NCBI RefSeq assembly: GCF_015291665.1
Contig: NZ_CP030048.1
Span: 1,860,001 to 1,924,000, forward strand
DNA length: 64,000 bases
Origin: Bradyrhizobium sp. CCBAU 53338
GTDB taxonomy: Bacteria; Pseudomonadota; Alphaproteobacteria; Rhizobiales; Xanthobacteraceae
Direction of reading: 5' to 3'
Part shown: in pieces, positions 1-64,000 of the stretch
Layout: every line of letters starts with the position of its first letter
Numbering within the stretch: the first letter of the stretch is position 1
Position numbers and translations under genes: made by a program
Notes under the pieces: generated by a model
Seen by the model: the letters and a program-made list of their open reading frames with translations, nothing else
What the model was told of the DNA's origin: nothing
Database searches by the model: none

Positions 1-496
1 ATCACCATACGCCAATAGCTTCATCATGTCGCGCGCCCGCTGTTGCGCAGCTCCACCGCATGTCGGCGAGCCAGGCTCGTGCTTTGATCTGCTGTCGTTG
101 GCAACATTGCCTGAGCGGCGTTGCGCCGAGCTTAGGTACGCGCGGCCGCGCTTTCAATAAAAGTTGCTTTCCTTCTTCAACAAAATCGGACTTCACAAGA
201 AGAGATGCAAATCTCCAATTCGAGAATCATATCTTCGCAGCGAGACTGACAGACGGTGCTGCTACCGTCGTCGGCCAGATGCGGACCCGGATAACTTTGA
301 CTACGCCATCTCACGATGAGATCTGAAGTACCAAAGATGATATCTGAGCAACAACTACTTGAAGAGTCGTGCTCAACGAACAACAACACAACTATTACTC
401 ATCGGATGCATTGCAATCTCTCCAGCCTCGCTCGATCCTCACTTGCGGTGAGGCTCGGGATACTCGAGTCCATATTCTTTGAGGGGGCGATTGATC
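1..496. other. Left edge, no supported gene
   Basis: I see no gene here that I can support. A 64-codon open frame on the minus strand runs off the left edge of the window; its translation matches no family I recognise. No promoter, hairpin or repeat stands out before the ribosome binding site of the next gene. Confidence 0.4.
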
Positions 497-1459
497 ATGA
501 AGAGACTGTTGGCGACGAGTTTCGCTGCTATGACGTTTTTCGGTTGGACGCAGGCGCGCGCGTTTGAGTTCGGTTATCCAGGTTACACGCAAAAGCCCGG
601 AATCACCTTGGGCGGTGGCTCCGCAGGAACGCCGCCACCAGGCTTGTATATGTTTGATCAGGCGTACACTTACCAAGCCAACATAGTTGGTCCCGGCGCT
701 CCGAACGTCGGTGGCGCGCCGACATCGGTAAAGGTGGCTGGCGTGGCATCTGGCTTGCTGTGGGTGCCCGGATGGGAAGTTCTAGGCGCACAATACAATG
801 CGGTAATCGTGCAGCCTGCAGCAATGGTGTCGATCGGAGCCCCGCTGGGTACGTCTGTATCAGGACTTCAGAATACCTACATTGTCCCGGGGGAATTGAG
901 CTGGCGACTTGGAGATAGCGGCTTCTTCGTAAAGGCCGGCTTCGGAATGTACGTGCCGGACGGGACTGTCGGGAATACTTGGTGGACCTACCAGCCCGAA
1001 TTCGTCGTTTCCTATCTCAAGGACGGTTGGAATCTGACCGCGAACCTATTCATGGAATTCAACGCAAGAAATCCGGCAACCAAGTATCAGTCTGGTGATG
1101 TCCTACATGCCGAATTCACGGCGACCAAACAGTTTGGAAATTGGACAATTGGCCCCGTCGGATACTATGTCGGTCAAATCACCGATGACCGTTCGAGCGC
1201 CTTCTATGGCAACGCGATCAACACGAACAGATACGACATTTGGGCGGTAGGCGGACTTGTCGGCTACAACTTCGGCCCGGTTCAGCTCAACATTTGGGCG
1301 ACTGACGAGATATCCGCCAAAGCATCCGGCGGCACCGCCTTCCCTGGGGCGGACACGGCGGTCGCAATAAAGGGGTGGAGCGTTTTTGGTCAACTAAGCT
1401 ATCGGCTCTGGGGACCTGATGCGCCGGCCGCCGCGCCAAAAAAGCTGGTTTACAAATAG
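497..1459 (+). CDS. MetA/SphA-type outer-membrane protein
   Basis: A 320-residue protein resembling the Phenol_MetA_deg (PF13557) family of outer-membrane beta-barrels that accompany aromatic and hydrophobic-compound degradation operons. A Sec signal peptide covers about residues 1-22, ending in an Ala-x-Ala-type site. The mature part is rich in alternating aromatic and Gly residues typical of amphipathic strands, and the chain ends near an aromatic residue. I chose the ATG at 497 rather than an in-frame start at 479 because the signal peptide begins there and a GAGGGGG ribosome binding site lies nine bases upstream. It probably lets hydrophobic substrate cross the outer membrane, which is an inference from the catabolic island to its right. 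It has no GTTC-N7-GAAC operator and stands alone. The exact substrate is unknown. Confidence 0.8.
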   Translation: MKRLLATSFAAMTFFGWTQARAFEFGYPGYTQKPGITLGGGSAGTPPPGLYMFDQAYTYQANIVGPGAPNVGGAPTSVKVAGVASGLLWVPGWEVLGAQYNAVIVQPAAMVSIGAPLGTSVSGLQNTYIVPGELSWRLGDSGFFVKAGFGMYVPDGTVGNTWWTYQPEFVVSYLKDGWNLTANLFMEFNARNPATKYQSGDVLHAEFTATKQFGNWTIGPVGYYVGQITDDRSSAFYGNAINTNRYDIWAVGGLVGYNFGPVQLNIWATDEISAKASGGTAFPGADTAVAIKGWSVFGQLSYRLWGPDAPAAAPKKLVYK

Positions 1460-2064
1460 TATCTTATAAAGATCATAGCTCGCTGGCTTTCGTTCGCACG
1501 ACGTTGGACATTTTAAACCGAGCTCGAAGACTTGCGGACCCGGTGACGGGTCCTTTCTTTTCGCGAAGGACGAGTAGCGAAAGTCGAGCGGCAATGGTTG
1601 CCCGAACTTGCCGGAAGCGAGACGCCTGCATGCTCATCCGGATTGATCCCGGCGGGTTCGAAGACTCCGTCCGGAAGAGACCCGGAGGGACGGTCCGGAC
1701 ATTGATGTGGTTTTCCGCGTGTCTGGTATGTGGGGAGACCGACCTAATGATCATGCGTTCTTGCCTCGTGTCCAGCAGTTCGACAGGCTATCGAGCCAGC
1801 TCGGAGAGGTCGTCGAGATGGTGCCTGGCGCCGGGTGAGGGGCACTGCTTTCACCTGGTCGCACGTAGCGTCGGCCCCGCAAGCGCGTCGGCGCTTCAGC
1901 GCACGCTCAGCCGACAATGGATCACCTGCCGTGTTCCGTCGGCATCGGATGGAGTGTGAGAAAGAAGCGTAGAGTGGATGTCGGACAAGTCGAGTGTCTG
2001 CGTCTCAGGTGCTTCTCGGAACATCTGCGTGACTTCACGAGGCAGGTTGAGACCGCGAGCGGTC
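1460..2064. other. Intergenic, no supported gene
   Basis: About 600 bases without a gene I can support. A 151-codon open frame covers much of it, but it has no ribosome binding site and no recognisable domain. Several short GC-rich inverted repeats (for example around 1665-1700) are not followed by a T tract. Confidence 0.4.
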
Positions 2065-2092
2065 AAAAAAAGGGGGCCGCGTATGCGGCCCC
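2065..2092 (-). terminator. Rho-independent terminator, minus strand
   Basis: A perfect eight-base-pair stem GGGGCCGC/GCGGCCCC (2073-2080 and 2085-2092) encloses a four-base loop. On the minus strand it is followed by seven T (plus-strand A at 2065-2071). It reads correctly only for leftward transcription, and no leftward protein gene ends here, which supports the small RNA call. Confidence 0.75.
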
Positions 2093-2150
2093 TAGAAGTG
2101 CATGTCGGGAGGACATGCAAGGGAGTGAACAAGTGGTCACGAACCCCGCC
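2065..2150 (-). ncRNA. Candidate small RNA with anti-Shine-Dalgarno loop
   Basis: Read on the minus strand, about 86 bases carry three linked signals. First, a TTGACA -35 box at 2179-2174. Second, a hairpin with stem GCATGTC/GACATGC (plus-strand 2100-2118) whose five-base loop reads CTCCC, giving a CCUCCC anti-Shine-Dalgarno motif, with a further CTCCC just upstream. Third, a GC-rich terminator hairpin followed by seven T. No open reading frame fits. Anti-SD loops followed by a Rho-independent terminator are the hallmark of known alphaproteobacterial trans-acting sRNAs (alpha-r14 and CcsR-like families); membership in a named family is not claimed. The 5' end is a guess because the -10 box is weak. 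Confidence 0.5.
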
Positions 2151-2173
2151 TACCTAGATAGTTTTATTTACAG

Positions 2174-2208
2174 TGTCAATTTAATTGTTCGCGATGATAA
2201 ACTTGACA
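2174..2208. promoter_or_regulatory. Back-to-back promoters with inverted repeats
   Basis: Two TTGACA boxes face away from each other: one on the minus strand at 2179-2174 (toward the small RNA) and one on the plus strand at 2203-2208 (toward 2300/2793). The plus-strand box overlaps the inverted repeat ACAGT-gtta-ACTGT (2206-2219), a plausible protein binding site. The region is AT-rich compared with its surroundings. The -10 boxes are not convincing, so start points are uncertain. Confidence 0.4.
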
Positions 2209-2299
2209 GTGTTAACTGTAAGATCCAGATTGCATCAAAAGGTAGGAGGTCATCGCAAGAGCTCCGTACAGTCTCAGGGCTTTTAAAAAAGGGGGAACA

Positions 2300-2608
2300 T
2301 TGACGGCTCAGCTGGATAAAGCGGCGATTGACGGGGACATAGCGCAAGTCTCGCTAGGAGTCGTTGCGATAGCCATCGACCGGAAACGCAATGCTTTTGA
2401 CGTCGCCGTGAGCAAGGCCCGTGCAGGATTCCATTGTTCGATAGAGCAATCGATCGAAGCCGAGGTTGGTGGGCTATGCAGCTCAGTTCGCGTCTCGGGT
2501 CGTGGAACTCCGAGCGGATCGTTGGTCGGGAAAGACTTCGGAAGAGAGCGATGGCCGTCAGCCTCCAAGATCGCTGCTCGCCGCAGGTCGGGTGGGCTGT
2601 GGGCATAG
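2300..2608 (+). CDS. Doubtful small protein, unrecognised
   Basis: A 102-codon frame starting at TTG. It is listed only because a GGGGGA ribosome binding site lies directly upstream and a TTGACA box lies about 90 bases upstream. The translation matches no family I know and its C-terminal third is Arg/Ser-rich, as expected of a chance frame in GC-rich DNA. Longer frames exist on the opposite strand, equally unsupported. It could be the 5' piece of a frameshifted gene continuing toward 2793. The region 2609-2792 holds nothing else I can name. Confidence 0.2.
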   Translation: MTAQLDKAAIDGDIAQVSLGVVAIAIDRKRNAFDVAVSKARAGFHCSIEQSIEAEVGGLCSSVRVSGRGTPSGSLVGKDFGRERWPSASKIAARRRSGGLWA

Positions 2609-2792
2609 GGGCAATGCCACGGCCCACCCGCTCTGAGCAGCGTCTTGAGAGCGGGCGTTTCCAGAAGTGGCTGGAACGGGAGTCTGCGGTTCGCGGCACC
2701 GGCGCAATTGTCCCCACAAGAAATTGAGAGATCGTTGCCCGCTTTTGGGGGTGCCACTCAATCGAGGTTAGAGCGCGGAGATCGGTTCGGCA

Positions 2793-4007
2793 ATGTTGGA
2801 CTTGACGGCGGGCATAAAGCCGAAAGTGGATCAGCTGACCAATTGTCTCGCAGCAGCGTTAGCTCTTGAGCAGGATTCGCAGTTGCGCGCGCATCTATCG
2901 ACCATCGCGAGACGACCTGAAGCGCTTGCTCTCTCAACTAAAACAATGACTGTGCCCGTCGAGATTGCATCGGAGCGCATCGAGCTCGCCTCCGAACACG
3001 CAACCAATGCCGCTCTTGACGGGATCGATTTTGAGGCTAACAGCGCCTTCAAGGAGCGGTTGCGAGCTCAGATCGCGAGAACACGGAGGCAAGCCGAACA
3101 ACTGCTCTTTCCATTTTTTTCGCACACCAGTGTGCCTTCGCGTTCGGAATTCGACGCTTTGTGCAAATGGGCGCCCACTATGGGAATTGCCGCGAACGAG
3201 CTTGGCCAACAGATAGTTGAGATGAGTGATTGCTGGCGGGAGCCAGCGCTGAATGAGTGGGCGCACAGCGGACCATCACGTTACGGCGCTGCAGTTCGGT
3301 ACTCGGCCCTCTTACGCATGCAGGCTCATCTCGTGCTGTTGCGCAGTAGCGTGCGAGCGTCTGCAGGAGCGGCAACAGTGCCGCGTTCGTTTCCTTTGAC
3401 AGACCACTCGCCGACTCTCTTTCTAACGCGGGAAAGAGTTGTTTGGCTCGCTGCCGCGGCGGCGCGATGGGCAGCATCGCTTGGTACAAGCCTCGTTGAG
3501 GGCTATTTGCGAGTGCTGGGAAGCGCAAGGCACGAGATCGAGGTCTTCGATGCGCTTTTCGGCCTGGTTTCGATAGCGCTGGCGCATAAAGAGAGCAGAG
3601 AGGATATCGCGAGGATACTCGAGATGAAGGGTGCTGCCATTGTGGAGGCGGCACCTACAAGGAGCGACTACGTTGCTGCCGCATTTCGATCCGCTTTGGG
3701 CATTCTGCGGCGACCGCATATTCGTGTGGATATTTCCTCGCTTACCCGTCTAGGTTGGAAGGCCGATCCGAGCGGAGACGGGTTGGCGTACCCGGAAGCC
3801 TTCCGCTTGGATCCTACGGAAATCGGCTCGCAGGGGCACATGCTTGGGTTTGCCGTTTTACCGATTATTCTAGGTGCCGACGTCAGGCTGCACTACCCGC
3901 GGTCCAAAGCGCGAGTCTCGCGGCTTGTTCCTCCGCCGGGCGAACTTTGTACACTCATCAAACGAGCTTGGTCTTCCGACTTGGCAAGCGGCTGCTCGTG
4001 CTTCTGA
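2793..4007 (+). CDS. Hypothetical protein, 404 aa
   Basis: I do not recognise this protein. It is predicted soluble and largely helical, Ala/Leu/Arg-rich, without a signal peptide or clear membrane segment. Its length without interruption in GC-rich DNA and a regular codon pattern argue that it is, or recently was, a gene. A weak GCGGAG lies about 11 bases before the ATG. It runs toward the HxlR gene on the opposite strand, with 38 bases between their ends. It lies outside the operator-defined regulon. It could be a decaying gene; no catalytic motif is visible. Confidence 0.5.
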   Translation: MLDLTAGIKPKVDQLTNCLAAALALEQDSQLRAHLSTIARRPEALALSTKTMTVPVEIASERIELASEHATNAALDGIDFEANSAFKERLRAQIARTRRQAEQLLFPFFSHTSVPSRSEFDALCKWAPTMGIAANELGQQIVEMSDCWREPALNEWAHSGPSRYGAAVRYSALLRMQAHLVLLRSSVRASAGAATVPRSFPLTDHSPTLFLTRERVVWLAAAAARWAASLGTSLVEGYLRVLGSARHEIEVFDALFGLVSIALAHKESREDIARILEMKGAAIVEAAPTRSDYVAAAFRSALGILRRPHIRVDISSLTRLGWKADPSGDGLAYPEAFRLDPTEIGSQGHMLGFAVLPIILGADVRLHYPRSKARVSRLVPPPGELCTLIKRAWSSDLASGCSCF

Positions 4008-4045
4008 CGCGCCCCGATCCCCAGGACCGATCGACGTCAACGCGA

Positions 4046-4555
4046 TCACGCCACGTGGTCAGATTGGTGTGCTGCCGTGGCGTGATTCGAGGTCGATTGA
4101 GCGGGATGAGCACCAGGTCCGAGGTGCGCGACGACGTCTTTTGCCGACAACGGCTCACCACATTCCGAGCAAACCATGACAGGATCGAAAAGTTTACCGC
4201 ACTTCTTGTGCTCATGAACGATCGGACGACCGCGCTCGTCCGCCAGGTGCGTGTCTCCCCAATGGACGAGTGCCATCATAATTGGATGGAGATCCAGACC
4301 CTTCTGCGTCAGAATGTACTCATAACGTTTAGGAGATTCCTGATACGGCACGCGACGTAAAACACCGTTCCGCACAAGCTTCTTGAGGCGCTCGGCAAGC
4401 AGGTGCCGTGTGATACCAAGTGCCGATTGAAATTGCTCGAACCGTCGCTTGCGCAGGAAAGATTCCCGAAGAATGAGCAGAGTCCACCGGTCGCCGATCA
4501 CACCGATAGTGCGTGCCAGCGAACAGGGCTCCTCTTCCAGAGTGTCCCATTTCAT
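4046..4555 (-). CDS. HxlR-family transcriptional regulator
   Basis: A 169-residue winged-helix regulator of the HxlR family. The family signature, an N-terminal Cys followed by a helix with a Gly-Asp-Arg-Trp turn, is seen at C11 and G21-W24. The wing and recognition helix fall at about residues 38-85. Unlike typical HxlR proteins of about 110-130 residues, it has a C-terminal tail with three Cys (C119, C129, C132) that could form a small metal or redox site. It is divergent from the isomerase gene at 4779, and a strong palindromic operator at 4697 lies in the shared 223-base gap. It therefore probably controls, or is controlled with, the island. HxlR proteins often sense reactive electrophiles; the ligand here is unknown. 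Confidence 0.9.
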   Translation of the reverse strand: MKWDTLEEEPCSLARTIGVIGDRWTLLILRESFLRKRRFEQFQSALGITRHLLAERLKKLVRNGVLRRVPYQESPKRYEYILTQKGLDLHPIMMALVHWGDTHLADERGRPIVHEHKKCGKLFDPVMVCSECGEPLSAKDVVAHLGPGAHPAQSTSNHATAAHQSDHVA

Positions 4556-4690
4556 TCCAATTACTCCAGCATAGCTTTCCCGATCCGTCGGTCGGAGTCG
4601 TGGATTCCGTGAATCCTCATTCTAAATGGGTACTGTGGAAAAGCAACGCCAGCCCGTTGAGCCCATCAGATTGGGAGAGGCAAGCGAATG

Positions 4691-4711
4691 TTGACAGTTC
4701 TATTTTGGAAC
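4691..4711 (+). promoter_or_regulatory. TTGACA promoter with GTTC-N7-GAAC operator
   Basis: TTGACA (4691-4696) is immediately followed by GTTCTATTTTGGAAC (4697-4711), an intact copy of the island-wide palindrome, and then by GATAAG as a possible -10. The operator occupies the space between -35 and -10, the classic repressor position. It serves the isomerase gene at 4779 and may also affect the divergent HxlR gene. Confidence 0.75.
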
Positions 4712-4778
4712 GATAAGTATAAGTTGCTACCTGCCTGCGACACTCGATGTTGCTGCTGTCAACTAGGAGAGAAGACCC

Positions 4779-5417
4779 GTGCCAGATTCGCTGAAGGTGG
4801 AATTTTTGTTCGATTTCGGCAGCCCGAACGCCTACCTCGCAGAGAGGGTCATTCCCTCAATTGAGCGTCGGACGGGGGTGAAGTTCCAATATGTGCCCAT
4901 CTTGCTCGGCGGGATTTTTAAGGCCACCGGTAATATGTCGCCCTTCGAGTCGCTGCGCGGCATCAAGAATAAGCCGGAGTACAATACGCTCGAAATGAAA
5001 CGCTTTTTCCAGCGGCACAACATCACGAATTTTCAACAGAATCCATTTTTCCCGGTCAATACTTTGATGTTGATGCGTGGCGCGGTCGCCGCCCAATTGG
5101 AGGGCGTGTTCGAGCCTTACTTTCGCGCGGGGTATCACCACATGTGGGAGAACCCGAAAAAGATGGACGACGTCGAAACCTTCCGCGCCGCATTCAAGTC
5201 TTCCGGCGTCGATATCGACCGGTTGATGGAGCGTGCGCAGCATGACGACGTCAAGAAGCGACTGGCCGACTTGACCGCCGACGCCGTTAACCGTGGCGCC
5301 TTCGGATCTCCGACCTTTTTCGTCGGCAAGGAGATGTTCTTCGGCAAAGACCAGCTTCGGGACGTGGAAGAATCGATTCTCGAGCAGATGCAGAAGCGCG
5401 CGCCCCAGCCGGTATAA
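4779..5417 (+). CDS. 2-hydroxychromene-2-carboxylate isomerase-like (DsbA family)
   Basis: A 212-residue thioredoxin-fold protein of the kappa-GST/HCCA isomerase family. The N-terminal strand ends in Phe-Asp-Phe-Gly-Ser-Pro (residues 10-15), which carries the Ser used for glutathione activation in the family. The C-terminal Gly-Ser-Pro-Thr-Phe-Phe-Val motif (about 182-188) is the cis-Pro region. Family members catalyse glutathione-dependent isomerisation in aromatic-ring degradation. The start is GTG, after a purine-rich stretch. The gene follows the operator at 4697, and a decayed CoA-transferase follows it. A second isomerase lies at 15843 and a broken copy at 40362. The real substrate is not known. 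Confidence 0.87.
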   Translation: MPDSLKVEFLFDFGSPNAYLAERVIPSIERRTGVKFQYVPILLGGIFKATGNMSPFESLRGIKNKPEYNTLEMKRFFQRHNITNFQQNPFFPVNTLMLMRGAVAAQLEGVFEPYFRAGYHHMWENPKKMDDVETFRAAFKSSGVDIDRLMERAQHDDVKKRLADLTADAVNRGAFGSPTFFVGKEMFFGKDQLRDVEESILEQMQKRAPQPV

Positions 5418-5499
5418 AATTGCCGCGAACGCGTCGCTCTTAGTAGAGGATAGTTCAAGGGCGGACAAATGCATGTCGGCGCCGCCTAGGCGGTAGGTT

Positions 5500-5765
5500 C
5501 CTTGAACTGACGGGGATGGTCTCAGGGCCATTCACGACGATGCCTTCTGGTGGATCAAGGAGCGGACGTAATCAAGATCGAGCCGGTCGTCGGGATATTT
5601 CTCGACGGAGCCGCGCCCTGGTCGGGTTTCCGGGCTTTTTCCCAAATCGCTGCTCACTCGCGATCGACATGCGCGAGGAAGGTCGTGAGGTGATCGAGAA
5701 GATGGCTGGCCAATGCGGCATTCTAGCCCTGAACTTCCGGGCACGATGGCGGGCTTCGCCTAGGG
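5500..5765 (+). pseudogene. CoA-transferase remnant (5' part)
   Basis: Fragments in shifting frames match the first 110 or so residues of the intact CaiB/BaiF CoA transferase at 40634. Recognisable pieces are Leu-Thr-Gly-Met-Val-Ser-Gly-Pro-Phe, Ala-Asp-Val-Ile-Lys-Ile-Glu-Pro, Gly-Asp-Ile-Ser-Arg-Arg-Ser-Arg and Ser-Leu-Ala-Ile-Asp. At least two frameshifts separate them and the rest of the gene is missing. It sits right after the intact isomerase, the same order as the isomerase-remnant/CoA-transferase pair at 40 kb, so it is the broken half of a duplicated cassette. Confidence 0.8.
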
Positions 5766-5865
5766 CGCCGAGCACACGGAATCTTCTGCCTTGGATTCAG
5801 CGCCGCGTATTCCGCTGTTTTAGGCCCGATGAAATGGCTTGGTTTCGCGGCACCTCGCTGCTTTC

Positions 5866-6130
5866 ATGCGTGCGCGAATGGCTTAGCAGTCCGGTATCGA
5901 TCATAAGGTGCACGACGTGGATGTTCGTCGGCCCAATTCACGCCCGATAGGTCGCAAAACCGCTCCCATCTCGAAGACTGGTGGCTGCTTCTGCGAACAT
6001 GATGATGAGGCGGCTCGGATATCATATGGTGAGCGACTCGCGGCGGACCAGAAAGCTGGCGTAGCGAACGGACTTCCATGCCATGAGGAGCAGTCTTCGG
6101 TGGTCTCGTGCGACGGCTTGGCCCGTTCGC
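5866..6130 (-). pseudogene. SDR remnant
   Basis: On the minus strand, frameshifted fragments match the SDRs at 6630 and 35917. The clearest is an Asn-Ile-His-Val-Val-His-Leu-Met-Ile-Asp run, restored by adding one base at about 5940. An upstream Glu-Thr-Thr-Glu piece and a degraded Gly-Phe-Leu-Val-Gly-Arg-Glu-like piece follow the same order as the intact genes. The N-terminal nucleotide-binding part and the C-terminus are absent. It is the leftover of a fifth SDR_c10 copy. Confidence 0.65.
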
Positions 6131-6307
6131 GCCTCCATTGAACGGGCAGATCTCACAATTTATCGACGTGCACCTGCAATTTTGCAGACTTGCGTCTGCA
6201 GATGCAAACGACATAGCAGCCTACCGCGAGCCGCCAAGCCACCGCAGCTCCGATGAGCTCTTCGCCTCCCGAGAATTGCAACCCCGCTCCTCGACACCGG
6301 TTCAATC

Positions 6308-6322
6308 GTTCTAATTTAAAAC
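6308..6322 (+). promoter_or_regulatory. Weak GTTC-N7-GAAC site
   Basis: GTTCTAATTTAAAAC keeps the left arm and AT-rich centre of the island operator, but the right arm is AAAC. No TTGAC box precedes it. It lies 97 bases upstream of the strong site and may be an auxiliary or relic site. Confidence 0.35.
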
Positions 6323-6397
6323 TCACATTTAGCTGAGAAAGCTTCTCTGTAGGTCAGCCTTTAGGGCCGCAAAGGAGGTCTGGTTTGAAAATACTCA

Positions 6398-6419
6398 TTG
6401 ACTAGTTCTAAAAAAGAAC
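6398..6419 (+). promoter_or_regulatory. TTGAC promoter with strong operator
   Basis: TTGACT (6398-6403) is followed by AGTTCTAAAAAAGAACT (6404-6420), the best copy of the island palindrome, with TGTACT as a possible -10. It is 210 bases before the SDR at 6630 and should control the whole run of genes to 13562. The long untranslated leader holds no hairpin or open frame I can support. Confidence 0.8.
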
Positions 6420-6629
6420 TGTACTTATGCCGCAACGAGATCGAGAGGAGCAGTGGCCGGCGCAGCGGGGGAGCTCGAAAATGCGTCGGTTGGCGTGCCT
6501 CGGTGACCTCGCCCGGAGCTCGGGGGAGCGGTCGTCGGAGACCGGCAGAACCCATCAGAGGAACCTCGCCGAGATCGCAAAGATCGAGCCGCCGGTTCAG
6601 CAAGATTTCAGGTCCAAGAGGAGAGCAGC

Positions 6630-7367
6630 ATGCAGAAGAGAAATGCCACCGTGGCCGTGATCGGTGCCGGCGACTACATCGGCGGGGAGATCGCCAAGAA
6701 GTTTGCTGCCGAAGGCTTCACCGTATTCGCTGGCCGTCGCAACGGCGATAAATTGGCTCCCTTAGTCAAGGAGATTGAGGAAGCAGGGGGCGAGATCCAT
6801 GCCCGCTCGCTCGACGCTCGCAAGGAGGAGGAGATCATTTCCTTCCTCAATGACGCAGACAAGCACGCGCCTCTCGAAGTTTGCATTTTCAACATCGGCG
6901 CGAACGTCAATTTCCCGATTCTGGATACTACCGAACGTGTATTCCGAAAAGTTTGGGAGATGGCCTGCTATTCCGGTTTTCTGGCAGGGCGTGAGGCTGC
7001 GCGGCTGATGTTGCCGCGCGGTGGCGGCAACATCTTCTTCACCGGCGCGACCGCTTCGCTGCGCGGGAGCTCCGGCTTTGCGGCCTTTGCGAGCGCCAAA
7101 TTCGGGCTGCGTGCAGTCGCCCAGGCTATGGCGCGTGAATTGGGGCCAAAGAACATCCACGTTGCGCATCTCGTTATCGATTCCGGCGTCGACACCGAGT
7201 GGGTGCGGCAGCGTCGGATCGAGGCGCTCGGGCCGAATGCACTCGACGATCCCGAGGCGTTGATGCCGCCATCATCGGTCGCTGCGTCCTACTGGCAGCT
7301 CTACCAACAACCGAAGAGCGCCTGGACGTTCGAGCTAGAAATCCGTCCATTCGGCGAGAAGTGGTAG
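6630..7367 (+). CDS. SDR_c10-type short-chain dehydrogenase
   Basis: A 245-residue Rossmann protein of the short-chain dehydrogenase/reductase superfamily. The cofactor loop reads Gly-Ala-Gly-Asp-Tyr-Ile-Gly-Gly (12-19), a variant of the canonical Gly motif. The active site is non-canonical: the position of the catalytic Ser is Ala140 and the YxxxK motif is Phe153-xxx-Lys157. This agrees with the SDR_c10 subgroup (cd05373), described as having Phe in place of Tyr. Its reaction is therefore uncertain; it may be a reductase using another proton donor or a non-redox enzyme. It is the first gene of the operator-controlled operon, 11 bases before the acyl-CoA dehydrogenase. Close paralogues lie at 12858, 16427 and 35917. 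Confidence 0.88.
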   Translation: MQKRNATVAVIGAGDYIGGEIAKKFAAEGFTVFAGRRNGDKLAPLVKEIEEAGGEIHARSLDARKEEEIISFLNDADKHAPLEVCIFNIGANVNFPILDTTERVFRKVWEMACYSGFLAGREAARLMLPRGGGNIFFTGATASLRGSSGFAAFASAKFGLRAVAQAMARELGPKNIHVAHLVIDSGVDTEWVRQRRIEALGPNALDDPEALMPPSSVAASYWQLYQQPKSAWTFELEIRPFGEKW

Positions 7368-7378
7368 GAGCGCTTCCG

Positions 7379-8560
7379 ATGGAATTGGCTCTCTCGCCGG
7401 AAGATGCGGCGTTTCGCGAGGAAGTACGCACCTTCATTGCAGAAAACTATCCGGCGGAGATGCGAGTTCCGAATCCGGAGACGGACCTGAGCAAGGAGCA
7501 GTCGCTTCTCTGGCATCGCATCCTTCACGACAAGGGGTGGATCGCGCCACTCTGGCCGAAGGAATATGGTGGTCCTGGGTGGTCGATCACGCGCCAATTT
7601 ATTTTTGATCAGGAGACGTCTCGCGCCGGCACGCTCCCGCCGTTGGCCTTCAGTATTACCATGGTTGGCCCGGTCATCTACACGTTCGGAAATGAGGCGC
7701 AGAAGAAGAAGTTTTTGCCGCGCATCCTTTCTGGGGAGGACTGGTGGTGCCAGGGCTATTCGGAGCCGGGTTCTGGTTCGGATCTCGCGACCGTTCGCAC
7801 GAGGGCGGTAAGGGATGGTGACCACTATGTCGTCAACGGTCATAAGACCTGGACCACGCTGGCCCAGAACGCGGACTGGATCTTCTGCCTTGTTCGTACT
7901 GATCCGACGGCCAAACCGCAGTCCGGCATCTCCTTCCTCCTGATCGACATGAGGTCGCCGGGCGTCACAGTGCGTCCGATCATCACGATCGACGGTAGTC
8001 ACGAGGTAAACGACGTCTTCTTGGAAAACGTACGCGTTCCCGCCGAGAATCTAGTTGGCGAGGAGAACAAAGGCTGGACCTACGCCAAATTCCTGCTCGG
8101 CAATGAGCGCACCACAATGGCCGGCATCGGTCGTTCGACACGCTATATCAACAAGCTGAAGCAGATCGTGAAGGCCGAGATCCCGGCCGACGATCCTGCG
8201 CATTTCGAGTTTCTTCGCGACATCGCCCGCGTTGAGCTTGACGTGTTGGCGCTTGAGGCGACCCAGCTCCGCGTCGTCGCACAGATGTCGCGCGGAATCG
8301 ATCCGGGACCTGCGGCATCACTGTTCAAGATTCGCGGTACCGAGATATTCCAGAACATCACCGAATTAACCCATCGCGCGATCGGCAACTACGGGCTCGC
8401 TCTTCGCGAGCAGCCGATCAGCGACAACCACTTCATGCCGGGTCCCGCCTACGGACACACCGCATCTGAGAAATACCTCAACTCGCGCAAGCTCAGCATC
8501 TTCGGCGGGTCGAACGAAATCCAACGCAACATCATTGCCAAAGCGGTGCTCGGTCTCTAG
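7379..8560 (+). CDS. Acyl-CoA dehydrogenase, subunit or isoenzyme 1
   Basis: A 393-residue flavoprotein of the acyl-CoA dehydrogenase family, complete through the N-terminal helical, middle beta and C-terminal helical domains. The FAD/substrate loop Tyr-Ser-Glu-Pro-Gly-Ser-Gly-Ser-Asp lies near 124-132. Where MCAD has its catalytic Glu376, this protein has Ile-Phe-Gly-Gly-Ser-Asn-Glu, so the base must come from elsewhere or from a partner. The ATG at 7379 with TAGGAG eight bases upstream is preferred to longer in-frame starts inside the preceding SDR gene. Another family member follows 23 bases downstream, which suggests an alpha2beta2 enzyme like those of steroid and alicyclic CoA-ester degradation. 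Electrons would pass to the EtfBA at 19922. Confidence 0.92.
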   Translation: MELALSPEDAAFREEVRTFIAENYPAEMRVPNPETDLSKEQSLLWHRILHDKGWIAPLWPKEYGGPGWSITRQFIFDQETSRAGTLPPLAFSITMVGPVIYTFGNEAQKKKFLPRILSGEDWWCQGYSEPGSGSDLATVRTRAVRDGDHYVVNGHKTWTTLAQNADWIFCLVRTDPTAKPQSGISFLLIDMRSPGVTVRPIITIDGSHEVNDVFLENVRVPAENLVGEENKGWTYAKFLLGNERTTMAGIGRSTRYINKLKQIVKAEIPADDPAHFEFLRDIARVELDVLALEATQLRVVAQMSRGIDPGPAASLFKIRGTEIFQNITELTHRAIGNYGLALREQPISDNHFMPGPAYGHTASEKYLNSRKLSIFGGSNEIQRNIIAKAVLGL

Positions 8561-8583
8561 CCGCAGCTTATCGAGAGGATCGG

Positions 8584-9714
8584 ATGGATATCCAGTTCAC
8601 GGAAGAGCAGGAATTGCTGCGATCCAGCGTGCAACGCTTGCTGCGCGACCAGTACGATTTTGAAGCGCGTCGCAAGATCGTCGCGAGCGAAGAAGGATTT
8701 AGCCGGGAGCAATGGAAGGCGTTTGCTGAACTCGGCCTGCTCGCCGCACCGTTTTCCGAGGATGTCGGCGGCCTCGGCGGCGGGCCACTGTCCACCATGA
8801 TCATCGCGCAGGAATTCGGACGCCATATCGTCGTCGAGCCGTTTATCGAGACGGCGGTGGTGGCTGGTGGCCTGATCGAACAAGCAGGTACTGCCGAGCA
8901 GAAAGAAGCTTTCATCGCCGATATGATTGCCGGGACGAAGATCTGGGCGTTGGCCTGGACCGAAAAAGGGTCGCGCTTCGATCTCGCCAATGTCGCGACC
9001 ACCGCGCTGCGGAACGGCAAGGATTATGTCCTGACGGGCGAGAAGGCCGCCGTCGTCGCCGCGCCCTGGGCGGACTATTTGATCGTTTCAGCCCGAACCT
9101 CCGGGCACAATCACGATCGCGGCGGCGTCAGCCTGTTCGTGGTCGAGCGCCGGGCCGCGGGTCTTGGCCTAAAGAGCTTCAAGACGATCGACGGCCGCCG
9201 GGCCGCCGAAATCAGTCTGCGCGAGGTTCGCGGGCATTTGCTCGGTAACGCGGGGGAGGGCGTCGCGGCGCTGGAAGCCTGTCGAGACCGGGCGATCGGA
9301 GCGCTGTGCGCGGAAGCTGTCGGTGCGATAGGCGAGTTGAATTCGGCGACGCTCGAATATTCCAAAACCCGGAAGCAGTTCGGGACCACCATCGGCTCTT
9401 TCCAGGTGTTACAGCATCGAATGGTCGACATGTTTATTGCGCATCAGGAGGCGCTTTCCCTGATGCAGCATCTCAATCTTAGTCTCAGCACCGGCGATGC
9501 CGTGCTGTCTCGTATCGCCTCCGGAGCCAAGTCGAAGGTCGGCTATGCGGGCAAATTCGTCGCCGACCAGGCGGTGCAAATCCACGGCGGCATGGGCATG
9601 ACCGAGGAGTTGAACGTTGGTCATTACTTCAAGCGAATTTCTTCCATCAACATCCAGTTCGGCGATCCCGCCTACCATGTGCTGCGTTACGCGCAGCTCG
9701 GCGCCGTCGCCTAA
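8584..9714 (+). CDS. Acyl-CoA dehydrogenase, subunit or isoenzyme 2
   Basis: A 376-residue acyl-CoA dehydrogenase-family protein. The C-terminal Gln-Ile-His-Gly-Gly-Met-Gly-Met-Thr motif (about 335-343), which contacts FAD, is intact. The following stretch reads Ile-Gln-Phe-Gly-Asp where MCAD-type enzymes have an Ile-Tyr-Glu-Gly-Thr motif, so it too lacks the standard catalytic Glu. The middle domain is short. The tight pairing with the gene before it, and similar pairs in steroid ring-degradation loci (FadE28/FadE29 type), suggest the two form one heteromeric dehydrogenase. That is inference. A ribosome binding site GAGAGGA precedes the ATG. Confidence 0.9.
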
Positions 9715-9728
9715 AAAAAGAGGCCACC

Positions 9729-10916
9729 ATGACCACTGAAGCAGTAATCGTTTCCACCGCGCGCACGGGCGTCGGCAAGGCATATCGCGGAGCGCTCAAC
9801 TATACCGAAGGGCCCACATTGGCCGGCCACGTGATGGCGGAGGCCGTCAAGCGCGCGGGCATCGAGCCGGGCGACGTCGAAGATGTGGTCATGGGCTGCG
9901 CCATGCAGCAAGGCACCATGGTGATGAATGTCGCCCGTAAGGGCGCAATCCGCGCCGGCCTTCCCATTACCGTCGCCGGCACCACGATCGACCGGCAATG
10001 CGCCTCGGGCCTTCAGGCGATCGCGGTCGCAGCGCGCTCAGTTATGCTCGACGGCGTCGAAATAGCGATCGGCGGCGGCATCGAGTCGATCAGCCTTGTG
10101 CAGAACGAGCACATGAACAAGTTCCACGCCGTTGACGATGAGCTGATGGCGATGAAGCCCGAAATGTACATGTCGATGCTCGACACCGCCGAGGTCGTCG
10201 CCGAACGCTACAAGATCGGCCGCGACAAGCAGGATGAATATAGCCTCGAGTGCCAGCGCCGGATCGGAGCCGCGCTACAGGCCGGCCGATTCAACGACGA
10301 AATCGTGCCGTTCACTACCAAGATGGCCGTGGTTGACAAGGACACCAAGCAAGTTTCCTTCCATGAGGTGACGCTGTCGAAGGACGAGGGGCCTCGTCCC
10401 GACACTACGGCCGAAGGCCTGGCCAAGATCAAACCGGTTTTCGAAGGGAAGACCATCAGCGCCGGCAATGCCAGCCAGCTCTCCGATGGTGCCTCGGCTT
10501 GCGTCATCATGAGCGACAAGATCGCAGCCAAGAGAGGCCTCAAGCCGCTAGGCATCTTCCGCGGCTTCGTCGCCGCCGGTGTCGAGCCCGAAGAGATGGG
10601 CGTCGGCCCAGTGGCCGCAATCCCGCGGTTGCTCAAGCGACACAATTTGAAGATCGACGATATCGATCTCTGGGAGCTCAACGAGGCCTACGCGGTGCAG
10701 GTGATCTATTGCCGCGACAAGCTCGGCATCGATCCCGCGAAGCTCAATGTCAACGGAGGTTCCATCGCTATCGGTCATCCCTACGGCATGACCGGCGCAC
10801 GATTGACGGGCCACCTTCTGATCGAGGGACGTCGGCGCAAGGCAAAATATGGCGTGGTGACAATGTGCATCGGCGGCGGAATGGGTGCCGCGGGCCTATT
10901 CGAAATCTTGCACTAG
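9729..10916 (+). CDS. Thiolase (acetyl-CoA C-acyltransferase)
   Basis: A 395-residue degradative thiolase. The nucleophilic Cys91 sits in Gln-Cys-Ala-Ser-Gly. The His of Gly-His-Pro-Tyr-Gly-Met-Thr-Gly (about 348) and the second Cys in Met-Cys-Ile-Gly-Gly-Gly (about 378) complete the triad. The length is normal. It should cleave a 3-ketoacyl-CoA to acetyl-CoA or propionyl-CoA and a shortened acyl-CoA, the last step of the beta-oxidation cycle encoded around it. It follows the dehydrogenase pair by 14 bases, with AGAGG upstream of the ATG, in the same operon. Confidence 0.95.
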
Positions 10917-10985
10917 TGCGGGTGTCCAAGGCGGCGGTTCCGTCGCTTCGGCGAAGTCAATAAACGAACCATTCTGGAGGACCAG

Positions 10986-12002
10986 GTGAAGACAGCGATT
11001 ACTGAACTTTTCGGCATTGAACACCCCATCGTTCAGGGCGGGATGCATTACGTCGGATTTGCCGAGATGGCCGCGGCAGTGTCGAACGCGGGCGGTTTGG
11101 GGCTCATTACTGGACTGACACAAAGGACCCCCGAGCTACTTGCGAAGGAAATCGCGCGTTGTCGCGATATGACCGACAAGCCCTTCGGTGTGAATTTGAC
11201 TTTCCTGCCGGCGCTCAGCTCACCTCCTTATCCGGAATACATCGCGGCTATTCGTGAGGGCGGCATCAAGGTCGTGGAGACTGCCGGCCGCAGCCCGGAA
11301 GCCTACATGCCCGCCCTAAAAGCTGCGGGCATCAAAGTGATCCACAAATGTACGTCCGTGCGGCACTCCTTGAAGGCTGAAAAGATCGGCTGCGACGCAG
11401 TAAGCGTCGACGGCTTCGAATGCGGTGGCCATCCTGGCGAAGACGATATCCCAAACATGATTCTGCTGCCTCGCGCGGCAGATGAACTGAAGATCCCCTT
11501 CATCGCGTCCGGCGGTTTGGCCGATGCAAGGGGTCTCGTCGCGGCGCTCGCGATGGGCGCCTCCGGCGTGAACATGGGCACGCGATTCGTTGCAACCAAG
11601 GAAGCTCCAGTGCACGAGAACGTCAAAAAGGCGATCTTGGCCGCCAACGAGCTTGACACACGACTTGTCATGCGCCCTCTCCGGAATACCGAGCGGGTGC
11701 TCAATAACGCCGGCGTCGAACGTCTCTTGGAAATCGAGAAGGAGAGAGGCGCCAGCCTCAAGATCGACGACATCATCGAGGAAGTCGGTGGCGTGTATCC
11801 CAAGGTGATGGTCGACGGCAACATGGATGCGGGCGCCTGGAGCTGTGGGATGGTGGTTGGGCTCATCAACGACATTCCAACCGTCAAAGAACTAATCGAT
11901 CGGATCATGCGCGAGGCTGAAACGATCATCCGGGGACGCTTGGGCGGTTTCTTGGATGGCAAGCCTGAGGCAGCGCGCAAGCCGGCTTTGGCTCATCTGT
12001 AA
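10986..12002 (+). CDS. Nitronate monooxygenase-like flavoprotein
   Basis: A 338-residue FMN TIM-barrel protein of the nitronate monooxygenase/2-nitropropane dioxygenase family. The N-terminal Pro-Ile-Val-Gln-Gly-Gly-Met motif, the Gly-Gly-His-Pro-Gly loop (about 149-153) with the putative catalytic His, and the Ala-Ser-Gly-Gly-Leu-Ala phosphate-binding stretch are visible. In a CoA-thioester operon such proteins are often not nitronate oxidases; the IpdC protein of steroid CD-ring degradation acts on a CoA ester. I think a CoA-ester reductase or hydroxylase role is more likely than nitroalkane detoxification, but that is inference. The start is GTG with GGAGGACCAG upstream. A second, divergent member lies at 24245. 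Confidence 0.87.
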   Translation: MKTAITELFGIEHPIVQGGMHYVGFAEMAAAVSNAGGLGLITGLTQRTPELLAKEIARCRDMTDKPFGVNLTFLPALSSPPYPEYIAAIREGGIKVVETAGRSPEAYMPALKAAGIKVIHKCTSVRHSLKAEKIGCDAVSVDGFECGGHPGEDDIPNMILLPRAADELKIPFIASGGLADARGLVAALAMGASGVNMGTRFVATKEAPVHENVKKAILAANELDTRLVMRPLRNTERVLNNAGVERLLEIEKERGASLKIDDIIEEVGGVYPKVMVDGNMDAGAWSCGMVVGLINDIPTVKELIDRIMREAETIIRGRLGGFLDGKPEAARKPALAHL

Positions 12003-12039
12003 TTCGATTGGATTGGATCTATATAGGGCAGGAGTCGGA

Positions 12040-12810
12040 ATGACCGAGCACGTTCGTTGCGAAGTATCGGGCGGTGTCATGACACTGACTCTTGCCCGTC
12101 CAGAAAAGAAGAATGCCTTGAGTTTGGGGATGTATGGGGCGCTCTCGCACGCGCTAGAGGCAGCCGAGAGGGAATCCTCTATACGTGTCCTTCTCATCCA
12201 AGGTGAGGGTGACAGCTTCACCGCGGGGAACGACCTTGCGGATTTTCGATCCGCATCCGACCACCAGGAAGGGCCCGGAGAAGCATTTCGATTTATTAGC
12301 AATTTGGCACACGCGAGTAAGCCGCTGGTCGCAGCCGTGCAGGGGAATGCAGTAGGGGTGGGCACCACGATGCTGCTGCATTGTGATCTCGTGTTCCTCG
12401 CCGAGAATGCCAAGCTGGCCACACCGTTCGTCAACCTGGCGCTGGTCCCGGAAGCCGCATCGAGTTGGTTGTTGCCTGCGCGCATCGGATATGTCCGAGC
12501 GTATGCCATGTTCGCCCTCGGCGAGCCACTGGACGCGTCCTCTGCACTCGTTTACGGTCTCGCGAATGCTGTGGTGCCCGTCGGCGAGCTCCGACAGAAG
12601 GCCCGCAACGCTGCTGAGGCATTGGCGAAGCAGCCGGCCGGAGCCCTTCGCCACACCAAGGCGCTCATGCGGGAGACGCAGCGGATCGCGTCGCAGGTCA
12701 GCCTGGAGAGCAACCTCTTTCGCGAGCGGCTCCGATCTGCCGAAGCGCGCGAAGCCTTCTCAGCCTTGGCCGAGCGGAGACTGCCCGACTTTTCCAGATT
12801 GTCGACGTGA
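12040..12810 (+). CDS. Enoyl-CoA hydratase/isomerase family, isomerase-like
   Basis: A 256-residue crotonase-fold protein. The oxyanion-hole segments (Gly-Asn-Asp-Leu at about 65-68 and Gly-Asn-Ala-Val-Gly-Val-Gly near 108-114) are present. Both Glu residues of classic hydratases are missing: the ELAL position reads Thr, and the Pro-Glu position reads Pro-Phe. Instead there is Val-Pro-Glu-Ala-Ala-Ser-Ser, matching the catalytic Glu of the Pro-Glu-Gly-Cys-Ser-Ser motif in Delta3,Delta2-enoyl-CoA isomerases. I therefore favour a double-bond isomerase, with hydration left to the FadB-type protein at 21719. I chose the ATG at 12040 because GCAGGAG precedes it; a longer in-frame start would overlap the gene before. 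Confidence 0.87.
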   Translation: MTEHVRCEVSGGVMTLTLARPEKKNALSLGMYGALSHALEAAERESSIRVLLIQGEGDSFTAGNDLADFRSASDHQEGPGEAFRFISNLAHASKPLVAAVQGNAVGVGTTMLLHCDLVFLAENAKLATPFVNLALVPEAASSWLLPARIGYVRAYAMFALGEPLDASSALVYGLANAVVPVGELRQKARNAAEALAKQPAGALRHTKALMRETQRIASQVSLESNLFRERLRSAEAREAFSALAERRLPDFSRLST

Positions 12811-12857
12811 GTGCCAAGTGGATTGCCGTTCGAGGTGAGGAGCCTACGAGGTAGTGT

Positions 12858-13562
12858 ATGAAGACGGCGGTCGTGATCGGGGTAGACTCGGACCAGGGCC
12901 TTGGAGCCCAGCTGTGCAAGCGATTTGCCGCGAATGGTCTGAGGATCGTTGTCGCGGGGACAAGTAAATCGGCCATTGAATCGGTCGCGCTCGAGGTTCT
13001 GTCATCCGGCGGCAAGGCTCTTGCCTTCGTCGCCGACCCGACGAACGAGGCCGACATCATTGCGCTCTTCAATGTCGCGGGACCGGCGGTCGACCTTGCG
13101 ATCTACAATGCCGGAAATCGCGTGCCACGCATCGTATCGGCGATTTATAGCGAAGCCGAACAGTTCGAGCAGGTCTGGCGGGGCGGCTGCTTTGGCGGTT
13201 ACCTATTCGGCCGCGAGGCCATTCGCCGGATGCGACCGAACGAGCGAGGTACGCTTCTGTTCGCCGGAGCAAGCGCTTCCCTATCTGGGCTCGCAGGTTA
13301 CGCTCCGTTCGGTTCAGCAAAAGGTGCTCTGCGGGTGCTCGCGCAGGCATTGGCCAAGGAATATGCAGGCGACGGAATTCATGTCGGTCACGTGATAGTG
13401 GATGGCGGAACGCCGGATGATGTTCATCCTGCAGGCAACGTTGTTCGCGGCGACGATACGATCAGCATTAACGTATTAGTTGATGCATTTGCACACCTCT
13501 ACAACCAGCCGCGTTGGGCTTGGTCGTTCGAGTTGGACGTGCGTGCCTCGAAAGAGAACTAG
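12858..13562 (+). CDS. SDR_c10-type short-chain dehydrogenase
   Basis: A 234-residue SDR-fold protein. The nucleotide loop is altered (Gly-Val-Asp-Ser-Asp-Gln-Gly-Leu-Gly near 9-17) and lacks the usual Gly-x-x-x-Gly-x-Gly. The active site has Ala at the Ser position and Phe instead of Tyr before Gly-Ser-Ala-Lys, as in the other three SDRs of this window. The cofactor site is more divergent than in its paralogues, so cofactor binding is uncertain. It is the last gene of the run from 6630, 47 bases after the isomerase, and is followed by a 385-base gap holding the operators of the next operon. Confidence 0.82.
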   Translation: MKTAVVIGVDSDQGLGAQLCKRFAANGLRIVVAGTSKSAIESVALEVLSSGGKALAFVADPTNEADIIALFNVAGPAVDLAIYNAGNRVPRIVSAIYSEAEQFEQVWRGGCFGGYLFGREAIRRMRPNERGTLLFAGASASLSGLAGYAPFGSAKGALRVLAQALAKEYAGDGIHVGHVIVDGGTPDDVHPAGNVVRGDDTISINVLVDAFAHLYNQPRWAWSFELDVRASKEN

Positions 13563-13699
13563 TAGCAATCAGTTGCCCGTCGAACCCTCCTCAGAGGATC
13601 CACGAGACAACACCACATCCAAAAGCAGTGTCTGCCGGGAGTTTGATTTCATGGCGGACCGGACAGCATCCATCTTATCCGGACATGAAAGCCCACATC

Positions 13700-13714
13700 G
13701 TTCGAATTAGGAAC
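13700..13714 (+). promoter_or_regulatory. GTTC-N7-GAAC operator, upstream copy
   Basis: GTTCGAATTAGGAAC keeps both arms and the seven-base spacing of the island operator and is followed by TATAGA, but has no TTGAC box before it. With the site at 13801 it brackets about 100 bases upstream of the CoA-ligase operon. No gene is seen in 13563-13947. Confidence 0.6.
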
Positions 13715-13794
13715 TATAGATCCAATATGGAAAGTATTAGGCGGCCGCACTGGACATATTTTCAACTAAAATTCTGGCAACTCGTCCGAACGAA

Positions 13795-13815
13795 TTGACA
13801 GTACCAAAAAAGAAC
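13795..13815 (+). promoter_or_regulatory. TTGACA promoter with degenerate operator
   Basis: TTGACA (13795-13800) is directly followed by GTACCAAAAAAGAAC, in which the right arm is intact and the left arm is GTAC. The arrangement is the same as at the other island promoters. It lies 132 bases before the CoA ligase at 13948 and should drive the ligase-isomerase-SDR-panDBC operon. Confidence 0.6.
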
Positions 13816-13947
13816 TTCATGATCTTGTAATAACAGTCTTAGGGGAAGCGCGTACTGCTGAGCAATCTGAGGAGCCGCACGTTCGCCGCGCTCACGCGTG
13901 GGAGGTCGGTCCCAGAACTCAGTGGCAAGCTGGAGAGCAAGCTGCAC

Positions 13948-15795
13948 ATGACCAACGCACCGTACATGGATGTTCACTTCCTGAAGCCGGAGCTGGATGT
14001 CGACCGCCGAGGCGACGGGACCTTACTTCTCCGCTCACGTCATCCACTGACCGGTGTTGGACGAACGGTTTGCGATCAACTTCCAAAATGGGCCTCGGAA
14101 GCCCCAGACAGAATTTTCATTGCTCAGCGCGCCAGCAATGGCGAATGGGATAGCGTGCGATACGAGAGTGCCTGGCAGATGGTTCAGTCATTTGGCCAGG
14201 CCCTGCTTGATCGTGGCTATAAGCGCGGCGACACAATTGCCATTCTTTCCGGCAATTCTATTGAGCATGCGATTGTCAGTTTCGGTGCGATGTGCGCGGG
14301 CTTGGTGGTGGCGCCGATATCCCCGAGCTATAGCTTGATACCGGGCGGTCTGGATCGCCTCGCCCACATCGGGAACGTGCTTCGGCCTTCGCTTGTGTTT
14401 GTCCAGCAGGTCAATCCTTATCGTAAGGTCATGGAGCTCGAGGGTTTCAAGGACGCCGAGTGGATTGCGGCCGAGCCAGCCGATGGTGTGGTGTTGTTCG
14501 GCGGGCTTTTGGAGGTCAAGCCTGGCCCCCACTTCGCGAAAGCGTTCGAGGACTTGTCTCCGGATGATGTGGGGAAGGTTCTGTTCACTTCCGGCTCGAC
14601 AGGGCTGCCAAAGGGGGTGCCCAACACGCACCGCATGATGGCATCCGCGGTCGCCATGTCCGCTGTGGAGTTGGAGGAGCCGCCGGTACAGCTTGAATGG
14701 TTGCCGTGGCATCACACGATGGGTGGAAACTTAGTGTTGAACGGCGTCTTGAATAACGGAGGGTCGCTATTCATCGATGACGGGCGGCCGACGCCGGACG
14801 CGATGCATCGCACCGTTGCCAATCTCAAGGTCATCTCGCCTACGACGATGATAAATGTGCCCCTTGGCTGGTCGATGCTGGTCGATGCTCTCAAGTCGGA
14901 CGCGCAACTGTGTGACAATTTCTTTCGCCGCTTGCGCCGTTGCACCTACGCCGGCGCCGCCATGCCGCGGGCGACGCTCGACGCGCTGCAAGAACTTGCA
15001 GTCCGTGCAACCGGGCGGCGTATTCCCTTTGGCTCGGGCTACGGAACGACAGAGACAGCACCTGGGATTTCCACCACGCAATGGCCCAGCGAAACGTCTG
15101 GCGAACTCGGGGTGCCGCTGCCGGGAGTCGAGCTCAAGCTCGTACCGGTGCGCGACTGCTACGAGGTTCGCGTGCGTGGTCCCAACGTTATGCGCGGCTA
15201 TCTAGATCACGAGGCGACGCAGGCAGCGTTCGATGAGGAGGGGTACTACCGGACTGGGGATACGGCCACTTTCATAGATTCCGAGGATCCCAATCGTGGG
15301 CTGCGTTTTGCCGGTCGTCTTTCCGAGAGCTTTAAACTGAGCAATGGGACCTGGGTGGTGGCCGGAGATCTCCGACTCACCGTGCTCAATGCCTGCAGGG
15401 GGCTTCTGCAGGACGTGGTTATCGCAGGCGAGAATCGGGATTCGGTGGCGGTGCTCGCCTGGGTCAATCCGGAGCGAGCGGCTCGCGTGGCGTCCGACCC
15501 AAGCTGCGGGTCCGATGCGCGGCGCCTCTCCCGCGATCCGTCTGTTATCGAGCACATTCGGCAGGAACTGGAAAATTACAATCATGGCGCGAGCTCGAGC
15601 AATCGCGTCTCTGCTTTCACTCTGCTCGAGGATCCGCCTTCACTTGGCAAGGGCGAGATCACCGACAAGGCATATGTTAACCAACGTGCGGTCCTCAGCA
15701 ATCGTGCCGTGAACGTCGAAGCGCTCTATGCACCAGAAACGCCGCCCGGAATTTTCGTTTGCCGGCCGAAGGTGAGGGCGGAGGTAGGCGCATAG
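13948..15795 (+). CDS. Feruloyl-CoA-synthase-like acyl/aryl-CoA ligase
   Basis: A 615-residue adenylate-forming enzyme, the likely entry step of the pathway: carboxylate + ATP + CoA gives acyl-CoA. The P-loop Thr-Ser-Gly-Ser-Thr-Gly-Leu-Pro-Lys-Gly is at about 213-222, the Tyr-Gly-Thr-Thr-Glu-Thr A5 motif near 365, Tyr-Arg-Thr-Gly-Asp near 433, and the Gly-Lys-Gly-Glu-Ile-Thr-Asp-Lys segment with the catalytic A10 Lys near 565-572. The length and the N-terminal extension resemble feruloyl-CoA synthases (Fcs) rather than fatty acid ligases, so an arylpropenoate or cyclic carboxylate is plausible. It heads the operon that continues into an isomerase, an SDR and the pantothenate genes. Confidence 0.87.
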   Translation: MTNAPYMDVHFLKPELDVDRRGDGTLLLRSRHPLTGVGRTVCDQLPKWASEAPDRIFIAQRASNGEWDSVRYESAWQMVQSFGQALLDRGYKRGDTIAILSGNSIEHAIVSFGAMCAGLVVAPISPSYSLIPGGLDRLAHIGNVLRPSLVFVQQVNPYRKVMELEGFKDAEWIAAEPADGVVLFGGLLEVKPGPHFAKAFEDLSPDDVGKVLFTSGSTGLPKGVPNTHRMMASAVAMSAVELEEPPVQLEWLPWHHTMGGNLVLNGVLNNGGSLFIDDGRPTPDAMHRTVANLKVISPTTMINVPLGWSMLVDALKSDAQLCDNFFRRLRRCTYAGAAMPRATLDALQELAVRATGRRIPFGSGYGTTETAPGISTTQWPSETSGELGVPLPGVELKLVPVRDCYEVRVRGPNVMRGYLDHEATQAAFDEEGYYRTGDTATFIDSEDPNRGLRFAGRLSESFKLSNGTWVVAGDLRLTVLNACRGLLQDVVIAGENRDSVAVLAWVNPERAARVASDPSCGSDARRLSRDPSVIEHIRQELENYNHGASSSNRVSAFTLLEDPPSLGKGEITDKAYVNQRAVLSNRAVNVEALYAPETPPGIFVCRPKVRAEVGA

Positions 15796-15842
15796 CTGAA
15801 GGCTCTCAAGATGGGAGCATAGCGAAGTTCTCGGAGTCCACG

Positions 15843-16430
15843 ATGCCTGTGGTTGATTTCTACTTCGATTTTCGGAGCCCATATTCATATCTTGCGAACA
15901 GTCAGGTAACGGCGATTCCAAATATCGAGATTACTTATCGCCCGATGGATGTGGCCGCAGTGATGCGACAGGTTGGCAATACGCCGACGACGATCGTCTG
16001 CGCGGCAAAGGGAAAGTACGCAGGGGTCGACCTTCAGCGCTGGGCAGCGCACTACGGAATAGCCCTCAAACGCCAGAAGGATCCCAAGGCGATCGACGGT
16101 CGGCGACTGTTGCGCGCTGCGATCAAGGCGTTAGAGGGCGGAGATGGAAGCAGGGCGATTCATGCCATTTTCAATGCAATGTGGGTGACAGGCGCACCAC
16201 TTGTCACTCCTGACGATGTGGCAGCCGTACTCACTGCCGCCGGTATGAACGCAGCTTCGATGGCGGCGTCGTTGGATGATGAAGACCTCGATAAGCAACT
16301 GACGGAATCGAGCAGTCTGGCGGGTGATCTGGGCGTATTCGGTGCTCCGACCTTCATTATCGGTGGCGAGATGTTCTTCGGCAACGATCGTCTCGACTTC
16401 CTGCGGAAGCATCTGGAGAAACTACAGTGA
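15843..16430 (+). CDS. 2-hydroxychromene-2-carboxylate isomerase-like (DsbA family)
   Basis: A 195-residue thioredoxin-fold isomerase of the kappa-GST/HCCA type. Tyr-Phe-Asp-Phe-Arg-Ser-Pro-Tyr-Ser-Tyr at 7-16 holds the glutathione-activating Ser, and Gly-Ala-Pro-Thr-Phe-Ile near 168-173 is the cis-Pro motif. It is distinct in sequence from the copy at 4779, so it is not a recent duplicate. The ATG at 15843 is preferred because an earlier in-frame start overlaps the ligase gene and adds a non-homologous tail. Its stop overlaps the start of the SDR at 16427 by four bases, indicating translational coupling and a shared pathway step. Confidence 0.87.
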   Translation: MPVVDFYFDFRSPYSYLANSQVTAIPNIEITYRPMDVAAVMRQVGNTPTTIVCAAKGKYAGVDLQRWAAHYGIALKRQKDPKAIDGRRLLRAAIKALEGGDGSRAIHAIFNAMWVTGAPLVTPDDVAAVLTAAGMNAASMAASLDDEDLDKQLTESSSLAGDLGVFGAPTFIIGGEMFFGNDRLDFLRKHLEKLQ

Positions 16431-17137
16431 GTAAACTGGCGAGTCCGATTGCCGTTGTGACCGGCGTTGGCCCAGGCACAGGTTCCGCTCTCGTACGTCG
16501 ATTTGCTGCCGGAGGTTATCGGGTCGCCATGTTGGCTCGCGATGAGCGGCGTCTAAAGGATTTGCAGGCGGAGATACCAAATGCCGCGTCATTTCCATGC
16601 GATGTTGCCGATCCAGTCGCATTGGAGACGACACTCACCCAAATCGATCGTTCCCTTGGCACTCCGAAGGTCGTTGTTCACAACGCGGTGGGAGGGGCAT
16701 TCGGCGGATTTACGGAGATCGATCCTGGCATTCTTCGCACCAACTTCGAAACGAACGTGATGGCTCTTCTGCACCTCGCGCGCCATGTGGTTCCCCCCAT
16801 GGCGGCGGCCGACGGTGGTTCCCTGATCGTTACCGGCAACACATCGGCACTACGGGGCCGCCAGCGCTTCGCAGGTTTCGCGCCGACGAAAGCCGCGCAA
16901 CGCATCCTCGCTGAATCGATTGCGCGCGAGATGGGCCCTAAAGGAGTGCATGTCGCGTATCTCGTCATCGATGCCGTCATTGATGTGCCCTGGGCGCGCG
17001 AGAGGTACAAGGACGCAGCGGATGACTTCTTCATCAAGCCCTCTGCCATTGCCGAGGAGGTCTGGCATGTCGCCCATCAGGATCGCTCGGCTTGGTCCTT
17101 CCTGACCGAAGTCCGTCCATACCGCGAGACTTGGTAG
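16427..17137 (+). CDS. SDR_c10-type short-chain dehydrogenase
   Basis: A 236-residue SDR with the best-preserved nucleotide loop of the four in the window (Gly-Val-Gly-Pro-Gly-Thr-Gly near 12-18) and an Asn-Ala-Val-Gly-Gly in the Asn-Ala-Gly position. The active site is again altered: Asn where the catalytic Ser should be, and Phe-Ala-Pro-Thr-Lys in place of YxxxK. The start is GTG, overlapping the isomerase stop by four bases. It precedes panD by 73 bases. The function is a reductase or dehydrogenase of a CoA-pathway intermediate by context only. Confidence 0.86.
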   Translation: MSKLASPIAVVTGVGPGTGSALVRRFAAGGYRVAMLARDERRLKDLQAEIPNAASFPCDVADPVALETTLTQIDRSLGTPKVVVHNAVGGAFGGFTEIDPGILRTNFETNVMALLHLARHVVPPMAAADGGSLIVTGNTSALRGRQRFAGFAPTKAAQRILAESIAREMGPKGVHVAYLVIDAVIDVPWARERYKDAADDFFIKPSAIAEEVWHVAHQDRSAWSFLTEVRPYRETW

Positions 17138-17210
17138 CTGACGAAGTGACCCGCTTTTGGAGAGGCCCGTCGCTCGGAGAGTTGCTTTTCGAAAGTGAGA
17201 CGTGTGTCCG

Positions 17211-17666
17211 ATGAGAAAAGTTCTCGCCGCTAAACTGCACGGCATTCACGTTACCGAAGCCAATCTTCACTATCACGGCTCGATCACTCTCGATCCGGAC
17301 CATTGCCAAGATGCGGGCATTCTGCCGATGGAGTTCGTGGAGATTTGGAACAAGAATTCCGGAGCTCGTATTTCAACGTATGTCATTTTTGGCGCTCGCG
17401 GATCCCGCTGTTGCGTGCTCAACGGGGCCGCAGCGCGGACCTGCCAGGTCGGCGACCAGATCATCGTCTGCAGCTCGCAATACTTGGATGGCGCGCGCAT
17501 CGTCGATCTGAGGCCCAAGATCCTGGCATTCGACCGCGATAACCGCGTCGTCGATCGTCTGACGTACTCGGTCAAGGCGGACTCGGTCGGAGGCCATCAT
17601 TTCGAAATAGCGGATGAGAAGGGCGATTTGAAGCCTGTTCCGCTCCGTGCTGCGGAATCTAACTGA
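17211..17666 (+). CDS. panD: Aspartate 1-decarboxylase
   Basis: A 151-residue pyruvoyl-dependent L-aspartate alpha-decarboxylase producing beta-alanine for pantothenate. The self-cleavage site Gly23-Ser24 lies in His-Tyr-His-Gly-Ser, and the Lys8, Arg-Ile-Ser-Thr-Tyr (about 54-58) and Asn-Gly-Ala-Ala-Ala-Arg motifs are present. The tail is about 15-20 residues longer than in most family members. ATG 17211 is chosen over a GTG nine bases earlier because the conserved Met-Arg-Lys start fits. It is in line with panB and panC and downstream of a catabolic SDR, so pantothenate synthesis is expressed with the island. Confidence 0.93.
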
Positions 17667-17692
17667 GCTCCATCGGTAAACAAGGAGATGGA

Positions 17693-18565
17693 ATGAGCCA
17701 TATCTCGCAGCCGCATGCTCAGCGCGTCACGATTCCGATGCTGCAGCGTTGGAAGGCGGAAGGGAGGCGCATGGTTATGACGACCGCCTATGATACGGTT
17801 TCGGCACGGATCGCGGACCCGGTCGTGGATATCTTGCTGGTAGGCGATAGCGTCGGCAACGTGTGCCTGGGTTTCGAAAACACGCTCTCGGTCAGCGTGG
17901 AAATGATGAACCACCACGTGGAAGCCGTAGCTCGCACGAAGCCTCGTGCGTTGCTGGTCGCCGATATGCCCTTTCTCAGCTTTCACATCAGCGTCGCGGA
18001 CACAATACGCAATGCCGGCGGGTTTCTTCAGCGTGGCGCAGCCGCAGTAAAACTGGAGGGCGGCGCGAGGCGCATCGAGATGCTGAAGGCCCTTGTCGAC
18101 AGCGAAATCCCCGTAATGGGCCATCTGGGGCTGACCCCACAGAGCGTCAACGTCATAGGTGGTTTCAAGGTGCAGGGTCGGACGGCGAGCGAGGCGCTGC
18201 GGCTGCTGGATGATGCACAGACGCTGCAGGAAGTCGGCTGTTTTGCGCTGGTGTTGGAGGGAATTCCGGCCGAGCTTGCCGCTCGTGTTACCGACTCGTT
18301 GACGATACCGACGATTGGTATTGGTGCAGGAGTAGGGTGCTCGGGGCAAGTTCTTGTATTCCACGACGTGCTAGGCTTGACCGATGAGCCGCGACCAAAA
18401 TTCGTTCGAACTTATGTCGAAGGGGTCGACACGTTGCGGGACGCGCTTTTGCGTTGGGCCGCGGATGTCCGCAGCGGCGCCTTCCCTGGGGCGCAGGAAT
18501 CGTATCGTCTGCCCGGTGACTTGGCCGATGCCATCGCAAATTGGGCGCCCCTCAATTCAAAATGA
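17693..18565 (+). CDS. panB: 3-methyl-2-oxobutanoate hydroxymethyltransferase
   Basis: A 290-residue PanB, which adds the hydroxymethyl group from methylenetetrahydrofolate to 2-oxoisovalerate to make ketopantoate. Metal and substrate loops are visible: Thr-Ala-Tyr-Asp (about 28-31), Val-Gly-Asp-Ser-Val-Gly (about 48-53), His-Leu-Gly-Leu-Thr-Pro-Gln (about 143-149) and Leu-Glu-Gly-Ile-Pro (about 188-192). Slightly longer than the usual 265-275 residues. An AAGGAG ribosome binding site precedes the ATG. It lies 26 bases after panD and 13 before panC. Confidence 0.95.
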   Translation: MSHISQPHAQRVTIPMLQRWKAEGRRMVMTTAYDTVSARIADPVVDILLVGDSVGNVCLGFENTLSVSVEMMNHHVEAVARTKPRALLVADMPFLSFHISVADTIRNAGGFLQRGAAAVKLEGGARRIEMLKALVDSEIPVMGHLGLTPQSVNVIGGFKVQGRTASEALRLLDDAQTLQEVGCFALVLEGIPAELAARVTDSLTIPTIGIGAGVGCSGQVLVFHDVLGLTDEPRPKFVRTYVEGVDTLRDALLRWAADVRSGAFPGAQESYRLPGDLADAIANWAPLNSK

Positions 18566-18578
18566 CTTGAGCCGTTCC

Positions 18579-19520
18579 ATGCAAACGATAACGAATGTTG
18601 CTGAACTTCGGCATGCGGTCGCGCGTGAGCGTCGGAGTGGCAACCGTATAGGACTTGTACCGACCATGGGGTACCTGCATGAGGGGCATATGTCCCTCGT
18701 CGATGCCTGTCGGGCCGCTTGCGACGTTACGGTCGTCAGCATCTTCGTCAATCCCACCCAGTTCGGACCGAACGAAGATTTGAACGTGTATCCGCGCGAC
18801 TTCCCGCGCGACGAGAAGCTGTGCAGTGAAGGCGGTGTCACGATCCTGTTTGCTCCTGATGCACGCGAAGTCTACCCCGCGCAATTCCAGACGTTCGTCG
18901 AACCGGGAGACCTCGCGACGCCCCTATGCGGTGCTTTCAGACCTGGGCATTTCCGAGGGGTGGCCACCGTCGTGTCGAAACTGTTCAATATGGTGCAGCC
19001 GGATGTCGCCTTTTTCGGCGAGAAGGATTTCCAGCAGTGTGCGGTCATACGCCGTATGACCACCGACCTCAATCTTCCGGTTGAGATCTTCACAATGCCC
19101 ACCGTTCGCGAGGCTGATGGCCTAGCGATGAGCAGCCGCAATCGCTTTCTCGACGATGACAACCGCCAGAGGGCTTTATCGATCAGCCGTGCGCTTCTTG
19201 CAGCGGAGGCCGCATTCCGAAAAGGCGAGCGCGATGTAGAGAAGCTCCTTGAACTCGCCAAGCGGCATTTGGGAGAGGTAGATCGGCTTCAGTATCTTGA
19301 GGTCGTCGATGCCGAAACGCTCAAGCGACCTGAGAGCCCGTTGCGTCGTCCCGCTGCGCTTTGCGTCGCTGCCTATATTGGATCGACCAGGCTGATCGAC
19401 AATGTGGCGCTGAAGGGCGGGCTTACATTGCGCAGCGTTGCTGGCTTGGACACAGCGGCGCTCGAGCGCATCGATCGAGGTATCACGGAGGGGAGGGGCA
19501 ATGCGCGCAAGAGTAGGTGA
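18579..19520 (+). CDS. panC: Pantothenate synthetase
   Basis: A 313-residue pantothenate-beta-alanine ligase (ATP-dependent). The nucleotidyltransferase motifs Pro-Thr-Met-Gly-Tyr-Leu-His-Glu-Gly-His (about 29-38) and Met-Ser-Ser-Arg-Asn (about 184-188) are intact, as is Phe-Gly-Glu-Lys-Asp near 147-151. About 30 residues longer than E. coli PanC because of a C-terminal extension. I chose the ATG at 18579, where the conserved N-terminus begins, over a start 195 bases earlier that would overlap panB. With PanD and PanB it completes beta-alanine/pantoate-to-pantothenate supply inside the catabolic operon. Confidence 0.95.
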   Translation: MQTITNVAELRHAVARERRSGNRIGLVPTMGYLHEGHMSLVDACRAACDVTVVSIFVNPTQFGPNEDLNVYPRDFPRDEKLCSEGGVTILFAPDAREVYPAQFQTFVEPGDLATPLCGAFRPGHFRGVATVVSKLFNMVQPDVAFFGEKDFQQCAVIRRMTTDLNLPVEIFTMPTVREADGLAMSSRNRFLDDDNRQRALSISRALLAAEAAFRKGERDVEKLLELAKRHLGEVDRLQYLEVVDAETLKRPESPLRRPAALCVAAYIGSTRLIDNVALKGGLTLRSVAGLDTAALERIDRGITEGRGNARKSR

Positions 19521-19779
19521 TTTGTCACCCGTTCGCGACGTGGGCGTTTCCTCCGTCAAAGCGCATATTGGGAGGGCGCGTTCCTCGAGATTGCCTTGCG
19601 AGTCTCCGTCTACCGCGATTGAGTATGCGCAGATGTCACGATATTTAAGGGCATTACCTTCGAAATGGCATATTGCCCCGCGTTCCGGCGGCACGCTGAA
19701 CGAGAGCTTTTGGATCGTCGCTCCCGCCATCGGCGTCATGGTGTTGATGGCGTCAATAGTATTTCTTCTTGGGAGGTAG
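19501..19779 (+). CDS. Small protein with C-terminal membrane anchor
   Basis: A 92-codon frame overlapping the end of panC by 20 bases. It is listed because a very strong purine-rich ribosome binding site (19487-19498) ends two bases before the ATG and because the last 22 residues form a clean hydrophobic helix (Ile-Val-Ala-Pro-Ala-Ile-Gly onward) with a positively charged end, as in tail-anchored small proteins. I know no homologue. It would be the last gene of the ligase-pan operon. A chance frame cannot be excluded. Confidence 0.4.
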   Translation: MRARVGDLSPVRDVGVSSVKAHIGRARSSRLPCESPSTAIEYAQMSRYLRALPSKWHIAPRSGGTLNESFWIVAPAIGVMVLMASIVFLLGR

Positions 19780-19867
19780 GCAGCCGCGCAATGCAGGCAC
19801 TGCGGGCATCGAACATTCCTGACCCGTACCCTGGCCTTGAGAGAGGATAGCTAAGCAGTCTCCTGAG

Positions 19868-19888
19868 TTGACAGTTCGATTTTAGAAC
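19868..19888 (+). promoter_or_regulatory. TTGACA promoter with operator
   Basis: TTGACA (19868-19873) runs directly into GTTCGATTTTAGAAC (19874-19888), followed by TATACC as -10. Both arms are perfect. It lies 33 bases upstream of the etfB start and brings the electron-transfer flavoprotein and FadB-type genes into the island regulon. Confidence 0.78.
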
Positions 19889-19921
19889 TATACCGGATTG
19901 CGGGCAACAGAGAGAGGCTCG

Positions 19922-20671
19922 ATGAAGGTCTTAGTGCCGGTAAAGCGGGTGGTCGATTACAACGTCAAGGTCCGCGTCAAGAGTGACGGGACGGGCGTAG
20001 AGCTCGCCAACGTCAAGATGTCGATGAACCCGTTCGACGAAATCGCCGTCGAGGAAGCGCTGCGGCTGAAGGAAACCGGCAAGGCGACCGAGGTGGTAGT
20101 GGTGTCGATCGGCCCCGCGCAGGCCTCGGAGACCATCCGCACCGGTCTTGCGATGGGCGCCGAACGCGGCATCCTGGTCAAGGCCGAAGGCAATGTGGAG
20201 CCGCTTGGCGTCGCCAAGATTCTGAAGGCGGTGGTTGAGGCGGAAGCGCCCGGACTCGTCATCCTCGGCAAGCAGGCGATCGACGACGACAGCAATCAGA
20301 CCGGCCAGATGCTGGCCGCGCTGCTCGGCTGGTCGCAGGCGACGTTTGCCTCCAAGCTCGAAGTCGACGGTGCTGATTTCAAGGTCACTCGCGAAGTCGA
20401 TGGCGGCCTGCAGACTGTCAAGCTGAAGGGACCGGCGATCATCACCACTGACCTCCGCCTCAACGAGCCGCGCTATGCGTCGCTGCCCAACATCATGAAG
20501 GCGAAGAAGAAGCCGATCGACGACAAGAGCGCAGCCGATTATGGCGTCGATCTGACGCCGCGTCTGGAAGTGCTGAAGACCGCGGAACCGGCGGGCCGCA
20601 AGGCGGGCGTCAAGGTCAAGGACGTCGCCGAACTCGTGAACAAGCTCAAGACCGAAGCCGGGGTTCTCTGA
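19922..20671 (+). CDS. etfB: Electron transfer flavoprotein beta subunit
   Basis: A 249-residue ETF beta subunit that binds AMP and, with EtfA, carries electrons from acyl-CoA dehydrogenases to ETF-ubiquinone oxidoreductase. The N-terminal Lys-Val-Leu-Val-Pro-Val-Lys-Arg-Val, the Asp-Asp-Asp-Ser-Asn-Gln-Thr-Gly-Gln segment (about 122-130) and the Ala-Lys-Lys-Lys-Pro near 196-200 are family hallmarks. ATG 19922 follows an AGAGAGG site. GC-rich third positions make it look like a core housekeeping gene compared with the operons on its left, so it may be a recruited duplicate of the chromosomal etf pair. It overlaps etfA by one base. Confidence 0.96.
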
Positions 20672-21612
20672 TGACGACGCTGCTGATTGCTGAACACGAC
20701 CACGAGACCCTGAAGGACTCGACCAACAAAGCGCTGACGGCTGCAAGCCAGCTCGGCGGTGACGTGCATATGCTGGTCGCCGGTGGCGGCCAGGGCACCA
20801 AGGCCGCGGCGGACGTCGCCGCCAAGCTCGCCGGCGTTGCCAAGGTGCTGGTGGCCGAAGGTGCTGCCTATGAGCACGACCTCGCCGAGCCGCTGGCTGC
20901 ACTGATCGTCTCGCTGGCCGGTGACTACGATGCTTTCGTCGCGCCCGCGACCTCGCGCTTCAAGAACGTGATGCCGCGCGTCGCAGCCCTGCTCGACGTG
21001 ATGCAGGTCTCGGAGATCATCAAGGTGGTCGCGCCCGACACCTTTGAGCGGCCGATCTACGCCGGCAACGCGATCCAGACCGTGAAGTCGAAGGACGCCA
21101 AGAAGGTCATCACCGTGCGCACCTCGACCTTCGCCGCGGCCGGCGAGGGCGGCAGCGCGTCGGTGGAGAGCGCCACGGCTGCGGCCGATCCGGGCCTGTC
21201 CTCGTTCGTCGGCGAGGAAGTCGCCAAGAGCGACCGTCCGGAACTGACGTCCGCAAAAATCATCGTCTCCGGTGGCCGCGCCATGCAAAGCCGCGAGAAC
21301 TTTGCAAAATACATCGAGCCGCTCGCCGACAAGCTCGGCGCCGGTGTCGGCGCCTCGCGCGCCGCGGTCGATGCCGGCTATGCGCCGAACGACTGGCAGG
21401 TCGGCCAGACCGGCAAGGTGGTGGCCCCGGAACTGTACGTCGCGGTCGGCATCTCCGGCGCGATCCAGCATCTGGCCGGCATGAAGGACTCCAAGGTGAT
21501 CGTCGCCATCAACAAGGATGAGGACGCGCCGATCTTCCAGGTTGCCGATTACGGCCTGGTCGCCGACCTCTACCAGGCGGTTCCGGAGCTGACGGCCGAA
21601 CTGGACCACTAA
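20671..21612 (+). CDS. etfA: Electron transfer flavoprotein alpha subunit
   Basis: A 313-residue ETF alpha subunit. The C-terminal FAD domain is intact: Ser-Gly-Gly-Arg-Ala-Met near 208-213, [10 protein letters not shown] near 228-237, Gln-Val-Gly-Gln-Thr-Gly near 246-251 and the Ser-Gly-Ala-Ile-Gln-His loop near 264-269. It starts within the stop of etfB (TGATG), so the two are translationally coupled. It should accept electrons from the dehydrogenase pair at 7379/8584. Confidence 0.96.
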
Positions 21613-21718
21613 CCAACGTACAGGGCGTTACGCCGCCTACGTGCGAGAATCTAAGAACTCGGCGTCGATCAAATCGAATTGCAAGAGCCTTCGCTGGAAT
21701 GGCGGTATGGAGGATATG

Positions 21719-23797
21719 ATGAGCAATGTCGTAAGTTTGAAATCGCACGATGAAGTTGGCCTCGTTACGATCGACAGCCCTCCCGTTAACGCGCTAAGCG
21801 CTGCGGTTCGAGGCGGCATTCTGGACTGCGTCCAGCAAGCCATTGCGGATCCCACCATCCGAGCGATAGTATTGACCTGCAGTGGACGGACCTTCATTGC
21901 AGGAGCCGATATCACTGAGTTCGGTAAGCCTCCGAAGCAGCCGGGTCTCGATGAGGTGTTGGCCGCGCTCGAGAGCAGCCCCAAGCCGACAGTCGCAGCA
22001 ATCCACGGGACAGCGCTCGGTGGCGGGCTCGAAGTCGCGCTCGCTTGTCATTTCCGGGTGGCGGATAAGAACGCAAAGCTCGGCCTGCCAGAAGTCAAGC
22101 TGGGGCTCCTGCCTGGCGCTGGCGGCACGCAGCGTCTTCCGCGCGCCGTTGGCCCGGAGCTGGCCGTCAAGATGATCGTCAGTGGCAATCCCATCGGTTC
22201 GCAGGAAGCACTTCGGAGCGGGTTGATCGAGGAAGTAGTCGAAGAAGCCTCTGCCGGCGGTGAGACGTTCGCCCGCAAACTCCTGGCCGAAAAGCGTGCT
22301 ATTCGCAGGTTGCGCGATGACGATACGAAGCTCGCCGCGGCTCGAGCCGATCGCTCCATTTTCACCACCGCAGTAGCCGCAACGACGAAGAAAATTCGCG
22401 GGCTCGAAGCTCCATTGGCAGCGGCGGACGCAATCGGCTACGCGATCGATTTACCGTTCGATGAAGGGCTCAAGAAGGAGCGGGAGATATTCCTCCGATT
22501 GATGAGCAGCGATCAATCGAAGGCTCAGCGATATGCCTTTTTTGCCGAGCGAGAGGCAGCGAAGATTCCAGGAGTTCCGAACGGGATCCAGCCGCGCCTC
22601 GTCGAGCGCGTCGCGATCATCGGGGCTGGGACCATGGGTGGCGGTATTGCCATGTCTTTCGTCAACGCAGGCATTCCCGTTACCCTGGTCGAGACTGGAA
22701 GGGAACAGCTCGATCGCGGACTAGACATTATGCGGAAGAATTACGACGCGACCGCAGCGCGAGGCGGGATTCCCGCAGATGCGCCCGAGAAGCGTATGGC
22801 GCTGATCAACGGTACCGTCGGAATTGAGAACATAAAGCATGCCGACCTCATCGTAGAGGCGGTATTCGAAACCATGGCTATCAAGAAGGATGTCTTTGGT
22901 CAGATCGACCAATTCGCGAAGCCCGGTGCCATTTTGGCGACCAATACCTCCTTTCTCGACATCAATGAGATCGCCAAAGAGACCAAACGGCCTCAGGACG
23001 TCCTTGGGATGCATTTCTTCAGTCCTGCGAACGTCATGAAGCTCTGCGAAGTGGTTCGGGCTGCGGACACTGCCCCCGACGTCTTGCAAGCCGTCGTTTC
23101 AGTGGCGCGCAAGATTGGAAAGGTGCCGGTCGTGGTCGGTGTCTGCGACGGATTCGTAGGCAACCGCATGCTCATGGCCAGGCAACGTCAGGCTAGTCAG
23201 CTACTTTTCGACGGCGCACTTCCGCAGCAGGTCGATGCCGCTCTTACGAAGTTCGGGATGCCAATGGGTCCATTTGCCATGGGAGACCTCGCAGGATTGG
23301 ATATCGGGTGGCGATCGCGGAAGGATCGCGGCATTAAATCGGAGATCGAGGACGCGCTTTGTGAAGCTGGTCGTTTCGGACAAAAGACCGGGAAAGGCTT
23401 CTTCCGGTATGAGGAGGGCTCCCGCGCGCCCCTTCATGATCCAGAAGTTGAGAAGCTGATCGATGAGACGCTGAGCCGCCTCGGACGCAAGCGGCGTGTC
23501 GTCAGTGATGAAGAAATTATCGAACGGACGACATACTCGATGATCAACGAAGGTGCGCGGATCCTCGAAGAAGGTATCGCGGCGAGGGCGAGCGACATCG
23601 ACGTCGTATGGCTGTACGGGTACGGCTGGCCGATCTACCGCGGCGGTCCGATGCATTATGCAGACCATGTCGGACTTCAGCGGCTCGCTGATCGGCTGTC
23701 ATACTATGCAAGAGAATCTAACGATGCTTCGCTTCAACCGACCCAGCTGCTGATGGAGTTGGCAGAACAGGATGGGAAATTTGGCGCGCGCGGCTGA
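21719..23797 (+). CDS. FadB-type enoyl-CoA hydratase/3-hydroxyacyl-CoA dehydrogenase
   Basis: A 692-residue fusion like FadB/FadJ. The N-terminal crotonase domain (about 1-190) has both catalytic Glu residues, in Gly-Gly-Gly-Leu-Glu-Val and Leu-Pro-Glu-Val. The linker is followed by an NAD-binding 3-hydroxyacyl-CoA dehydrogenase domain starting with Gly-Ala-Gly-Thr-Met-Gly-Gly-Gly near 300 and containing the His of Gly-Met-His-Phe-Phe-Ser-Pro. Two C-terminal helical domains follow. It performs hydration and the second oxidation of beta-oxidation. I chose ATG 21719 with GGAGG five bases upstream; earlier in-frame ATGs at 21641, 21707 and 21716 add a non-conserved leader. It ends eight bases before a strong terminator. 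Confidence 0.93.
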   Translation: MSNVVSLKSHDEVGLVTIDSPPVNALSAAVRGGILDCVQQAIADPTIRAIVLTCSGRTFIAGADITEFGKPPKQPGLDEVLAALESSPKPTVAAIHGTALGGGLEVALACHFRVADKNAKLGLPEVKLGLLPGAGGTQRLPRAVGPELAVKMIVSGNPIGSQEALRSGLIEEVVEEASAGGETFARKLLAEKRAIRRLRDDDTKLAAARADRSIFTTAVAATTKKIRGLEAPLAAADAIGYAIDLPFDEGLKKEREIFLRLMSSDQSKAQRYAFFAEREAAKIPGVPNGIQPRLVERVAIIGAGTMGGGIAMSFVNAGIPVTLVETGREQLDRGLDIMRKNYDATAARGGIPADAPEKRMALINGTVGIENIKHADLIVEAVFETMAIKKDVFGQIDQFAKPGAILATNTSFLDINEIAKETKRPQDVLGMHFFSPANVMKLCEVVRAADTAPDVLQAVVSVARKIGKVPVVVGVCDGFVGNRMLMARQRQASQLLFDGALPQQVDAALTKFGMPMGPFAMGDLAGLDIGWRSRKDRGIKSEIEDALCEAGRFGQKTGKGFFRYEEGSRAPLHDPEVEKLIDETLSRLGRKRRVVSDEEIIERTTYSMINEGARILEEGIAARASDIDVVWLYGYGWPIYRGGPMHYADHVGLQRLADRLSYYARESNDASLQPTQLLMELAEQDGKFGARG

Positions 23798-23804
23798 CCT
23801 ACCT

Positions 23805-23832
23805 AGCTTGGCCCGAACGGGCCAGGCTTTTT
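23805..23832 (+). terminator. Rho-independent terminator after the etf-fadB operon
   Basis: A ten-pair stem AGCTTGGCCC/GGGCCAGGCT with one T-G wobble and a GAAC loop is followed by a run of T. It begins seven bases after the FadB-type stop codon and closes the operon starting at 19868. Confidence 0.8.
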
Positions 23833-24244
23833 CTCGAGACCGTTTTTTCGTTCCGGCCGTCAGGCGGCCCCATCTTCAAAATCCGAAGGTCTCCCAGACG
23901 GTCGGCGGTATTATCTTCCTGCTTTGCCGTTGGCCTAGAGACGATCGAGGGAAAACTGGCTGCTGCGCCACCGCTCGGTCGCTGCTCGGCAAGGCGAGTA
24001 TCCCATCCGTATCGCGCGCAACTGCATCTTACATGACTAGGACCTGCACACGACGGGCTGCTGGGGCTTCCATCAGATCCCGTCGCCTAGAAGGCGCCGA
24101 AACGTCGGCTCTTCAGGCAGTCGGCCGGAGGGCGCATGCGACTCCAAACCAAGAAATTCAGGGTATATCGATCGCCACGCCGATAAAGTTGACAGCGTAA
24201 AACAATGATGCATATTGCCGCTCGTTCAACGTGGAAAGCTGCCC
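23833..24244 (+). other. Intergenic with possible promoter
   Basis: About 410 bases with no gene I can support. A TTGACA at 24189-24194, 50 bases before the next ATG, may be the promoter of the flavin monooxygenase-like gene. The following bases do not match the island operator. Confidence 0.35.
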
Positions 24245-25207
24245 ATGACCGATATCTCCAGCCTGAAAGCCACACTTCGGCTGCCCATCATCGCATCGCC
24301 GCTCTTCATCATATCGACGCCAGAGCTGGTGATTGCACAATGCAAGGCCGGAGTGGTTGGCACATTTCCGGCACTGAATGCTCGCCCAGCGCACGTGTTG
24401 GAAGATTGGCTCAAGCGCATTACTAACGAACTCGCCGAGCATGATATCCGCCATCCCGACCGGCCGTCCGCGCCATTCGGCGTGAACCAGATCGTGCATA
24501 AGTCGAACGAGCGGCTTCATCACGATCTCGAGGTCTGCACGAAGCACCAGGTACCTGTCGTGATCACCTCGTTGGGGGCTCGGCCGGAAGTCAACGAAGC
24601 GGTCCATTCGTACGGCGGATTGGTGTTGCACGATGTCATTAATCAGACGTTCGCGCGTAAAGCCGTCGAGAAGGGGGCGGACGGATTGATCCTCGTAGCA
24701 AGCGGTGCCGGTGGACATGCAGGTACGCTGTCGCCGTTTGCGTTCGTCAACGAGACCCGACAGTGGTTCGATGGGCCGATCGCGTTGTCTGGATCCATCG
24801 CAAGCGGACAAGCGGTACTGGCCGCCGAGGCGATGGGCGCCGACCTTGCCTACATCGGCTCCGCCTTCATTGCCACCGAGGAAGCCAATGCGCCGGCCGC
24901 CTACAAGCATGCCGTGACGGAAGCCAACGCGTCGGACATTGTGTATTCAGATCTCTTCACCGGGGTGCACGGCAACTATCTTCGAAAATCGATCCTCGAC
25001 AGCGGTCTGGATCCTGACAACCTGCCAGCAGGCGACATTTCGACGATGAACTTCGGATCTGGTGGAAATATGAAAAAGAAGGCGTGGAAGGACATTTGGG
25101 GAGCGGGGCAAGGTGTTGGAGCGATCACCGCAGTCGAGCCGGTGGCACGATTCGTCGATCGCCTGGAGAATGAATATCTCTCGGCGCGCAGTAAGATTGC
25201 CGCTTGA
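24245..25207 (+). CDS. Nitronate monooxygenase-like flavoprotein
   Basis: A 320-residue FMN-dependent TIM-barrel enzyme of the nitronate monooxygenase family. Characteristic pieces are Pro-Ile-Ile-Ala-Ser-Pro near 14-19, Gly-Ala-Gly-Gly-His-Ala-Gly-Thr near 155-162 with the catalytic His, and Leu-Ser-Gly-Ser-Ile-Ala near 180-185. It is only distantly like the copy at 10986. ATG 24245 is preferred to an in-frame start 30 bases earlier because the conserved N-terminus starts here. It precedes the molybdenum hydroxylase genes by 194 bases and may or may not share their transcript. The substrate is unknown. Confidence 0.87.
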   Translation: MTDISSLKATLRLPIIASPLFIISTPELVIAQCKAGVVGTFPALNARPAHVLEDWLKRITNELAEHDIRHPDRPSAPFGVNQIVHKSNERLHHDLEVCTKHQVPVVITSLGARPEVNEAVHSYGGLVLHDVINQTFARKAVEKGADGLILVASGAGGHAGTLSPFAFVNETRQWFDGPIALSGSIASGQAVLAAEAMGADLAYIGSAFIATEEANAPAAYKHAVTEANASDIVYSDLFTGVHGNYLRKSILDSGLDPDNLPAGDISTMNFGSGGNMKKKAWKDIWGAGQGVGAITAVEPVARFVDRLENEYLSARSKIAA

Positions 25208-25401
25208 TCGCGACGGCCTGCTGCGGTCAGTGCCGTTGCCGCGATCGTGCAGGAAGGGTTGCCGAGGCGCCTGTCCGCGGGCGAGCGGGTTAGGCGAACG
25301 GCAGCATCTACTGCGATGCAGATCTGCGTCGTTGAAGTGCTGCTTCGCTTGGATAGTTGGTGAACGCTTGGAGCGGTTCTGCACCGCACTCGGGAGGCCA
25401 A

Positions 25402-25866
25402 ATGCAACTCTTCATCAATGGCCAGACCTATCAAGTTGATGTCGAAGACGAGATGCCCCTTCTATGGGTCTTGCGCGACGTACTCGGAATCAGCGGGCCC
25501 AAGTATGGCTGCGGAATCGCGGCGTGCGGAGCGTGTACCGTGCGCATAAGCGGTGAGGCGGTGCGATCCTGCTCCCTTCCGGCCGTAGACGTCAAAGGAG
25601 AGGTCACCACTATCGAGGGATTGGGCACGCCGCAAGCCATGCATGTCGTGCAGAAGGCCTGGGTAACGCACCAGGTCGCGCAATGCGGTTACTGCCAGTC
25701 CGGTCAGATCATGTCAGCGGCCGCGCTATTGGGAGTCAATCCGAACCCGAGCGACGACGATATCGACCGAGCCATGTCGGGCAATCTGTGCCGCTGCGGC
25801 ACCTATCCGCGCATCCGCGCAGCAATCAAGACAGCGGCGCGCGAACTGAAGGGACGCGCGACATGA
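25402..25866 (+). CDS. IorA-type 2Fe-2S subunit of molybdenum hydroxylase
   Basis: A 154-residue small subunit of an isoquinoline 1-oxidoreductase-type molybdenum hydroxylase. The plant-type cluster Cys are at 37, 42, 45 and 57; the second cluster uses Cys94, 97, 129 and 131 in Cys-Gly-Tyr-Cys and Cys-Arg-Cys. It passes electrons from the Mo site of the large subunit to an acceptor, probably a cytochrome or quinone. ATG 25402 has GGGAGG upstream. The stop overlaps the large-subunit start (ATGA). No FAD subunit is present, as in Ior-type enzymes. Confidence 0.92.
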
Positions 25867-28103
25867 GCAGGCTTGGCAAGATCGCGCGACGTACATTCCT
25901 GATCGGGTCCGCCGCGATCGCAGGCGGCGTCGCGCTCGGTGTTTATTCTTACGAGAGCGAGCCCGAGAATCCGCTGTTAAAGCACCTCGGCGACGGGCAA
26001 GTCGTGCTCACGCCCTACGTTCGCATCGACCAAACCGGAGTGACCATCATCACGCCGCGCGCCGACCTTGGGCAAGGCGTGGCGTCCGTGCTTGCGGCAC
26101 TGGTTGCGGAAGAGCTTGATGTCGCATGGAACGACATCAGGATTGATTTCGGACCACCGAGCGCCGCTTACTATAACGGCGCGGTGACTGCGGAAGGTTT
26201 GCCATTTGCAGCGACCGACGATGGCTTGATTGCTCGCGAAGCGCGCGTCGTGGGCGATGTCATGGGCAAATTTTTGAGCCTTCAAATCACCGGTGGATCG
26301 TCGACCATTCCCGATGCCTATGAAAAGATGCGCGTCGCCGGCGCGGTCGCGAGGGACATCCTGCTGCAGGCAGCGGCAAAGCGGACGGGCATCGCCAAGG
26401 AGCAGTTGAGGACCAGCGATGGCAACGTGATCACGCCACGCGGCGAGGCGCTTAGCTACGCATCTCTGGCCCCAGACGCAACCCGGCTGGGGCCGCCCAA
26501 AGATGTTCGGCTCAAGCCTGAGGCTGAATGGCGCTATCTTGGTAAGACGATGCAGCGCATCGACATCGTCGCGAAGTCGACAGGTACCGCGACATTTGGC
26601 ATCGACATCAGGATGCCGGATATGGTCTACGCCACGGTGCGCACCAATCCGCGGATTGGCGGTGGCATGAAGAGCTTTGATGCCAGCGCAGCTGAGAAGT
26701 CGAGAGGCGTCATCGCGATCCTGCCGATTACCGGTGGCGTGGGCGTGATAGCCGACAACACCTGGCGAGCCTTCAAGGCAGCGAGCCTGATAAAGTGCGA
26801 TTGGGGGCCATCGCCCTATCCATCGTCAAGCGCAGCCATGTTCCGGGCGGTCGCGGGTTCCTTCATGCCGGATCGCCAGGACAGCCGGCTAAAGGACGAA
26901 GGCGATGTGGTGGCGGCGCTGCAGGGCACTGAGGTGCTCGAGGCTGAGTATAAGGTGCCATATCTTGCGCACGCGCCGCTCGAGCCCATGAATGCCGTAG
27001 TGCAGTTGAAGGACAGCCGTCTCGATATTTGGACAGGAACGCAGATTCCGCTGTTCGTGGTTGCAATGGCGGCGAAGGTCACAGGGCTTCGTGCCGAGGA
27101 TATCCACCTGCATTCTCAATTTTCAGGCGGCAGTTTTGGGCGGCGCCTCGAACACGATTATGTCCGCCAGGCGATTGAATTGGCGAAGGCGCTTCCGGGG
27201 CGCCCGATCAAGATGACCTGGACGCGAGAGGAGGACATGGGTCACGATTTCCCTCGTCCGCTCGCCATGGCGCGCATGCGCGGCGCGGTCAAGGATCGCA
27301 AGGTCGAGGCCTATGATTTCAAGGTCGCTTGCCCTTCGGTCAACGCCTCGTGGTTTGGCCGGCTGAGTGTCCCGACGTTTGGACCCGACACTGCCATCGT
27401 GGCGGGCGCCTGGGATCAGCCGTTTCGAATTCCACACTATCGTGTTACGGGCTATCGAGTCCCGGAAATGGTGCCGGTCAGCTCATGGCGTTCGGTCGGC
27501 GCGTCTGGCAATGGCTTTATGCACAACTGCTTTCTCGACGAACTGATCCGGGCGGCGGGTGCCGATCCCCTGAAGGAACTGATCCGGCTCTGCTGGCATG
27601 AGCCGTCGCGCAAGGTGCTGGAAGCGGTGGGCGAGATGTCCAAATGGGATGGCGATCCCGGCAAGGACCGCGGGCGCGGAATCGCTTTTACGCTGTCGTT
27701 TGGAGTGCCCGTAGCCGAAGTCGTGGAGATCACCAGTACGCCGCGCGGTATCAAGATCGATAAGGTGTTCGTTGCGTGCGACGTAGGGAAAGTTCTCGAC
27801 CCTGCGAATTTCGAGAACCAGGTCCAAGGCGGCGTTATCTGGGGACTCGGCCACGCGATCAACTGCGAATTGACCTACAAGGACGGAGCACCGGAGCAGA
27901 CCAACTTCGACGCGTACGGGGGCTTGCGTCTCGACCAGGCACCTGCGATCGAGGTACGCGCAATCGACAGCGGCAGCGCCATCCGAGGCATCGGCGAGCC
28001 TCCGGTTTCCCCCGCCGCCCCAGCCCTTGCCAATGCTATCTTCGCCGCCACCGGCAAACGCATCCGCGAATTGCCGCTGAGGAAGCACATCGATTTCGTA
28101 TGA
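25863..28103 (+). CDS. IorB-type molybdopterin-binding large subunit
   Basis: A 746-residue large subunit of the xanthine-oxidase superfamily, IorB/aldehyde-oxidoreductase type. It begins with a Tat-type signal: Arg9-Arg10-Thr-Phe-Leu followed by a hydrophobic stretch to about residue 27, so the enzyme should be exported folded with its small subunit to the periplasm. Molybdopterin motifs include the Gly-Gly-Ser-Phe-Gly-Arg-Arg segment (about 422-428) and Ser-Trp-Arg-Ser-Val-Gly-Ala near 540-546. It hydroxylates an N-heterocycle or oxidises an aldehyde; which one cannot be told. No operator of the island type precedes it, and no XdhC-like maturation gene is in the window. Confidence 0.92.
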
Positions 28104-28186
28104 CCCCCACGTGCTGACCTTCCACCGTCGCAATTCAACTTAGCTCGCGCGAATGAGTGCGCTTGTCCCGCTTCATCAGAGGCCTC

Positions 28187-29314
28187 ATGAAGATTGCCGT
28201 TGCCAAGGAAATCGACCCGTCGGAACCGAGGGTCGCCGCTTCGCCGGATACGGTGAAGAAGTTCAAGGCGCTGGGCGCCGAGATCGCCATCGAGCCCGGT
28301 GCCGGCATCAAGTCGGGCCTGCCGGATTCCGAGTTCACGGCCGTGGGCGCCACCGTCAGGGCCGATGCGCTGAAGGACGCCGACATCATCATCAAGGTGA
28401 AGCGCCCCGAGGCGTCCGAGCTTGGCCAGTACAAGCGCGGCGCGCTCGTCATCGCCATCATGGATCCCTACGGCAACGAGGCCGCGCTGAAGACGATGGC
28501 CGATGCCGGCGTCGCCGCCTTCGCGATGGAGCTGATGCCGCGCATCACGCGCGCGCAGGTGATGGACGTGTTGTCATCGCAGGCCAACCTTGCAGGCTAC
28601 CGCGCCGTGATCGAGGGCGCCGAGGCCTTCGGCCGCGCCTTCCCGATGATGATGACCGCCGCGGGCACCGTTCCCGCCGCGAAGGTGTTCGTGATGGGTG
28701 TCGGCGTTGCCGGCCTCCAGGCGATTGCGACCGCGCGCCGCCTCGGCGCCGTCGTGACCGCCACCGACGTGCGTCCGGCGACGAAGGAGCAGGTGGAATC
28801 GCTCGGCGCAAAATTCCTCGCCGTCGAGGACGAGGAGTTCAAGAACGCGCAGACCGCCGGCGGCTACGCCAAGGAGATGTCCAAGGAGTACCAGGCCAAG
28901 CAGGCCGCGCTCACCGCCGAGCACATCAAGAAGCAGGACATCGTGATCACGACGGCGCTGATCCCGGGCCGGCCGGCGCCGAAGCTTGTCAGCGCCGAGA
29001 TGGTCAAGTCGATGAAGCCGGGGTCGGTGCTGGTCGATCTCGCCGTCGAACGCGGCGGCAATGTCGAGGGCGCCAAGGCCGGCGAGGTCGTCGAGACAGA
29101 TGGCATCAAGATCGTCGGCTACACCAACGTCGCCGGCCGTGTCGCGGCCTCTGCCTCCAGCCTCTATGCGCGCAACCTGTTCTCCTTCATCGAGACCATG
29201 GTCGACAAGAAGGAGAAGAAGCTTGCCGTCAACTGGGACGACGAGCTCGTGAAGGCAACCGCGCTCACCAGGGACGGCGCCGTCGTCCACCCGAACTTCC
29301 AGCCGAAGGGTTAA
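28187..29314 (+). CDS. pntAA: NAD(P) transhydrogenase subunit alpha part 1
   Basis: A 375-residue NAD(H)-binding domain I of the proton-translocating transhydrogenase, in the split PntAA form usual for alphaproteobacteria. The Rossmann motif Gly-Val-Gly-Val-Ala-Gly-Leu-Gln lies at about 174-181, and the mobile loop and Val-Asp-Leu-Ala-Val-Glu-Arg-Gly-Gly segment follow. ATG 28187 begins the conserved Met-Lys-Ile-Ala-Val sequence. Third positions are strongly GC-rich, unlike the preceding Ior genes. With PntAB and PntB it makes NADPH from NADH using the proton gradient. It lies 83 bases after iorB and carries no island operator. Confidence 0.96.
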
Positions 29315-29325
29315 GGAGATCCGTC

Positions 29326-29643
29326 ATGGAGCATGCTGCACAGGTCGTCGATCCCTTCGTGTTTCGGCTGTCGATTTTCGTGCTGGCCGTTTTCGTCGGC
29401 TATTTCGTGGTGTGGTCGGTGACGCCTGCGCTGCACACGCCGCTGATGTCGGTCACCAACGCGATCTCCTCGGTGATCGTGGTCGGCGCGCTGCTGGCCG
29501 GTGGCGTCGCGAACGTCTCGAGCGGTTCGGGCTGGGCCCGCGCGTTCGGTTTCGTCGCGCTGATCTTCGCCTGCATCAACATCTTCGGCGGCTTCCTTGT
29601 CACCCAGCGCATGCTGGCGATGTACAAGAAGAAGTCGAAGTAA
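29326..29643 (+). CDS. pntAB: NAD(P) transhydrogenase subunit alpha part 2
   Basis: A 105-residue membrane subunit with three hydrophobic helices (about 14-34, 42-62 and 70-90), ending in a Lys-rich cytoplasmic tail. This is the normal size and form of PntAB, the membrane domain portion split from PntAA. AAGGAG precedes the ATG. It sits 11 bases after pntAA and 39 before pntB. Confidence 0.95.
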
Positions 29644-29682
29644 GCGGCCACCTCGGGCTGATGGGATCAATGGGGACCTGAG

Positions 29683-31083
29683 ATGAGCGCCAATCTCTCT
29701 GCATTCTTGTATCTTGTGGCGGGGGTGCTGTTCATCCTGTCGCTGCGCGGGCTGTCGAGCCCGGCGTCGTCGCGCCAGGGCAATCTGTTCGGCATGATCG
29801 GCATGGCGATCGCGGTCGCCACCACGCTTGCCAACCATCCGCCGGCCGACGGTCTCGCCTGGGTGCTCGTCATCGTCGGCATCGCGATCGGTGGCGTGAT
29901 TGGCGCGGTGATCGCCCGCCGCGTGTCGATGACCTCGATGCCGGAACTGGTCGCCGCCTTCCACTCGCTGGTCGGCATGGCCGCGGTGCTGGTCGCCGCC
30001 GGCGCGTTCTATGCGCCCGAAGCCTTCGACATCGGAACCCCCGGCAACATCCATCCGCAGAGCCTGGTCGAGATGTCGCTCGGCGTCGCCATCGGCGCGC
30101 TGACCTTCACCGGCTCGGTGATCGCTTTCCTGAAGCTGTCCGCGCGCATGAGCGGCGCGCCGATCATCCTGCCCGGCCGTCATATCATCAATATCGCGCT
30201 CGCCGTGGCGCTGGTGTTCTTTATCGTCCGCCTGGTCCTGACTGGCGGTGCGCTCGACTTCTGGCTGATCGTCATCCTCGCGCTGGCGCTCGGCGTGCTC
30301 ATGATCATCCCGATCGGCGGCGCCGACATGCCGGTCGTGATCTCGATGTTGAACTCCTACTCGGGCTGGGCGGCGGCCGGCATCGGCTTCACGTTGGGCA
30401 ATTCCGCGCTGATCATCACCGGCGCGCTGGTCGGCTCCTCCGGCGCGATCCTGTCCTACATCATGTGCCACGCGATGAACCGGTCCTTCATCTCGGTCAT
30501 CCTCGGCGGCTTCGGCGGCGAGACCGCCGCGGCCGGCGGTGGCGGCTCGGGCGAGCAGAAGCCGGCCAAGCTCGGCTCCGCTGACGATGCGGCCTTCATC
30601 ATGAAGAACGCCTCCAAGGTCATCATCGTGCCCGGCTACGGCATGGCGGTGGCGCAGGCCCAGCACGCGCTGCGCGAAATGGCCGACATGCTGAAGAAGG
30701 AAGGCGTCGAGGTGAAGTACGCCATTCACCCGGTCGCGGGCCGCATGCCCGGCCACATGAACGTGCTGCTGGCCGAAGCCAACGTGCCCTATGACGAGGT
30801 GTTCGAGCTCGAGGACATCAACTCCGAATTCGCGCAGGCCGACATCGCCTTCGTGATCGGCGCCAATGACGTCACCAACCCGGCGGCCGAAGAAGACAAG
30901 ACGTCGCCGATCTACGGCATGCCCGTGCTCCAGGTCTGGAAGGCCGGCACCGTGATGTTCATCAAGCGATCGCTGGCCTCGGGCTACGCCGGTATCGACA
31001 ATCCCTTGTTCTACCGCGACAACACTATGATGCTGCTCGGCGACGCCAAGAAGGTGACGGAGAACATCGTCAAGGCGATGTAA
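29683..31083 (+). CDS. pntB: NAD(P) transhydrogenase subunit beta
   Basis: A 466-residue PntB: roughly eight or nine transmembrane helices (residues 1-265) and a C-terminal NADP(H)-binding domain with Gly-Tyr-Gly-Met-Ala-Val-Ala-Gln (about 313-320) and the Gly-Ala-Asn-Asp-Val segment near 390. Full length and uninterrupted. It completes the transhydrogenase; NADPH may serve reductive steps of the neighbouring pathway, though the genes could equally be the organism's housekeeping copy. Confidence 0.96.
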   Translation: MSANLSAFLYLVAGVLFILSLRGLSSPASSRQGNLFGMIGMAIAVATTLANHPPADGLAWVLVIVGIAIGGVIGAVIARRVSMTSMPELVAAFHSLVGMAAVLVAAGAFYAPEAFDIGTPGNIHPQSLVEMSLGVAIGALTFTGSVIAFLKLSARMSGAPIILPGRHIINIALAVALVFFIVRLVLTGGALDFWLIVILALALGVLMIIPIGGADMPVVISMLNSYSGWAAAGIGFTLGNSALIITGALVGSSGAILSYIMCHAMNRSFISVILGGFGGETAAAGGGGSGEQKPAKLGSADDAAFIMKNASKVIIVPGYGMAVAQAQHALREMADMLKKEGVEVKYAIHPVAGRMPGHMNVLLAEANVPYDEVFELEDINSEFAQADIAFVIGANDVTNPAAEEDKTSPIYGMPVLQVWKAGTVMFIKRSLASGYAGIDNPLFYRDNTMMLLGDAKKVTENIVKAM

Positions 31084-31529
31084 GAAGACTGCAGGTAGCG
31101 CGGCGTCGGATCAGTGACTTTTGCGAAAGGGCCATCGTTCTTCGGCACAGGGCGACGTTCCTGAAGAACGTGCCGGGCTCTTTTCCATGGTGATCATGGC
31201 GTTCATCGTGAGAATGACGTGGGCAACCTCCTGCGAGGACCAGAACCCATTCCTGCCCGTGGACGGCCCTCGATGAGCTCCTAGCAGGAAGTCCGGAACC
31301 GCCCCATAAGCGGGCAGCTCTCTAGCTACCCCGGCGGGCCCTAGAGGTGAATTGCACGTCTTGGCGGTGGCATGTCGGCTGACTTGTGCAACCCCGGCTT
31401 GGCCGACTAGAAGCTTCTGCATATGCTTGCATAAGGGGCGCGCGGGCCTGTCCGGTCAGAAGACCGTCGGATGGGCTCGGTCTTCCTGGACCAATGCTAT
31501 CTGAATGGTTGCGATTTTTAGGCAGGAAC
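31084..31529 (+). other. Intergenic with weak hairpin after pntB
   Basis: About 445 bases without a supported gene. At 31143-31175 nested inverted repeats (CGTTC/GAACG inside CGGCA/TGCCG) are followed by GGCTCTTTT, a possible terminator for the pnt operon. No operator copy is present. The TetR start lies at its right end. Confidence 0.3.
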
Positions 31530-32204
31530 ATGCGTAAGCCGCTGACGGATGAGGAGATCGAAGCGTTTAGGGAGCGGCTTGTCCGCGTGGCGGAGAAGCT
31601 TTTCGCCGCCCATGGAGTTGACGGGGTAACGATGCGACAGATTGCGAAGGCGCTGGGTTACAGTCAGACCGCCGCCTATCGCTATTTCGCTGATAAAGAC
31701 GAAATTCTTGCGGCTGTCCGTGCCGCTGCTCTAAGACGATTCTGCAGCAGATTAGAAACCGCATTGAAGCCTGGCCGGGACGCGCGGGAAAACGCTAAGG
31801 CCGTCGGCCGCGCGTACCTGCAGTTTGCGCTGGATGATCCCGATTCGTACCGCCTGATATTCGGCTCGAAGGCTCCAGAAAGGGACATACCGGAATATTC
31901 CCGAACCGTCCACCGTTTCAATTCATCGATGACAGACTACGTCCGGGATCTTGTCAACCAGGGTTATCTGAAAGGCGATCCGGTGGAATTGGGGCGGGCA
32001 TTCTGGGTGGCCGCCCACGGTATCGTGATGATGCACCTCAGCGGCTTTCTGAATTCCGTGAGAGCGCGAGACGAGCTGCACAAGATGGTAATGCAGCTGA
32101 TCTACCGCGGCGCACGAATAGAGGTTGAGCCGAATTCTGGGGGCAAGCGTGCGTCACGCGCTTCGAAAACTGTAGTTCGCACTACGGCTCGCACGAGATC
32201 CTAG
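31530..32204 (+). CDS. TetR-family transcriptional regulator
   Basis: A 224-residue TetR protein. The helix-turn-helix lies at about residues 33-55 (Thr-Met-Arg-Gln-Ile-Ala ... Thr-Ala-Ala-Tyr-Arg-Tyr-Phe), followed by an all-helical ligand domain and a basic, disordered tail of about 25 residues. ATG 31530 with GGCAGG upstream is chosen; an in-frame ATG 36 bases earlier is possible. The GTTC-N7-GAAC palindrome lies 92 bases downstream, before the chemoreceptor. A 15-base palindrome with AT-rich centre is typical of TetR operators, so this protein or the TetR at 42747 is the best candidate to bind the island sites. Confidence 0.9.
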   Translation: MRKPLTDEEIEAFRERLVRVAEKLFAAHGVDGVTMRQIAKALGYSQTAAYRYFADKDEILAAVRAAALRRFCSRLETALKPGRDARENAKAVGRAYLQFALDDPDSYRLIFGSKAPERDIPEYSRTVHRFNSSMTDYVRDLVNQGYLKGDPVELGRAFWVAAHGIVMMHLSGFLNSVRARDELHKMVMQLIYRGARIEVEPNSGGKRASRASKTVVRTTARTRS

Positions 32205-32296
32205 CTCCATCTTCAAAAGGGTGCTTGCCGGTCTTTGGGACCTCTATGCCGGACCCCTCGCTTCACTGCGAGCTAACCTGCTGGAACGAACCATTA

Positions 32297-32311
32297 GTTC
32301 TTTATTAGAAC
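32297..32311 (+). promoter_or_regulatory. Operator upstream of the chemoreceptor
   Basis: GTTCTTTATTAGAAC inside AGTTCT/AGAACT arms (32296-32312) is a perfect island palindrome. No TTGAC box is adjacent; TATAGC at 32320-32325 may be the -10. It lies 39 bases before the chemoreceptor ATG. Confidence 0.72.
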
Positions 32312-32350
32312 TTGCCCCTTATAGCCTATTAGGCTTTCCAGGAGTCCTGA

Positions 32351-34441
32351 ATGCTGAAGCATGTCACTCTGACGGCTGTTCTGATGACCGCGATCTCCCT
32401 AGTCTCTTCAGTGGTGACTGTGGTGCTCTCCGTGGATGCATTGGATTCCTATCGAAAGCTACGCACCGCTGAGCAGGTCTCTGGGATCGCTCAAGCCTCC
32501 TCAAGCGCCTTCCGAGCTATGCACAATCTGCGTACGGCTCGAAGCATTACGCCCCGCGCTTTGGATGGCCCTAAGCCAATCGAGACCGATCTTCAAGCTG
32601 ATCTTGCGAAGATCCGTTCCAAACTTCGCCAAGCCTTGGCCGAACTGATTTCGGATCTCCAGGCGGTTCATTCCGGATCGCAGGACCCGGCGATTTCATT
32701 GTCTGCTGAAATCGATGCGTTCTCGCGCCTCGATGAAAATGCCTTCGAGGCGATCAAGAAGCCTCCGGCTGAGCGCCCGGAAGGTATCGGAAGAGAATAC
32801 ACAGATGCGAGCTCGCTCTTGATGAGCCATCTCGAGAGCCTCTCGACCGAACTTGCCTCGCAAGTGAGATACAAGGACCCGCTAGTGGATCGGCTCATGG
32901 CGTTAAAGCAGCTCGCTTGGCTGCTGCGCAATTCTGGTGGCGAAGCGACTGTTCTCGTCGCGCAAAATCTGGAAGTGTTCCAGCAAGGCCCTGCGACACG
33001 GCAGACCTATGCGCGCCTGCTTGGGAAAACGGAGGCTGTGTGGTCTTCTATCGAGAGCCTCGTCTCGGGCGGCGAGCTGCCCGCATCCATTAGAGCGGCA
33101 ATTGATGCGACAAAATCCGGCTACTTCGGGCAGGAGTATGTTACACCGCGAGATCGGCTTTTCGAAATGGCTTCTAGAGGAGAGAAGGCCGATATGAGTG
33201 TCGCGCAATGGGTAAACTTCAGCCTCGCGCGGCTCTCGACGGCGGTTAATCTCGCCGAGCGCGCGCTTGAGGCCGCTCAGCAGCACGCGGTCGAGCGAAA
33301 AGGATCGGCGCAGCGCAGTTTGATATTCCAGCTGACGCTACTTGCCTGCGCGATAGCACTCGCGGCTGGGTGCATGCTGGCGGTCCGACGCTATGTGATC
33401 CTTCCTCTCAGATGTCTGCGCGACGCAACCATCGAATTGGCGAACGGCAACACCGTCGTTGAGACCCCGTTCGCCGAGCGGAATGACGAAATCGGTCAGC
33501 TCGCAGGTGCGCTGCAGACATTCAAGGAAAATGCAGTTGCAAAAAAGCGCATCGAAGAGGAGCAGCAGCAACACGATTTGAGGGCCGTAGAGCGGCAGCA
33601 TCACATAGAAAGACAAATCGGTGAGTTTGAACAGCAGATGGCACGCAGCCTTGCATCGCTGGCAGCCGCATCCGATCAGATGCGAAACACCTCCGCCAAT
33701 ATCTCCTTGTTATCGTCCGATGCGAGCACACAGGTGCAGTCTACCGAGCAGGCCTCGGAGCTGGCATCGTTGAACGTCCAAAGTGTGGCGTCAGCTTCGG
33801 AGGAGCTTAGCGCGACCATTAACGAAATCAGTCGACGCGCGGCGCAGGCTGCGGACATCGCAGCACGTGCGGTGGAGCAAGCCACCAAGACGGACATGAC
33901 GGTGCAGGGCTTGGCCGACAGCGCGAGCCGTATCGGAGAAGTTGTGGAACTGATCACCACCATTGCTGGCCAGACAAACTTGCTTGCTCTGAATGCGACT
34001 ATCGAAGCCGCGCGTGCCGGAGAGTCGGGTAGGGGCTTTGCAGTAGTGGCATCGGAAGTGAAGTCACTTGCAAATCAAACGGCGAAGGCGACTGAGGAGA
34101 TTGCCGGACAGATTTCGGCCGTTCAGGGTGTAGCAAGCCAAGCGGTCCACGCGATCAAAGCTATTGAGGAGACGATCGGACAGGTGAGCGACGTGGCCTC
34201 CTCCATCGCTATGGCGGTCGGGGAGCAAGGGACCGCGACCCGCGACATTAGCGCCAACACTCAGCAGGCTGCTGAGGGGACTCGAAAGGTTTCGCAGAAC
34301 ATCGCGAGGGTAAGCAAGGCGGCCGAAGCGACTGGCGTGGCTGCGCACGATGTCGCGTCGGCAGCGAAGGTCCTGGACTCGGAGACGCAGGAGCTTCGGG
34401 TCCAGATCAACACGTTCTTGAGCGGGATCCGAGCTGCTTAG
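32351..34441 (+). CDS. Methyl-accepting chemotaxis protein
   Basis: A 696-residue chemoreceptor. TM1 is at about 8-30, a helical periplasmic domain at about 31-318, TM2 at about 320-342, HAMP at about 343-395, and the cytoplasmic signalling domain follows, with the hairpin tip Glu-Val-Val-Glu-Leu-Ile-Thr-Thr-Ile-Ala-Gly-Gln-Thr-Asn-Leu-Leu-Ala-Leu-Asn-Ala. No pentapeptide CheR tether is visible at the C-terminus. A good copy of the island operator is 39 bases upstream, so receptor synthesis is probably co-induced with catabolism and the ligand may be the pathway substrate or an intermediate (inference). It is followed by a CoA-transferase remnant. Confidence 0.95.
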   Translation: MLKHVTLTAVLMTAISLVSSVVTVVLSVDALDSYRKLRTAEQVSGIAQASSSAFRAMHNLRTARSITPRALDGPKPIETDLQADLAKIRSKLRQALAELISDLQAVHSGSQDPAISLSAEIDAFSRLDENAFEAIKKPPAERPEGIGREYTDASSLLMSHLESLSTELASQVRYKDPLVDRLMALKQLAWLLRNSGGEATVLVAQNLEVFQQGPATRQTYARLLGKTEAVWSSIESLVSGGELPASIRAAIDATKSGYFGQEYVTPRDRLFEMASRGEKADMSVAQWVNFSLARLSTAVNLAERALEAAQQHAVERKGSAQRSLIFQLTLLACAIALAAGCMLAVRRYVILPLRCLRDATIELANGNTVVETPFAERNDEIGQLAGALQTFKENAVAKKRIEEEQQQHDLRAVERQHHIERQIGEFEQQMARSLASLAAASDQMRNTSANISLLSSDASTQVQSTEQASELASLNVQSVASASEELSATINEISRRAAQAADIAARAVEQATKTDMTVQGLADSASRIGEVVELITTIAGQTNLLALNATIEAARAGESGRGFAVVASEVKSLANQTAKATEEIAGQISAVQGVASQAVHAIKAIEETIGQVSDVASSIAMAVGEQGTATRDISANTQQAAEGTRKVSQNIARVSKAAEATGVAAHDVASAAKVLDSETQELRVQINTFLSGIRAA

Positions 34442-34564
34442 TCTGGTAAAGCACCCTAGTGTGCGCCCGGCGTTGCCGGCAGTCCAGTCGATTGACAATA
34501 AATGTCGAGACGATCCGCATGGTCTGCGGCAAAACGATAGTCGTCATGATGGCAGCTTTTGGGC

Positions 34565-35220
34565 TTCAGGTAAACGCTGCCGATCTCAACGACCAGCTCG
34601 ACCTCGTTTCGAGACCCGCGACGGATACATCACACGGCGCCATTTCGGATTCGAGTGCCAGGGCTTCTGCCGGGCTACCGGTGACCCGCCGCTTGCAACT
34701 AACCCGCGCTTCGCCGCCCGCATCCGAGGCTCAACGCTTCGGATCCCGGAGGCCGCCTTCCCGGCGGCATCGCGGTGCGGAGCTCGGCCGACGCCGGCGA
34801 GGCGGGCTCATTGTCCGGCCCGCCAGTCCAGGTCAACTCAAGCGAGACAGTTCGGAAAAACGTCAGTTGATCGCTGAATCAACACGATATACCGGATAGC
34901 CAATCGATCGGCGAGTACACCAATGCTGAGCGGTTGGAGCGGCTCGATATTGCTTACGTGCCGTGCGCGCCGATCACGCGCTGCCCGAGATCATCCACAA
35001 CGAGCAGGCGGTGGTGGCACGGGGCATCGTCAGCGAGCCCGAACCCGGAACGTTGGGCGTATACGACAGCCAAGGCCGGTCACCCGCTTCGAGGTTAACG
35101 AGGCCACAATCGGCGGTCCGGCGCGCGCAATGGCAAGCATTCGATGGAAGTGCAGTGCGAGCTCGGCTATGACGATTGCGCCATCGGTAAAATGATCGGC
35201 GACAAGGCGGCTCGCACTGT
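34565..35220 (+). pseudogene. CoA-transferase remnant (3' part)
   Basis: Frameshifted pieces match residues from about 215 to the C-terminus of the intact CaiB/BaiF transferase at 40634: Asp-Gly-Tyr-Ile-Thr, Gln-Gly-Phe-Cys-Arg-Ala-Thr-Gly-Asp-Pro, Glu-Ile-Ile-His-Asn-Glu-Gln-Ala, and Glu-Leu-Gly-Tyr-Asp-Asp near the end. At least three frame changes are needed and the 5' half is missing. It carries the complementary part to the remnant at 5500. The genes beyond it (GST and SDR, minus strand) repeat the arrangement of the SDR remnant at 5.9 kb. Confidence 0.85.
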
Positions 35221-35239
35221 TGTTTGGACCCTCAAAGCT

Positions 35240-35923
35240 TCAGCTCGCGCCCGCTGCGGGCACGATCGGTGCGGCCGGAAAGTTCGCAGCCGCACTGCTC
35301 TGGTAGGCCGTTCGCTGATGCATGCGTTCAAGATATGGGTGGGCGTTATCGCAGATATTGATGCCATATGCGACTGCCCAGTCCAGACATGTCGTTAAGA
35401 GAATATCGGCGCTGGTGAATCGGTCGCCCATCAGGTAAGTGCGACCGTCTCCGAGCGCCACCTCCACATGGCGGAGCTGTTGGCAGAAATATTCGGCCGC
35501 CTTCGCAACTACTTCGGGCGCCACTCCGTAGATCGGGCCCAGTGCATTGGCACTGTGGCGACGCATTACGTAGAGGCTCGTCGAATCAAGCTCGGTCACA
35601 ATGAAGAAACACCACTCGAGCCAAGCCGCGTACTCGCGCTGTGTCTCCGGCATCAGAGTCCTACCAGGTGCGGGATACGTGCGCGCGAGATAGGCTACGA
35701 TCGCCGCGCTCTCCCCGATGCAGAAGTCGCCGTCCTGCAGGAGCGGAATCTTTTGGCGGGGATTGAGCTTCGTGTATTCCGCCGTCTTGGTTTCACCAGT
35801 TCGTGGGCCGATCGGCTTCGTCTCGTAGGGCAAGCCCAGTTCGTGCAGTGCCCAGTGTGCACGCACCGTCCGGCTTGTGCCAACGCCCCACAATGTCAGC
35901 TCTGGAGATTGCATCATCACCAT
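35240..35923 (-). CDS. Glutathione S-transferase
   Basis: A 227-residue GST with an N-terminal thioredoxin-like domain (about 8-85) and a C-terminal helical domain. The N-terminal Gly-Val-Gly-Thr-Ser-Arg-Thr region supplies the glutathione-activating Ser/Thr, and Ile-Pro-Leu-Leu (cis-Pro) and Glu-Ser-Ala-Ala-Ile (gamma-glutamyl binding) are in place. It overlaps the stop of the SDR by seven bases, so the SDR and GST are co-transcribed leftward. Glutathione-dependent chemistry fits the two HCCA isomerases and the GFA protein in the same region. Confidence 0.9.
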   Translation of the reverse strand: MVMMQSPELTLWGVGTSRTVRAHWALHELGLPYETKPIGPRTGETKTAEYTKLNPRQKIPLLQDGDFCIGESAAIVAYLARTYPAPGRTLMPETQREYAAWLEWCFFIVTELDSTSLYVMRRHSANALGPIYGVAPEVVAKAAEYFCQQLRHVEVALGDGRTYLMGDRFTSADILLTTCLDWAVAYGINICDNAHPYLERMHQRTAYQSSAAANFPAAPIVPAAGAS

Positions 35924-36660
35924 TTCTCCACTGACGGGCGCAGATCCAATTCATGTGTCCAGCCGTCTCGACTTTGCTGATGCACGAACAAGTAAGCGTT
36001 GGCGATCGACGTAGTTTTTGCCAGGCTGTCCGCGGGAATATCGCTTGCCTCAATCCCGGCGGCCGCCTTCATCCGCTGATGGATCGCTGGGCTATCGACG
36101 CCAGAATCGATGATCAGGTGCGCGACATGGATATTCTTAGGGCCCAACTCTCGGGCCATCGCCTGTGCGACTGCACGCAAGCCAAATTTAGCAGACGAGA
36201 AGGCTGTAAAGCCGACGCCGCCGCGGACGCTTGCAGTCGCGCCGGTGAAGAGGATTGTGCCGCGTCCGCGCTCCACCATGTAGCGTGCCGCTTCACGCCC
36301 CACCAGAAAGCCGGCGTAGCAAGCAAGCTCCCAAGCTTTGAAGAACAGCTTTTCGGTGGTCTCGAGGAGGGGTTTGTTCACGTTGGAGCCGGCATTGAAC
36401 AAGCAGACCTCAATGGGTCCGATTTCCTTTTCCACCCGTGCGAAGAGGGCCTGCACCTCTGATTCCTGCCGCGCATCGACGCTGATGGCATGTATATCGT
36501 GGCCGGCAGCCTTCAATTCATCGACAAGGCCCTGCGATTTGGTGCCGTCGCGACGGCAGATACAGATCGTATACCCGCCCTCGGCGAAGCGCCGAGCTAC
36601 GGCCGCTCCAATCGCATCGCCCGCACCCACTAAGATCGCTACCCCGCGGCTGGTCGCCAT
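35917..36660 (-). CDS. SDR_c10-type short-chain dehydrogenase
   Basis: A 247-residue SDR, the closest paralogue of the SDR at 6630: Gly-Ala-Gly-Asp-Ala-Ile-Gly in the cofactor loop, the same Thr-Gly-Ala-Thr-Ala-Ser segment with Ala at the catalytic Ser position, and Phe-Ser-Ser-Ala-Lys in place of YxxxK. The ATG at 36660 with GGAGG upstream is preferred to an in-frame start 48 bases earlier, which would overlap an operator-like site. It is first of the leftward SDR-GST pair. Confidence 0.88.
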   Translation of the reverse strand: MATSRGVAILVGAGDAIGAAVARRFAEGGYTICICRRDGTKSQGLVDELKAAGHDIHAISVDARQESEVQALFARVEKEIGPIEVCLFNAGSNVNKPLLETTEKLFFKAWELACYAGFLVGREAARYMVERGRGTILFTGATASVRGGVGFTAFSSAKFGLRAVAQAMARELGPKNIHVAHLIIDSGVDSPAIHQRMKAAAGIEASDIPADSLAKTTSIANAYLFVHQQSRDGWTHELDLRPSVEKW

Positions 36661-36673
36661 AGTTCCTCCGTTA

Positions 36674-36688
36674 GTTCTAATTTGATAC
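36674..36688 (-). promoter_or_regulatory. Half-degenerate operator upstream of SDR-GST
   Basis: On the plus strand GTTCTAATTTGATAC keeps the left arm and spacing of the island palindrome but has ATAC as right arm. It lies 14 bases before the SDR start on the minus strand. Confidence 0.45.
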
Positions 36689-36767
36689 GGAAGCAATAAT
36701 ACCCGCATGCCCGCCTGTAAACCCGCAACTTAACTAGTTTGCAAAAATCGCGAAGCTGACAGGCCGC

Positions 36768-36788
36768 TTGACAGTTTGAAAATAGAAC
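36768..36788 (+). promoter_or_regulatory. TTGACA promoter with operator
   Basis: TTGACA (36768-36773) is followed by GTTTGAAAATAGAAC (36774-36788), one mismatch from the palindrome, then TACTAT as a possible -10. It lies about 170 bases upstream of the substrate-binding protein at 36957. Confidence 0.65.
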
Positions 36789-36956
36789 TACTATGCTGCA
36801 GCGGCTGGGCACCTGATTGGGCAGCCTAGCTCTAGTGTCCGGGCTTCGAGCTGGATGGGCCTTTGCGCTCCACCAGAGGGCGTCGCTTTCGCCATTCGCG
36901 GGGCCGGCGAAAGTAGCGACGACTAACCAAAACAAAGTGTTGCCAAGGGAGATTTC

Positions 36957-38153
36957 ATGTCCAGGACACTTGCGCTCACCATTTTGCTTTCGCTCTCGAT
37001 GGCGAGCTCAGCTATGGCTCAAACGCCGGGCGTGACTGAAAGCGAGATCAAGATCGGAGCGACTTACCCATTCAGCGGACCTGCCTCGTCGCTCAGCAAC
37101 ACCGGCAAAGGCATGATGGCGTATGTGAAGAGGATAAATGATGATGGCGGCATCAACGGACGCAAGATCAACTTGATCCTGTACGACGATGCCTACAGTC
37201 CGCCGAAGACTGTGGAGCAAACCCGGAAGTTGATCGAAAGCGACGAGGTCGCTTTTCTGTTCGGGCCGCTCGGCACGCCGGGTATCAGCGCTACCATCAA
37301 ATACGTGAACGCGAAGAAGATCCCCCATCTATTCGTCGTTAGCGGAGTTACTCGGTTTACGAATTTCAACGAATTTCCGATGACGACTACGGCGATAACC
37401 AGCTATTTCACCGAGGGAAGAATATACGCGAAATATATCTCTCAAGTGCGCCCTAACGCGAAAATCGCGGTCCTGTATCAGAACGATGATCTGGGCAAAG
37501 ATTTCGTTCAAGCGTTTAGGAGCCATTTTAAAGATGAGTTCGATAAGAAAGTCGTTCTGTCGTCCTATGAAGTTTCAGAGCCGACAATAGATTCGCATGT
37601 AGTTACCCTCAAAGCCTCAGGAGCGGAGGCTTTGCTACTTGCGGGCACGCCCAAATTCGCGGCCCAAGCGATCAGAAAGGCAGACGAGATTGGCTGGAAG
37701 CCACTCATCGTTCTCAACTTTGTCTCAAGCTCGGTCTCTTCCACCATTGTACCGGCAGGGCCGGAGAGGGCGACGGGGGTCGTCGCAGCGACCATGACGA
37801 AAGATGTGGCAGATAAGCAGTGGGCCGACGACCCTGGCATGAAGTGGTATCGTGAGTACTTCGCCAAGTATCTTCCAGGGGCCGACATCGGCGACGGGAA
37901 TTACGTATTCGGCACGCAACTTGGTCAGCTCCTTGAGCAGGTGCTCAAGCAGTGCGGAAACGATCTGTCACGCGAAAACATCGTGAAACAGTCGCGAAGT
38001 ATCCACGGCCTCGTCTTGCCGACCGTGTTGCCTGGCGTAGTCATCAATACGGGCCCCGACAATAGCATGGCTTACACGCAAATGCGGCTGCAACGTTGGA
38101 CTGGGACCAGCTGGGAACAGTTCGGTGATGTGATGACTGCCGATAGCAACTAG
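36957..38153 (+). CDS. Branched-chain-type ABC substrate-binding protein
   Basis: A 398-residue periplasmic binding protein of the LivJ/Leu-Ile-Val family (type I fold). A Sec signal peptide covers about 1-22. The mature N-terminus has the Ser-Glu-Ile-Lys-Ile-Gly-Ala-Thr-Tyr-Pro-Phe-Ser-Gly-Pro stretch typical of this family. Many members bind aromatic or other carboxylates rather than amino acids. GGGAG precedes the ATG. It is controlled by its own operator at 36774 and has a paralogue at 43610. No permease or ATPase gene lies in the window, so transport partners must be encoded elsewhere. Confidence 0.92.
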   Translation: MSRTLALTILLSLSMASSAMAQTPGVTESEIKIGATYPFSGPASSLSNTGKGMMAYVKRINDDGGINGRKINLILYDDAYSPPKTVEQTRKLIESDEVAFLFGPLGTPGISATIKYVNAKKIPHLFVVSGVTRFTNFNEFPMTTTAITSYFTEGRIYAKYISQVRPNAKIAVLYQNDDLGKDFVQAFRSHFKDEFDKKVVLSSYEVSEPTIDSHVVTLKASGAEALLLAGTPKFAAQAIRKADEIGWKPLIVLNFVSSSVSSTIVPAGPERATGVVAATMTKDVADKQWADDPGMKWYREYFAKYLPGADIGDGNYVFGTQLGQLLEQVLKQCGNDLSRENIVKQSRSIHGLVLPTVLPGVVINTGPDNSMAYTQMRLQRWTGTSWEQFGDVMTADSN

Positions 38154-38460
38154 CATAGCGATGCGCATCATCAGGATTGGACGAGGCGCCTCCTAGTACG
38201 CCATTTTCATGCGAACTGTTGCTGAAGCGATCAGTGTGGCGATCGATTCCTGTGACTACCGCATGCGAATACTCTGCCGCCGGGCTGCGTGGCGCCTTGC
38301 AATGAGATAGGCGCTCGTGCGTTGACGCTCGTTCTCCTTCGCGCTGGAGCAAACGAATCAGTCGGAGCGCGGCCGCTGAAAAGTTCTTCCGGGAGAAACC
38401 CGGCTTTTGCAGGCCCAACCACGCTTGGCGCGACTGCGGTTGAGCTGAAAGTGGGGCGTT
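38154..38460 (+). other. Intergenic ahead of the GMC oxidase
   Basis: About 307 bases with no supported gene or island operator. The only structure I see is the small hairpin near 38389. A stop codon at 38446 lies in frame with the next gene and forces its start to be the TTG at 38461. Confidence 0.35.
38389..38408 (+). terminator. Possible Rho-independent terminator
   Basis: CCGGG-agaaa-CCCGG followed by CTTTTG forms a short hairpin with a T tract 240 bases after the binding-protein gene and 52 bases before the GMC oxidase. The stem is only five pairs, so the call is tentative. Confidence 0.4.
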
Positions 38461-40083
38461 TTGAGGAATACGAAGTTTGACTACGATTGGCTTGTCATAG
38501 GCTCCGGGTTTGGCGGCAGCGTCTCGGCGCTACGCCTTGCGGAGAAGGGCTATCGTGTCGGCGTGCTGGAACGAGGCAGGCGCTATCGCGACCAGGATTT
38601 CCCTAAGTCCACCTGGGATTTGGGCAAGTTCGTTTGGGCTCCAATGCTGGGCCTGAAGGGAATATTGCGGATGGCTCTGTTTCGACACGTCTTTGCCCTC
38701 AGTGGCGCGGGCGTCGGTGGCGGCAGCCTCGTGTACTCCAACACGCTCTATCGCGCCAAGTCCGAGTTCTTCGAGAATGCGCAGTGGTCCGCGCTCGGCA
38801 GCTGGAACGAGCTTCTGCAGCCCCATTACGACACGGCCGAGCAGATGCTTGGCGTGACGCCCGTGCCATTCGACTCGGTCAATCAGCAACTGATCCGCGA
38901 GATGGCGCGTCACTTTGGAACCGAAGGCACGTTCACCCGTACGCCTTGCGCCGTGTACTTTGGCGAACCGAACAAGACAGTCGAAGATCCTTACTTCGGG
39001 GGAGAAGGGCCCGACCGGACCGGGTGCACGCGTTGCGGCGCCTGCATGGTGGGTTGCCGCGTCGGCGCTAAGAACACGCTTGTTAAGAACTACCTGTGGT
39101 TCGCCGAAAAGCGCGGCGCGAAAATCCTGGCAGAGCGAGAGGTCGTTGACGTTAGCCCGCTCGGTGCGGCCGACGGTAGCGAAGGTTACCGCGTGACAAG
39201 CGAGCGCCCTGGTGCCTGGTTCGCTCGCGGCCGGCAGACCCATACGGCGCGGGGCGTGGTCTTCGCCGGCGGCTCACTCGGGACCAACGAACTGCTGGCT
39301 AACTGCAAGCACGGCGGCTCTCTGCCAAAAGTTAGCGATCGTCTGGGTGAGCTGGTGCGTACCAACAGTGAATCGATTCTCGCGGTGCGACTGCCGGATG
39401 ATCGCAAGACATGGAATGACGTCGCCACCAGCTGCAGCGTGCACGTCAACCGTGACACCCACATCGAGTTTGTCACCTATGGCCGCAACGCCGACTTCAT
39501 AGGCGGGCTCTACACGGTGTTGGTTGGCAAGGGAACGCCTGCAACGCGACCATTGAAATGGGTGGGTAGCATGTTGATGCACCCGGTTCTGGGGCTCAGG
39601 ACGTTATTGCCCCTGGGCTGGAGCCGGCACGCGGTGATGCTTTTGGTAATGCAGGCTCTCGACAATGCGATCACGCTACGCGCCAAGAAACGCTGGTTCG
39701 GCCGCGGCTATCGGCTTGCCACCGCACAGAACCTCGATAAACCGAACCCGACCTACATCGAGAGCGGCAATCAGGCGGCCCAGTGGCTGGCCGATCACAC
39801 GGGCGGCATCGCCCAAAGCAACTTGCTCGAGGCGCTGGGCAACATACCGACTACAGTGCATCTACTCGGCGGCGCCGTGATCGGCGCTGACGCGGCGAGC
39901 GGCGTAATTGATCGTCAGCTCCGCGTCTTCGGTTATCAAAACCTGCTCGTGTGCGACGGCGCGGCGATGCCGGCAAATCCCGGAGTCAATCCATCGCTGA
40001 CGATCACGGCACTCGCGGAGTACGCCATGGCGCAGACACCAGCGGCGAGTCCGGAACGATCCTGCGGTATGAAAGGGCTTTGA
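38461..40083 (+). CDS. GMC oxidoreductase with 4Fe-4S-like motif
   Basis: A 540-residue FAD enzyme of the glucose-methanol-choline family, cholesterol-oxidase-like branch. The dinucleotide loop Gly-Ser-Gly-Phe-Gly-Gly is at 14-19, and the C-terminal Gly-Val-Asn-Pro-Ser-Leu-Thr motif with the active-site Asn is near 516-522. An unusual Cys189-x2-Cys192-x2-Cys195-x3-Cys199 cluster has 4Fe-4S ferredoxin spacing. It probably oxidises an alcohol, perhaps a sterol- or terpene-like one, with electrons leaving through the cluster instead of to oxygen; that is inference. The only in-frame start after a stop at 38446 is the TTG at 38461, with a weak GGGG site. No GTTC-N7-GAAC operator is seen before it. 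Confidence 0.87.
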   Translation: MRNTKFDYDWLVIGSGFGGSVSALRLAEKGYRVGVLERGRRYRDQDFPKSTWDLGKFVWAPMLGLKGILRMALFRHVFALSGAGVGGGSLVYSNTLYRAKSEFFENAQWSALGSWNELLQPHYDTAEQMLGVTPVPFDSVNQQLIREMARHFGTEGTFTRTPCAVYFGEPNKTVEDPYFGGEGPDRTGCTRCGACMVGCRVGAKNTLVKNYLWFAEKRGAKILAEREVVDVSPLGAADGSEGYRVTSERPGAWFARGRQTHTARGVVFAGGSLGTNELLANCKHGGSLPKVSDRLGELVRTNSESILAVRLPDDRKTWNDVATSCSVHVNRDTHIEFVTYGRNADFIGGLYTVLVGKGTPATRPLKWVGSMLMHPVLGLRTLLPLGWSRHAVMLLVMQALDNAITLRAKKRWFGRGYRLATAQNLDKPNPTYIESGNQAAQWLADHTGGIAQSNLLEALGNIPTTVHLLGGAVIGADAASGVIDRQLRVFGYQNLLVCDGAAMPANPGVNPSLTITALAEYAMAQTPAASPERSCGMKGL

Positions 40084-40229
40084 GAGGAAACGCACTAGTT
40101 TCTTCAACGCTCCGAAGGTGCCCGGCAATCCCGCTGCAGACAAAGTGGTTGCCCATCACTCGCGAAAGCAGCTCTTCGCTCGCGAACCGGACCTCATCCC
40201 ACAATACGTAAGAAGGGCTGGCCTAATCA

Positions 40230-40244
40230 ATTCCAAATAGGAAC
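40230..40244 (+). promoter_or_regulatory. Weak GTTC-N7-GAAC site
   Basis: ATTCCAAATAGGAAC keeps the right arm and spacing and changes one base in the left arm. It lies 63 bases before the stronger promoter-linked site at 40307. No TTGAC box is adjacent. Confidence 0.4.
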
Positions 40245-40300
40245 GCATACGAATGTGGTTCCCGACATTTGGCCGAATGCCCGGGGGTACGCGGTAACGG

Positions 40301-40321
40301 TTGACAGTGCTGTTTTAGAAC
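40301..40321 (+). promoter_or_regulatory. TTGACA promoter with operator
   Basis: TTGACA (40301-40306) abuts GTGCTGTTTTAGAAC (40307-40321), followed by TATAGA as -10. One arm base is changed. It is placed to drive the broken isomerase and the CoA transferase at 40634. Confidence 0.68.
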
Positions 40322-40361
40322 TATAGACACGACGTCAGTTCGGATGAGAGGAAGGACATTG

Positions 40362-40584
40362 GTGACGAGTCGGCTTGAATTTCAGTTCGATTTCGGTAGT
40401 TCGAACGCGTATCTGGCCGAGCTCGTCATTCCTTCGAATGAGCGCCGCGCTGGCGTGAAATTCGAGACGTGCCGGTGCTCTTCGGGGTGCATCTATCAAG
40501 GCCGGGGTCAACGGCAAGGACTACCTCCGGGACGTCGAAAAAGAGATCGTCACGCAGAAGAGTAGGCTGGCCAAGGCTGGCTAA
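40362..40584 (+). pseudogene. HCCA isomerase remnant with internal deletion
   Basis: The first 34 or so codons match the isomerase at 4779 (Phe-Asp-Phe-Gly-Ser-Ser-Asn-Ala-Tyr-Leu-Ala-Glu, with the Ser still present) and the last 20 or so match its end (Gly-Lys-Asp-Tyr-Leu-Arg-Asp-Val-Glu) in another frame. Roughly 130 central codons are deleted. The start is GTG, as in the intact copy. It sits directly before an intact CoA transferase, the mirror image of the intact isomerase/broken transferase pair at 4.8-5.8 kb. Confidence 0.88.
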
Positions 40585-40633
40585 ACGAAACGGTCAACTC
40601 CGCTAGTCAGGCGAGAAGGAAGAGGAAGAAGCC

Positions 40634-41833
40634 ATGCCCGGTCCACTCAAAGGCGTAAGCGTGCTCGATCTGACGGGCGTCGTGTCCGGTCCATTCGCCA
40701 CCATGTTTCTCGCGGATCAAGGCGCCGACGTAATCAAGATCGAGCCCATCAGCGGCGACATCACCCGCCGAAGCCGTGCGGCCATCGATAAGAAAGGTGA
40801 GTTCTCGGCGCTTTTCATTTCCTCCAACCGCGGTAAGCGCTCGCTCGCCATCGACGTCAAGAGCGACTCGGGGCGCGAGGTGCTGGCGAAGCTGGTCGCC
40901 AAGGCCGACGTGCTGGTGCAGAACTTTCGGCCGGGCACCATGGAACGCCTAGGCCTTGGCGTCGAGGAATTGCGTCGACGTCATCCGCGCCTGATCTACG
41001 TGTCGATCAGCGGTGTGGGGGACACGGGTCCTTACGTTAAAAAGCGGGTCTACGACCCGATCATCCAGGGTCTGTCAGGCTTTGCCGATATCCAGTCGCA
41101 GCCTGTGACTAACCGGCCGCAGATGATCCGCACGATCGTTTGCGACAAGACCACCGCGGTAATGACCGCTCAGGCGGTGGCCGCCGCGCTCTATGCCAGG
41201 GAAAAGACCGGGAATGGCGACTATATCCAGGTCGCGATGCTGGACACGATGATTTCTTACCTCTGGCCGGAAAGCATGAGCCAATACACGGTCGTCGGTT
41301 CAGAGGCAAACTCAAGCGACCCTAACGACCGACCCGATCTCGTATTCAAGACGAGCGACGGCTATCTCACCTGCGGTACAATCTCGGACTCGGAATGGCA
41401 GGGATTTTGCCAGGCGACGGGGGACCCCGAGCTCGCCAAAGACGAGCGCTTCGCTAGTCCCGCCGGGCGTAGCGTGAACGCCACCGCTCGCATCAACAGA
41501 ATGCAAGAATACATCAGTCAGCGCACTACTGCCGATTGGCTCGAGCGACTTGACGCGGCCGACGTGCCTTGCGCTCCGATCTTGCGGCGGTCCGAGATCA
41601 TTCACAACGAACAGGTCATCGCGCGCGGTTTGATCGCCGAGATTGATCAGCCCACCGTTGGAAAGGTGCGCCAGCCCAAGCCCGCTGCGCGGTTCGAGCT
41701 CAACGAATCGAAGATTGCCGGGCCGGCCCCGCGGATCGGCGAGCACTCGCAGGAAGTCCTGATCGAGCTCGGCTACGATGAAGCTGCCATCAAGAAGATG
41801 GTCGTAAACAAAGCCGTACGCCTGGCGAGCTAG
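40634..41833 (+). CDS. CaiB/BaiF family CoA transferase
   Basis: A 399-residue family III CoA transferase, which moves CoA between acyl groups through aspartyl-CoA anhydride intermediates. The N-terminal Asp-Leu-Thr-Gly-Val-Val-Ser-Gly-Pro segment, the CoA-binding Val-Ile-Lys-Ile-Glu-Pro and a candidate catalytic Asp171 (in Cys-Asp-Lys-Thr-Thr-Ala) are in their usual positions. Full length, with GAGGAAGA upstream. It is the only intact copy; fragments of relatives lie at 5500 and 34565. It may activate the growth substrate by CoA exchange as an alternative to the ATP-dependent ligase at 13948. Confidence 0.93.
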   Translation: MPGPLKGVSVLDLTGVVSGPFATMFLADQGADVIKIEPISGDITRRSRAAIDKKGEFSALFISSNRGKRSLAIDVKSDSGREVLAKLVAKADVLVQNFRPGTMERLGLGVEELRRRHPRLIYVSISGVGDTGPYVKKRVYDPIIQGLSGFADIQSQPVTNRPQMIRTIVCDKTTAVMTAQAVAAALYAREKTGNGDYIQVAMLDTMISYLWPESMSQYTVVGSEANSSDPNDRPDLVFKTSDGYLTCGTISDSEWQGFCQATGDPELAKDERFASPAGRSVNATARINRMQEYISQRTTADWLERLDAADVPCAPILRRSEIIHNEQVIARGLIAEIDQPTVGKVRQPKPAARFELNESKIAGPAPRIGEHSQEVLIELGYDEAAIKKMVVNKAVRLAS

Positions 41834-41966
41834 AAAAGGGCATCGAAAGCGCGGTTTAGCTGAGCTTGTCACCCGAGCATTTCTTCTTCGGAAACTCCAG
41901 ACACATGGCGCATATGGTCTAATTTTGCGACCTCGTTTCTTTCGAGTGGATAGGCAAAGTGTTCTA

Positions 41967-42461
41967 ATGAAAGGGCGGGTCGATACAGTTCAGGCGAGCT
42001 GCGGAATCGCGAGGTCCTTGGAGGCCATAGGCGATTGGTGGTCGTTACTCATCATCCGCAATGCCTTCAATGGGGCCCAGCGCTTCGGGGAATTCCAGAA
42101 CGAGCTCGGAATCGCAAAGAATCTGCTGTCCGCTCGCTTGAAAAAGCTGGTCTCGCACGGGATCTTTGCCATTGAACCGATCGAGGGTACGGCGTTCAAC
42201 CGCTATATTCTCACAGAAAGAGGCGAGAAGCTCTCGATGGTCCTAGTCGCCTTGTGGCAATGGGGATCAGAACATTGTTTCGAGCCTAGCGAGCTGAAGG
42301 ACTGCATCGTCGATAATGACACAGGGGAGCCACTCGGCAACCTGCCGATCCGCGAAAGCGGCGGCCGGATTTTCCGGGCCGAGCCGCTTCCGCACGATCA
42401 GCACCAAAAGCCGATCGGGCGAGGTCAAGTGAAGAGCGCCGGCTTGCGTCTGCAGCGTTAG
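41967..42461 (+). CDS. HxlR-family transcriptional regulator
   Basis: A 164-residue HxlR winged-helix protein: Cys12 followed by Ile-Gly-Asp-Trp-Trp-Ser-Leu-Leu, the recognition helix at about 38-62, and the Arg-Tyr-x-Leu-Thr-x-x-Gly wing near 79-86. It carries a C-terminal extension, as does the HxlR at 4046, but without its three Cys. ATG 41967 is taken because the conserved domain starts here; a TTG 42 bases earlier is possible. It lies 133 bases after the CoA transferase and upstream of a TetR gene with a strong operator between them. Confidence 0.85.
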   Translation: MKGRVDTVQASCGIARSLEAIGDWWSLLIIRNAFNGAQRFGEFQNELGIAKNLLSARLKKLVSHGIFAIEPIEGTAFNRYILTERGEKLSMVLVALWQWGSEHCFEPSELKDCIVDNDTGEPLGNLPIRESGGRIFRAEPLPHDQHQKPIGRGQVKSAGLRLQR

Positions 42462-42693
42462 GACCGCCATTGATCACTCATCTCTAGAGAGCACCGAGGA
42501 GAGAGTGCCGGGTATGCCTGAATTGTGGATACTCTTCGCAAAGCGCGCGCTACGATGCTTGGCGTCGATGCGAACTACTATGCCCGTCATCGCCGGAGCA
42601 TACTTCAACGGCTGAGCTCGCCAGGTATTCCGTTCTACTTTCTGAAGATCGACATCGCCGGAAACGCAACGCAGGGACCATAAAACGGCCGCC

Positions 42694-42715
42694 TTGACTC
42701 GTTCTAAAATAGAAC
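42694..42715 (+). promoter_or_regulatory. TTGAC promoter with perfect operator
   Basis: TTGACT (42694-42699) precedes CGTTCTAAAATAGAACT (42700-42716), with both arms intact, then TTATCC. The site ends 30 bases before the TetR start codon, so the TetR gene is itself under the operator and may be autoregulated. Confidence 0.8.
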
Positions 42716-42746
42716 TTATCCAAGCTGTGGATGATCAAGGTGGACA

Positions 42747-43445
42747 GTGGCCGGGCATCCAGTCAGTCAAGACCCTTCAACCTCGCTGGCAGGCGGAATG
42801 GCAAAGGCCGCACAGCAGCCCAGGGTGACAAAGCGTAGCCGCGGCGGCGCTATTCCCTATCATCATGGATCACTCGATGAAGCGTTGCTGATTGCGGCTG
42901 AGCGCGTGCTCATACGCGACGGACTTGCTGGGCTGACACTACGTGCAGTGGCCCGCGAGGCGGGCGTCTCGCACGCAGCTCCGAGGCATCATTTCGGCGA
43001 TCTCGCGGGGCTCGTCAGCGAACTCGCAGCAATGAGTTTTCGACGCTTAAACGCCAGGATTGCTGCGGCCGGCACCACCGGCAAAACGCCGACAGAAAGG
43101 AGACTAGCGCAGGTGCGGGCGCATATTGCATATGCGCAGGACCAACCGGCAATGTACGGCCTGATGTTCCGCATCGAGAGGCTCGATATGTCGCGGCCGT
43201 CGTTGCAGGAGGCGGTCAACGCGTCCTTTGCAGGGCTCGCCGACGAGTGCGTCCCTGGTCATCCAGAGAAGAGACCTTTATCGTTCGATCACGCCGCGGC
43301 GGTCGCGGCAGCCTGGTCGTTGGCCCATGGTTTTAGCGTGCTCCTGCTTGATGGCAGGCTCGGCAAGATCATCGCCCAATCGCAAAAAGGCGTCACAACG
43401 GAAGCGCTGCTGGAAGCAATGCTCCGCAAGTCGGTCACGCAATAA
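42747..43445 (+). CDS. TetR-family regulator, candidate island repressor
   Basis: A 232-residue TetR/AcrR-type protein with a C-terminal WHG-like domain. The helix-turn-helix lies near 66-88 (Leu-Arg-Ala-Val-Ala-Arg-Glu-Ala-Gly-Val-Ser ... His-His-Phe) after a basic N-terminal arm. The start is GTG 42747; ATG 42798 is an alternative. Because a perfect copy of the island operator lies just upstream, in promoter position, and TetR proteins usually repress their own genes through such palindromes, this is my first choice for the protein that binds all the GTTC-N7-GAAC sites. A CoA thioester would be a plausible inducer. That link is inference. Confidence 0.88.
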   Translation: MAGHPVSQDPSTSLAGGMAKAAQQPRVTKRSRGGAIPYHHGSLDEALLIAAERVLIRDGLAGLTLRAVAREAGVSHAAPRHHFGDLAGLVSELAAMSFRRLNARIAAAGTTGKTPTERRLAQVRAHIAYAQDQPAMYGLMFRIERLDMSRPSLQEAVNASFAGLADECVPGHPEKRPLSFDHAAAVAAAWSLAHGFSVLLLDGRLGKIIAQSQKGVTTEALLEAMLRKSVTQ

Positions 43446-43525
43446 GCTGCTCCCCGACGGGGTCCTGCCCACCAAGGATAGCGCTTGAGGGATTGCTGGA
43501 AGCGTCGCGGGCTGAACCAGCTCAC

Positions 43526-43547
43526 TTGACGGGTTCTAAAAAAGAAC
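43526..43547 (+). promoter_or_regulatory. TTGAC promoter with perfect operator
   Basis: TTGACG (43526-43531) is followed by GGTTCTAAAAAAGAACT (43532-43548) and then TATAGA as -10. Both arms are intact. It lies 62 bases upstream of the binding-protein gene at 43610. Confidence 0.8.
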
Positions 43548-43609
43548 TATAGATGGCAGCAAATTAGACCAGCAAATAATGCCGGCGGGTAAACACTCGG
43601 AGGAAAGTT

Positions 43610-44824
43610 ATGACCGGTCGCCCACTCTTGCTGGCAACAATGTCCTTGGCGTTATCTGTTGGGGTTGCTTCCGCGCAAAAAAAATACGACGCAGGCGCCA
43701 ATGACACTGAAATCAAAATCGGCAACATGATGCCGTATAGCGGTCCCGCGTCCGCTTACGCAAATATTGGCAAAGCTACAGCGGCGTATTTCAGCATGAT
43801 CAATGAGGCCGGAGGCCTCAATGGGAGAAAGCTCAATTTCATCAGTTACGATGACGGATATAGTCCGCCGAAGGCTGTGGAGCAGGTAAGGCGTCTAGTC
43901 GAAAGTGATGAAGTGTTATTCATGCTCAGCCCCATGGGAACGCCTTCGAATGCAGCGATCCAAAAATATCTGAATGCCAAGAAGATACCGCACCTGTTTC
44001 CTGCCTCGAACGCAAGCAGATGGAGTGATCCCAAGAACTTTCCTTGGACTATGGCATCAGCTGGTGTGGGCTACGTCAGCGAAGCCTACATTTACGCGCG
44101 TTATCTTTTGAAAACACGGCCTGACGAAAAGATCGCTGTGCTTTATCAGAACGACGACTTTGGGAAGGAGCTACTAAAGGGCCTAAAAGAGGGCTTAGGA
44201 AGCAACGTAAGCATGATTGTTGCAGAAGTTTCCTATGAAGTGACCCAACCAACCATCGACTCCCAGATTCCTCTTCTCAAGAGTTCCGGCGCCACGACGC
44301 TGTTCAGCTTTGCCATTCCAAAATTCGCAGCGCAGAGCATCAAGCGAGCTGCCCAGATTGGTTGGTCTCCGCTCCACTTCATTCCTGGCGTATCCGCCAA
44401 TTTAAACGCGACCATCGTGCCTGCGGGTTTGGATAGTGCGCAAGGCATCATATCCGGGACTTCGTTGAAAGATCCAAGTGACCCGGCTTGGGCAAACGAT
44501 CCCGGCATGACCGCCTATCTTTCCTTTCTGTCGAGATGGATGCCTGACGCTAACAAGGCGGACCAGAACTACCAGTTCGGGTACAACGTCGGCCAGCTCA
44601 TGAGTCAGGTCTTGAAGCAATGCGGCGATGATCTCACACGAGAGAACGTCATGCGGCAGGCTGCCAACCTCAAGAACGTCCAACTCGACACTTCGATTCC
44701 TGGCATCACAATAAGCACGAGTCCGACGAACTATTCGCCGGTCAATAGTCTTCAGCTTATCCGCTTCCAAGGAAGCGGATGGGAGAGATTTGGAGATATC
44801 TTGACCGACGACAGAGTCCATTGA
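43610..44824 (+). CDS. Branched-chain-type ABC substrate-binding protein
   Basis: A 404-residue LivJ-type periplasmic binding protein with a Sec signal peptide of about 22 residues. It is clearly paralogous to the protein at 36957 along its whole length (shared Asp-Asp-Gly/Ala-Tyr-Ser-Pro-Pro-Lys, Val-Leu-Tyr-Gln-Asn-Asp-Asp and Leu-Lys-Gln-Cys-Gly motifs). GGAGGAAAG precedes the ATG. Each paralogue has its own operator, suggesting two ligands of one pathway. No ABC permease or ATPase is encoded nearby. Confidence 0.92.
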   Translation: MTGRPLLLATMSLALSVGVASAQKKYDAGANDTEIKIGNMMPYSGPASAYANIGKATAAYFSMINEAGGLNGRKLNFISYDDGYSPPKAVEQVRRLVESDEVLFMLSPMGTPSNAAIQKYLNAKKIPHLFPASNASRWSDPKNFPWTMASAGVGYVSEAYIYARYLLKTRPDEKIAVLYQNDDFGKELLKGLKEGLGSNVSMIVAEVSYEVTQPTIDSQIPLLKSSGATTLFSFAIPKFAAQSIKRAAQIGWSPLHFIPGVSANLNATIVPAGLDSAQGIISGTSLKDPSDPAWANDPGMTAYLSFLSRWMPDANKADQNYQFGYNVGQLMSQVLKQCGDDLTRENVMRQAANLKNVQLDTSIPGITISTSPTNYSPVNSLQLIRFQGSGWERFGDILTDDRVH

Positions 44825-44866
44825 GTCGCCTCAGACTCCGCATGTGTGCATCGCGCTTGAGGCGAC
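44825..44866 (+). repeat. Inverted repeat after the binding-protein gene
   Basis: GTCGCCTCA (44825-44833) and TGAGGCGAC (44858-44866) are perfect inverted copies separated by 24 bases, starting at the stop codon. No T tract follows, so it may be an mRNA-stabilising hairpin or an attenuator before the flavin reductase. Confidence 0.5.
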
Positions 44867-44957
44867 ACGTAAGTGAGATCGTCCAAGCCTTCAAACCTCA
44901 GAAGCCTGCATCAAGTATGCAACTCATGGCGACCCAAACAACGGGAGATAACAGATC

Positions 44958-45611
44958 GTGGACCTTGATGACATACACTATTACGAACCGTCCAAAGGGC
45001 ATGGACTTAGGCACAATCCGTTCAACGCGATCATTGCGCCGCGTCCCATTGGTTGGATCTCGTCTCAAAACGCGCAAGGGCAGCTAAATCTGGCGCCATA
45101 CAGCTTCTTCAACGCTTTCAATTACGATCCACCGATCCTCGGCTTCGCGTCCATTGCTTGGAAGGATAGCGTTCAGAACGCCTCCGAGACGAAGGAGTTC
45201 GTCTGGAATCTTGTCACGAAGGATCTCGGCGAACAGATGAACAAGACAGCGGCCCCCTTGCCGCGCGGCGTAAGCGAATTTGAGTTAGCCGGACTGGCAA
45301 CGGTGCCCAGTCGTCACGTCAGCGTCCCGCGCGTGCGAGAAAGCCGTGCGGCGATGGAATGCAAGGTTACCGAAATCGTGAAGTTCAAGAACTGGAAGGG
45401 AGAGTCAGTCGAAGGCTGGCTAGTCCTCGGCGAAGTTGTGGCCGTTTACATAGATAAGGCCCTGATAAAGGATGGCGTCTATCAGACAGCGCTTGCACAT
45501 CCGATCCTGAGGGCAGGACGCGGCGGTGACTATGTGGAGGTCACTGAGGACCGAATGTTTGAAATGGACCGGCCGGCTGGCAGCAGTAGCCCGGCGTTTC
45601 ATGGATCCTAA
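44958..45611 (+). CDS. Flavin reductase-like FMN-binding protein
   Basis: A 217-residue split-barrel flavin-binding protein of the flavin reductase family. The Pro-Arg-Pro-Ile-Gly-Trp-Ile-Ser-Ser motif (about 28-36) and Ala-Pro-Tyr-Ser-Phe-Phe-Asn (about 45-51) form the FMN site. Such proteins supply reduced flavin to a monooxygenase or act alone on CoA-linked or aromatic substrates. The start is GTG with GGGAG upstream. Its stop overlaps the likely start of the aldehyde dehydrogenase by 11 bases. No two-component monooxygenase partner is in the window. Confidence 0.87.
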   Translation: MDLDDIHYYEPSKGHGLRHNPFNAIIAPRPIGWISSQNAQGQLNLAPYSFFNAFNYDPPILGFASIAWKDSVQNASETKEFVWNLVTKDLGEQMNKTAAPLPRGVSEFELAGLATVPSRHVSVPRVRESRAAMECKVTEIVKFKNWKGESVEGWLVLGEVVAVYIDKALIKDGVYQTALAHPILRAGRGGDYVEVTEDRMFEMDRPAGSSSPAFHGS

Positions 45612-47079
45612 TCTGGTGGTTGACACCATAACAAATGCAAATGTTTCTACAGCCACATCAGGATTTGTCGTGAACGCAATCACAACTCTCCAACCTGCCG
45701 ACGTTCTTGCCCTTCAGCGCTCCTCCTTCCGCCGCAAGGGCGTGCCATCCCTCGCAGAACGGCGATCCGATCTTTCGCGTCTCAGAACCGCCTTGATCGC
45801 GAACCGCAGCAAGATCGAAGCTGCCATTAATAGCGATTTCGGTCACCGCTCGCGCCACGAGACGGGCATAATGGAGCTGGCGGGGCTTATTTTCGGGATC
45901 GATTATCTCCGCAGTCGGCTGCCCCGCATGATGCGTCCGGAAAAGCGACACGTCGCGCTGCACATGCGGTTCGGATCTGCCCGCGTCCAGTACCAGCCGC
46001 TCGGCGTCGTCGGGGTCATGGCGCCTTGGAATTACCCGGTCTACCTAGCGCTGATGCCACTCGTCACTGCCGTCGCAGCGGGGAACCGTGTCATGTTGAA
46101 GCCGTCGGAATTCACGCCAAAGACTAACGCGCTAGTCGAAAACATTTTGGAGACCGTCTTCCCGACCGACCAAGTTGCGGTGGTAAACGGGGACGCTTCC
46201 GTCGGCATGACATTCTCCGCGCTGCCCTTCGATCACCTGATCTTCACCGGCAGCACCCCGGTAGGCCGCAAGGTTATGCAAGCGGCCAGCCAGCATTTGG
46301 TACCGGTGACGCTCGAGCTGGGCGGCAAATCGCCCGTGATCATCGAAAAAGGCCATCCGCTCGACCATGCCAGCGCTGGCATCGTGTACGGGAAGCTGAT
46401 CAGCGGCGGGCAGACCTGCATCGCGCCGGACTATGCGCTTGTTCACGAGGACGATCTACAGACCTTCCTGGCTGCCTACGACGCGGCAGTCGTCTCTGCC
46501 TACCCCGATGGTCCGTCGGGCGACGACTATACTTGGATCCTCAACGATCGCCATCTCACGCGACTGACGGGACTGCTGACGGACGCGCGCGACAAGGGGG
46601 CGACCGTTCGCCTGATGGGACGTGAGGGCCGGGGCGCGCACCCGCGTGCGATGCGGCCGACAGTTGTCCTCGGAGTCACCGATGACATGACGATCGCGCG
46701 TGAGGAGATTTTTGGCCCGATCCTACCGGTCTTCACCTACCGGACGATCGAGGAGGCAATTGAGTTCGTCGACGCTCGGCCACGGCCGCTGGCGCTCTAC
46801 TACTACGGCCGCGACAAGGCGGCGCAACGCAAGGTACTTGATGGCACGGTTTCCGGCAACGTCACCATCAATGGCACGATCCTGCACATCGCTCAGGACG
46901 ACTTGCCGTTCGGCGGCGTTGGCGCCAGTGGCATCGGTGCATATCACGGCATCGAAGGCTTCCGCCGATTGAGCCATGCGAAAGGCATCTACGAACAGGG
47001 CCGTTGGAATGGCTCAACGTTGTTGCGACCGCCTTTCGGCAAGATGGCCGAGCGCATCATCGGCTTCGTGCTGCGCTAA
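45601..47079 (+). CDS. Coniferyl-aldehyde-dehydrogenase-like enzyme
   Basis: A 492-residue NAD(P)-dependent aldehyde dehydrogenase. The Glu of Glu-Leu-Gly-Gly-Lys-Ser-Pro (about 240-246) and the catalytic Cys of Gly-Gln-Thr-Cys-Ile-Ala-Pro (about 271-277) are present, as are Pro-Trp-Asn-Tyr-Pro and the C-terminal Asn-Gly-Thr-Ile segment. The short C-terminus and overall pattern match coniferyl aldehyde dehydrogenases (CalB-like) and fatty aldehyde dehydrogenases. The start is uncertain: ATG 45601 overlaps the flavin reductase stop, while GTG 45670 gives a shorter N-terminus. It would turn an aldehyde into the carboxylate used by the CoA ligase. Confidence 0.9.
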   Translation: MDPNLVVDTITNANVSTATSGFVVNAITTLQPADVLALQRSSFRRKGVPSLAERRSDLSRLRTALIANRSKIEAAINSDFGHRSRHETGIMELAGLIFGIDYLRSRLPRMMRPEKRHVALHMRFGSARVQYQPLGVVGVMAPWNYPVYLALMPLVTAVAAGNRVMLKPSEFTPKTNALVENILETVFPTDQVAVVNGDASVGMTFSALPFDHLIFTGSTPVGRKVMQAASQHLVPVTLELGGKSPVIIEKGHPLDHASAGIVYGKLISGGQTCIAPDYALVHEDDLQTFLAAYDAAVVSAYPDGPSGDDYTWILNDRHLTRLTGLLTDARDKGATVRLMGREGRGAHPRAMRPTVVLGVTDDMTIAREEIFGPILPVFTYRTIEEAIEFVDARPRPLALYYYGRDKAAQRKVLDGTVSGNVTINGTILHIAQDDLPFGGVGASGIGAYHGIEGFRRLSHAKGIYEQGRWNGSTLLRPPFGKMAERIIGFVLR

Positions 47080-47112
47080 AGCGACATTTCCACCTTTGTC
47101 AGGTTCAGAACC

Positions 47113-47574
47113 ATGGCCCGTCACGACCACACGCATTTCCACGGCAGTTGTACCTGCGGTACCTTCTCATTCGAGACCCGCAAAGCCCCCGTCACCCGCT
47201 TCGTTTGCCACTGCACGTTCTGCCAGGACTTTACGGGACAGGCCTTTTCCGATGTTTCGGTGTTGAGGTCGCGCCAGATTGTCATGAAGGGAACGGAAGC
47301 TCTCGTGTTTACGAAATATCGATCGTTGCCTCCCAACCTCAATCGCGGTCGCTGCAGGAGGTGCGGCAAGCCCGCCATGGAGACGATGCGAGCCGGCCCC
47401 CAGCGATTGGTGTTCATACCCTCGGCCCTCTTCACCGAACAGGATTTGCTCCCACCGATCCGGCTACATGCGTTCTACAACCGTCGAGTGGCGGACGTGG
47501 CGGACGATCTGCCGAAATACGAACGCTACTGGCCCAGTCAGTTTGCAATAACGAGGTCCATCATGGGCTTCTAG
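47113..47574 (+). CDS. GFA-domain protein (Mss4-like zinc protein)
   Basis: A 153-residue protein of the glutathione-dependent formaldehyde-activating (GFA/CENP-V) family. The zinc-binding Cys pairs are Cys-Thr-Cys-Gly (about 13-16), Cys-His-Cys-Thr-Phe-Cys (about 32-37) and Cys-Arg-Arg-Cys-Gly (about 79-83). Most family members are not true formaldehyde enzymes; a glutathione-adduct or unknown role is likelier. It is 33 bases after the aldehyde dehydrogenase and appears to end that operon. Confidence 0.87.
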   Translation: MARHDHTHFHGSCTCGTFSFETRKAPVTRFVCHCTFCQDFTGQAFSDVSVLRSRQIVMKGTEALVFTKYRSLPPNLNRGRCRRCGKPAMETMRAGPQRLVFIPSALFTEQDLLPPIRLHAFYNRRVADVADDLPKYERYWPSQFAITRSIMGF

Positions 47575-47996
47575 AGATTAAGAGAGCCCATCGTCACCTT
47601 GCCGGCCGTGGCGAACCGATATCCGACCGTGAGCCTCGACAGTTACATCAAGGCCCGAGGGGGCGGTCACTGAGCTCTCCCCGAACTCGACGGGATTTTC
47701 CATCGGCGAGCGCATGCGATCGTGGCCTACCGTTCGCGTACCTAGGGTAACCCGCACAAGTCGCTGATCCGAAACACGCCGCGATCACGCTGCTTGCCTC
47801 GAATAGTGCTTTTTCATAGTGACTGATCGAGCCGATGCATCCGGGACCTACAGCCTGGGGCCGAAGCTGACGGGTATAGTTGCGGGCAATTGTCGCACCA
47901 TCGGCGGAAAGACTGTTGCGTCGCATTCGTTCCGTACAAAGCGCTTTTCTCGGTTTCACACCAAATCGCACCTGAATTGTGAGGAAGTACGCTGCC
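47575..47996. other. Intergenic, no supported gene
   Basis: About 420 bases without a gene, operator copy or convincing terminator. It marks the change from the island's mixed codon use to the GC-rich pcc operon, so one end of the insertion may lie here. Confidence 0.35.
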
Positions 47997-49526
<1,530 letters not shown>

Positions 49527-49533
49527 GATAGCA

Positions 49534-51549
<2,016 letters not shown>

Positions 51550-51590
51550 CTGCGCCCCTCGACGGAACGCGATTTGGGAAAGGACGCGCG

Positions 51591-51780
51591 ATGACATCTC
51601 CGAGTGATTGGAAGACGATCGTCGAGAAAGAACTCGGCGACTCGTACGCGGAACGCCGGAAACATCGCCATCAAGCCGAACTACACAGCGTCAGACCTGA
51701 CGGCATCGGTCATTTGGACTCGTTGCCTGGCATGCCGCCTTTCGTCCCACGGCCCGCAGGAAGCCGGAGCGACACTGAGT
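51591..51780 (+). pseudogene. Truncated methylmalonyl-CoA mutase remnant
   Basis: The first codons (Trp-Lys-Thr-Ile-Val-Glu-Lys-Glu-Leu), then Ile-Ala-Ile-Lys-Pro-Asn-Tyr-Thr-Ala-Ser-Asp-Leu in a shifted frame and Leu-Asp-Ser-Leu-Pro-Gly-Met-Pro-Pro-Phe-Val in the first frame, match the N-terminal substrate-binding segment of methylmalonyl-CoA mutase. Two frameshifts are needed and everything after about residue 65 is gone. It lies 41 bases after pccA, where the intact mutase gene is normally found, and marks the left breakpoint of the envelope cluster that follows. Confidence 0.8.
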
Positions 51781-52114
51781 CAAGCTTTGTTTTTACGCTC
51801 GCCAGTTCGGCATTCCACACGTCTGTAGTCGCCTGGGCTCGGCTGCTCGAAATTGGCCGAAGTCTTGCAGATTGGACCGAATCCTATCGCTGTTCTACGG
51901 TTTAGAGTTCCGTGTTGTAGCTCTACAGTCAAAAGATCGCATCCGAGATCGACCAGGCTGGTGGTGGTCGCTATGAGCGAGACTATCTGGGTTTCGCGCT
52001 TCGCCCATTGTTGCGGTCACAGCTTTTTCGATGCTCGCCGTAGGTTCGGAGCGCCCGCCGCAGCTGCAGAGGTACCGGACGTTGCGGTACGGTAGCCGTA
52101 ATCGGGGTGAGTAC
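51781..52114. other. Junction region, no supported gene
   Basis: About 330 bases between the mutase stub and the end of the leftward envelope genes. I find no gene, tRNA end or direct repeat that would identify the insertion site. Confidence 0.35.
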
Positions 52115-52972
52115 CTAGTATCTTATTAGTGCTTTCATGCGTTCGTTCGGCGGATAGGCGTTCATGTACTTGACGCATTCGCTCTTGGGCTTCGCCTTCA
52201 GTCCGACGCTGCGATTGCTGCTGCCCGTCTGAGCATTCAAGCGTTGGTCTATGTTCTCTAGAATGGCCGAGCTCTGCTTGAACTTGGGATCGTCGGCCTT
52301 GACGTTCTTTGCTACCGCCGCGACGACATTCCGTATGTTGGTGAAGTCCTCCGCGTAAACGAATGGTGCCGCCCTGGCCAGCGCGCCGAGCAGGTTCGCT
52401 CGAGCGTTGACGCCGTACTCGGCCGTATCGAGATCGCCGTCGAGTAGCTGGACGAGTGGGACGCAAGTGTATTCCTCGTCCATCACATTGCCCAAGATGA
52501 GAATCGAGTTGAGGCGTACGTCGTAGTTGTCGCTACGGGCTCCGACGGTAAGTACGGCGAAGGTGTCGATGCTCTGCCATTTGCGGAATTCGGCCTGATA
52601 CCCAGCGATAGTATCACCGTTGGTCGGTCTGCCATCGGTAGGGGCCTTGCCGGCGGCCTCCTCGGCGGCCGCAATCTTGGTGGCGATCCGCCGCAGGGCC
52701 CCCGTGGCGGCGAGGTATCTGGCCCTGGTCGACGAACCGACGGATGCGGCCCTCATACTATCCTTGAGTCCTGTGACGATCGGTACAAGGCAGCCGACGG
52801 CGGTCTTCCAGTCCGTCAGGAGAGATTCGGAAACAACCGGCACGCTCGATCCGCTGGACGACGATACCTCCCTTTCGTATTGCGCGCAGACGGCGCGGTC
52901 CTGCGCGAAAGCAGCGCGACCTCCCAGTGTCATCAGCGCCAGCGAAGCGAGAACGATCGTGAAGGATTTCAT
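52115..52972 (-). CDS. Secreted protein of unknown function
   Basis: A 285-residue protein with a Sec signal peptide (about 1-23, Ala-Phe-Ala end). The mature part is helical; Tyr-Asp-Val-Arg-Leu-Asn-Ser-Ile-Leu-Ile-Leu-Gly-Asn-Val-Met near 161-175 resembles one unit of a HEAT-like repeat. Cys residues in pairs could form disulphides in the periplasm. I do not recognise a family. Its start overlaps the stop of the membrane protein before it by four bases, so the two are made together. Confidence 0.8.
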   Translation of the reverse strand: MKSFTIVLASLALMTLGGRAAFAQDRAVCAQYEREVSSSSGSSVPVVSESLLTDWKTAVGCLVPIVTGLKDSMRAASVGSSTRARYLAATGALRRIATKIAAAEEAAGKAPTDGRPTNGDTIAGYQAEFRKWQSIDTFAVLTVGARSDNYDVRLNSILILGNVMDEEYTCVPLVQLLDGDLDTAEYGVNARANLLGALARAAPFVYAEDFTNIRNVVAAVAKNVKADDPKFKQSSAILENIDQRLNAQTGSSNRSVGLKAKPKSECVKYMNAYPPNERMKALIRY

Positions 52973-53976
52973 TGGGCCTCTATCAACGGGGGCGGGAAAT
53001 TTGGCTTGAGTGTCTTGGCGCTCGGTTTCGCGTTGTCGACCAAGCGACTGGTGGCGATCAGCTCCTTAGCCCGCTCGACCTGCTGGAGGTTCACACAGAT
53101 TCGAACTGGATAGGCGGGATAGTCGATACCTCCGTCGTTGCTCCTGAAGATGCGCTCATCAAGCCTGATGAGAAATTCGGCTTTTGCCGCGGGAAGCAAG
53201 GTATCGGCATTGCTGGTCGACTGCACTCTGTAGAAGTCGGCTGAAATCAGCTTCGCGGCGGCGCGCTGATCCAATTTGCGCGCAGCCTCGCGGTTTTCGG
53301 GCGTTGGGCACATCCCCTTGTCGTCGACCTCCACGCGTGGCGACGGATCGCCTTCCGATTTTGAAACCTCGAAGGGCAGATATGGAACGAAAACTTCCAG
53401 ATTACGCCCTTTCCGCGCGGCAGGGACGGGCGAGCCGTCCATCTCGAAGAGAGCCGCGTACTGGCTCACGTCGGTGACACCGTCACCGCCTTGCACAAGC
53501 ACGCGCACAAACTTGCGTTCCGGCTGGAAAGCATCGCGCATCTTAGCGGAGTATTGGATGATCCCGAAGGCTACCGCGAAGGCGACTATGCCAGCGCCTC
53601 CCGCAATTGCCACGTTGTAGCCGGCACCGGAATTGAACTGCCCCATACCCTGCGTGCCCGTTCCATAGAGCATCAGGGCGACCCCCAGAACTACCCAGAC
53701 GAAGGTAATGCCCGCGTGGTTCGTGGACATGTAGGCCTGTGCCATATAGATCAGGCCGGCGCCGACGATGATGAAGAAAAGCCCGCTGGTGAAGAAGGCA
53801 GCTAGTCGACCTAAAGGTTTTGCACCGCTTCCAGCGGGCACTGTCTGTTTTACGAGAAGCTCCCTCATTTCGGACAGGCGCGCGTCGACCGACTCCATAA
53901 ATTCCTTCTGGGACGGCTGTGCAGCGCCGGACTGATTGTTTTGGTCGGGCTGGCCGCCGCCTTGTGCATCCGCCAT
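52969..53976 (-). CDS. Membrane protein of unknown function
   Basis: A 335-residue protein. Residues 1-55 are Gln/Gly-rich and then form a short amphipathic helix, three membrane helices fall at about 58-82, 88-106 and 121-142, and a globular domain of about 190 residues follows. That domain ends in a Pro-rich tail and probably lies in the periplasm if the N-terminus is cytoplasmic. The start has a GGGGGAGGACC stretch upstream. It is the first gene of a two-gene leftward operon with the secreted protein at 52115. No family is recognised; the style (soluble domain tied to a small membrane bundle) matches the neighbours at 56-61 kb. Confidence 0.8.
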   Translation of the reverse strand: MADAQGGGQPDQNNQSGAAQPSQKEFMESVDARLSEMRELLVKQTVPAGSGAKPLGRLAAFFTSGLFFIIVGAGLIYMAQAYMSTNHAGITFVWVVLGVALMLYGTGTQGMGQFNSGAGYNVAIAGGAGIVAFAVAFGIIQYSAKMRDAFQPERKFVRVLVQGGDGVTDVSQYAALFEMDGSPVPAARKGRNLEVFVPYLPFEVSKSEGDPSPRVEVDDKGMCPTPENREAARKLDQRAAAKLISADFYRVQSTSNADTLLPAAKAEFLIRLDERIFRSNDGGIDYPAYPVRICVNLQQVERAKELIATSRLVDNAKPSAKTLKPNFPPPLIEAQ

Positions 53977-54295
53977 GGTCCTCCCCCGATCGGCCTCTCT
54001 ACACGGGGAGCTTTTCAGATTGAGCTTCGCCTAGTACCTAGTGAACCTCCTAGGTTCGCGTCCAGCGAAGCAGTTGGCTCCGCCTAATTTCGGAGCTGCC
54101 GCAAGCCGCTGTGCCGTCCCGAAAGAAACGGCTACGATAGCGATTAGCTCACCGCTTCAGCTACGATCCCGGTCGTTCAGTCTAAAAAAGCTGCTTCATC
54201 GCCTTCAGTGGAACTTGGGGTGTAGTGCGTACGAGCTACCCGGGCTCACAGACCTGTCCTGGCAATCGGTCGCGAAGAAAGTGGATCTCCGCGCG
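53977..54295. other. Intergenic, no supported gene
   Basis: About 320 bases that should hold the promoter of the leftward pair 53976-52115. I see no clear -35/-10 or terminator. Confidence 0.3.
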
Positions 54296-55348
54296 TCAGG
54301 GCGTTCGAGTAAGCACGAATTTCATGGGACCGCCGTCGCACATCCCGTCGGACATTATCACCACCTCGTAGGCATCGGGATCGTCCCGAAGGATAGCGAG
54401 CGCCTCCGGCTTCAACTCCTCGTCGCAGCTCCGCAGCTTCACGCCGCTGAGATCGAGCTGAATAGGATCCTTAAGCTTCGCGACGTCGGTCGGCCGCCCG
54501 TCCCAAAGGCCCAGAAACCATCCGACGTTTTCGTGGGCGGTGTCGTCATCGGGGCCCGCAAGAACCAAGATGCCATCTTTCACCGGAGCCAAGTCTCGGA
54601 TGCCTCGGCCTTCACCCACCTCGACGAAGGTGACAGAAGCTTTCGGCGCTGGTGTCTCGAAAAACTCGCGCGCGTTTGTCGTTAGGATGGGCGCCGTGGC
54701 ATTTTTTGTCGGTCCACGGAATCCGAAATGCAGTTGTCCGTCCCGCGCCGCGATGCCTTCGATATTTACGCCGCGTTGCCCCTTCAGCTCCGGAGCCTTT
54801 GGCGGGGGCTCCCTGCCGAGGCACTTCTGCTCGCCTACATGGTCGGCAAGCGCGGGAAGCGAACTCATCAGGCTCCAGAGCGCGCCCGTTTCCTTGCGGT
54901 CGGACGGGACGGCCTTTCCGGAAACGGGGTCAATAGGGAACCGCAGGACGTATCTGCTCCCTGGGTTGCTTTCGCAGGTCTTGCGCTTCGCGGAGTGCGA
55001 TCCGGTGACATAGAAGTATTTGCCGTCAGTTGACGCTCCTTCCGCGTCCAACTCCTCGTCGGAATTCCGCAGCGGGAGGGAGGTGTTGTCTATGACATAG
55101 CCGGTCGAGGAGAGCGTGACATACCGGGCTTCGACGCCCTCGTCGAACACGACGAGGCAGGGCGCTCCCACCGGCCCCGAACAGGCTATCCCGCTTAGCG
55201 CACGACGCATCTTTTTGGAGTGCGAGGAAAAGTCGAAGGCGCCTGCGTCCCATGGGCCACTGACGGGAGCGACGGCGTTTGCTGAGCGGGCGCTTTCGGT
55301 CGGTACGAGGAGGTTGATCAATAAGCATAGGAAGGCTGCGGTTCGCAT
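54296..55348 (-). CDS. DUF3616-like secreted protein
   Basis: A 350-residue exported protein with a signal peptide of about 24 residues. Repeated short motifs with Asp-Glu-Glu and Asn-Ile-Glu-Gly-Ile-Ala (near 197-202), spaced between predicted strands, fit a beta-propeller of the DUF3616 type. Domain assignment is from pattern memory, so moderately sure. No enzyme motif is visible. It is transcribed alone leftward, between the two-gene unit at 52-54 kb and the DUF6788-like gene on the other strand. Confidence 0.78.
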   Translation of the reverse strand: MRTAAFLCLLINLLVPTESARSANAVAPVSGPWDAGAFDFSSHSKKMRRALSGIACSGPVGAPCLVVFDEGVEARYVTLSSTGYVIDNTSLPLRNSDEELDAEGASTDGKYFYVTGSHSAKRKTCESNPGSRYVLRFPIDPVSGKAVPSDRKETGALWSLMSSLPALADHVGEQKCLGREPPPKAPELKGQRGVNIEGIAARDGQLHFGFRGPTKNATAPILTTNAREFFETPAPKASVTFVEVGEGRGIRDLAPVKDGILVLAGPDDDTAHENVGWFLGLWDGRPTDVAKLKDPIQLDLSGVKLRSCDEELKPEALAILRDDPDAYEVVIMSDGMCDGGPMKFVLTRTP

Positions 55349-55484
55349 GGCTGTCCCCCTAATACTTGACGCAGAAACGTTCGTGACCTCTATCTTCGAA
55401 CCATGAGCCCGGATGGGCGGCGGTCATACTCGGGAATGCCCTAGGGTCCGGTACCTCCGCCGACCGCGCGCAGCCCCGAAATGA

Positions 55485-55512
55485 GGAAGGACCGGCGCGT
55501 GCCGGACCTTCC
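55485..55512. repeat. Long hairpin between divergent genes
   Basis: GGAAGG-A-CCGGC and GCCGG-A-CCTTCC form a 12-position inverted repeat with one central A-A mismatch and a GCGT loop. It has no T tract on either side, so it is either a protein binding site or an RNA structural element in the 55349-55650 gap, which holds no gene. Confidence 0.55.
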
Positions 55513-55650
55513 GGTGGTGGTTGTGTCATCACGTGCAGCGACAGCCTGGTTTCCGTCATGGAGCCGAGCCGGCACTTGACCAGGGACAGTTTGCGCTGAT
55601 CTCCTTGGTCTCTGGCTTGATAGCATATGGGACGTAATGGGACCGGAAAC

Positions 55651-55992
55651 ATGGATACGAACGAAACACCCGCAGACGTGACGGGATGGCTGGAGCTTCA
55701 GCTGGCCAAAAAACGGCCAGCTATTGTCGGTTCGCTGAGCCTGCGTCGAAGCCCGTGCATGCGCGAGAATTGCCCAGCGTGTCAGTCGGGTGAGAAGCAT
55801 CCGAGCCACGTGTTGTATGGTCGTCACAAGGGACGACGATTTTCGATTTATGTTCCCGACCAGTTGGTGCCGGAGGTGCAACAATTTTTGGACAACGGGC
55901 GCGCGCTTCAAGATCTGCTGTATGACTTCACAGAGCGCTACATGAAGGCGTTGAAACGGGCGAGGACATCGACGAAAGAATCGGCTGATTGA
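55651..55992 (+). CDS. DUF6788-like small protein
   Basis: A 113-residue protein with the arrangement of the DUF6788 family: a short stretch ending in Gly-Ser-Leu, a Cys-x4-Cys-x2-Cys cluster (Cys-Met-Arg-Glu-Asn-Cys-Pro-Ala-Cys near 37-45), a His-Pro-Ser-His strand-forming region, Tyr-Val-Pro and a C-terminal helix. The function of the family is unknown and members often accompany mobile elements. It is the only rightward gene in this 9-kb cluster and converges on the MotB-like gene. The start could be the ATG at 55627. Confidence 0.65.
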   Translation: MDTNETPADVTGWLELQLAKKRPAIVGSLSLRRSPCMRENCPACQSGEKHPSHVLYGRHKGRRFSIYVPDQLVPEVQQFLDNGRALQDLLYDFTERYMKALKRARTSTKESAD

Positions 55993-56080
55993 TTTGCGTC
56001 GCGATGATCCGACCATTCGGCGTCAACGTATGCAAGCTATGTTCATTGATTTCCATCACTCCCCGGCGGAAACTCGACGC

Positions 56081-57295
56081 TCAATTTGCTTGAATGGTGC
56101 TCGACATGGGGCGCGGGCCCGGAGCGATACTAAGCGGTGCCGCTTTCGGTCTCGGTTGACGGGGCCGAGCCGGAGATGCGCTCGGCGCCGGCGGAAGTAT
56201 CGAAGCGACCGCCTCGTGAGGCACCGATTTCCGCAATCTTATTTCTATCCTGCGCCGCTGCGCCACATCGCCGCCTGAAGTCGTGGAAAGAGCGAGCGTT
56301 TCGTCCGTGTTGATGAGCTGGGCACCAGAAAGCGGGATCATCTTGTAGTTGGCCAGCTTCGGCGACTGACGGAGCACACTGACAACCGACACCGCTCTGG
56401 CAAGCCCGAGCCCTGCGTTGTCGACGGGCGTCAGGCGCGCGATGTCCCCTCCGTTCCGTAAGATGGTCGCCAGGTCACGGTCGAGGTTGGATTGCCTGGA
56501 GGGAATAACAGGCGAGGGCGGCCTCGAAGGATCGGGTACCGCCGGAGCGAGCTGCCTGACCCCGAACGTCTGCTCGTCGGTGTGTCCGACCACCTCGATG
56601 ACGTCGACGTCGTACTTCTCTATGAAGCGCAGTATCTCGTCGGGCATCGTCGTCAGCAGAGCGTTGCGAAACGGCGCCGCGAGTTCGGCGCTTCCCGTCT
56701 TGAAGTAATAGCCGCCGGCTTCGCTCAACGTGATGATAGGAGGCCAATTGTGCCCGGAAGGGCCGGCACCCGGTGCGGACCCGCGGCCGATCAGATCTGC
56801 CAATTCCTGGGGCGATGGCACTCGACCGTCCGGCATCGCGCGCTTCATGGCTGCGACGATCTCAGCATCGCGAAGCGCCTTTTCCAGATCGATGCCGCTT
56901 GATTGGAGAGTCGTCATGGCGGCAGCCTTGTCCTTGATTTCCTTGAGCGAGGAGCCATCCTTCCGGAGTTCTGAAATTGCGGCCTTGCTGTCCACCAGAT
57001 CGCGCCAGAACTCGTCCATCGCGCCGGCGTCCGCGCCCGCGGCGTTGACGATCTTCTCGGAGAGCGCTGGATTTTGTCTCAATGCGTCCAGCACGGCTTG
57101 ATCGCGCTTGCTCTGGGCTTGATGCCGCTCGATCTCCTTCTTCGCCTCGTCCAATTTGCTCCGTTCGGACCTGAGATAGGTCGCCATGGCGATGAGAAGG
57201 CAGAACACCAGCAGCAGCATGATCTCGGCCATAGTCAGGCCGAGAACTAGTCCCTGCCTATACGAAGATCGTTGTTGGTTGATCTGACCGTCCAT
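56081..57295 (-). CDS. MotB/ZorB-like protein with OmpA peptidoglycan-binding domain
   Basis: A 404-residue envelope protein. One membrane helix (about 16-40) carries Glu24 at the place where MotB, ExbD and ZorB have the proton-binding Asp. A coiled coil follows (about 42-170), then an OmpA-like domain with Val-Val-Gly-His-Thr-Asp-Glu near 235-241 and Arg-Arg-Ile-Glu-Ile-Arg at its end, and a Pro-rich tail. By family it should be the peptidoglycan-anchored stator partner of the MotA/ExbB-like protein, 29 bases upstream on the same strand. Stator pairs use proton flow to move or signal. It is last in the five-gene leftward operon. Neither flagellar nor Tol genes are nearby. Confidence 0.87.
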   Translation of the reverse strand: MDGQINQQRSSYRQGLVLGLTMAEIMLLLVFCLLIAMATYLRSERSKLDEAKKEIERHQAQSKRDQAVLDALRQNPALSEKIVNAAGADAGAMDEFWRDLVDSKAAISELRKDGSSLKEIKDKAAAMTTLQSSGIDLEKALRDAEIVAAMKRAMPDGRVPSPQELADLIGRGSAPGAGPSGHNWPPIITLSEAGGYYFKTGSAELAAPFRNALLTTMPDEILRFIEKYDVDVIEVVGHTDEQTFGVRQLAPAVPDPSRPPSPVIPSRQSNLDRDLATILRNGGDIARLTPVDNAGLGLARAVSVVSVLRQSPKLANYKMIPLSGAQLINTDETLALSTTSGGDVAQRRRIEIRLRKSVPHEAVASILPPAPSASPARPRQPRPKAAPLSIAPGPRPMSSTIQAN

Positions 57296-57324
57296 CGTCG
57301 TCGATCCATTCGAATGCAGTATTG

Positions 57325-58362
57325 CTATTTCGCCGTGCCTCCGGGCGACCCGCCCCAGGGTCCGGATCTGAAGGCCTCCTGTTGACGAGCCGTTTCGGCC
57401 GATCGCAATTCCGCGATCAGACGTTCGGTTGCGGAAGCGATGTCCTGGGTCCGTTTCAGGTTTGTATCCACCATCTTCGCATGCGTCTCCGCCCCTTTGC
57501 TGAAAGCGTTGACGGCCCTAGACAGTCCCTGGATCATCGGAGAAAGCTTGATCTCGATGATCTGCTCTGGAGTCTGCATGGTTTCCAGCTTGGCGGCCAA
57601 CGCTTCGATGGCCTTGATCACCGAGCGGGTACTCTCCGCAAGCTGATTGGCATCGCTGGCAAGCTTTTTGGAAGCGACATCGAGCGACTGAGCTATCCGG
57701 TTGTTCAGGGATTCGATTGTGTCTCCGGATTTTTTGGAAGCCTCCTCGAGCGGCTTGACCGAGTGGTCGGCGAACTGCTTGAGCTCGCCTGCGACGTTCT
57801 GTCGAGCCTCCCCCAAAATGCCCTTCATCTCCTCCATCGCATCGGTGATGGACTGCTGGGCTGCTCTTCGGAAATATGCGAATTCGAGGACGGTGCTGTC
57901 GAGTTCACGTCTCACCTTGCGCGACGCATCCGCCAGTTCCATGCGTGCCGCCGCTTCCACCTCGATCGGATCACGCCTCATCTGATTGAAGAAGATGCGC
58001 AACGCGATGCCCGCGATGGTCGAAGCGATCGCGATGCCGAAGTTCTGGACGATCTGCTCCGCGGACCCGTTGGCCGAGAACTGATAGAGGGATACCGCCA
58101 GGCTGGTCAGCGTGAAGAGGAAGCCCATGTAGTACAGATTGTCGCCCGACTGGTCGTCACGGAGCCGCATCAAACGGGCGATCCCCAGCACTAGGGCGTA
58201 GGCTATCATGACGAGCACCGGCACGGACGTGACCAGCAACGCGCTGAGACCCACCAGCTTCGAAAACACGATGTAGCCGCAACCGGCGAGCACGACGGCG
58301 AAGAAGAAAAGTCCGCCCGCAAGACCATGTGGGATGCGCGACTTCGTATCTGAGGGTGCCAC
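57325..58362 (-). CDS. MotA/ExbB/ZorA-like proton-channel protein
   Basis: A 345-residue protein with four predicted membrane helices (about 15-35, 40-62, 76-96 and 106-127). Helix 3-4 and the loop (Gly-Ile-Ala-Ile-Ala-Ser-Thr-Ile-Ala-Gly-Ile-Ala) follow the conserved MotA/TolQ/ExbB channel pattern. Residues 130-335 form a long coiled coil that should reach into the cytoplasm. A long tail after the channel is the feature that sets ZorA apart from MotA. The start is GTG. It lies four bases after the vWA-like gene and 29 before the MotB-like gene. With the latter it should form a proton-driven complex. Confidence 0.83.
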   Translation of the reverse strand: MAPSDTKSRIPHGLAGGLFFFAVVLAGCGYIVFSKLVGLSALLVTSVPVLVMIAYALVLGIARLMRLRDDQSGDNLYYMGFLFTLTSLAVSLYQFSANGSAEQIVQNFGIAIASTIAGIALRIFFNQMRRDPIEVEAAARMELADASRKVRRELDSTVLEFAYFRRAAQQSITDAMEEMKGILGEARQNVAGELKQFADHSVKPLEEASKKSGDTIESLNNRIAQSLDVASKKLASDANQLAESTRSVIKAIEALAAKLETMQTPEQIIEIKLSPMIQGLSRAVNAFSKGAETHAKMVDTNLKRTQDIASATERLIAELRSAETARQQEAFRSGPWGGSPGGTAK

Positions 58363-58366
58363 TGAG

Positions 58367-59194
58367 CTATGTTCCCTGAAGGCGGTGGATGGCGACCAGA
58401 ACGCCCGCGTTATCTTTCACCCAGGCATCCCAGAAGGAGACGTGACGGGCGGTTTCCGGCATGACGTTTGGCCTGCTCACGTAGTCGATTGTCACGAGCG
58501 CCTGATGAAGGTCGGTCCTGTACTTGAGATATGCCGGCGACTGCTTGAAGCGTGGATAGGTGAGATCGGCGTTCCGATACTGACTGTACTCGCGAGTGTG
58601 CTCGATCATATCCGAAATGACGACCAGGCTTTTCTTGGCCGAGCGGCTTTGCGAGGTCGAGAACTGGTCGATGGCGATGTCCTGGATCGCGGCCATGATC
58701 GGCGAGCTGTTTGCCTTCGCGGACGATAGGCTGTTCCGGATTGCCTCGGCTGCGGGTTTTCGAAAGCTTTCTATCCATCGCATGCGGGCGATCCGGGGAT
58801 TGTCGGTCCATTCGCTGAGGCCTACTCCATCGCCCGGATTGCATTTGGAGAAGAGCGATCGGCTGCGGTTGCCTTGGATATCGAGAACCCGGATGTCCAG
58901 ACGATAGTACGGCGGCAAGCCGGTGACGAGATCATTCAGGATGCCCATCACTTCGCGTGTGGTAGTCGGAGAGAGATCGTCGGAAGTGTCGACCAGCACT
59001 ACTGTGATGCCTTCCGGACCGGCGATCGGGCACAGCGTGTTTCGGTCCAGGGCGGGCCTGGAAGGCATGGAGTAATAGAGGGCACCGAGAGCGATTACGG
59101 CTACCACCGCCACGAACAGCAGCAAGACGCCTCCGATGACGGAGGCATCCACACTCATGCCTTTCTTCCTACTTCGACGTTTTGCCATTCCCAT
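58367..59194 (-). CDS. Membrane-anchored vWA-like protein
   Basis: A 275-residue protein with a basic N-terminus (Lys/Arg-rich, 5-12), one membrane helix (about 18-42) and a periplasmic domain. That domain begins Val-Val-Leu-Val-Asp69-Thr-Ser71-Asp-Asp, the start of a von Willebrand A-type metal site in which the second Ser is replaced by Asp, and has a later strand Ser-Leu-Val-Val-Ile-Ser-Asp-Met. I read it as a degenerate vWA domain. It overlaps the end of the gene before it by 26 bases. Its role could be to regulate or assemble the channel complex. Not a family I can name. Confidence 0.7.
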   Translation of the reverse strand: MGMAKRRSRKKGMSVDASVIGGVLLLFVAVVAVIALGALYYSMPSRPALDRNTLCPIAGPEGITVVLVDTSDDLSPTTTREVMGILNDLVTGLPPYYRLDIRVLDIQGNRSRSLFSKCNPGDGVGLSEWTDNPRIARMRWIESFRKPAAEAIRNSLSSAKANSSPIMAAIQDIAIDQFSTSQSRSAKKSLVVISDMIEHTREYSQYRNADLTYPRFKQSPAYLKYRTDLHQALVTIDYVSRPNVMPETARHVSFWDAWVKDNAGVLVAIHRLQGT

Positions 59195-60638
59195 TCCCTG
59201 CCTCTGGGAAGAAGTCGTCGATTTCTCTGTACGATTGGACAGCCTTGTCGAACGCGTCGTTGATCGCCCGAATTTGTCCTTTCAGGAGTTCCTGCGTCTG
59301 AACGATCGTACGGTGGAGTTCGTCGCCGGCGGCGGGCTCCGGTCCCGAAGTCGCCGGCACGATGCGCTCCATCGCGTAAGGGCGGTCGAAGTGCGATGGC
59401 GCGGGCGTGGAGCGAGCTTTTCGGTTCGCTTCGCGGTAGGTCTGAAGCAAAGCGTTGCAGGCGCGCTCGATGTGGGACTGATGTTCGGAGAAGCGTTGGG
59501 CGAGGCGGCTCCTGTCACGCAGCATCGCGTCGAATTCCGATCGACGGACCGTCAGGTCGTGAACAGCGTCGTTCATCGCTTCCGACGCCCTGTCCCGGAT
59601 ATCTCGCAGGCTATCGATCAGATCCGACTTCGCATCGGTGAACTTGGTGCTCGCATCGCTCCACCGCCGCTCCAGACCGGCATAGCCGATGTACGGATCG
59701 AAGTACGTCAGGCCATCGACCATGGCGATAAGCGAAAATACGAATCCCACGCCGAAAAGAAGCCACGACATGACGTCCGTCAATCCCAACGGAGCAGCTC
59801 GGATGTGCTTGAGCACTTCCTGGCCCACGTCGATGGCTATGTCGGGCGGAATCTCCCGAAGGTGGGCGAGAGTGAGATTGAGTGTGACGGCGAAGACCAA
59901 ATACCCGATCAACCCGACGACGCCCACCAGCTTCAGGAACGGATTGCGCTGATTGATCAGTCGAACCGGGAGCAGCCCCCACAGGAAGCTGACCAAAATG
60001 TTGAATGCAGCGAACACGGTGGCTTGGACGGCACCGCCGACGTAGCCGAGCTCGTTGGCCTTGGCGAGAAATGTTCCATTGATCACGATCTCGACCACGA
60101 ACAGGACCGCGAGCACGCCGACCTTGAGATAGATCTTGCCCCAGCTCGCAAGACGGGCCGGACGTGTAATGCCGTGCTTCTTGCGGAAACCATCCCTTTC
60201 CAGTTCGGATTCGTTCAGCCGTCGGCGCAAGGCGAAGAGTTCGTCTCTGCCTAGAGTCGCTTCCGCTGCGAAGTCACCGACGGCCTCCGGAGCCGCCTGC
60301 TGGATCACCGCGAAGCGTTCCTCGAAGTTGAGCGCGGCGAGGCGCTGGTCGTACGTATGAAGATGCTCAAGGTAGATTGAATGGGCATCCTGTTTGTGCG
60401 CTTCGATACGCTCGACGATCTGGTGTTCGACATCGTCCATCGTGCCGGCGCTTTGTTGCGGCCGGCCGTCCGCTCCGCGTTCGGATCCCCGCTGCGCCAG
60501 GTTCATCTCGCGGGCGACGGTCTCGACGTTCAGGTCGAGAAAGACCTGGGTTGAGGGGCGATACGGATGCTGAGCTTGACCGAAGAGCTCGCGAAGGCGG
60601 GCTATGGGTGACGGGCGATTTGCGGGTTTCGAAATCAT
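59169..60638 (-). CDS. Four-TM coiled-coil membrane protein
   Basis: A 489-residue protein: an N-terminal soluble region of about 165 residues with helical character, four membrane helices (about 170-192, 203-223, 237-258 and 286-308), then a long coiled coil (about 320-420) and a Pro/Gly-containing tail. It matches no family I recognise. The coiled coils in it and in the MotA-like protein suggest they contact each other. It begins nine bases after the nuclease gene and overlaps the vWA-like gene. Confidence 0.72.
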   Translation of the reverse strand: MISKPANRPSPIARLRELFGQAQHPYRPSTQVFLDLNVETVAREMNLAQRGSERGADGRPQQSAGTMDDVEHQIVERIEAHKQDAHSIYLEHLHTYDQRLAALNFEERFAVIQQAAPEAVGDFAAEATLGRDELFALRRRLNESELERDGFRKKHGITRPARLASWGKIYLKVGVLAVLFVVEIVINGTFLAKANELGYVGGAVQATVFAAFNILVSFLWGLLPVRLINQRNPFLKLVGVVGLIGYLVFAVTLNLTLAHLREIPPDIAIDVGQEVLKHIRAAPLGLTDVMSWLLFGVGFVFSLIAMVDGLTYFDPYIGYAGLERRWSDASTKFTDAKSDLIDSLRDIRDRASEAMNDAVHDLTVRRSEFDAMLRDRSRLAQRFSEHQSHIERACNALLQTYREANRKARSTPAPSHFDRPYAMERIVPATSGPEPAAGDELHRTIVQTQELLKGQIRAINDAFDKAVQSYREIDDFFPEAGNGNGKTSK

Positions 60639-60647
60639 CTTATCGCA

Positions 60648-61364
60648 TCAGAGTTTCGAACGCCGGCAGCCGGCCGCCACGGCTTCCGCTTCTGAGCAGA
60701 ACCAGCGCCTCGTCTTGGTGTCCGTCATGACCAGCCGATCGTAAAACTGCCCGCCAGGCAAATGGTAGATGCATGCAGGCGTCGCCCGCAGATTGCCTTT
60801 GATCGTGCAATTGGGGGCAGGGGGCTTCTCCGTCAGAGATCTGGCGATCATGGTTTTTTGCGCGTCGGTGGGCACTGAATTGGCGCCGAGCACGAGCGTG
60901 GCGGAGCCGCGTCTCCTCCAGTCCCATGGTGCGACGAAGGACCCCTTCCACAGCCCGCGCTGGGCGGCGCGCGCCACGTCCTCGTCGGTCACGTAGTTCA
61001 GGGAATATCGCCGAAACGCCAATGCCCAGCCTTCACTCACGAGCCAACCGTTCAGGTCCCGGCCCTCGACGAAGCAGGTCCCCAGCGCTCGTCCATACCG
61101 ATCGGCGCCGGATGTTCGGCACAGCCAGGAGCGACCGGCGGAATGGTGTTCCAATGCCGAGCGAGCTTCGATACCGCATTGCCAAGTTTTGCCTGCTTGA
61201 TCCAAGCAGACCTGATCCATTTCGGGTGCGTCAATGCCCTGCAGACGGATTTTGAGGGCGCCCACGTAGACGGTGTCAGCATCGACGATTTGGGGAACCC
61301 CGTTCACCTCGGCCGCGCACGTGGGCAGGATCAAGGCGAGCCAAAAAAAGGCGATCAACCGCAT
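60648..61364 (-). CDS. Secreted SNase-type nuclease
   Basis: A 238-residue protein with a Sec signal (about 1-18) and a staphylococcal-nuclease (TNase) domain over about 22-150. Catalytic positions are visible: Asp28 and Asp30 in Val-Asp-Ala-Asp-Thr, Arg40, Asp45 and Glu48 in Gly-Ile-Asp-Ala-Pro-Glu, and Arg92 in Asp-Arg-Tyr-Gly-Arg. A second C-terminal region (about 160-238) contains four Cys and may be an added binding domain. ATG 61364 with GGGGAAC upstream is chosen over a start 42 bases earlier. It heads the five-gene operon, and export puts the nuclease on the same side as the OmpA-like domain. Confidence 0.87.
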   Translation of the reverse strand: MRLIAFFWLALILPTCAAEVNGVPQIVDADTVYVGALKIRLQGIDAPEMDQVCLDQAGKTWQCGIEARSALEHHSAGRSWLCRTSGADRYGRALGTCFVEGRDLNGWLVSEGWALAFRRYSLNYVTDEDVARAAQRGLWKGSFVAPWDWRRRGSATLVLGANSVPTDAQKTMIARSLTEKPPAPNCTIKGNLRATPACIYHLPGGQFYDRLVMTDTKTRRWFCSEAEAVAAGCRRSKL

Positions 61365-61621
61365 CTTACTGTTCCCCCAACAACCCCAAACCACGGTATA
61401 CTGCAATCTTTATTGAAAACCACGGCGCGAAGCAGCTATGCGACCAAAGTCCACGGTATGTCGAGGTCTGCCGACGAGGCCGAGCGACGCAGACCAAGGG
61501 TTTTCCCTAGGAACGGTGTGTAGCAGAGCACGCGAAGGGGGGGCAGAAGATTGATTCCGGTCGGACCGAAGAGCGACAATGGCGGCTCTCTTCGAATCGA
61601 TGGACCTGGAGGCCTCGCATC
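61365..61621. other. Promoter region of the envelope operon
   Basis: No gene. A leftward promoter for the nuclease operon must lie here; a TATACC-like -10 (minus strand near 61397) is present but its -35 is unclear. Confidence 0.3.
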
Positions 61622-62044
61622 ATGCGTTCCAAGAAACTTGAGCGCTTCAAGACCAGTGGTAGCGGAAAGCTTCTGGAACTCGGCATTCCCTTGCCGACGA
61701 CATTAGATGGAATGGTCTATCGCTTTTCGCCCAACCCCGACGCGCACCTCAGACACTTGCTGCTGGGTCAGCGCGCCGAAGGATTCTTGTTCCGACCGAG
61801 CCTTCTGGCCGGATGACTCACTCGCCCCGAGCATCAGGCACGATCTGCCGCTTACAGCGGTCAACGCGCGGACGATGACGAGTTCACGCATCCGGACGAC
61901 ATCGAGGCAGCGAAGGAGCTCGTGGGACATGCTGCTCATGCGGACATGCAGGAAGCGCTGCACGACATGTCTTCGGGTCTCGAGCGTCGGCCTTCCGGCA
62001 ACAGCTTCCTCAAGATCTCGGCCGGTCCGAAATCCATGCCGAAA
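61622..62044 (+). pseudogene. Frameshifted conserved hypothetical gene
   Basis: A 64-codon frame from ATG 61622 (Leu-Glu-Leu-Gly-Ile-Pro-Leu-Pro-Thr-Thr-Leu-Asp-Gly and Arg-Phe-Ser-Pro-Asn-Pro-Asp-Ala) is followed after a frameshift by Phe-Thr-His-Pro-Asp-Asp-Ile-Glu-Ala-Ala and Lys-Ile-Ser-Ala-Gly-Pro-Lys-Ser. From memory both belong to one rhizobial protein of unknown function. The end is cut off at about 62044 where a different reading frame takes over. Confidence 0.55.
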
Positions 62045-62310
62045 CCGACGGTAAGGCCGTCGAGAACCTCGTCGGCGGCAGCGGCACAATGGCCGGCGTC
62101 ACCCAGTTCGCCCACACTGCCGATTCCGGCCAAGGCGTGACCGCGGCGTTCTCGGCTGAAGATGCCAGCCAGTAGTATCAGGCCGGCAACATCAACATGA
62201 CTGGCGCGACCGCGTCCGGCATGCTCGGCGGCTCCTACGGCTCCAATGCGGTCGGCGGTTCGCGTTCGCCGAACCTCGTTGGTCAGGTGCGTGTCGATCA
62301 GGCCTTGGCT
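62045..62310 (+). pseudogene. Porin fragment with in-frame stop
   Basis: A continuous frame (Ala-Gly-Val-Thr-Gln-Phe-Ala-His-Thr-Ala and Asn-Leu-Val-Gly-Gln-Val-Arg-Val-Asp-Gln-Ala) resembles the middle of Bradyrhizobium-type porins. It has a TAG at 62173-62175 and no start or end. It is fused directly to the preceding remnant, so a deletion joined two unrelated genes here. Confidence 0.5.
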
Positions 62311-62661
62311 ATTCCACGCGTCGGTAGAAGGGAAGGCATCGGATAGTAGGCTCACACGGCAAGCTGTTTACCCATCTTCCGAGCAGATAGGCGCGGAGAG
62401 ACAATGGTCGCTCCGTAACCGTCAACCCGTTGAAAGAAGGCGGAGGCCTTAGGTACGAAGCATGCCGTACTCGGCCCGGTAGCGGCATATCAGATCCCAC
62501 CGAGTTCATTCTCTTGGCCTCGTTCGCACAGTCCTGCACAAGCCAGACTGAGGCCCAGCGCCCCATTTGGACCAGTTTCAGTCGGCAAACTCCGCGATAT
62601 TGTTGGCGGTAAAGCAGCGATATGCTAGGAATAGCTGTCTGGGTACGCGGACGCGTAAAAG
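62311..62661. other. Intergenic, no supported gene
   Basis: About 350 bases with nothing I can support, ending at the receiver gene. No promoter of the island type. Confidence 0.35.
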
Positions 62662-63072
62662 ATGCCGCAGGATGCAAACAACGAGGCAGTTGTTTACATT
62701 GTCGATGACGACAGCTCGCTCAGACGTGCGCTAGATAGCGTGTTTCGGTCCGTTGGGCTGCAGACACGTTGTTATGGATCGGCGCAGGACTTCCTCGAAG
62801 CACAACCTGTCGATTTGCCCGGATGCATTGTGCTCGATGTGCGGTTGCCTGGCATGAGCGGGCTCGATTTCCAAACGAAGTTGGCAGATCTCGGCAACCA
62901 ACTGCCTGTGGTTCTGATGACGGGTCGTGGTGATGCTCCGGTGTCGGAAAGGGCGATGAAACACGGCGCCGTAGATCTGTTGATCAAGCCCTTCCGTAAT
63001 CAGGACATTCTGAACGCGGTCGCTATAGCCATCGAACGCGACCGTCAGCGGAGGACCTCGCCCCGGATTTGA
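62662..63072 (+). CDS. Receiver-only response regulator, FixJ-like
   Basis: A 136-residue CheY-fold receiver. The acidic pocket Asp15-Asp16-Asp17, phosphoacceptor Asp59 (Val-Leu-Asp-Val-Arg-Leu-Pro-Gly-Met-Ser-Gly), Thr87 and Lys109 are all present and closest to FixJ/NodW receivers. There is no DNA-binding domain: the protein stops just after the receiver, so it may be a single-domain relay or a truncated FixJ. Next gene: a PAS sensor starting 114 bases downstream. Confidence 0.9.
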   Translation: MPQDANNEAVVYIVDDDSSLRRALDSVFRSVGLQTRCYGSAQDFLEAQPVDLPGCIVLDVRLPGMSGLDFQTKLADLGNQLPVVLMTGRGDAPVSERAMKHGAVDLLIKPFRNQDILNAVAIAIERDRQRRTSPRI

Positions 63073-63186
63073 AGGGCTCGTCGGCGGAAGTGGTCGAGTT
63101 ACTACACTGGCTAGTGGAGCTCAGCGACCCGATAGACTGTTTAACGCGGTCTCTAGGCAGACCCTCGTGAAAGCGTTGGAACAGCA

Positions 63187-64000
63187 ATGACAGCAGATGT
63201 TGGGGTGACACCTGAGCCTTTCGAGATCCTCGACCTTGTCGGGGAAAGCGTCTTCGTCCGCGACTTCGATGGTTGCATAAAGGCATGGAACAAGGCGTCA
63301 GAGACGCTGTACGGCTACGTCCGCGAGGCCGCCGTCGGGAAGTTCGCAAGTGTCATCCTGCACTGCGACTATGCCATTTCAACAGCCGACGTCGAAGCCA
63401 TTTGCCTCGCGACGGGCCATTGGGAGGGAGAGGTTAAGCGGAAGTCGGCGCAAGGCAGGCAAATGCTGGTGCACGTTCACTTATCCGTACGATATGACCC
63501 GATGGGCAAACCTATCGATATCGTTGAGACCGGGCGGGACTTAGCCGGATCGACGGACTTCGAACAGGCATCGCGGCTCAGCGAGCGTCGCTATCGCAAC
63601 TTGTTCCAAGCCATGGCAGCTTCGTTCTGGGAGCTTGATGTCTCGGACGTAAATGAGAGGTTGCGGGCGCTGCGCAGATCTGGCGTTTCCGATTTCAAAA
63701 AGTTCTTCATCGAGAATCGTGGGTTTGTACGCGAGATGATGAGGTCTGCGCGCGTGGTGGACGTAAACGACCAGACCGTGGTCCTATTCGGTAGAGGTAG
63801 TAAAGGTGAACTCCTTGGAAATATCGAACCTTTTTGGCCCGAAGAAAGCGAGCACGTCTTTATCGAAGCGATGCTGAGTGGGATCGCACGGAGGCCCAAT
63901 TACTGGATGGAATGCAGGTTGCGCCGAATCGATGGCACTGTCTTTGATGCACTCTTCACGATCGCCTATCCGCCTAGGGACCTGATCGGGGGTACCATCG
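63187..64000 (+). CDS. PAS-domain sensor protein, partial
   Basis: An open frame from ATG 63187 runs past the right edge of the window (271 codons seen). Residues about 8-120 form a PAS domain (Phe-Val-Arg-Asp-Phe-Asp-Gly-Cys-Ile-Lys-Ala-Trp-Asn-Lys-Ala-Ser-Glu-Thr-Leu-Tyr-Gly-Tyr pattern); a linker with Arg-Tyr-Arg-Asn-Leu-Phe-Gln-Ala-Met and the start of another PAS domain follow. The rest is probably a histidine kinase paired with the receiver before it, as in NodV/FixL-type systems, but the kinase part is outside the window. Confidence 0.83.
   Translation, partial: MTADVGVTPEPFEILDLVGESVFVRDFDGCIKAWNKASETLYGYVREAAVGKFASVILHCDYAISTADVEAICLATGHWEGEVKRKSAQGRQMLVHVHLSVRYDPMGKPIDIVETGRDLAGSTDFEQASRLSERRYRNLFQAMAASFWELDVSDVNERLRALRRSGVSDFKKFFIENRGFVREMMRSARVVDVNDQTVVLFGRGSKGELLGNIEPFWPEESEHVFIEAMLSGIARRPNYWMECRLRRIDGTVFDALFTIAYPPRDLIGGTI

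Follow-up and report, generated by a model that had tools for sequence, protein, structure and literature searches.

The core of the set consists of four genes, for a 4-TM coiled-coil protein, a vWA-like protein, a channel subunit of ZorA/MotA type and a MotB-like subunit. Among 80 loci in other genomes, 79 keep these genes in this order, and the remaining one is truncated where its contig ends. In the window, the 64-kb stretch of Bradyrhizobium sp. CCBAU 53338 DNA that was analyzed, an exported nuclease gene accompanies this core, giving five co-directional genes on the minus strand (61364-56081; Table 1). We give an even chance to the reading that a motor driven by the PMF and anchored in the wall places or triggers an exchangeable nuclease in the periplasm, directed against DNA that enters, and that the set is a defence system. 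More tentatively, the genes may encode an undescribed envelope immune machine, a periplasmic counterpart of Zorya in which a Glu-type proton motor with 4-TM and vWA proteins would carry a swappable SNase/HNH head in the periplasm and destroy DNA before it reaches the cytoplasm. No description of this gene set was found in a literature search whose scope left preprints and most subscription papers outside.

Table 1. Genes of the five-gene set in the window.
Product	Position	Strand	Length
Exported SNase (thermonuclease) with C-terminal "sunset" domain	60648..61364	-	238 aa
4-TM coiled-coil protein	59169..60638	-	489 aa
Membrane-anchored vWA-like protein	58367..59194	-	275 aa
ZorA/MotA-like channel subunit	57325..58362	-	345 aa
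MotB-like subunit with OmpA-like domain	56081..57295	-	404 aa

The nuclease and its linkage to the core

A previous sequence-only reading had described a one-strand set of SNase, 4-TM protein, vWA protein and motor pair, and the same genes and protein types were identified here. Of the five-gene order that it described, the core four are kept across genomes, whereas the position and presence of the SNase vary; the five genes cannot be regarded as a fixed unit, with the SNase standing alone in several arrangements, fused, replaced by an HNH nuclease, or not found. Of 105 loci, 41 have an SNase gene within 1 kb of the core, and four arrangements occur among them; by groups of loci, the figure is 29 of 58. 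Control DNA contained none in 380,020 bp. The link between nuclease and motor core is real. No SNase was found nearby in 52/105 loci and 24/58 groups, and 10 of these 52 loci have less than 1 kb of flank on one side. The tblastn SNase signal in most of the SNase-less loci was rejected as an artefact of a query ORF, from L059, that runs antisense into the 4-TM gene; only L115, L127 and L013 had best matches from other queries. Rhizobial plasmids carry SNase-type genes not infrequently, so plasmid background could account for some of the co-location.

Distant members can carry a nuclease as part of the MotB-like protein itself, at its periplasmic end after the OmpA-like domain, and MotB-SNase and MotB-GmrSD_C fusions both score over the Pfam cut-offs. 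L115, apparently SNase-less, carries such a fused SNase. Across 159 MotB-like clusters, SNase was found with 36, HNH with 50, both with none and neither with 73; a first HNH model, comprising 190 C-terminal residues, was discarded because it included OmpA sequence and overcounted. The suggestion that the nuclease acts in the envelope draws its support chiefly from these fusions in relatives.

The SNase of the window matches PF00565 in the Pfam search (5.9e-12, 46.4 bits) and NF051437 in NCBIfam (2.3e-9). Residues R40, D45, E48 and R92 are present and invariant across five aligned sequences, with catalytic roles that we assume by assignment from staphylococcal nuclease; judged from its sequence, the protein is a putative DNA-cutting effector. 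Its N terminus is hydrophobic as judged by eye, and a TTG at 61406, upstream of the gene, is a possible alternative start. A hydrophobic segment precedes the SNase domain in 39 of 41 SNases taken as full ORFs with predicted starts, and 24 of the 41 have a hydrophobic N-terminal segment when starts are trimmed to that of the window protein. Four SNases are encoded in the 8.28-Mb genome to which the window belongs.

The four core proteins

Alignments of the channel subunit show a short TM2-TM3 loop, TM3-TM4 and then a long cytoplasmic coiled coil, with T84 and T115 in TM3-TM4 invariant (42/42). Its MotA homology falls below every curated cut-off: the window protein is not over that of PF01618, and of six distant A subunits four match this family at sub-threshold level over TM3-TM4 (L127, 0.0071; L119, 0.011; L128, 0.031; L122, 0.095) and two, L118 and L121, are unmatched. 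Profile comparison with a ZorA-like set gave a probability of 5.4%, and with four single ZorA-like sequences 2.6-5.0%; the best of 37 unrelated membrane proteins reached 1.6%, yet one of these negatives had a higher raw score (21.75 versus 21.39). Comparison with TolQ/ExbB profiles gave probabilities under 1%, no better than the 37 unrelated membrane proteins. Flagellar, Tol or Exb identity was rejected; the PF01618 matches of the same genome lie elsewhere, and no flagellar gene was over cut-off among the scanned neighbours.

The MotB-like subunit consists of a TM helix with E24 in a GLTxAE motif, a linker and an OmpA-like peptidoglycan-binding domain, the acidic N-terminal TM helix and OmpA-like domain being those of a B subunit; the Glu is invariant (49/49). 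Its profile matches PomB/MotB (PomB, E 4.6e-6), and the Pfam OmpA model exceeds its cut-off for L127 and L128, narrowly misses it for L122 and stays below it for the window protein.

The model of the 4-TM protein (pLDDT 89) has N-terminal helices, four TM helices assigned by eye and a long C-terminal helix (helices 166-194, 199-222, 233-262, 289-312 and 319-408), and both termini are probably cytoplasmic. There was nothing over cut-off in Pfam/NCBIfam and nothing in PADLOC; the model had no PDB match at E<=0.001, an absence that is not proof of a new fold, and a solved-structure profile search returned one insignificant match.

The vWA-like protein has a basic N terminus followed by a single TM helix (16-42), in which the window sequence has neither an SHLS motif nor a His; the vWA domain is probably located in the periplasm. 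Its model (pLDDT 92) has the vWA fold by Foldseek and VIA-align, and solved-structure profile searches gave no match. The MIDAS is altered (D69-x-S/T71-D72, S164, D195): compared with DxSxS...T...D, D69, S/T71, S164 and D195 are kept, the fifth position is variable and D72 is invariant. D69, D72, S164, D195, C55 and C118 are conserved in 42/42 sequences.

Comparison with known systems and genomic distribution

Zorya combines a ZorA/ZorB motor with ZorCD, ZorE or ZorFG, and the present set resembles it (PMC11890865) in its adjacent two-subunit motor genes, an A subunit with a long cytoplasmic tail, nuclease-type effectors, and a B subunit that has an acidic residue in its TM helix as well as a peptidoglycan-binding domain. 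It differs from Zorya in the additional 4-TM and vWA genes, in a nuclease that would be periplasmic where those of Zorya are cytoplasmic, and in having Glu as the TM acid, unlike the Asp (D24) of ZorB. The ZorA model NF033914 gave 18.1 bits against a cut-off of 190, the best PADLOC ZorA match (E 1.2e-4) is confined to the coiled coil, and the PADLOC ZorB model matched the MotB-like subunit with E 0.044. A long tail is present, and its coiled coil after TM4 matches ZorA tails weakly, though coiled coils match unrelated proteins in that comparison as well. Zorya membership was rejected on the ZorA cut-off, the ZorB Asp and the ZorC-G partners; PADLOC matched none of ZorC-G among eight window proteins (five of the operon and three downstream), and the earlier description of a set distinct from Zorya and without ZorC, ZorD and ZorE stands for these eight.

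In PMC12204202, vWA proteins coupled to TolQ-like motors are proposed as force transducers, and the shared feature is a membrane-anchored periplasmic vWA protein beside a 5:2-type motor. Our set departs from these in its OmpA-bearing B subunit, 4-TM gene and attached nuclease; the window copy has neither an SHLS/His TM helix nor a TPH-vWA arrangement without a B subunit. With SNIPE (DUF4041 + GIY-YIG), an inner-membrane nuclease cutting phage DNA during injection, it shares the idea of a membrane-held nuclease against incoming phage DNA; SNIPE, as presented in PMC13190303, differs as a single protein with its nuclease on the cytoplasmic face and no motor. The OmpA domain of the B subunit matches PomB of the MotAB/PomAB stators, whereas the A subunit has no large TM2-TM3 cytoplasmic loop and is unrecognized by PF01618.

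A survey of 385 genomes of the class located the set in 12, and a second count gave 4 of 60; the window genome is included in both. It was found on plasmids (24 records, 11 typed conjugative) and on chromosomes, for example in the window genome and G005; ten regions from relatives lacked it downstream of pccA, and phage records had no match to the channel subunit. The window has no tRNA, no convincing repeats marking an island and no known defence genes among the set's own neighbours. In the flanks of the loci (507 of 509 selected proteins scanned, two very long ORFs being omitted), the PADLOC matches listed at E<=1e-40 include GajA, GajB, type II and IIG RM, Cyclase, E1-E2, BrxHI, SngA/SngC, Cas10/Csm3, PD-Lambda-1 and others; a single protein may match several families, and this is a family list, not a rate. 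In the control set (251 of 297 proteins scanned; small, mostly chromosomal and unmatched by species), AbiEi/AbiEii alone appeared at this threshold among the matches listed. The mad families were disregarded because mad3/mad8 matches occur in test and control alike (mad3, 2.8e-50 versus 4.3e-36).

Proposed function and alternatives

Gene order, co-location, domains and fusions, residue conservation, distribution and the defence matches in flanks are what the analysis shows; a 5:2 assembly, a flow of protons, a trigger and target DNA of external origin are inferred. In the mechanism we propose, the ZorA/MotA-like and OmpA-bearing MotB-like subunits would together make up a motor that is driven by the PMF and anchored in the peptidoglycan, with a 5:2 composition by analogy, and with the 4-TM and periplasmic vWA proteins as constant partners, probably sensing or coupling, and with the nuclease, SNase here and HNH elsewhere, held in the periplasm by export or by fusion to the MotB-like subunit. 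Wall disturbance or contact with an invader may open or turn the motor; the periplasmic assembly would then change state, and the nuclease would cut DNA crossing the envelope. The sequence-only reading had offered guarding against incoming DNA as one role, which is the best fit to the effector swap, the patchy and partly plasmid-borne distribution and the flanking defence matches and stays, as defence, our inference; no specific evidence was found for its other suggestions, DNA uptake or envelope repair.

It is unlikely that the system is Zorya-like with the motor as main actor, wall damage leading to depolarization or coiled-coil signalling and the nuclease being an optional accessory: the 52 loci with no SNase near the core, the 73 MotB clusters with neither nuclease and the long cytoplasmic coiled coils of the MotA-like and 4-TM proteins favour this, but the nuclease linkage recurs in different arrangements, together with fusion and swap. 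The 24 plasmid records, 11 of them conjugative, and the HipA, zincin-like metallopeptidase (which we take to be ardC-like) and transfer genes annotated near the set on plasmids would suit a plasmid or island device for entry exclusion or competition, cutting the DNA of conjugating rival plasmids rather than phage DNA; against the chromosomal copies and the anti-phage gene matches in flanks, we regard this as quite unlikely.

Exported nucleases serve in DNA uptake elsewhere, and L010 has a ComEC-labelled gene 5.4 kb past its SNase; a scavenging role, with a periplasmic nuclease trimming DNA from outside and the motor powering its import, is nevertheless very unlikely given that this is the sole ComEC label in eight annotated plasmid regions, that these regions have no pilus or ComEA label, and that the set is patchy and its nuclease swapped for HNH. 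Equally improbable is a Tol- or force-transducer-type machine for envelope maintenance with a housekeeping nuclease, in line with the vWA-TolQ-like proposal in PMC12204202: the distribution is that of an accessory set (12/385 genomes; none seen downstream of pccA in the ten regions), and the nuclease fusion would be left unexplained.

Should the periplasmic defence reading be true, self and non-self would be separated by place, because the periplasm does not contain the chromosome, and immunity would lie one compartment further out than for Zorya effectors and SNIPE, the anti-phage nucleases used here for comparison, which act on the cytoplasmic side. In one locus, L135, the SNase has a SNIPE-like gene (DUF4041+T5orf172) about 100 bp away. 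The fusions also lend themselves to examining cleanly how an effector responds to movement of the motor, a question still unsettled for ZorAB, for which PMC11890865 puts forward a model.

Operon layout and distribution of the core

All five open reading frames lie where the sequence-only reading had placed five co-directional, adjoining genes (61364-56081). In order of transcription, the first two are 9 bp apart, the second and third overlap by 26 bp, and gaps of 4 bp and 29 bp follow. The window spans C1:1860001-1924000 in a genome of 8.28 Mb. Among named relatives, those nearest to the 4TM and channel proteins are from Bradyrhizobium, and only the SNase among the five proteins passes a Pfam cut-off.

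Genes of the operon, with positions in the window
Gene	Position	Strand	Remark
SNase	61364-60648	-	ORF; first in transcription order
4TM coiled-coil protein	60638-59169	-	ORF; second in transcription order
vWA-like	59194-58367	-	ORF; third in transcription order
MotA-like	58362-57325	-	ORF; fourth in transcription order
MotB-like	57295-56081	-	ORF; fifth in transcription order

Scanning genome contigs with a profile yielded 203 confirmed relatives; among the best 80, kept for the gene-order count, 79 have the order 4TM-vWA-MotA-MotB on one strand; at the exception, locus L031, the contig end falls within MotA. Annotation and gene finding placed the four genes in the same order in ten plasmid regions examined, and tblastn with the channel subunit matched 24 plasmid records (Rhizobium 12, Paracoccus 6, Sinorhizobium 3, Microvirga 2, Tistrella 1), with coverage reaching 80% or more at a single site in 15 of them. 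The 4TM gene is present in 4/60 relatives, 12/385 genomes of the class and 10/398 of the phylum, the own genome being included each time and, with two further genomes, common to the class and phylum counts; all ten phylum carriers belong to the window's class, the share of the 398 from outside it being unstated. Given the conserved order and the few genomes carrying the 4TM gene, the core is a real but patchy unit.

At L073 (9178-10001), counted among the 79 ordered loci, the vWA gene is broken into two ORFs. Distant 4TM and vWA homologues stand side by side, with MotA and MotB undetected, at L124:8209-10598 and L129:8731-11120; in L124, TatA/TatB-like and TatC genes come after the pair.

Neither the operon nor eight tested window ORFs (52.1-63.9 kb) were found (E<=1e-6) in ten regions downstream of pccA homologues from nine relatives (93.6-95.6% identity; reference, window 49507-51549); some genomes have two pccA copies, so each region is a presumed ortholog. 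The window's pccA-like gene, next to the accessory segment, itself has a second copy in the genome (C1:3447147-3449162, 93% identity).

The motor-like subunits

The MotB-like family profile matched the structures of PomB and MotB (best E 4.6e-6). The transmembrane glutamate of its GLTxAE motif is invariant in 49/49 aligned sequences and present in all 101 ORFs that fit the pattern among 102 (duplicate records included), the remaining one still reading AE. In ZorB, by contrast, the acid is an aspartate, D24 (PMC11890865), and generic (GIT) B subunits, according to a stator phylogeny (PMC12505986), are without a domain homologous to OmpA, unlike the MotB-like subunit of the window's family. Three distant MotB-like subunits (L118:12563-13573, L119:12507-13400, L121:12458-13615) keep the GLTxAE helix, with OmpA unmatched and a different C-terminal domain starting PSCW/SCW. 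In Sinorhizobium fredii plasmid pSfreNXT3b (L135:89-1000), a second OmpA-family gene directly follows a hypothetical gene, ~8.7 kb before the core; the two may be another motor pair.

In the MotA-like subunit the TM2-TM3 loop is very short, and G80, T84, T115 and G118 of TM3-TM4 are kept in 42/42 aligned sequences. No curated model recognised the window protein; PF01618 was sub-threshold over TM3-TM4 in four of the six distant A subunits scanned (E 0.0071, 0.011, 0.031, 0.095). Profile comparison with four ZorA-like sequences scored 21.4 (40 block shuffles: maximum 18.9, mean 14.4) at a probability of only 5.4%, and aligned T84 with the ZorA TM3 threonine. Taken singly, all four ZorA-like sequences (2.6-5.0%) exceeded 37 unrelated membrane proteins (best 1.6%) in probability, but one of the 37 had a higher raw score (21.75) than the ZorA comparison. 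Comparison with TolQ/ExbB did not rise above unrelated proteins; the positive control, ZorA against TolQ, gave 47%. The PF01618 and ZorA results point indirectly to a possible homology with MotA/ZorA-type channel proteins. Membership tests did not place the operon in Zorya, from which it had already been held distinct; the likeness lies in the presumed way of working.

Stand-alone and fused nucleases

The SNase survey covered 105 loci, without repeat records L015, L030 and L035 and SNase matches weaker than 1e-5, one other repeat record and some near-identical loci being retained. At 41 loci an SNase domain is encoded no more than 1 kb from the core (upstream on the same strand at 23, downstream on the opposite strand at 8, downstream on the same strand at 6 and upstream on the opposite strand at 4); it lies further off at 8 and is fused at 3. 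One locus has a fused HNH instead, and no SNase was found at 52, 10 of which have <1 kb of flank on one side. The expected co-occurrence of five genes as a fixed unit therefore stands for the core four and not for the SNase. With one vote for each of 58 groups (loci joined at vWA >85% identity), the counts were adjacent 29, fused SNase 3, fused HNH 1, near 1 and none 24. A search of control regions totalling 380,020 bp found no SNase; in the own genome there are four matches. A fused MotB-nuclease query matched 326 of 72,556 plasmid records, and 14 of the 20 matches listed, many of them rhizobial, fall in the nuclease part, which puts the plasmid SNase background above that control level. At L118:8684-8920, a 78-aa ORF just before the 4TM gene has an SNase-domain match confined to the domain's C-terminal end and is possibly a remnant.

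An SNase follows the OmpA domain of the MotB-like protein in L128 (51.0 bits) and L122 (24.7 bits; cut-off 21), L115 is a third such fusion, and L127 carries GmrSD_C, an HNH-type nuclease domain, after OmpA (44.2 bits, cut-off 23); the 4TM, vWA and MotA genes are upstream in all four. Two database searches (49 matches, and 120 listed of 131) gave 159 protein clusters, in 137 of which residues 1-70 include the GLTxAE helix; the split of SNase 36, HNH 50, both 0 and neither 73 comes from queries with fused proteins and does not represent population frequencies. By topology the MotB-like C terminus would be periplasmic, and so would a fused nuclease, which agrees with the presumed export of the stand-alone form. 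The earlier claim of an exported nuclease draws support from these fusions and from a hydrophobic stretch that precedes the domain in 39 of 41 stand-alone SNases (full ORFs, predicted starts), the periplasmic site itself being deduced. One MotB-SNase fusion (P0168, 777 aa) carries roughly three copies of a long linker segment.

Proposed mechanism and defence-gene neighbourhoods

Most likely, the motor would be anchored to peptidoglycan through the OmpA domain and powered via the Glu helix, enclosed by the A ring, the vWA and 4TM proteins would sense or couple, and the nuclease would act on DNA in the periplasm; cutting would then occur in a compartment without the chromosome. Exchange of effectors, as between SNase and HNH here, is a usual trait of conflict systems, and we infer a defence role, as well as the triggering and substrate. 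The vWA force transducers (PMC12204202) have the vWA-plus-motor theme in common with the operon, but genes and motifs differ; a literature search, over partly accessible sources, found no description of the operon or gene set.

The PADLOC test set comprised 507 flank proteins (one locus for each of the 58 groups, <=8 kb each side). Among the matches listed at E<=1e-40 were GajA, GajB, AriA, type II and IIG restriction-modification, Cyclase, E1-E2, BrxHI, HerA, STK_OB, SngA/SngC, RmrA/RmrT, PD-Lambda-1, Cas10/Csm3 and PDC candidates; 251 control proteins from elsewhere in some of the same genomes gave, among those listed, only AbiEi/AbiEii. The wider range of strong defence-gene matches in the operon flanks is a trend only, because the control is of limited size and largely chromosomal, plasmids are part of the test set and the matches are listed in part. 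A possible defence-island setting is suggested by strong matches around relatives and not by the window, where a scan of the operon's own neighbours found no known defence genes. In L135, a SNIPE-like DUF4041+T5orf172 gene lies ~100 bp from the SNase.
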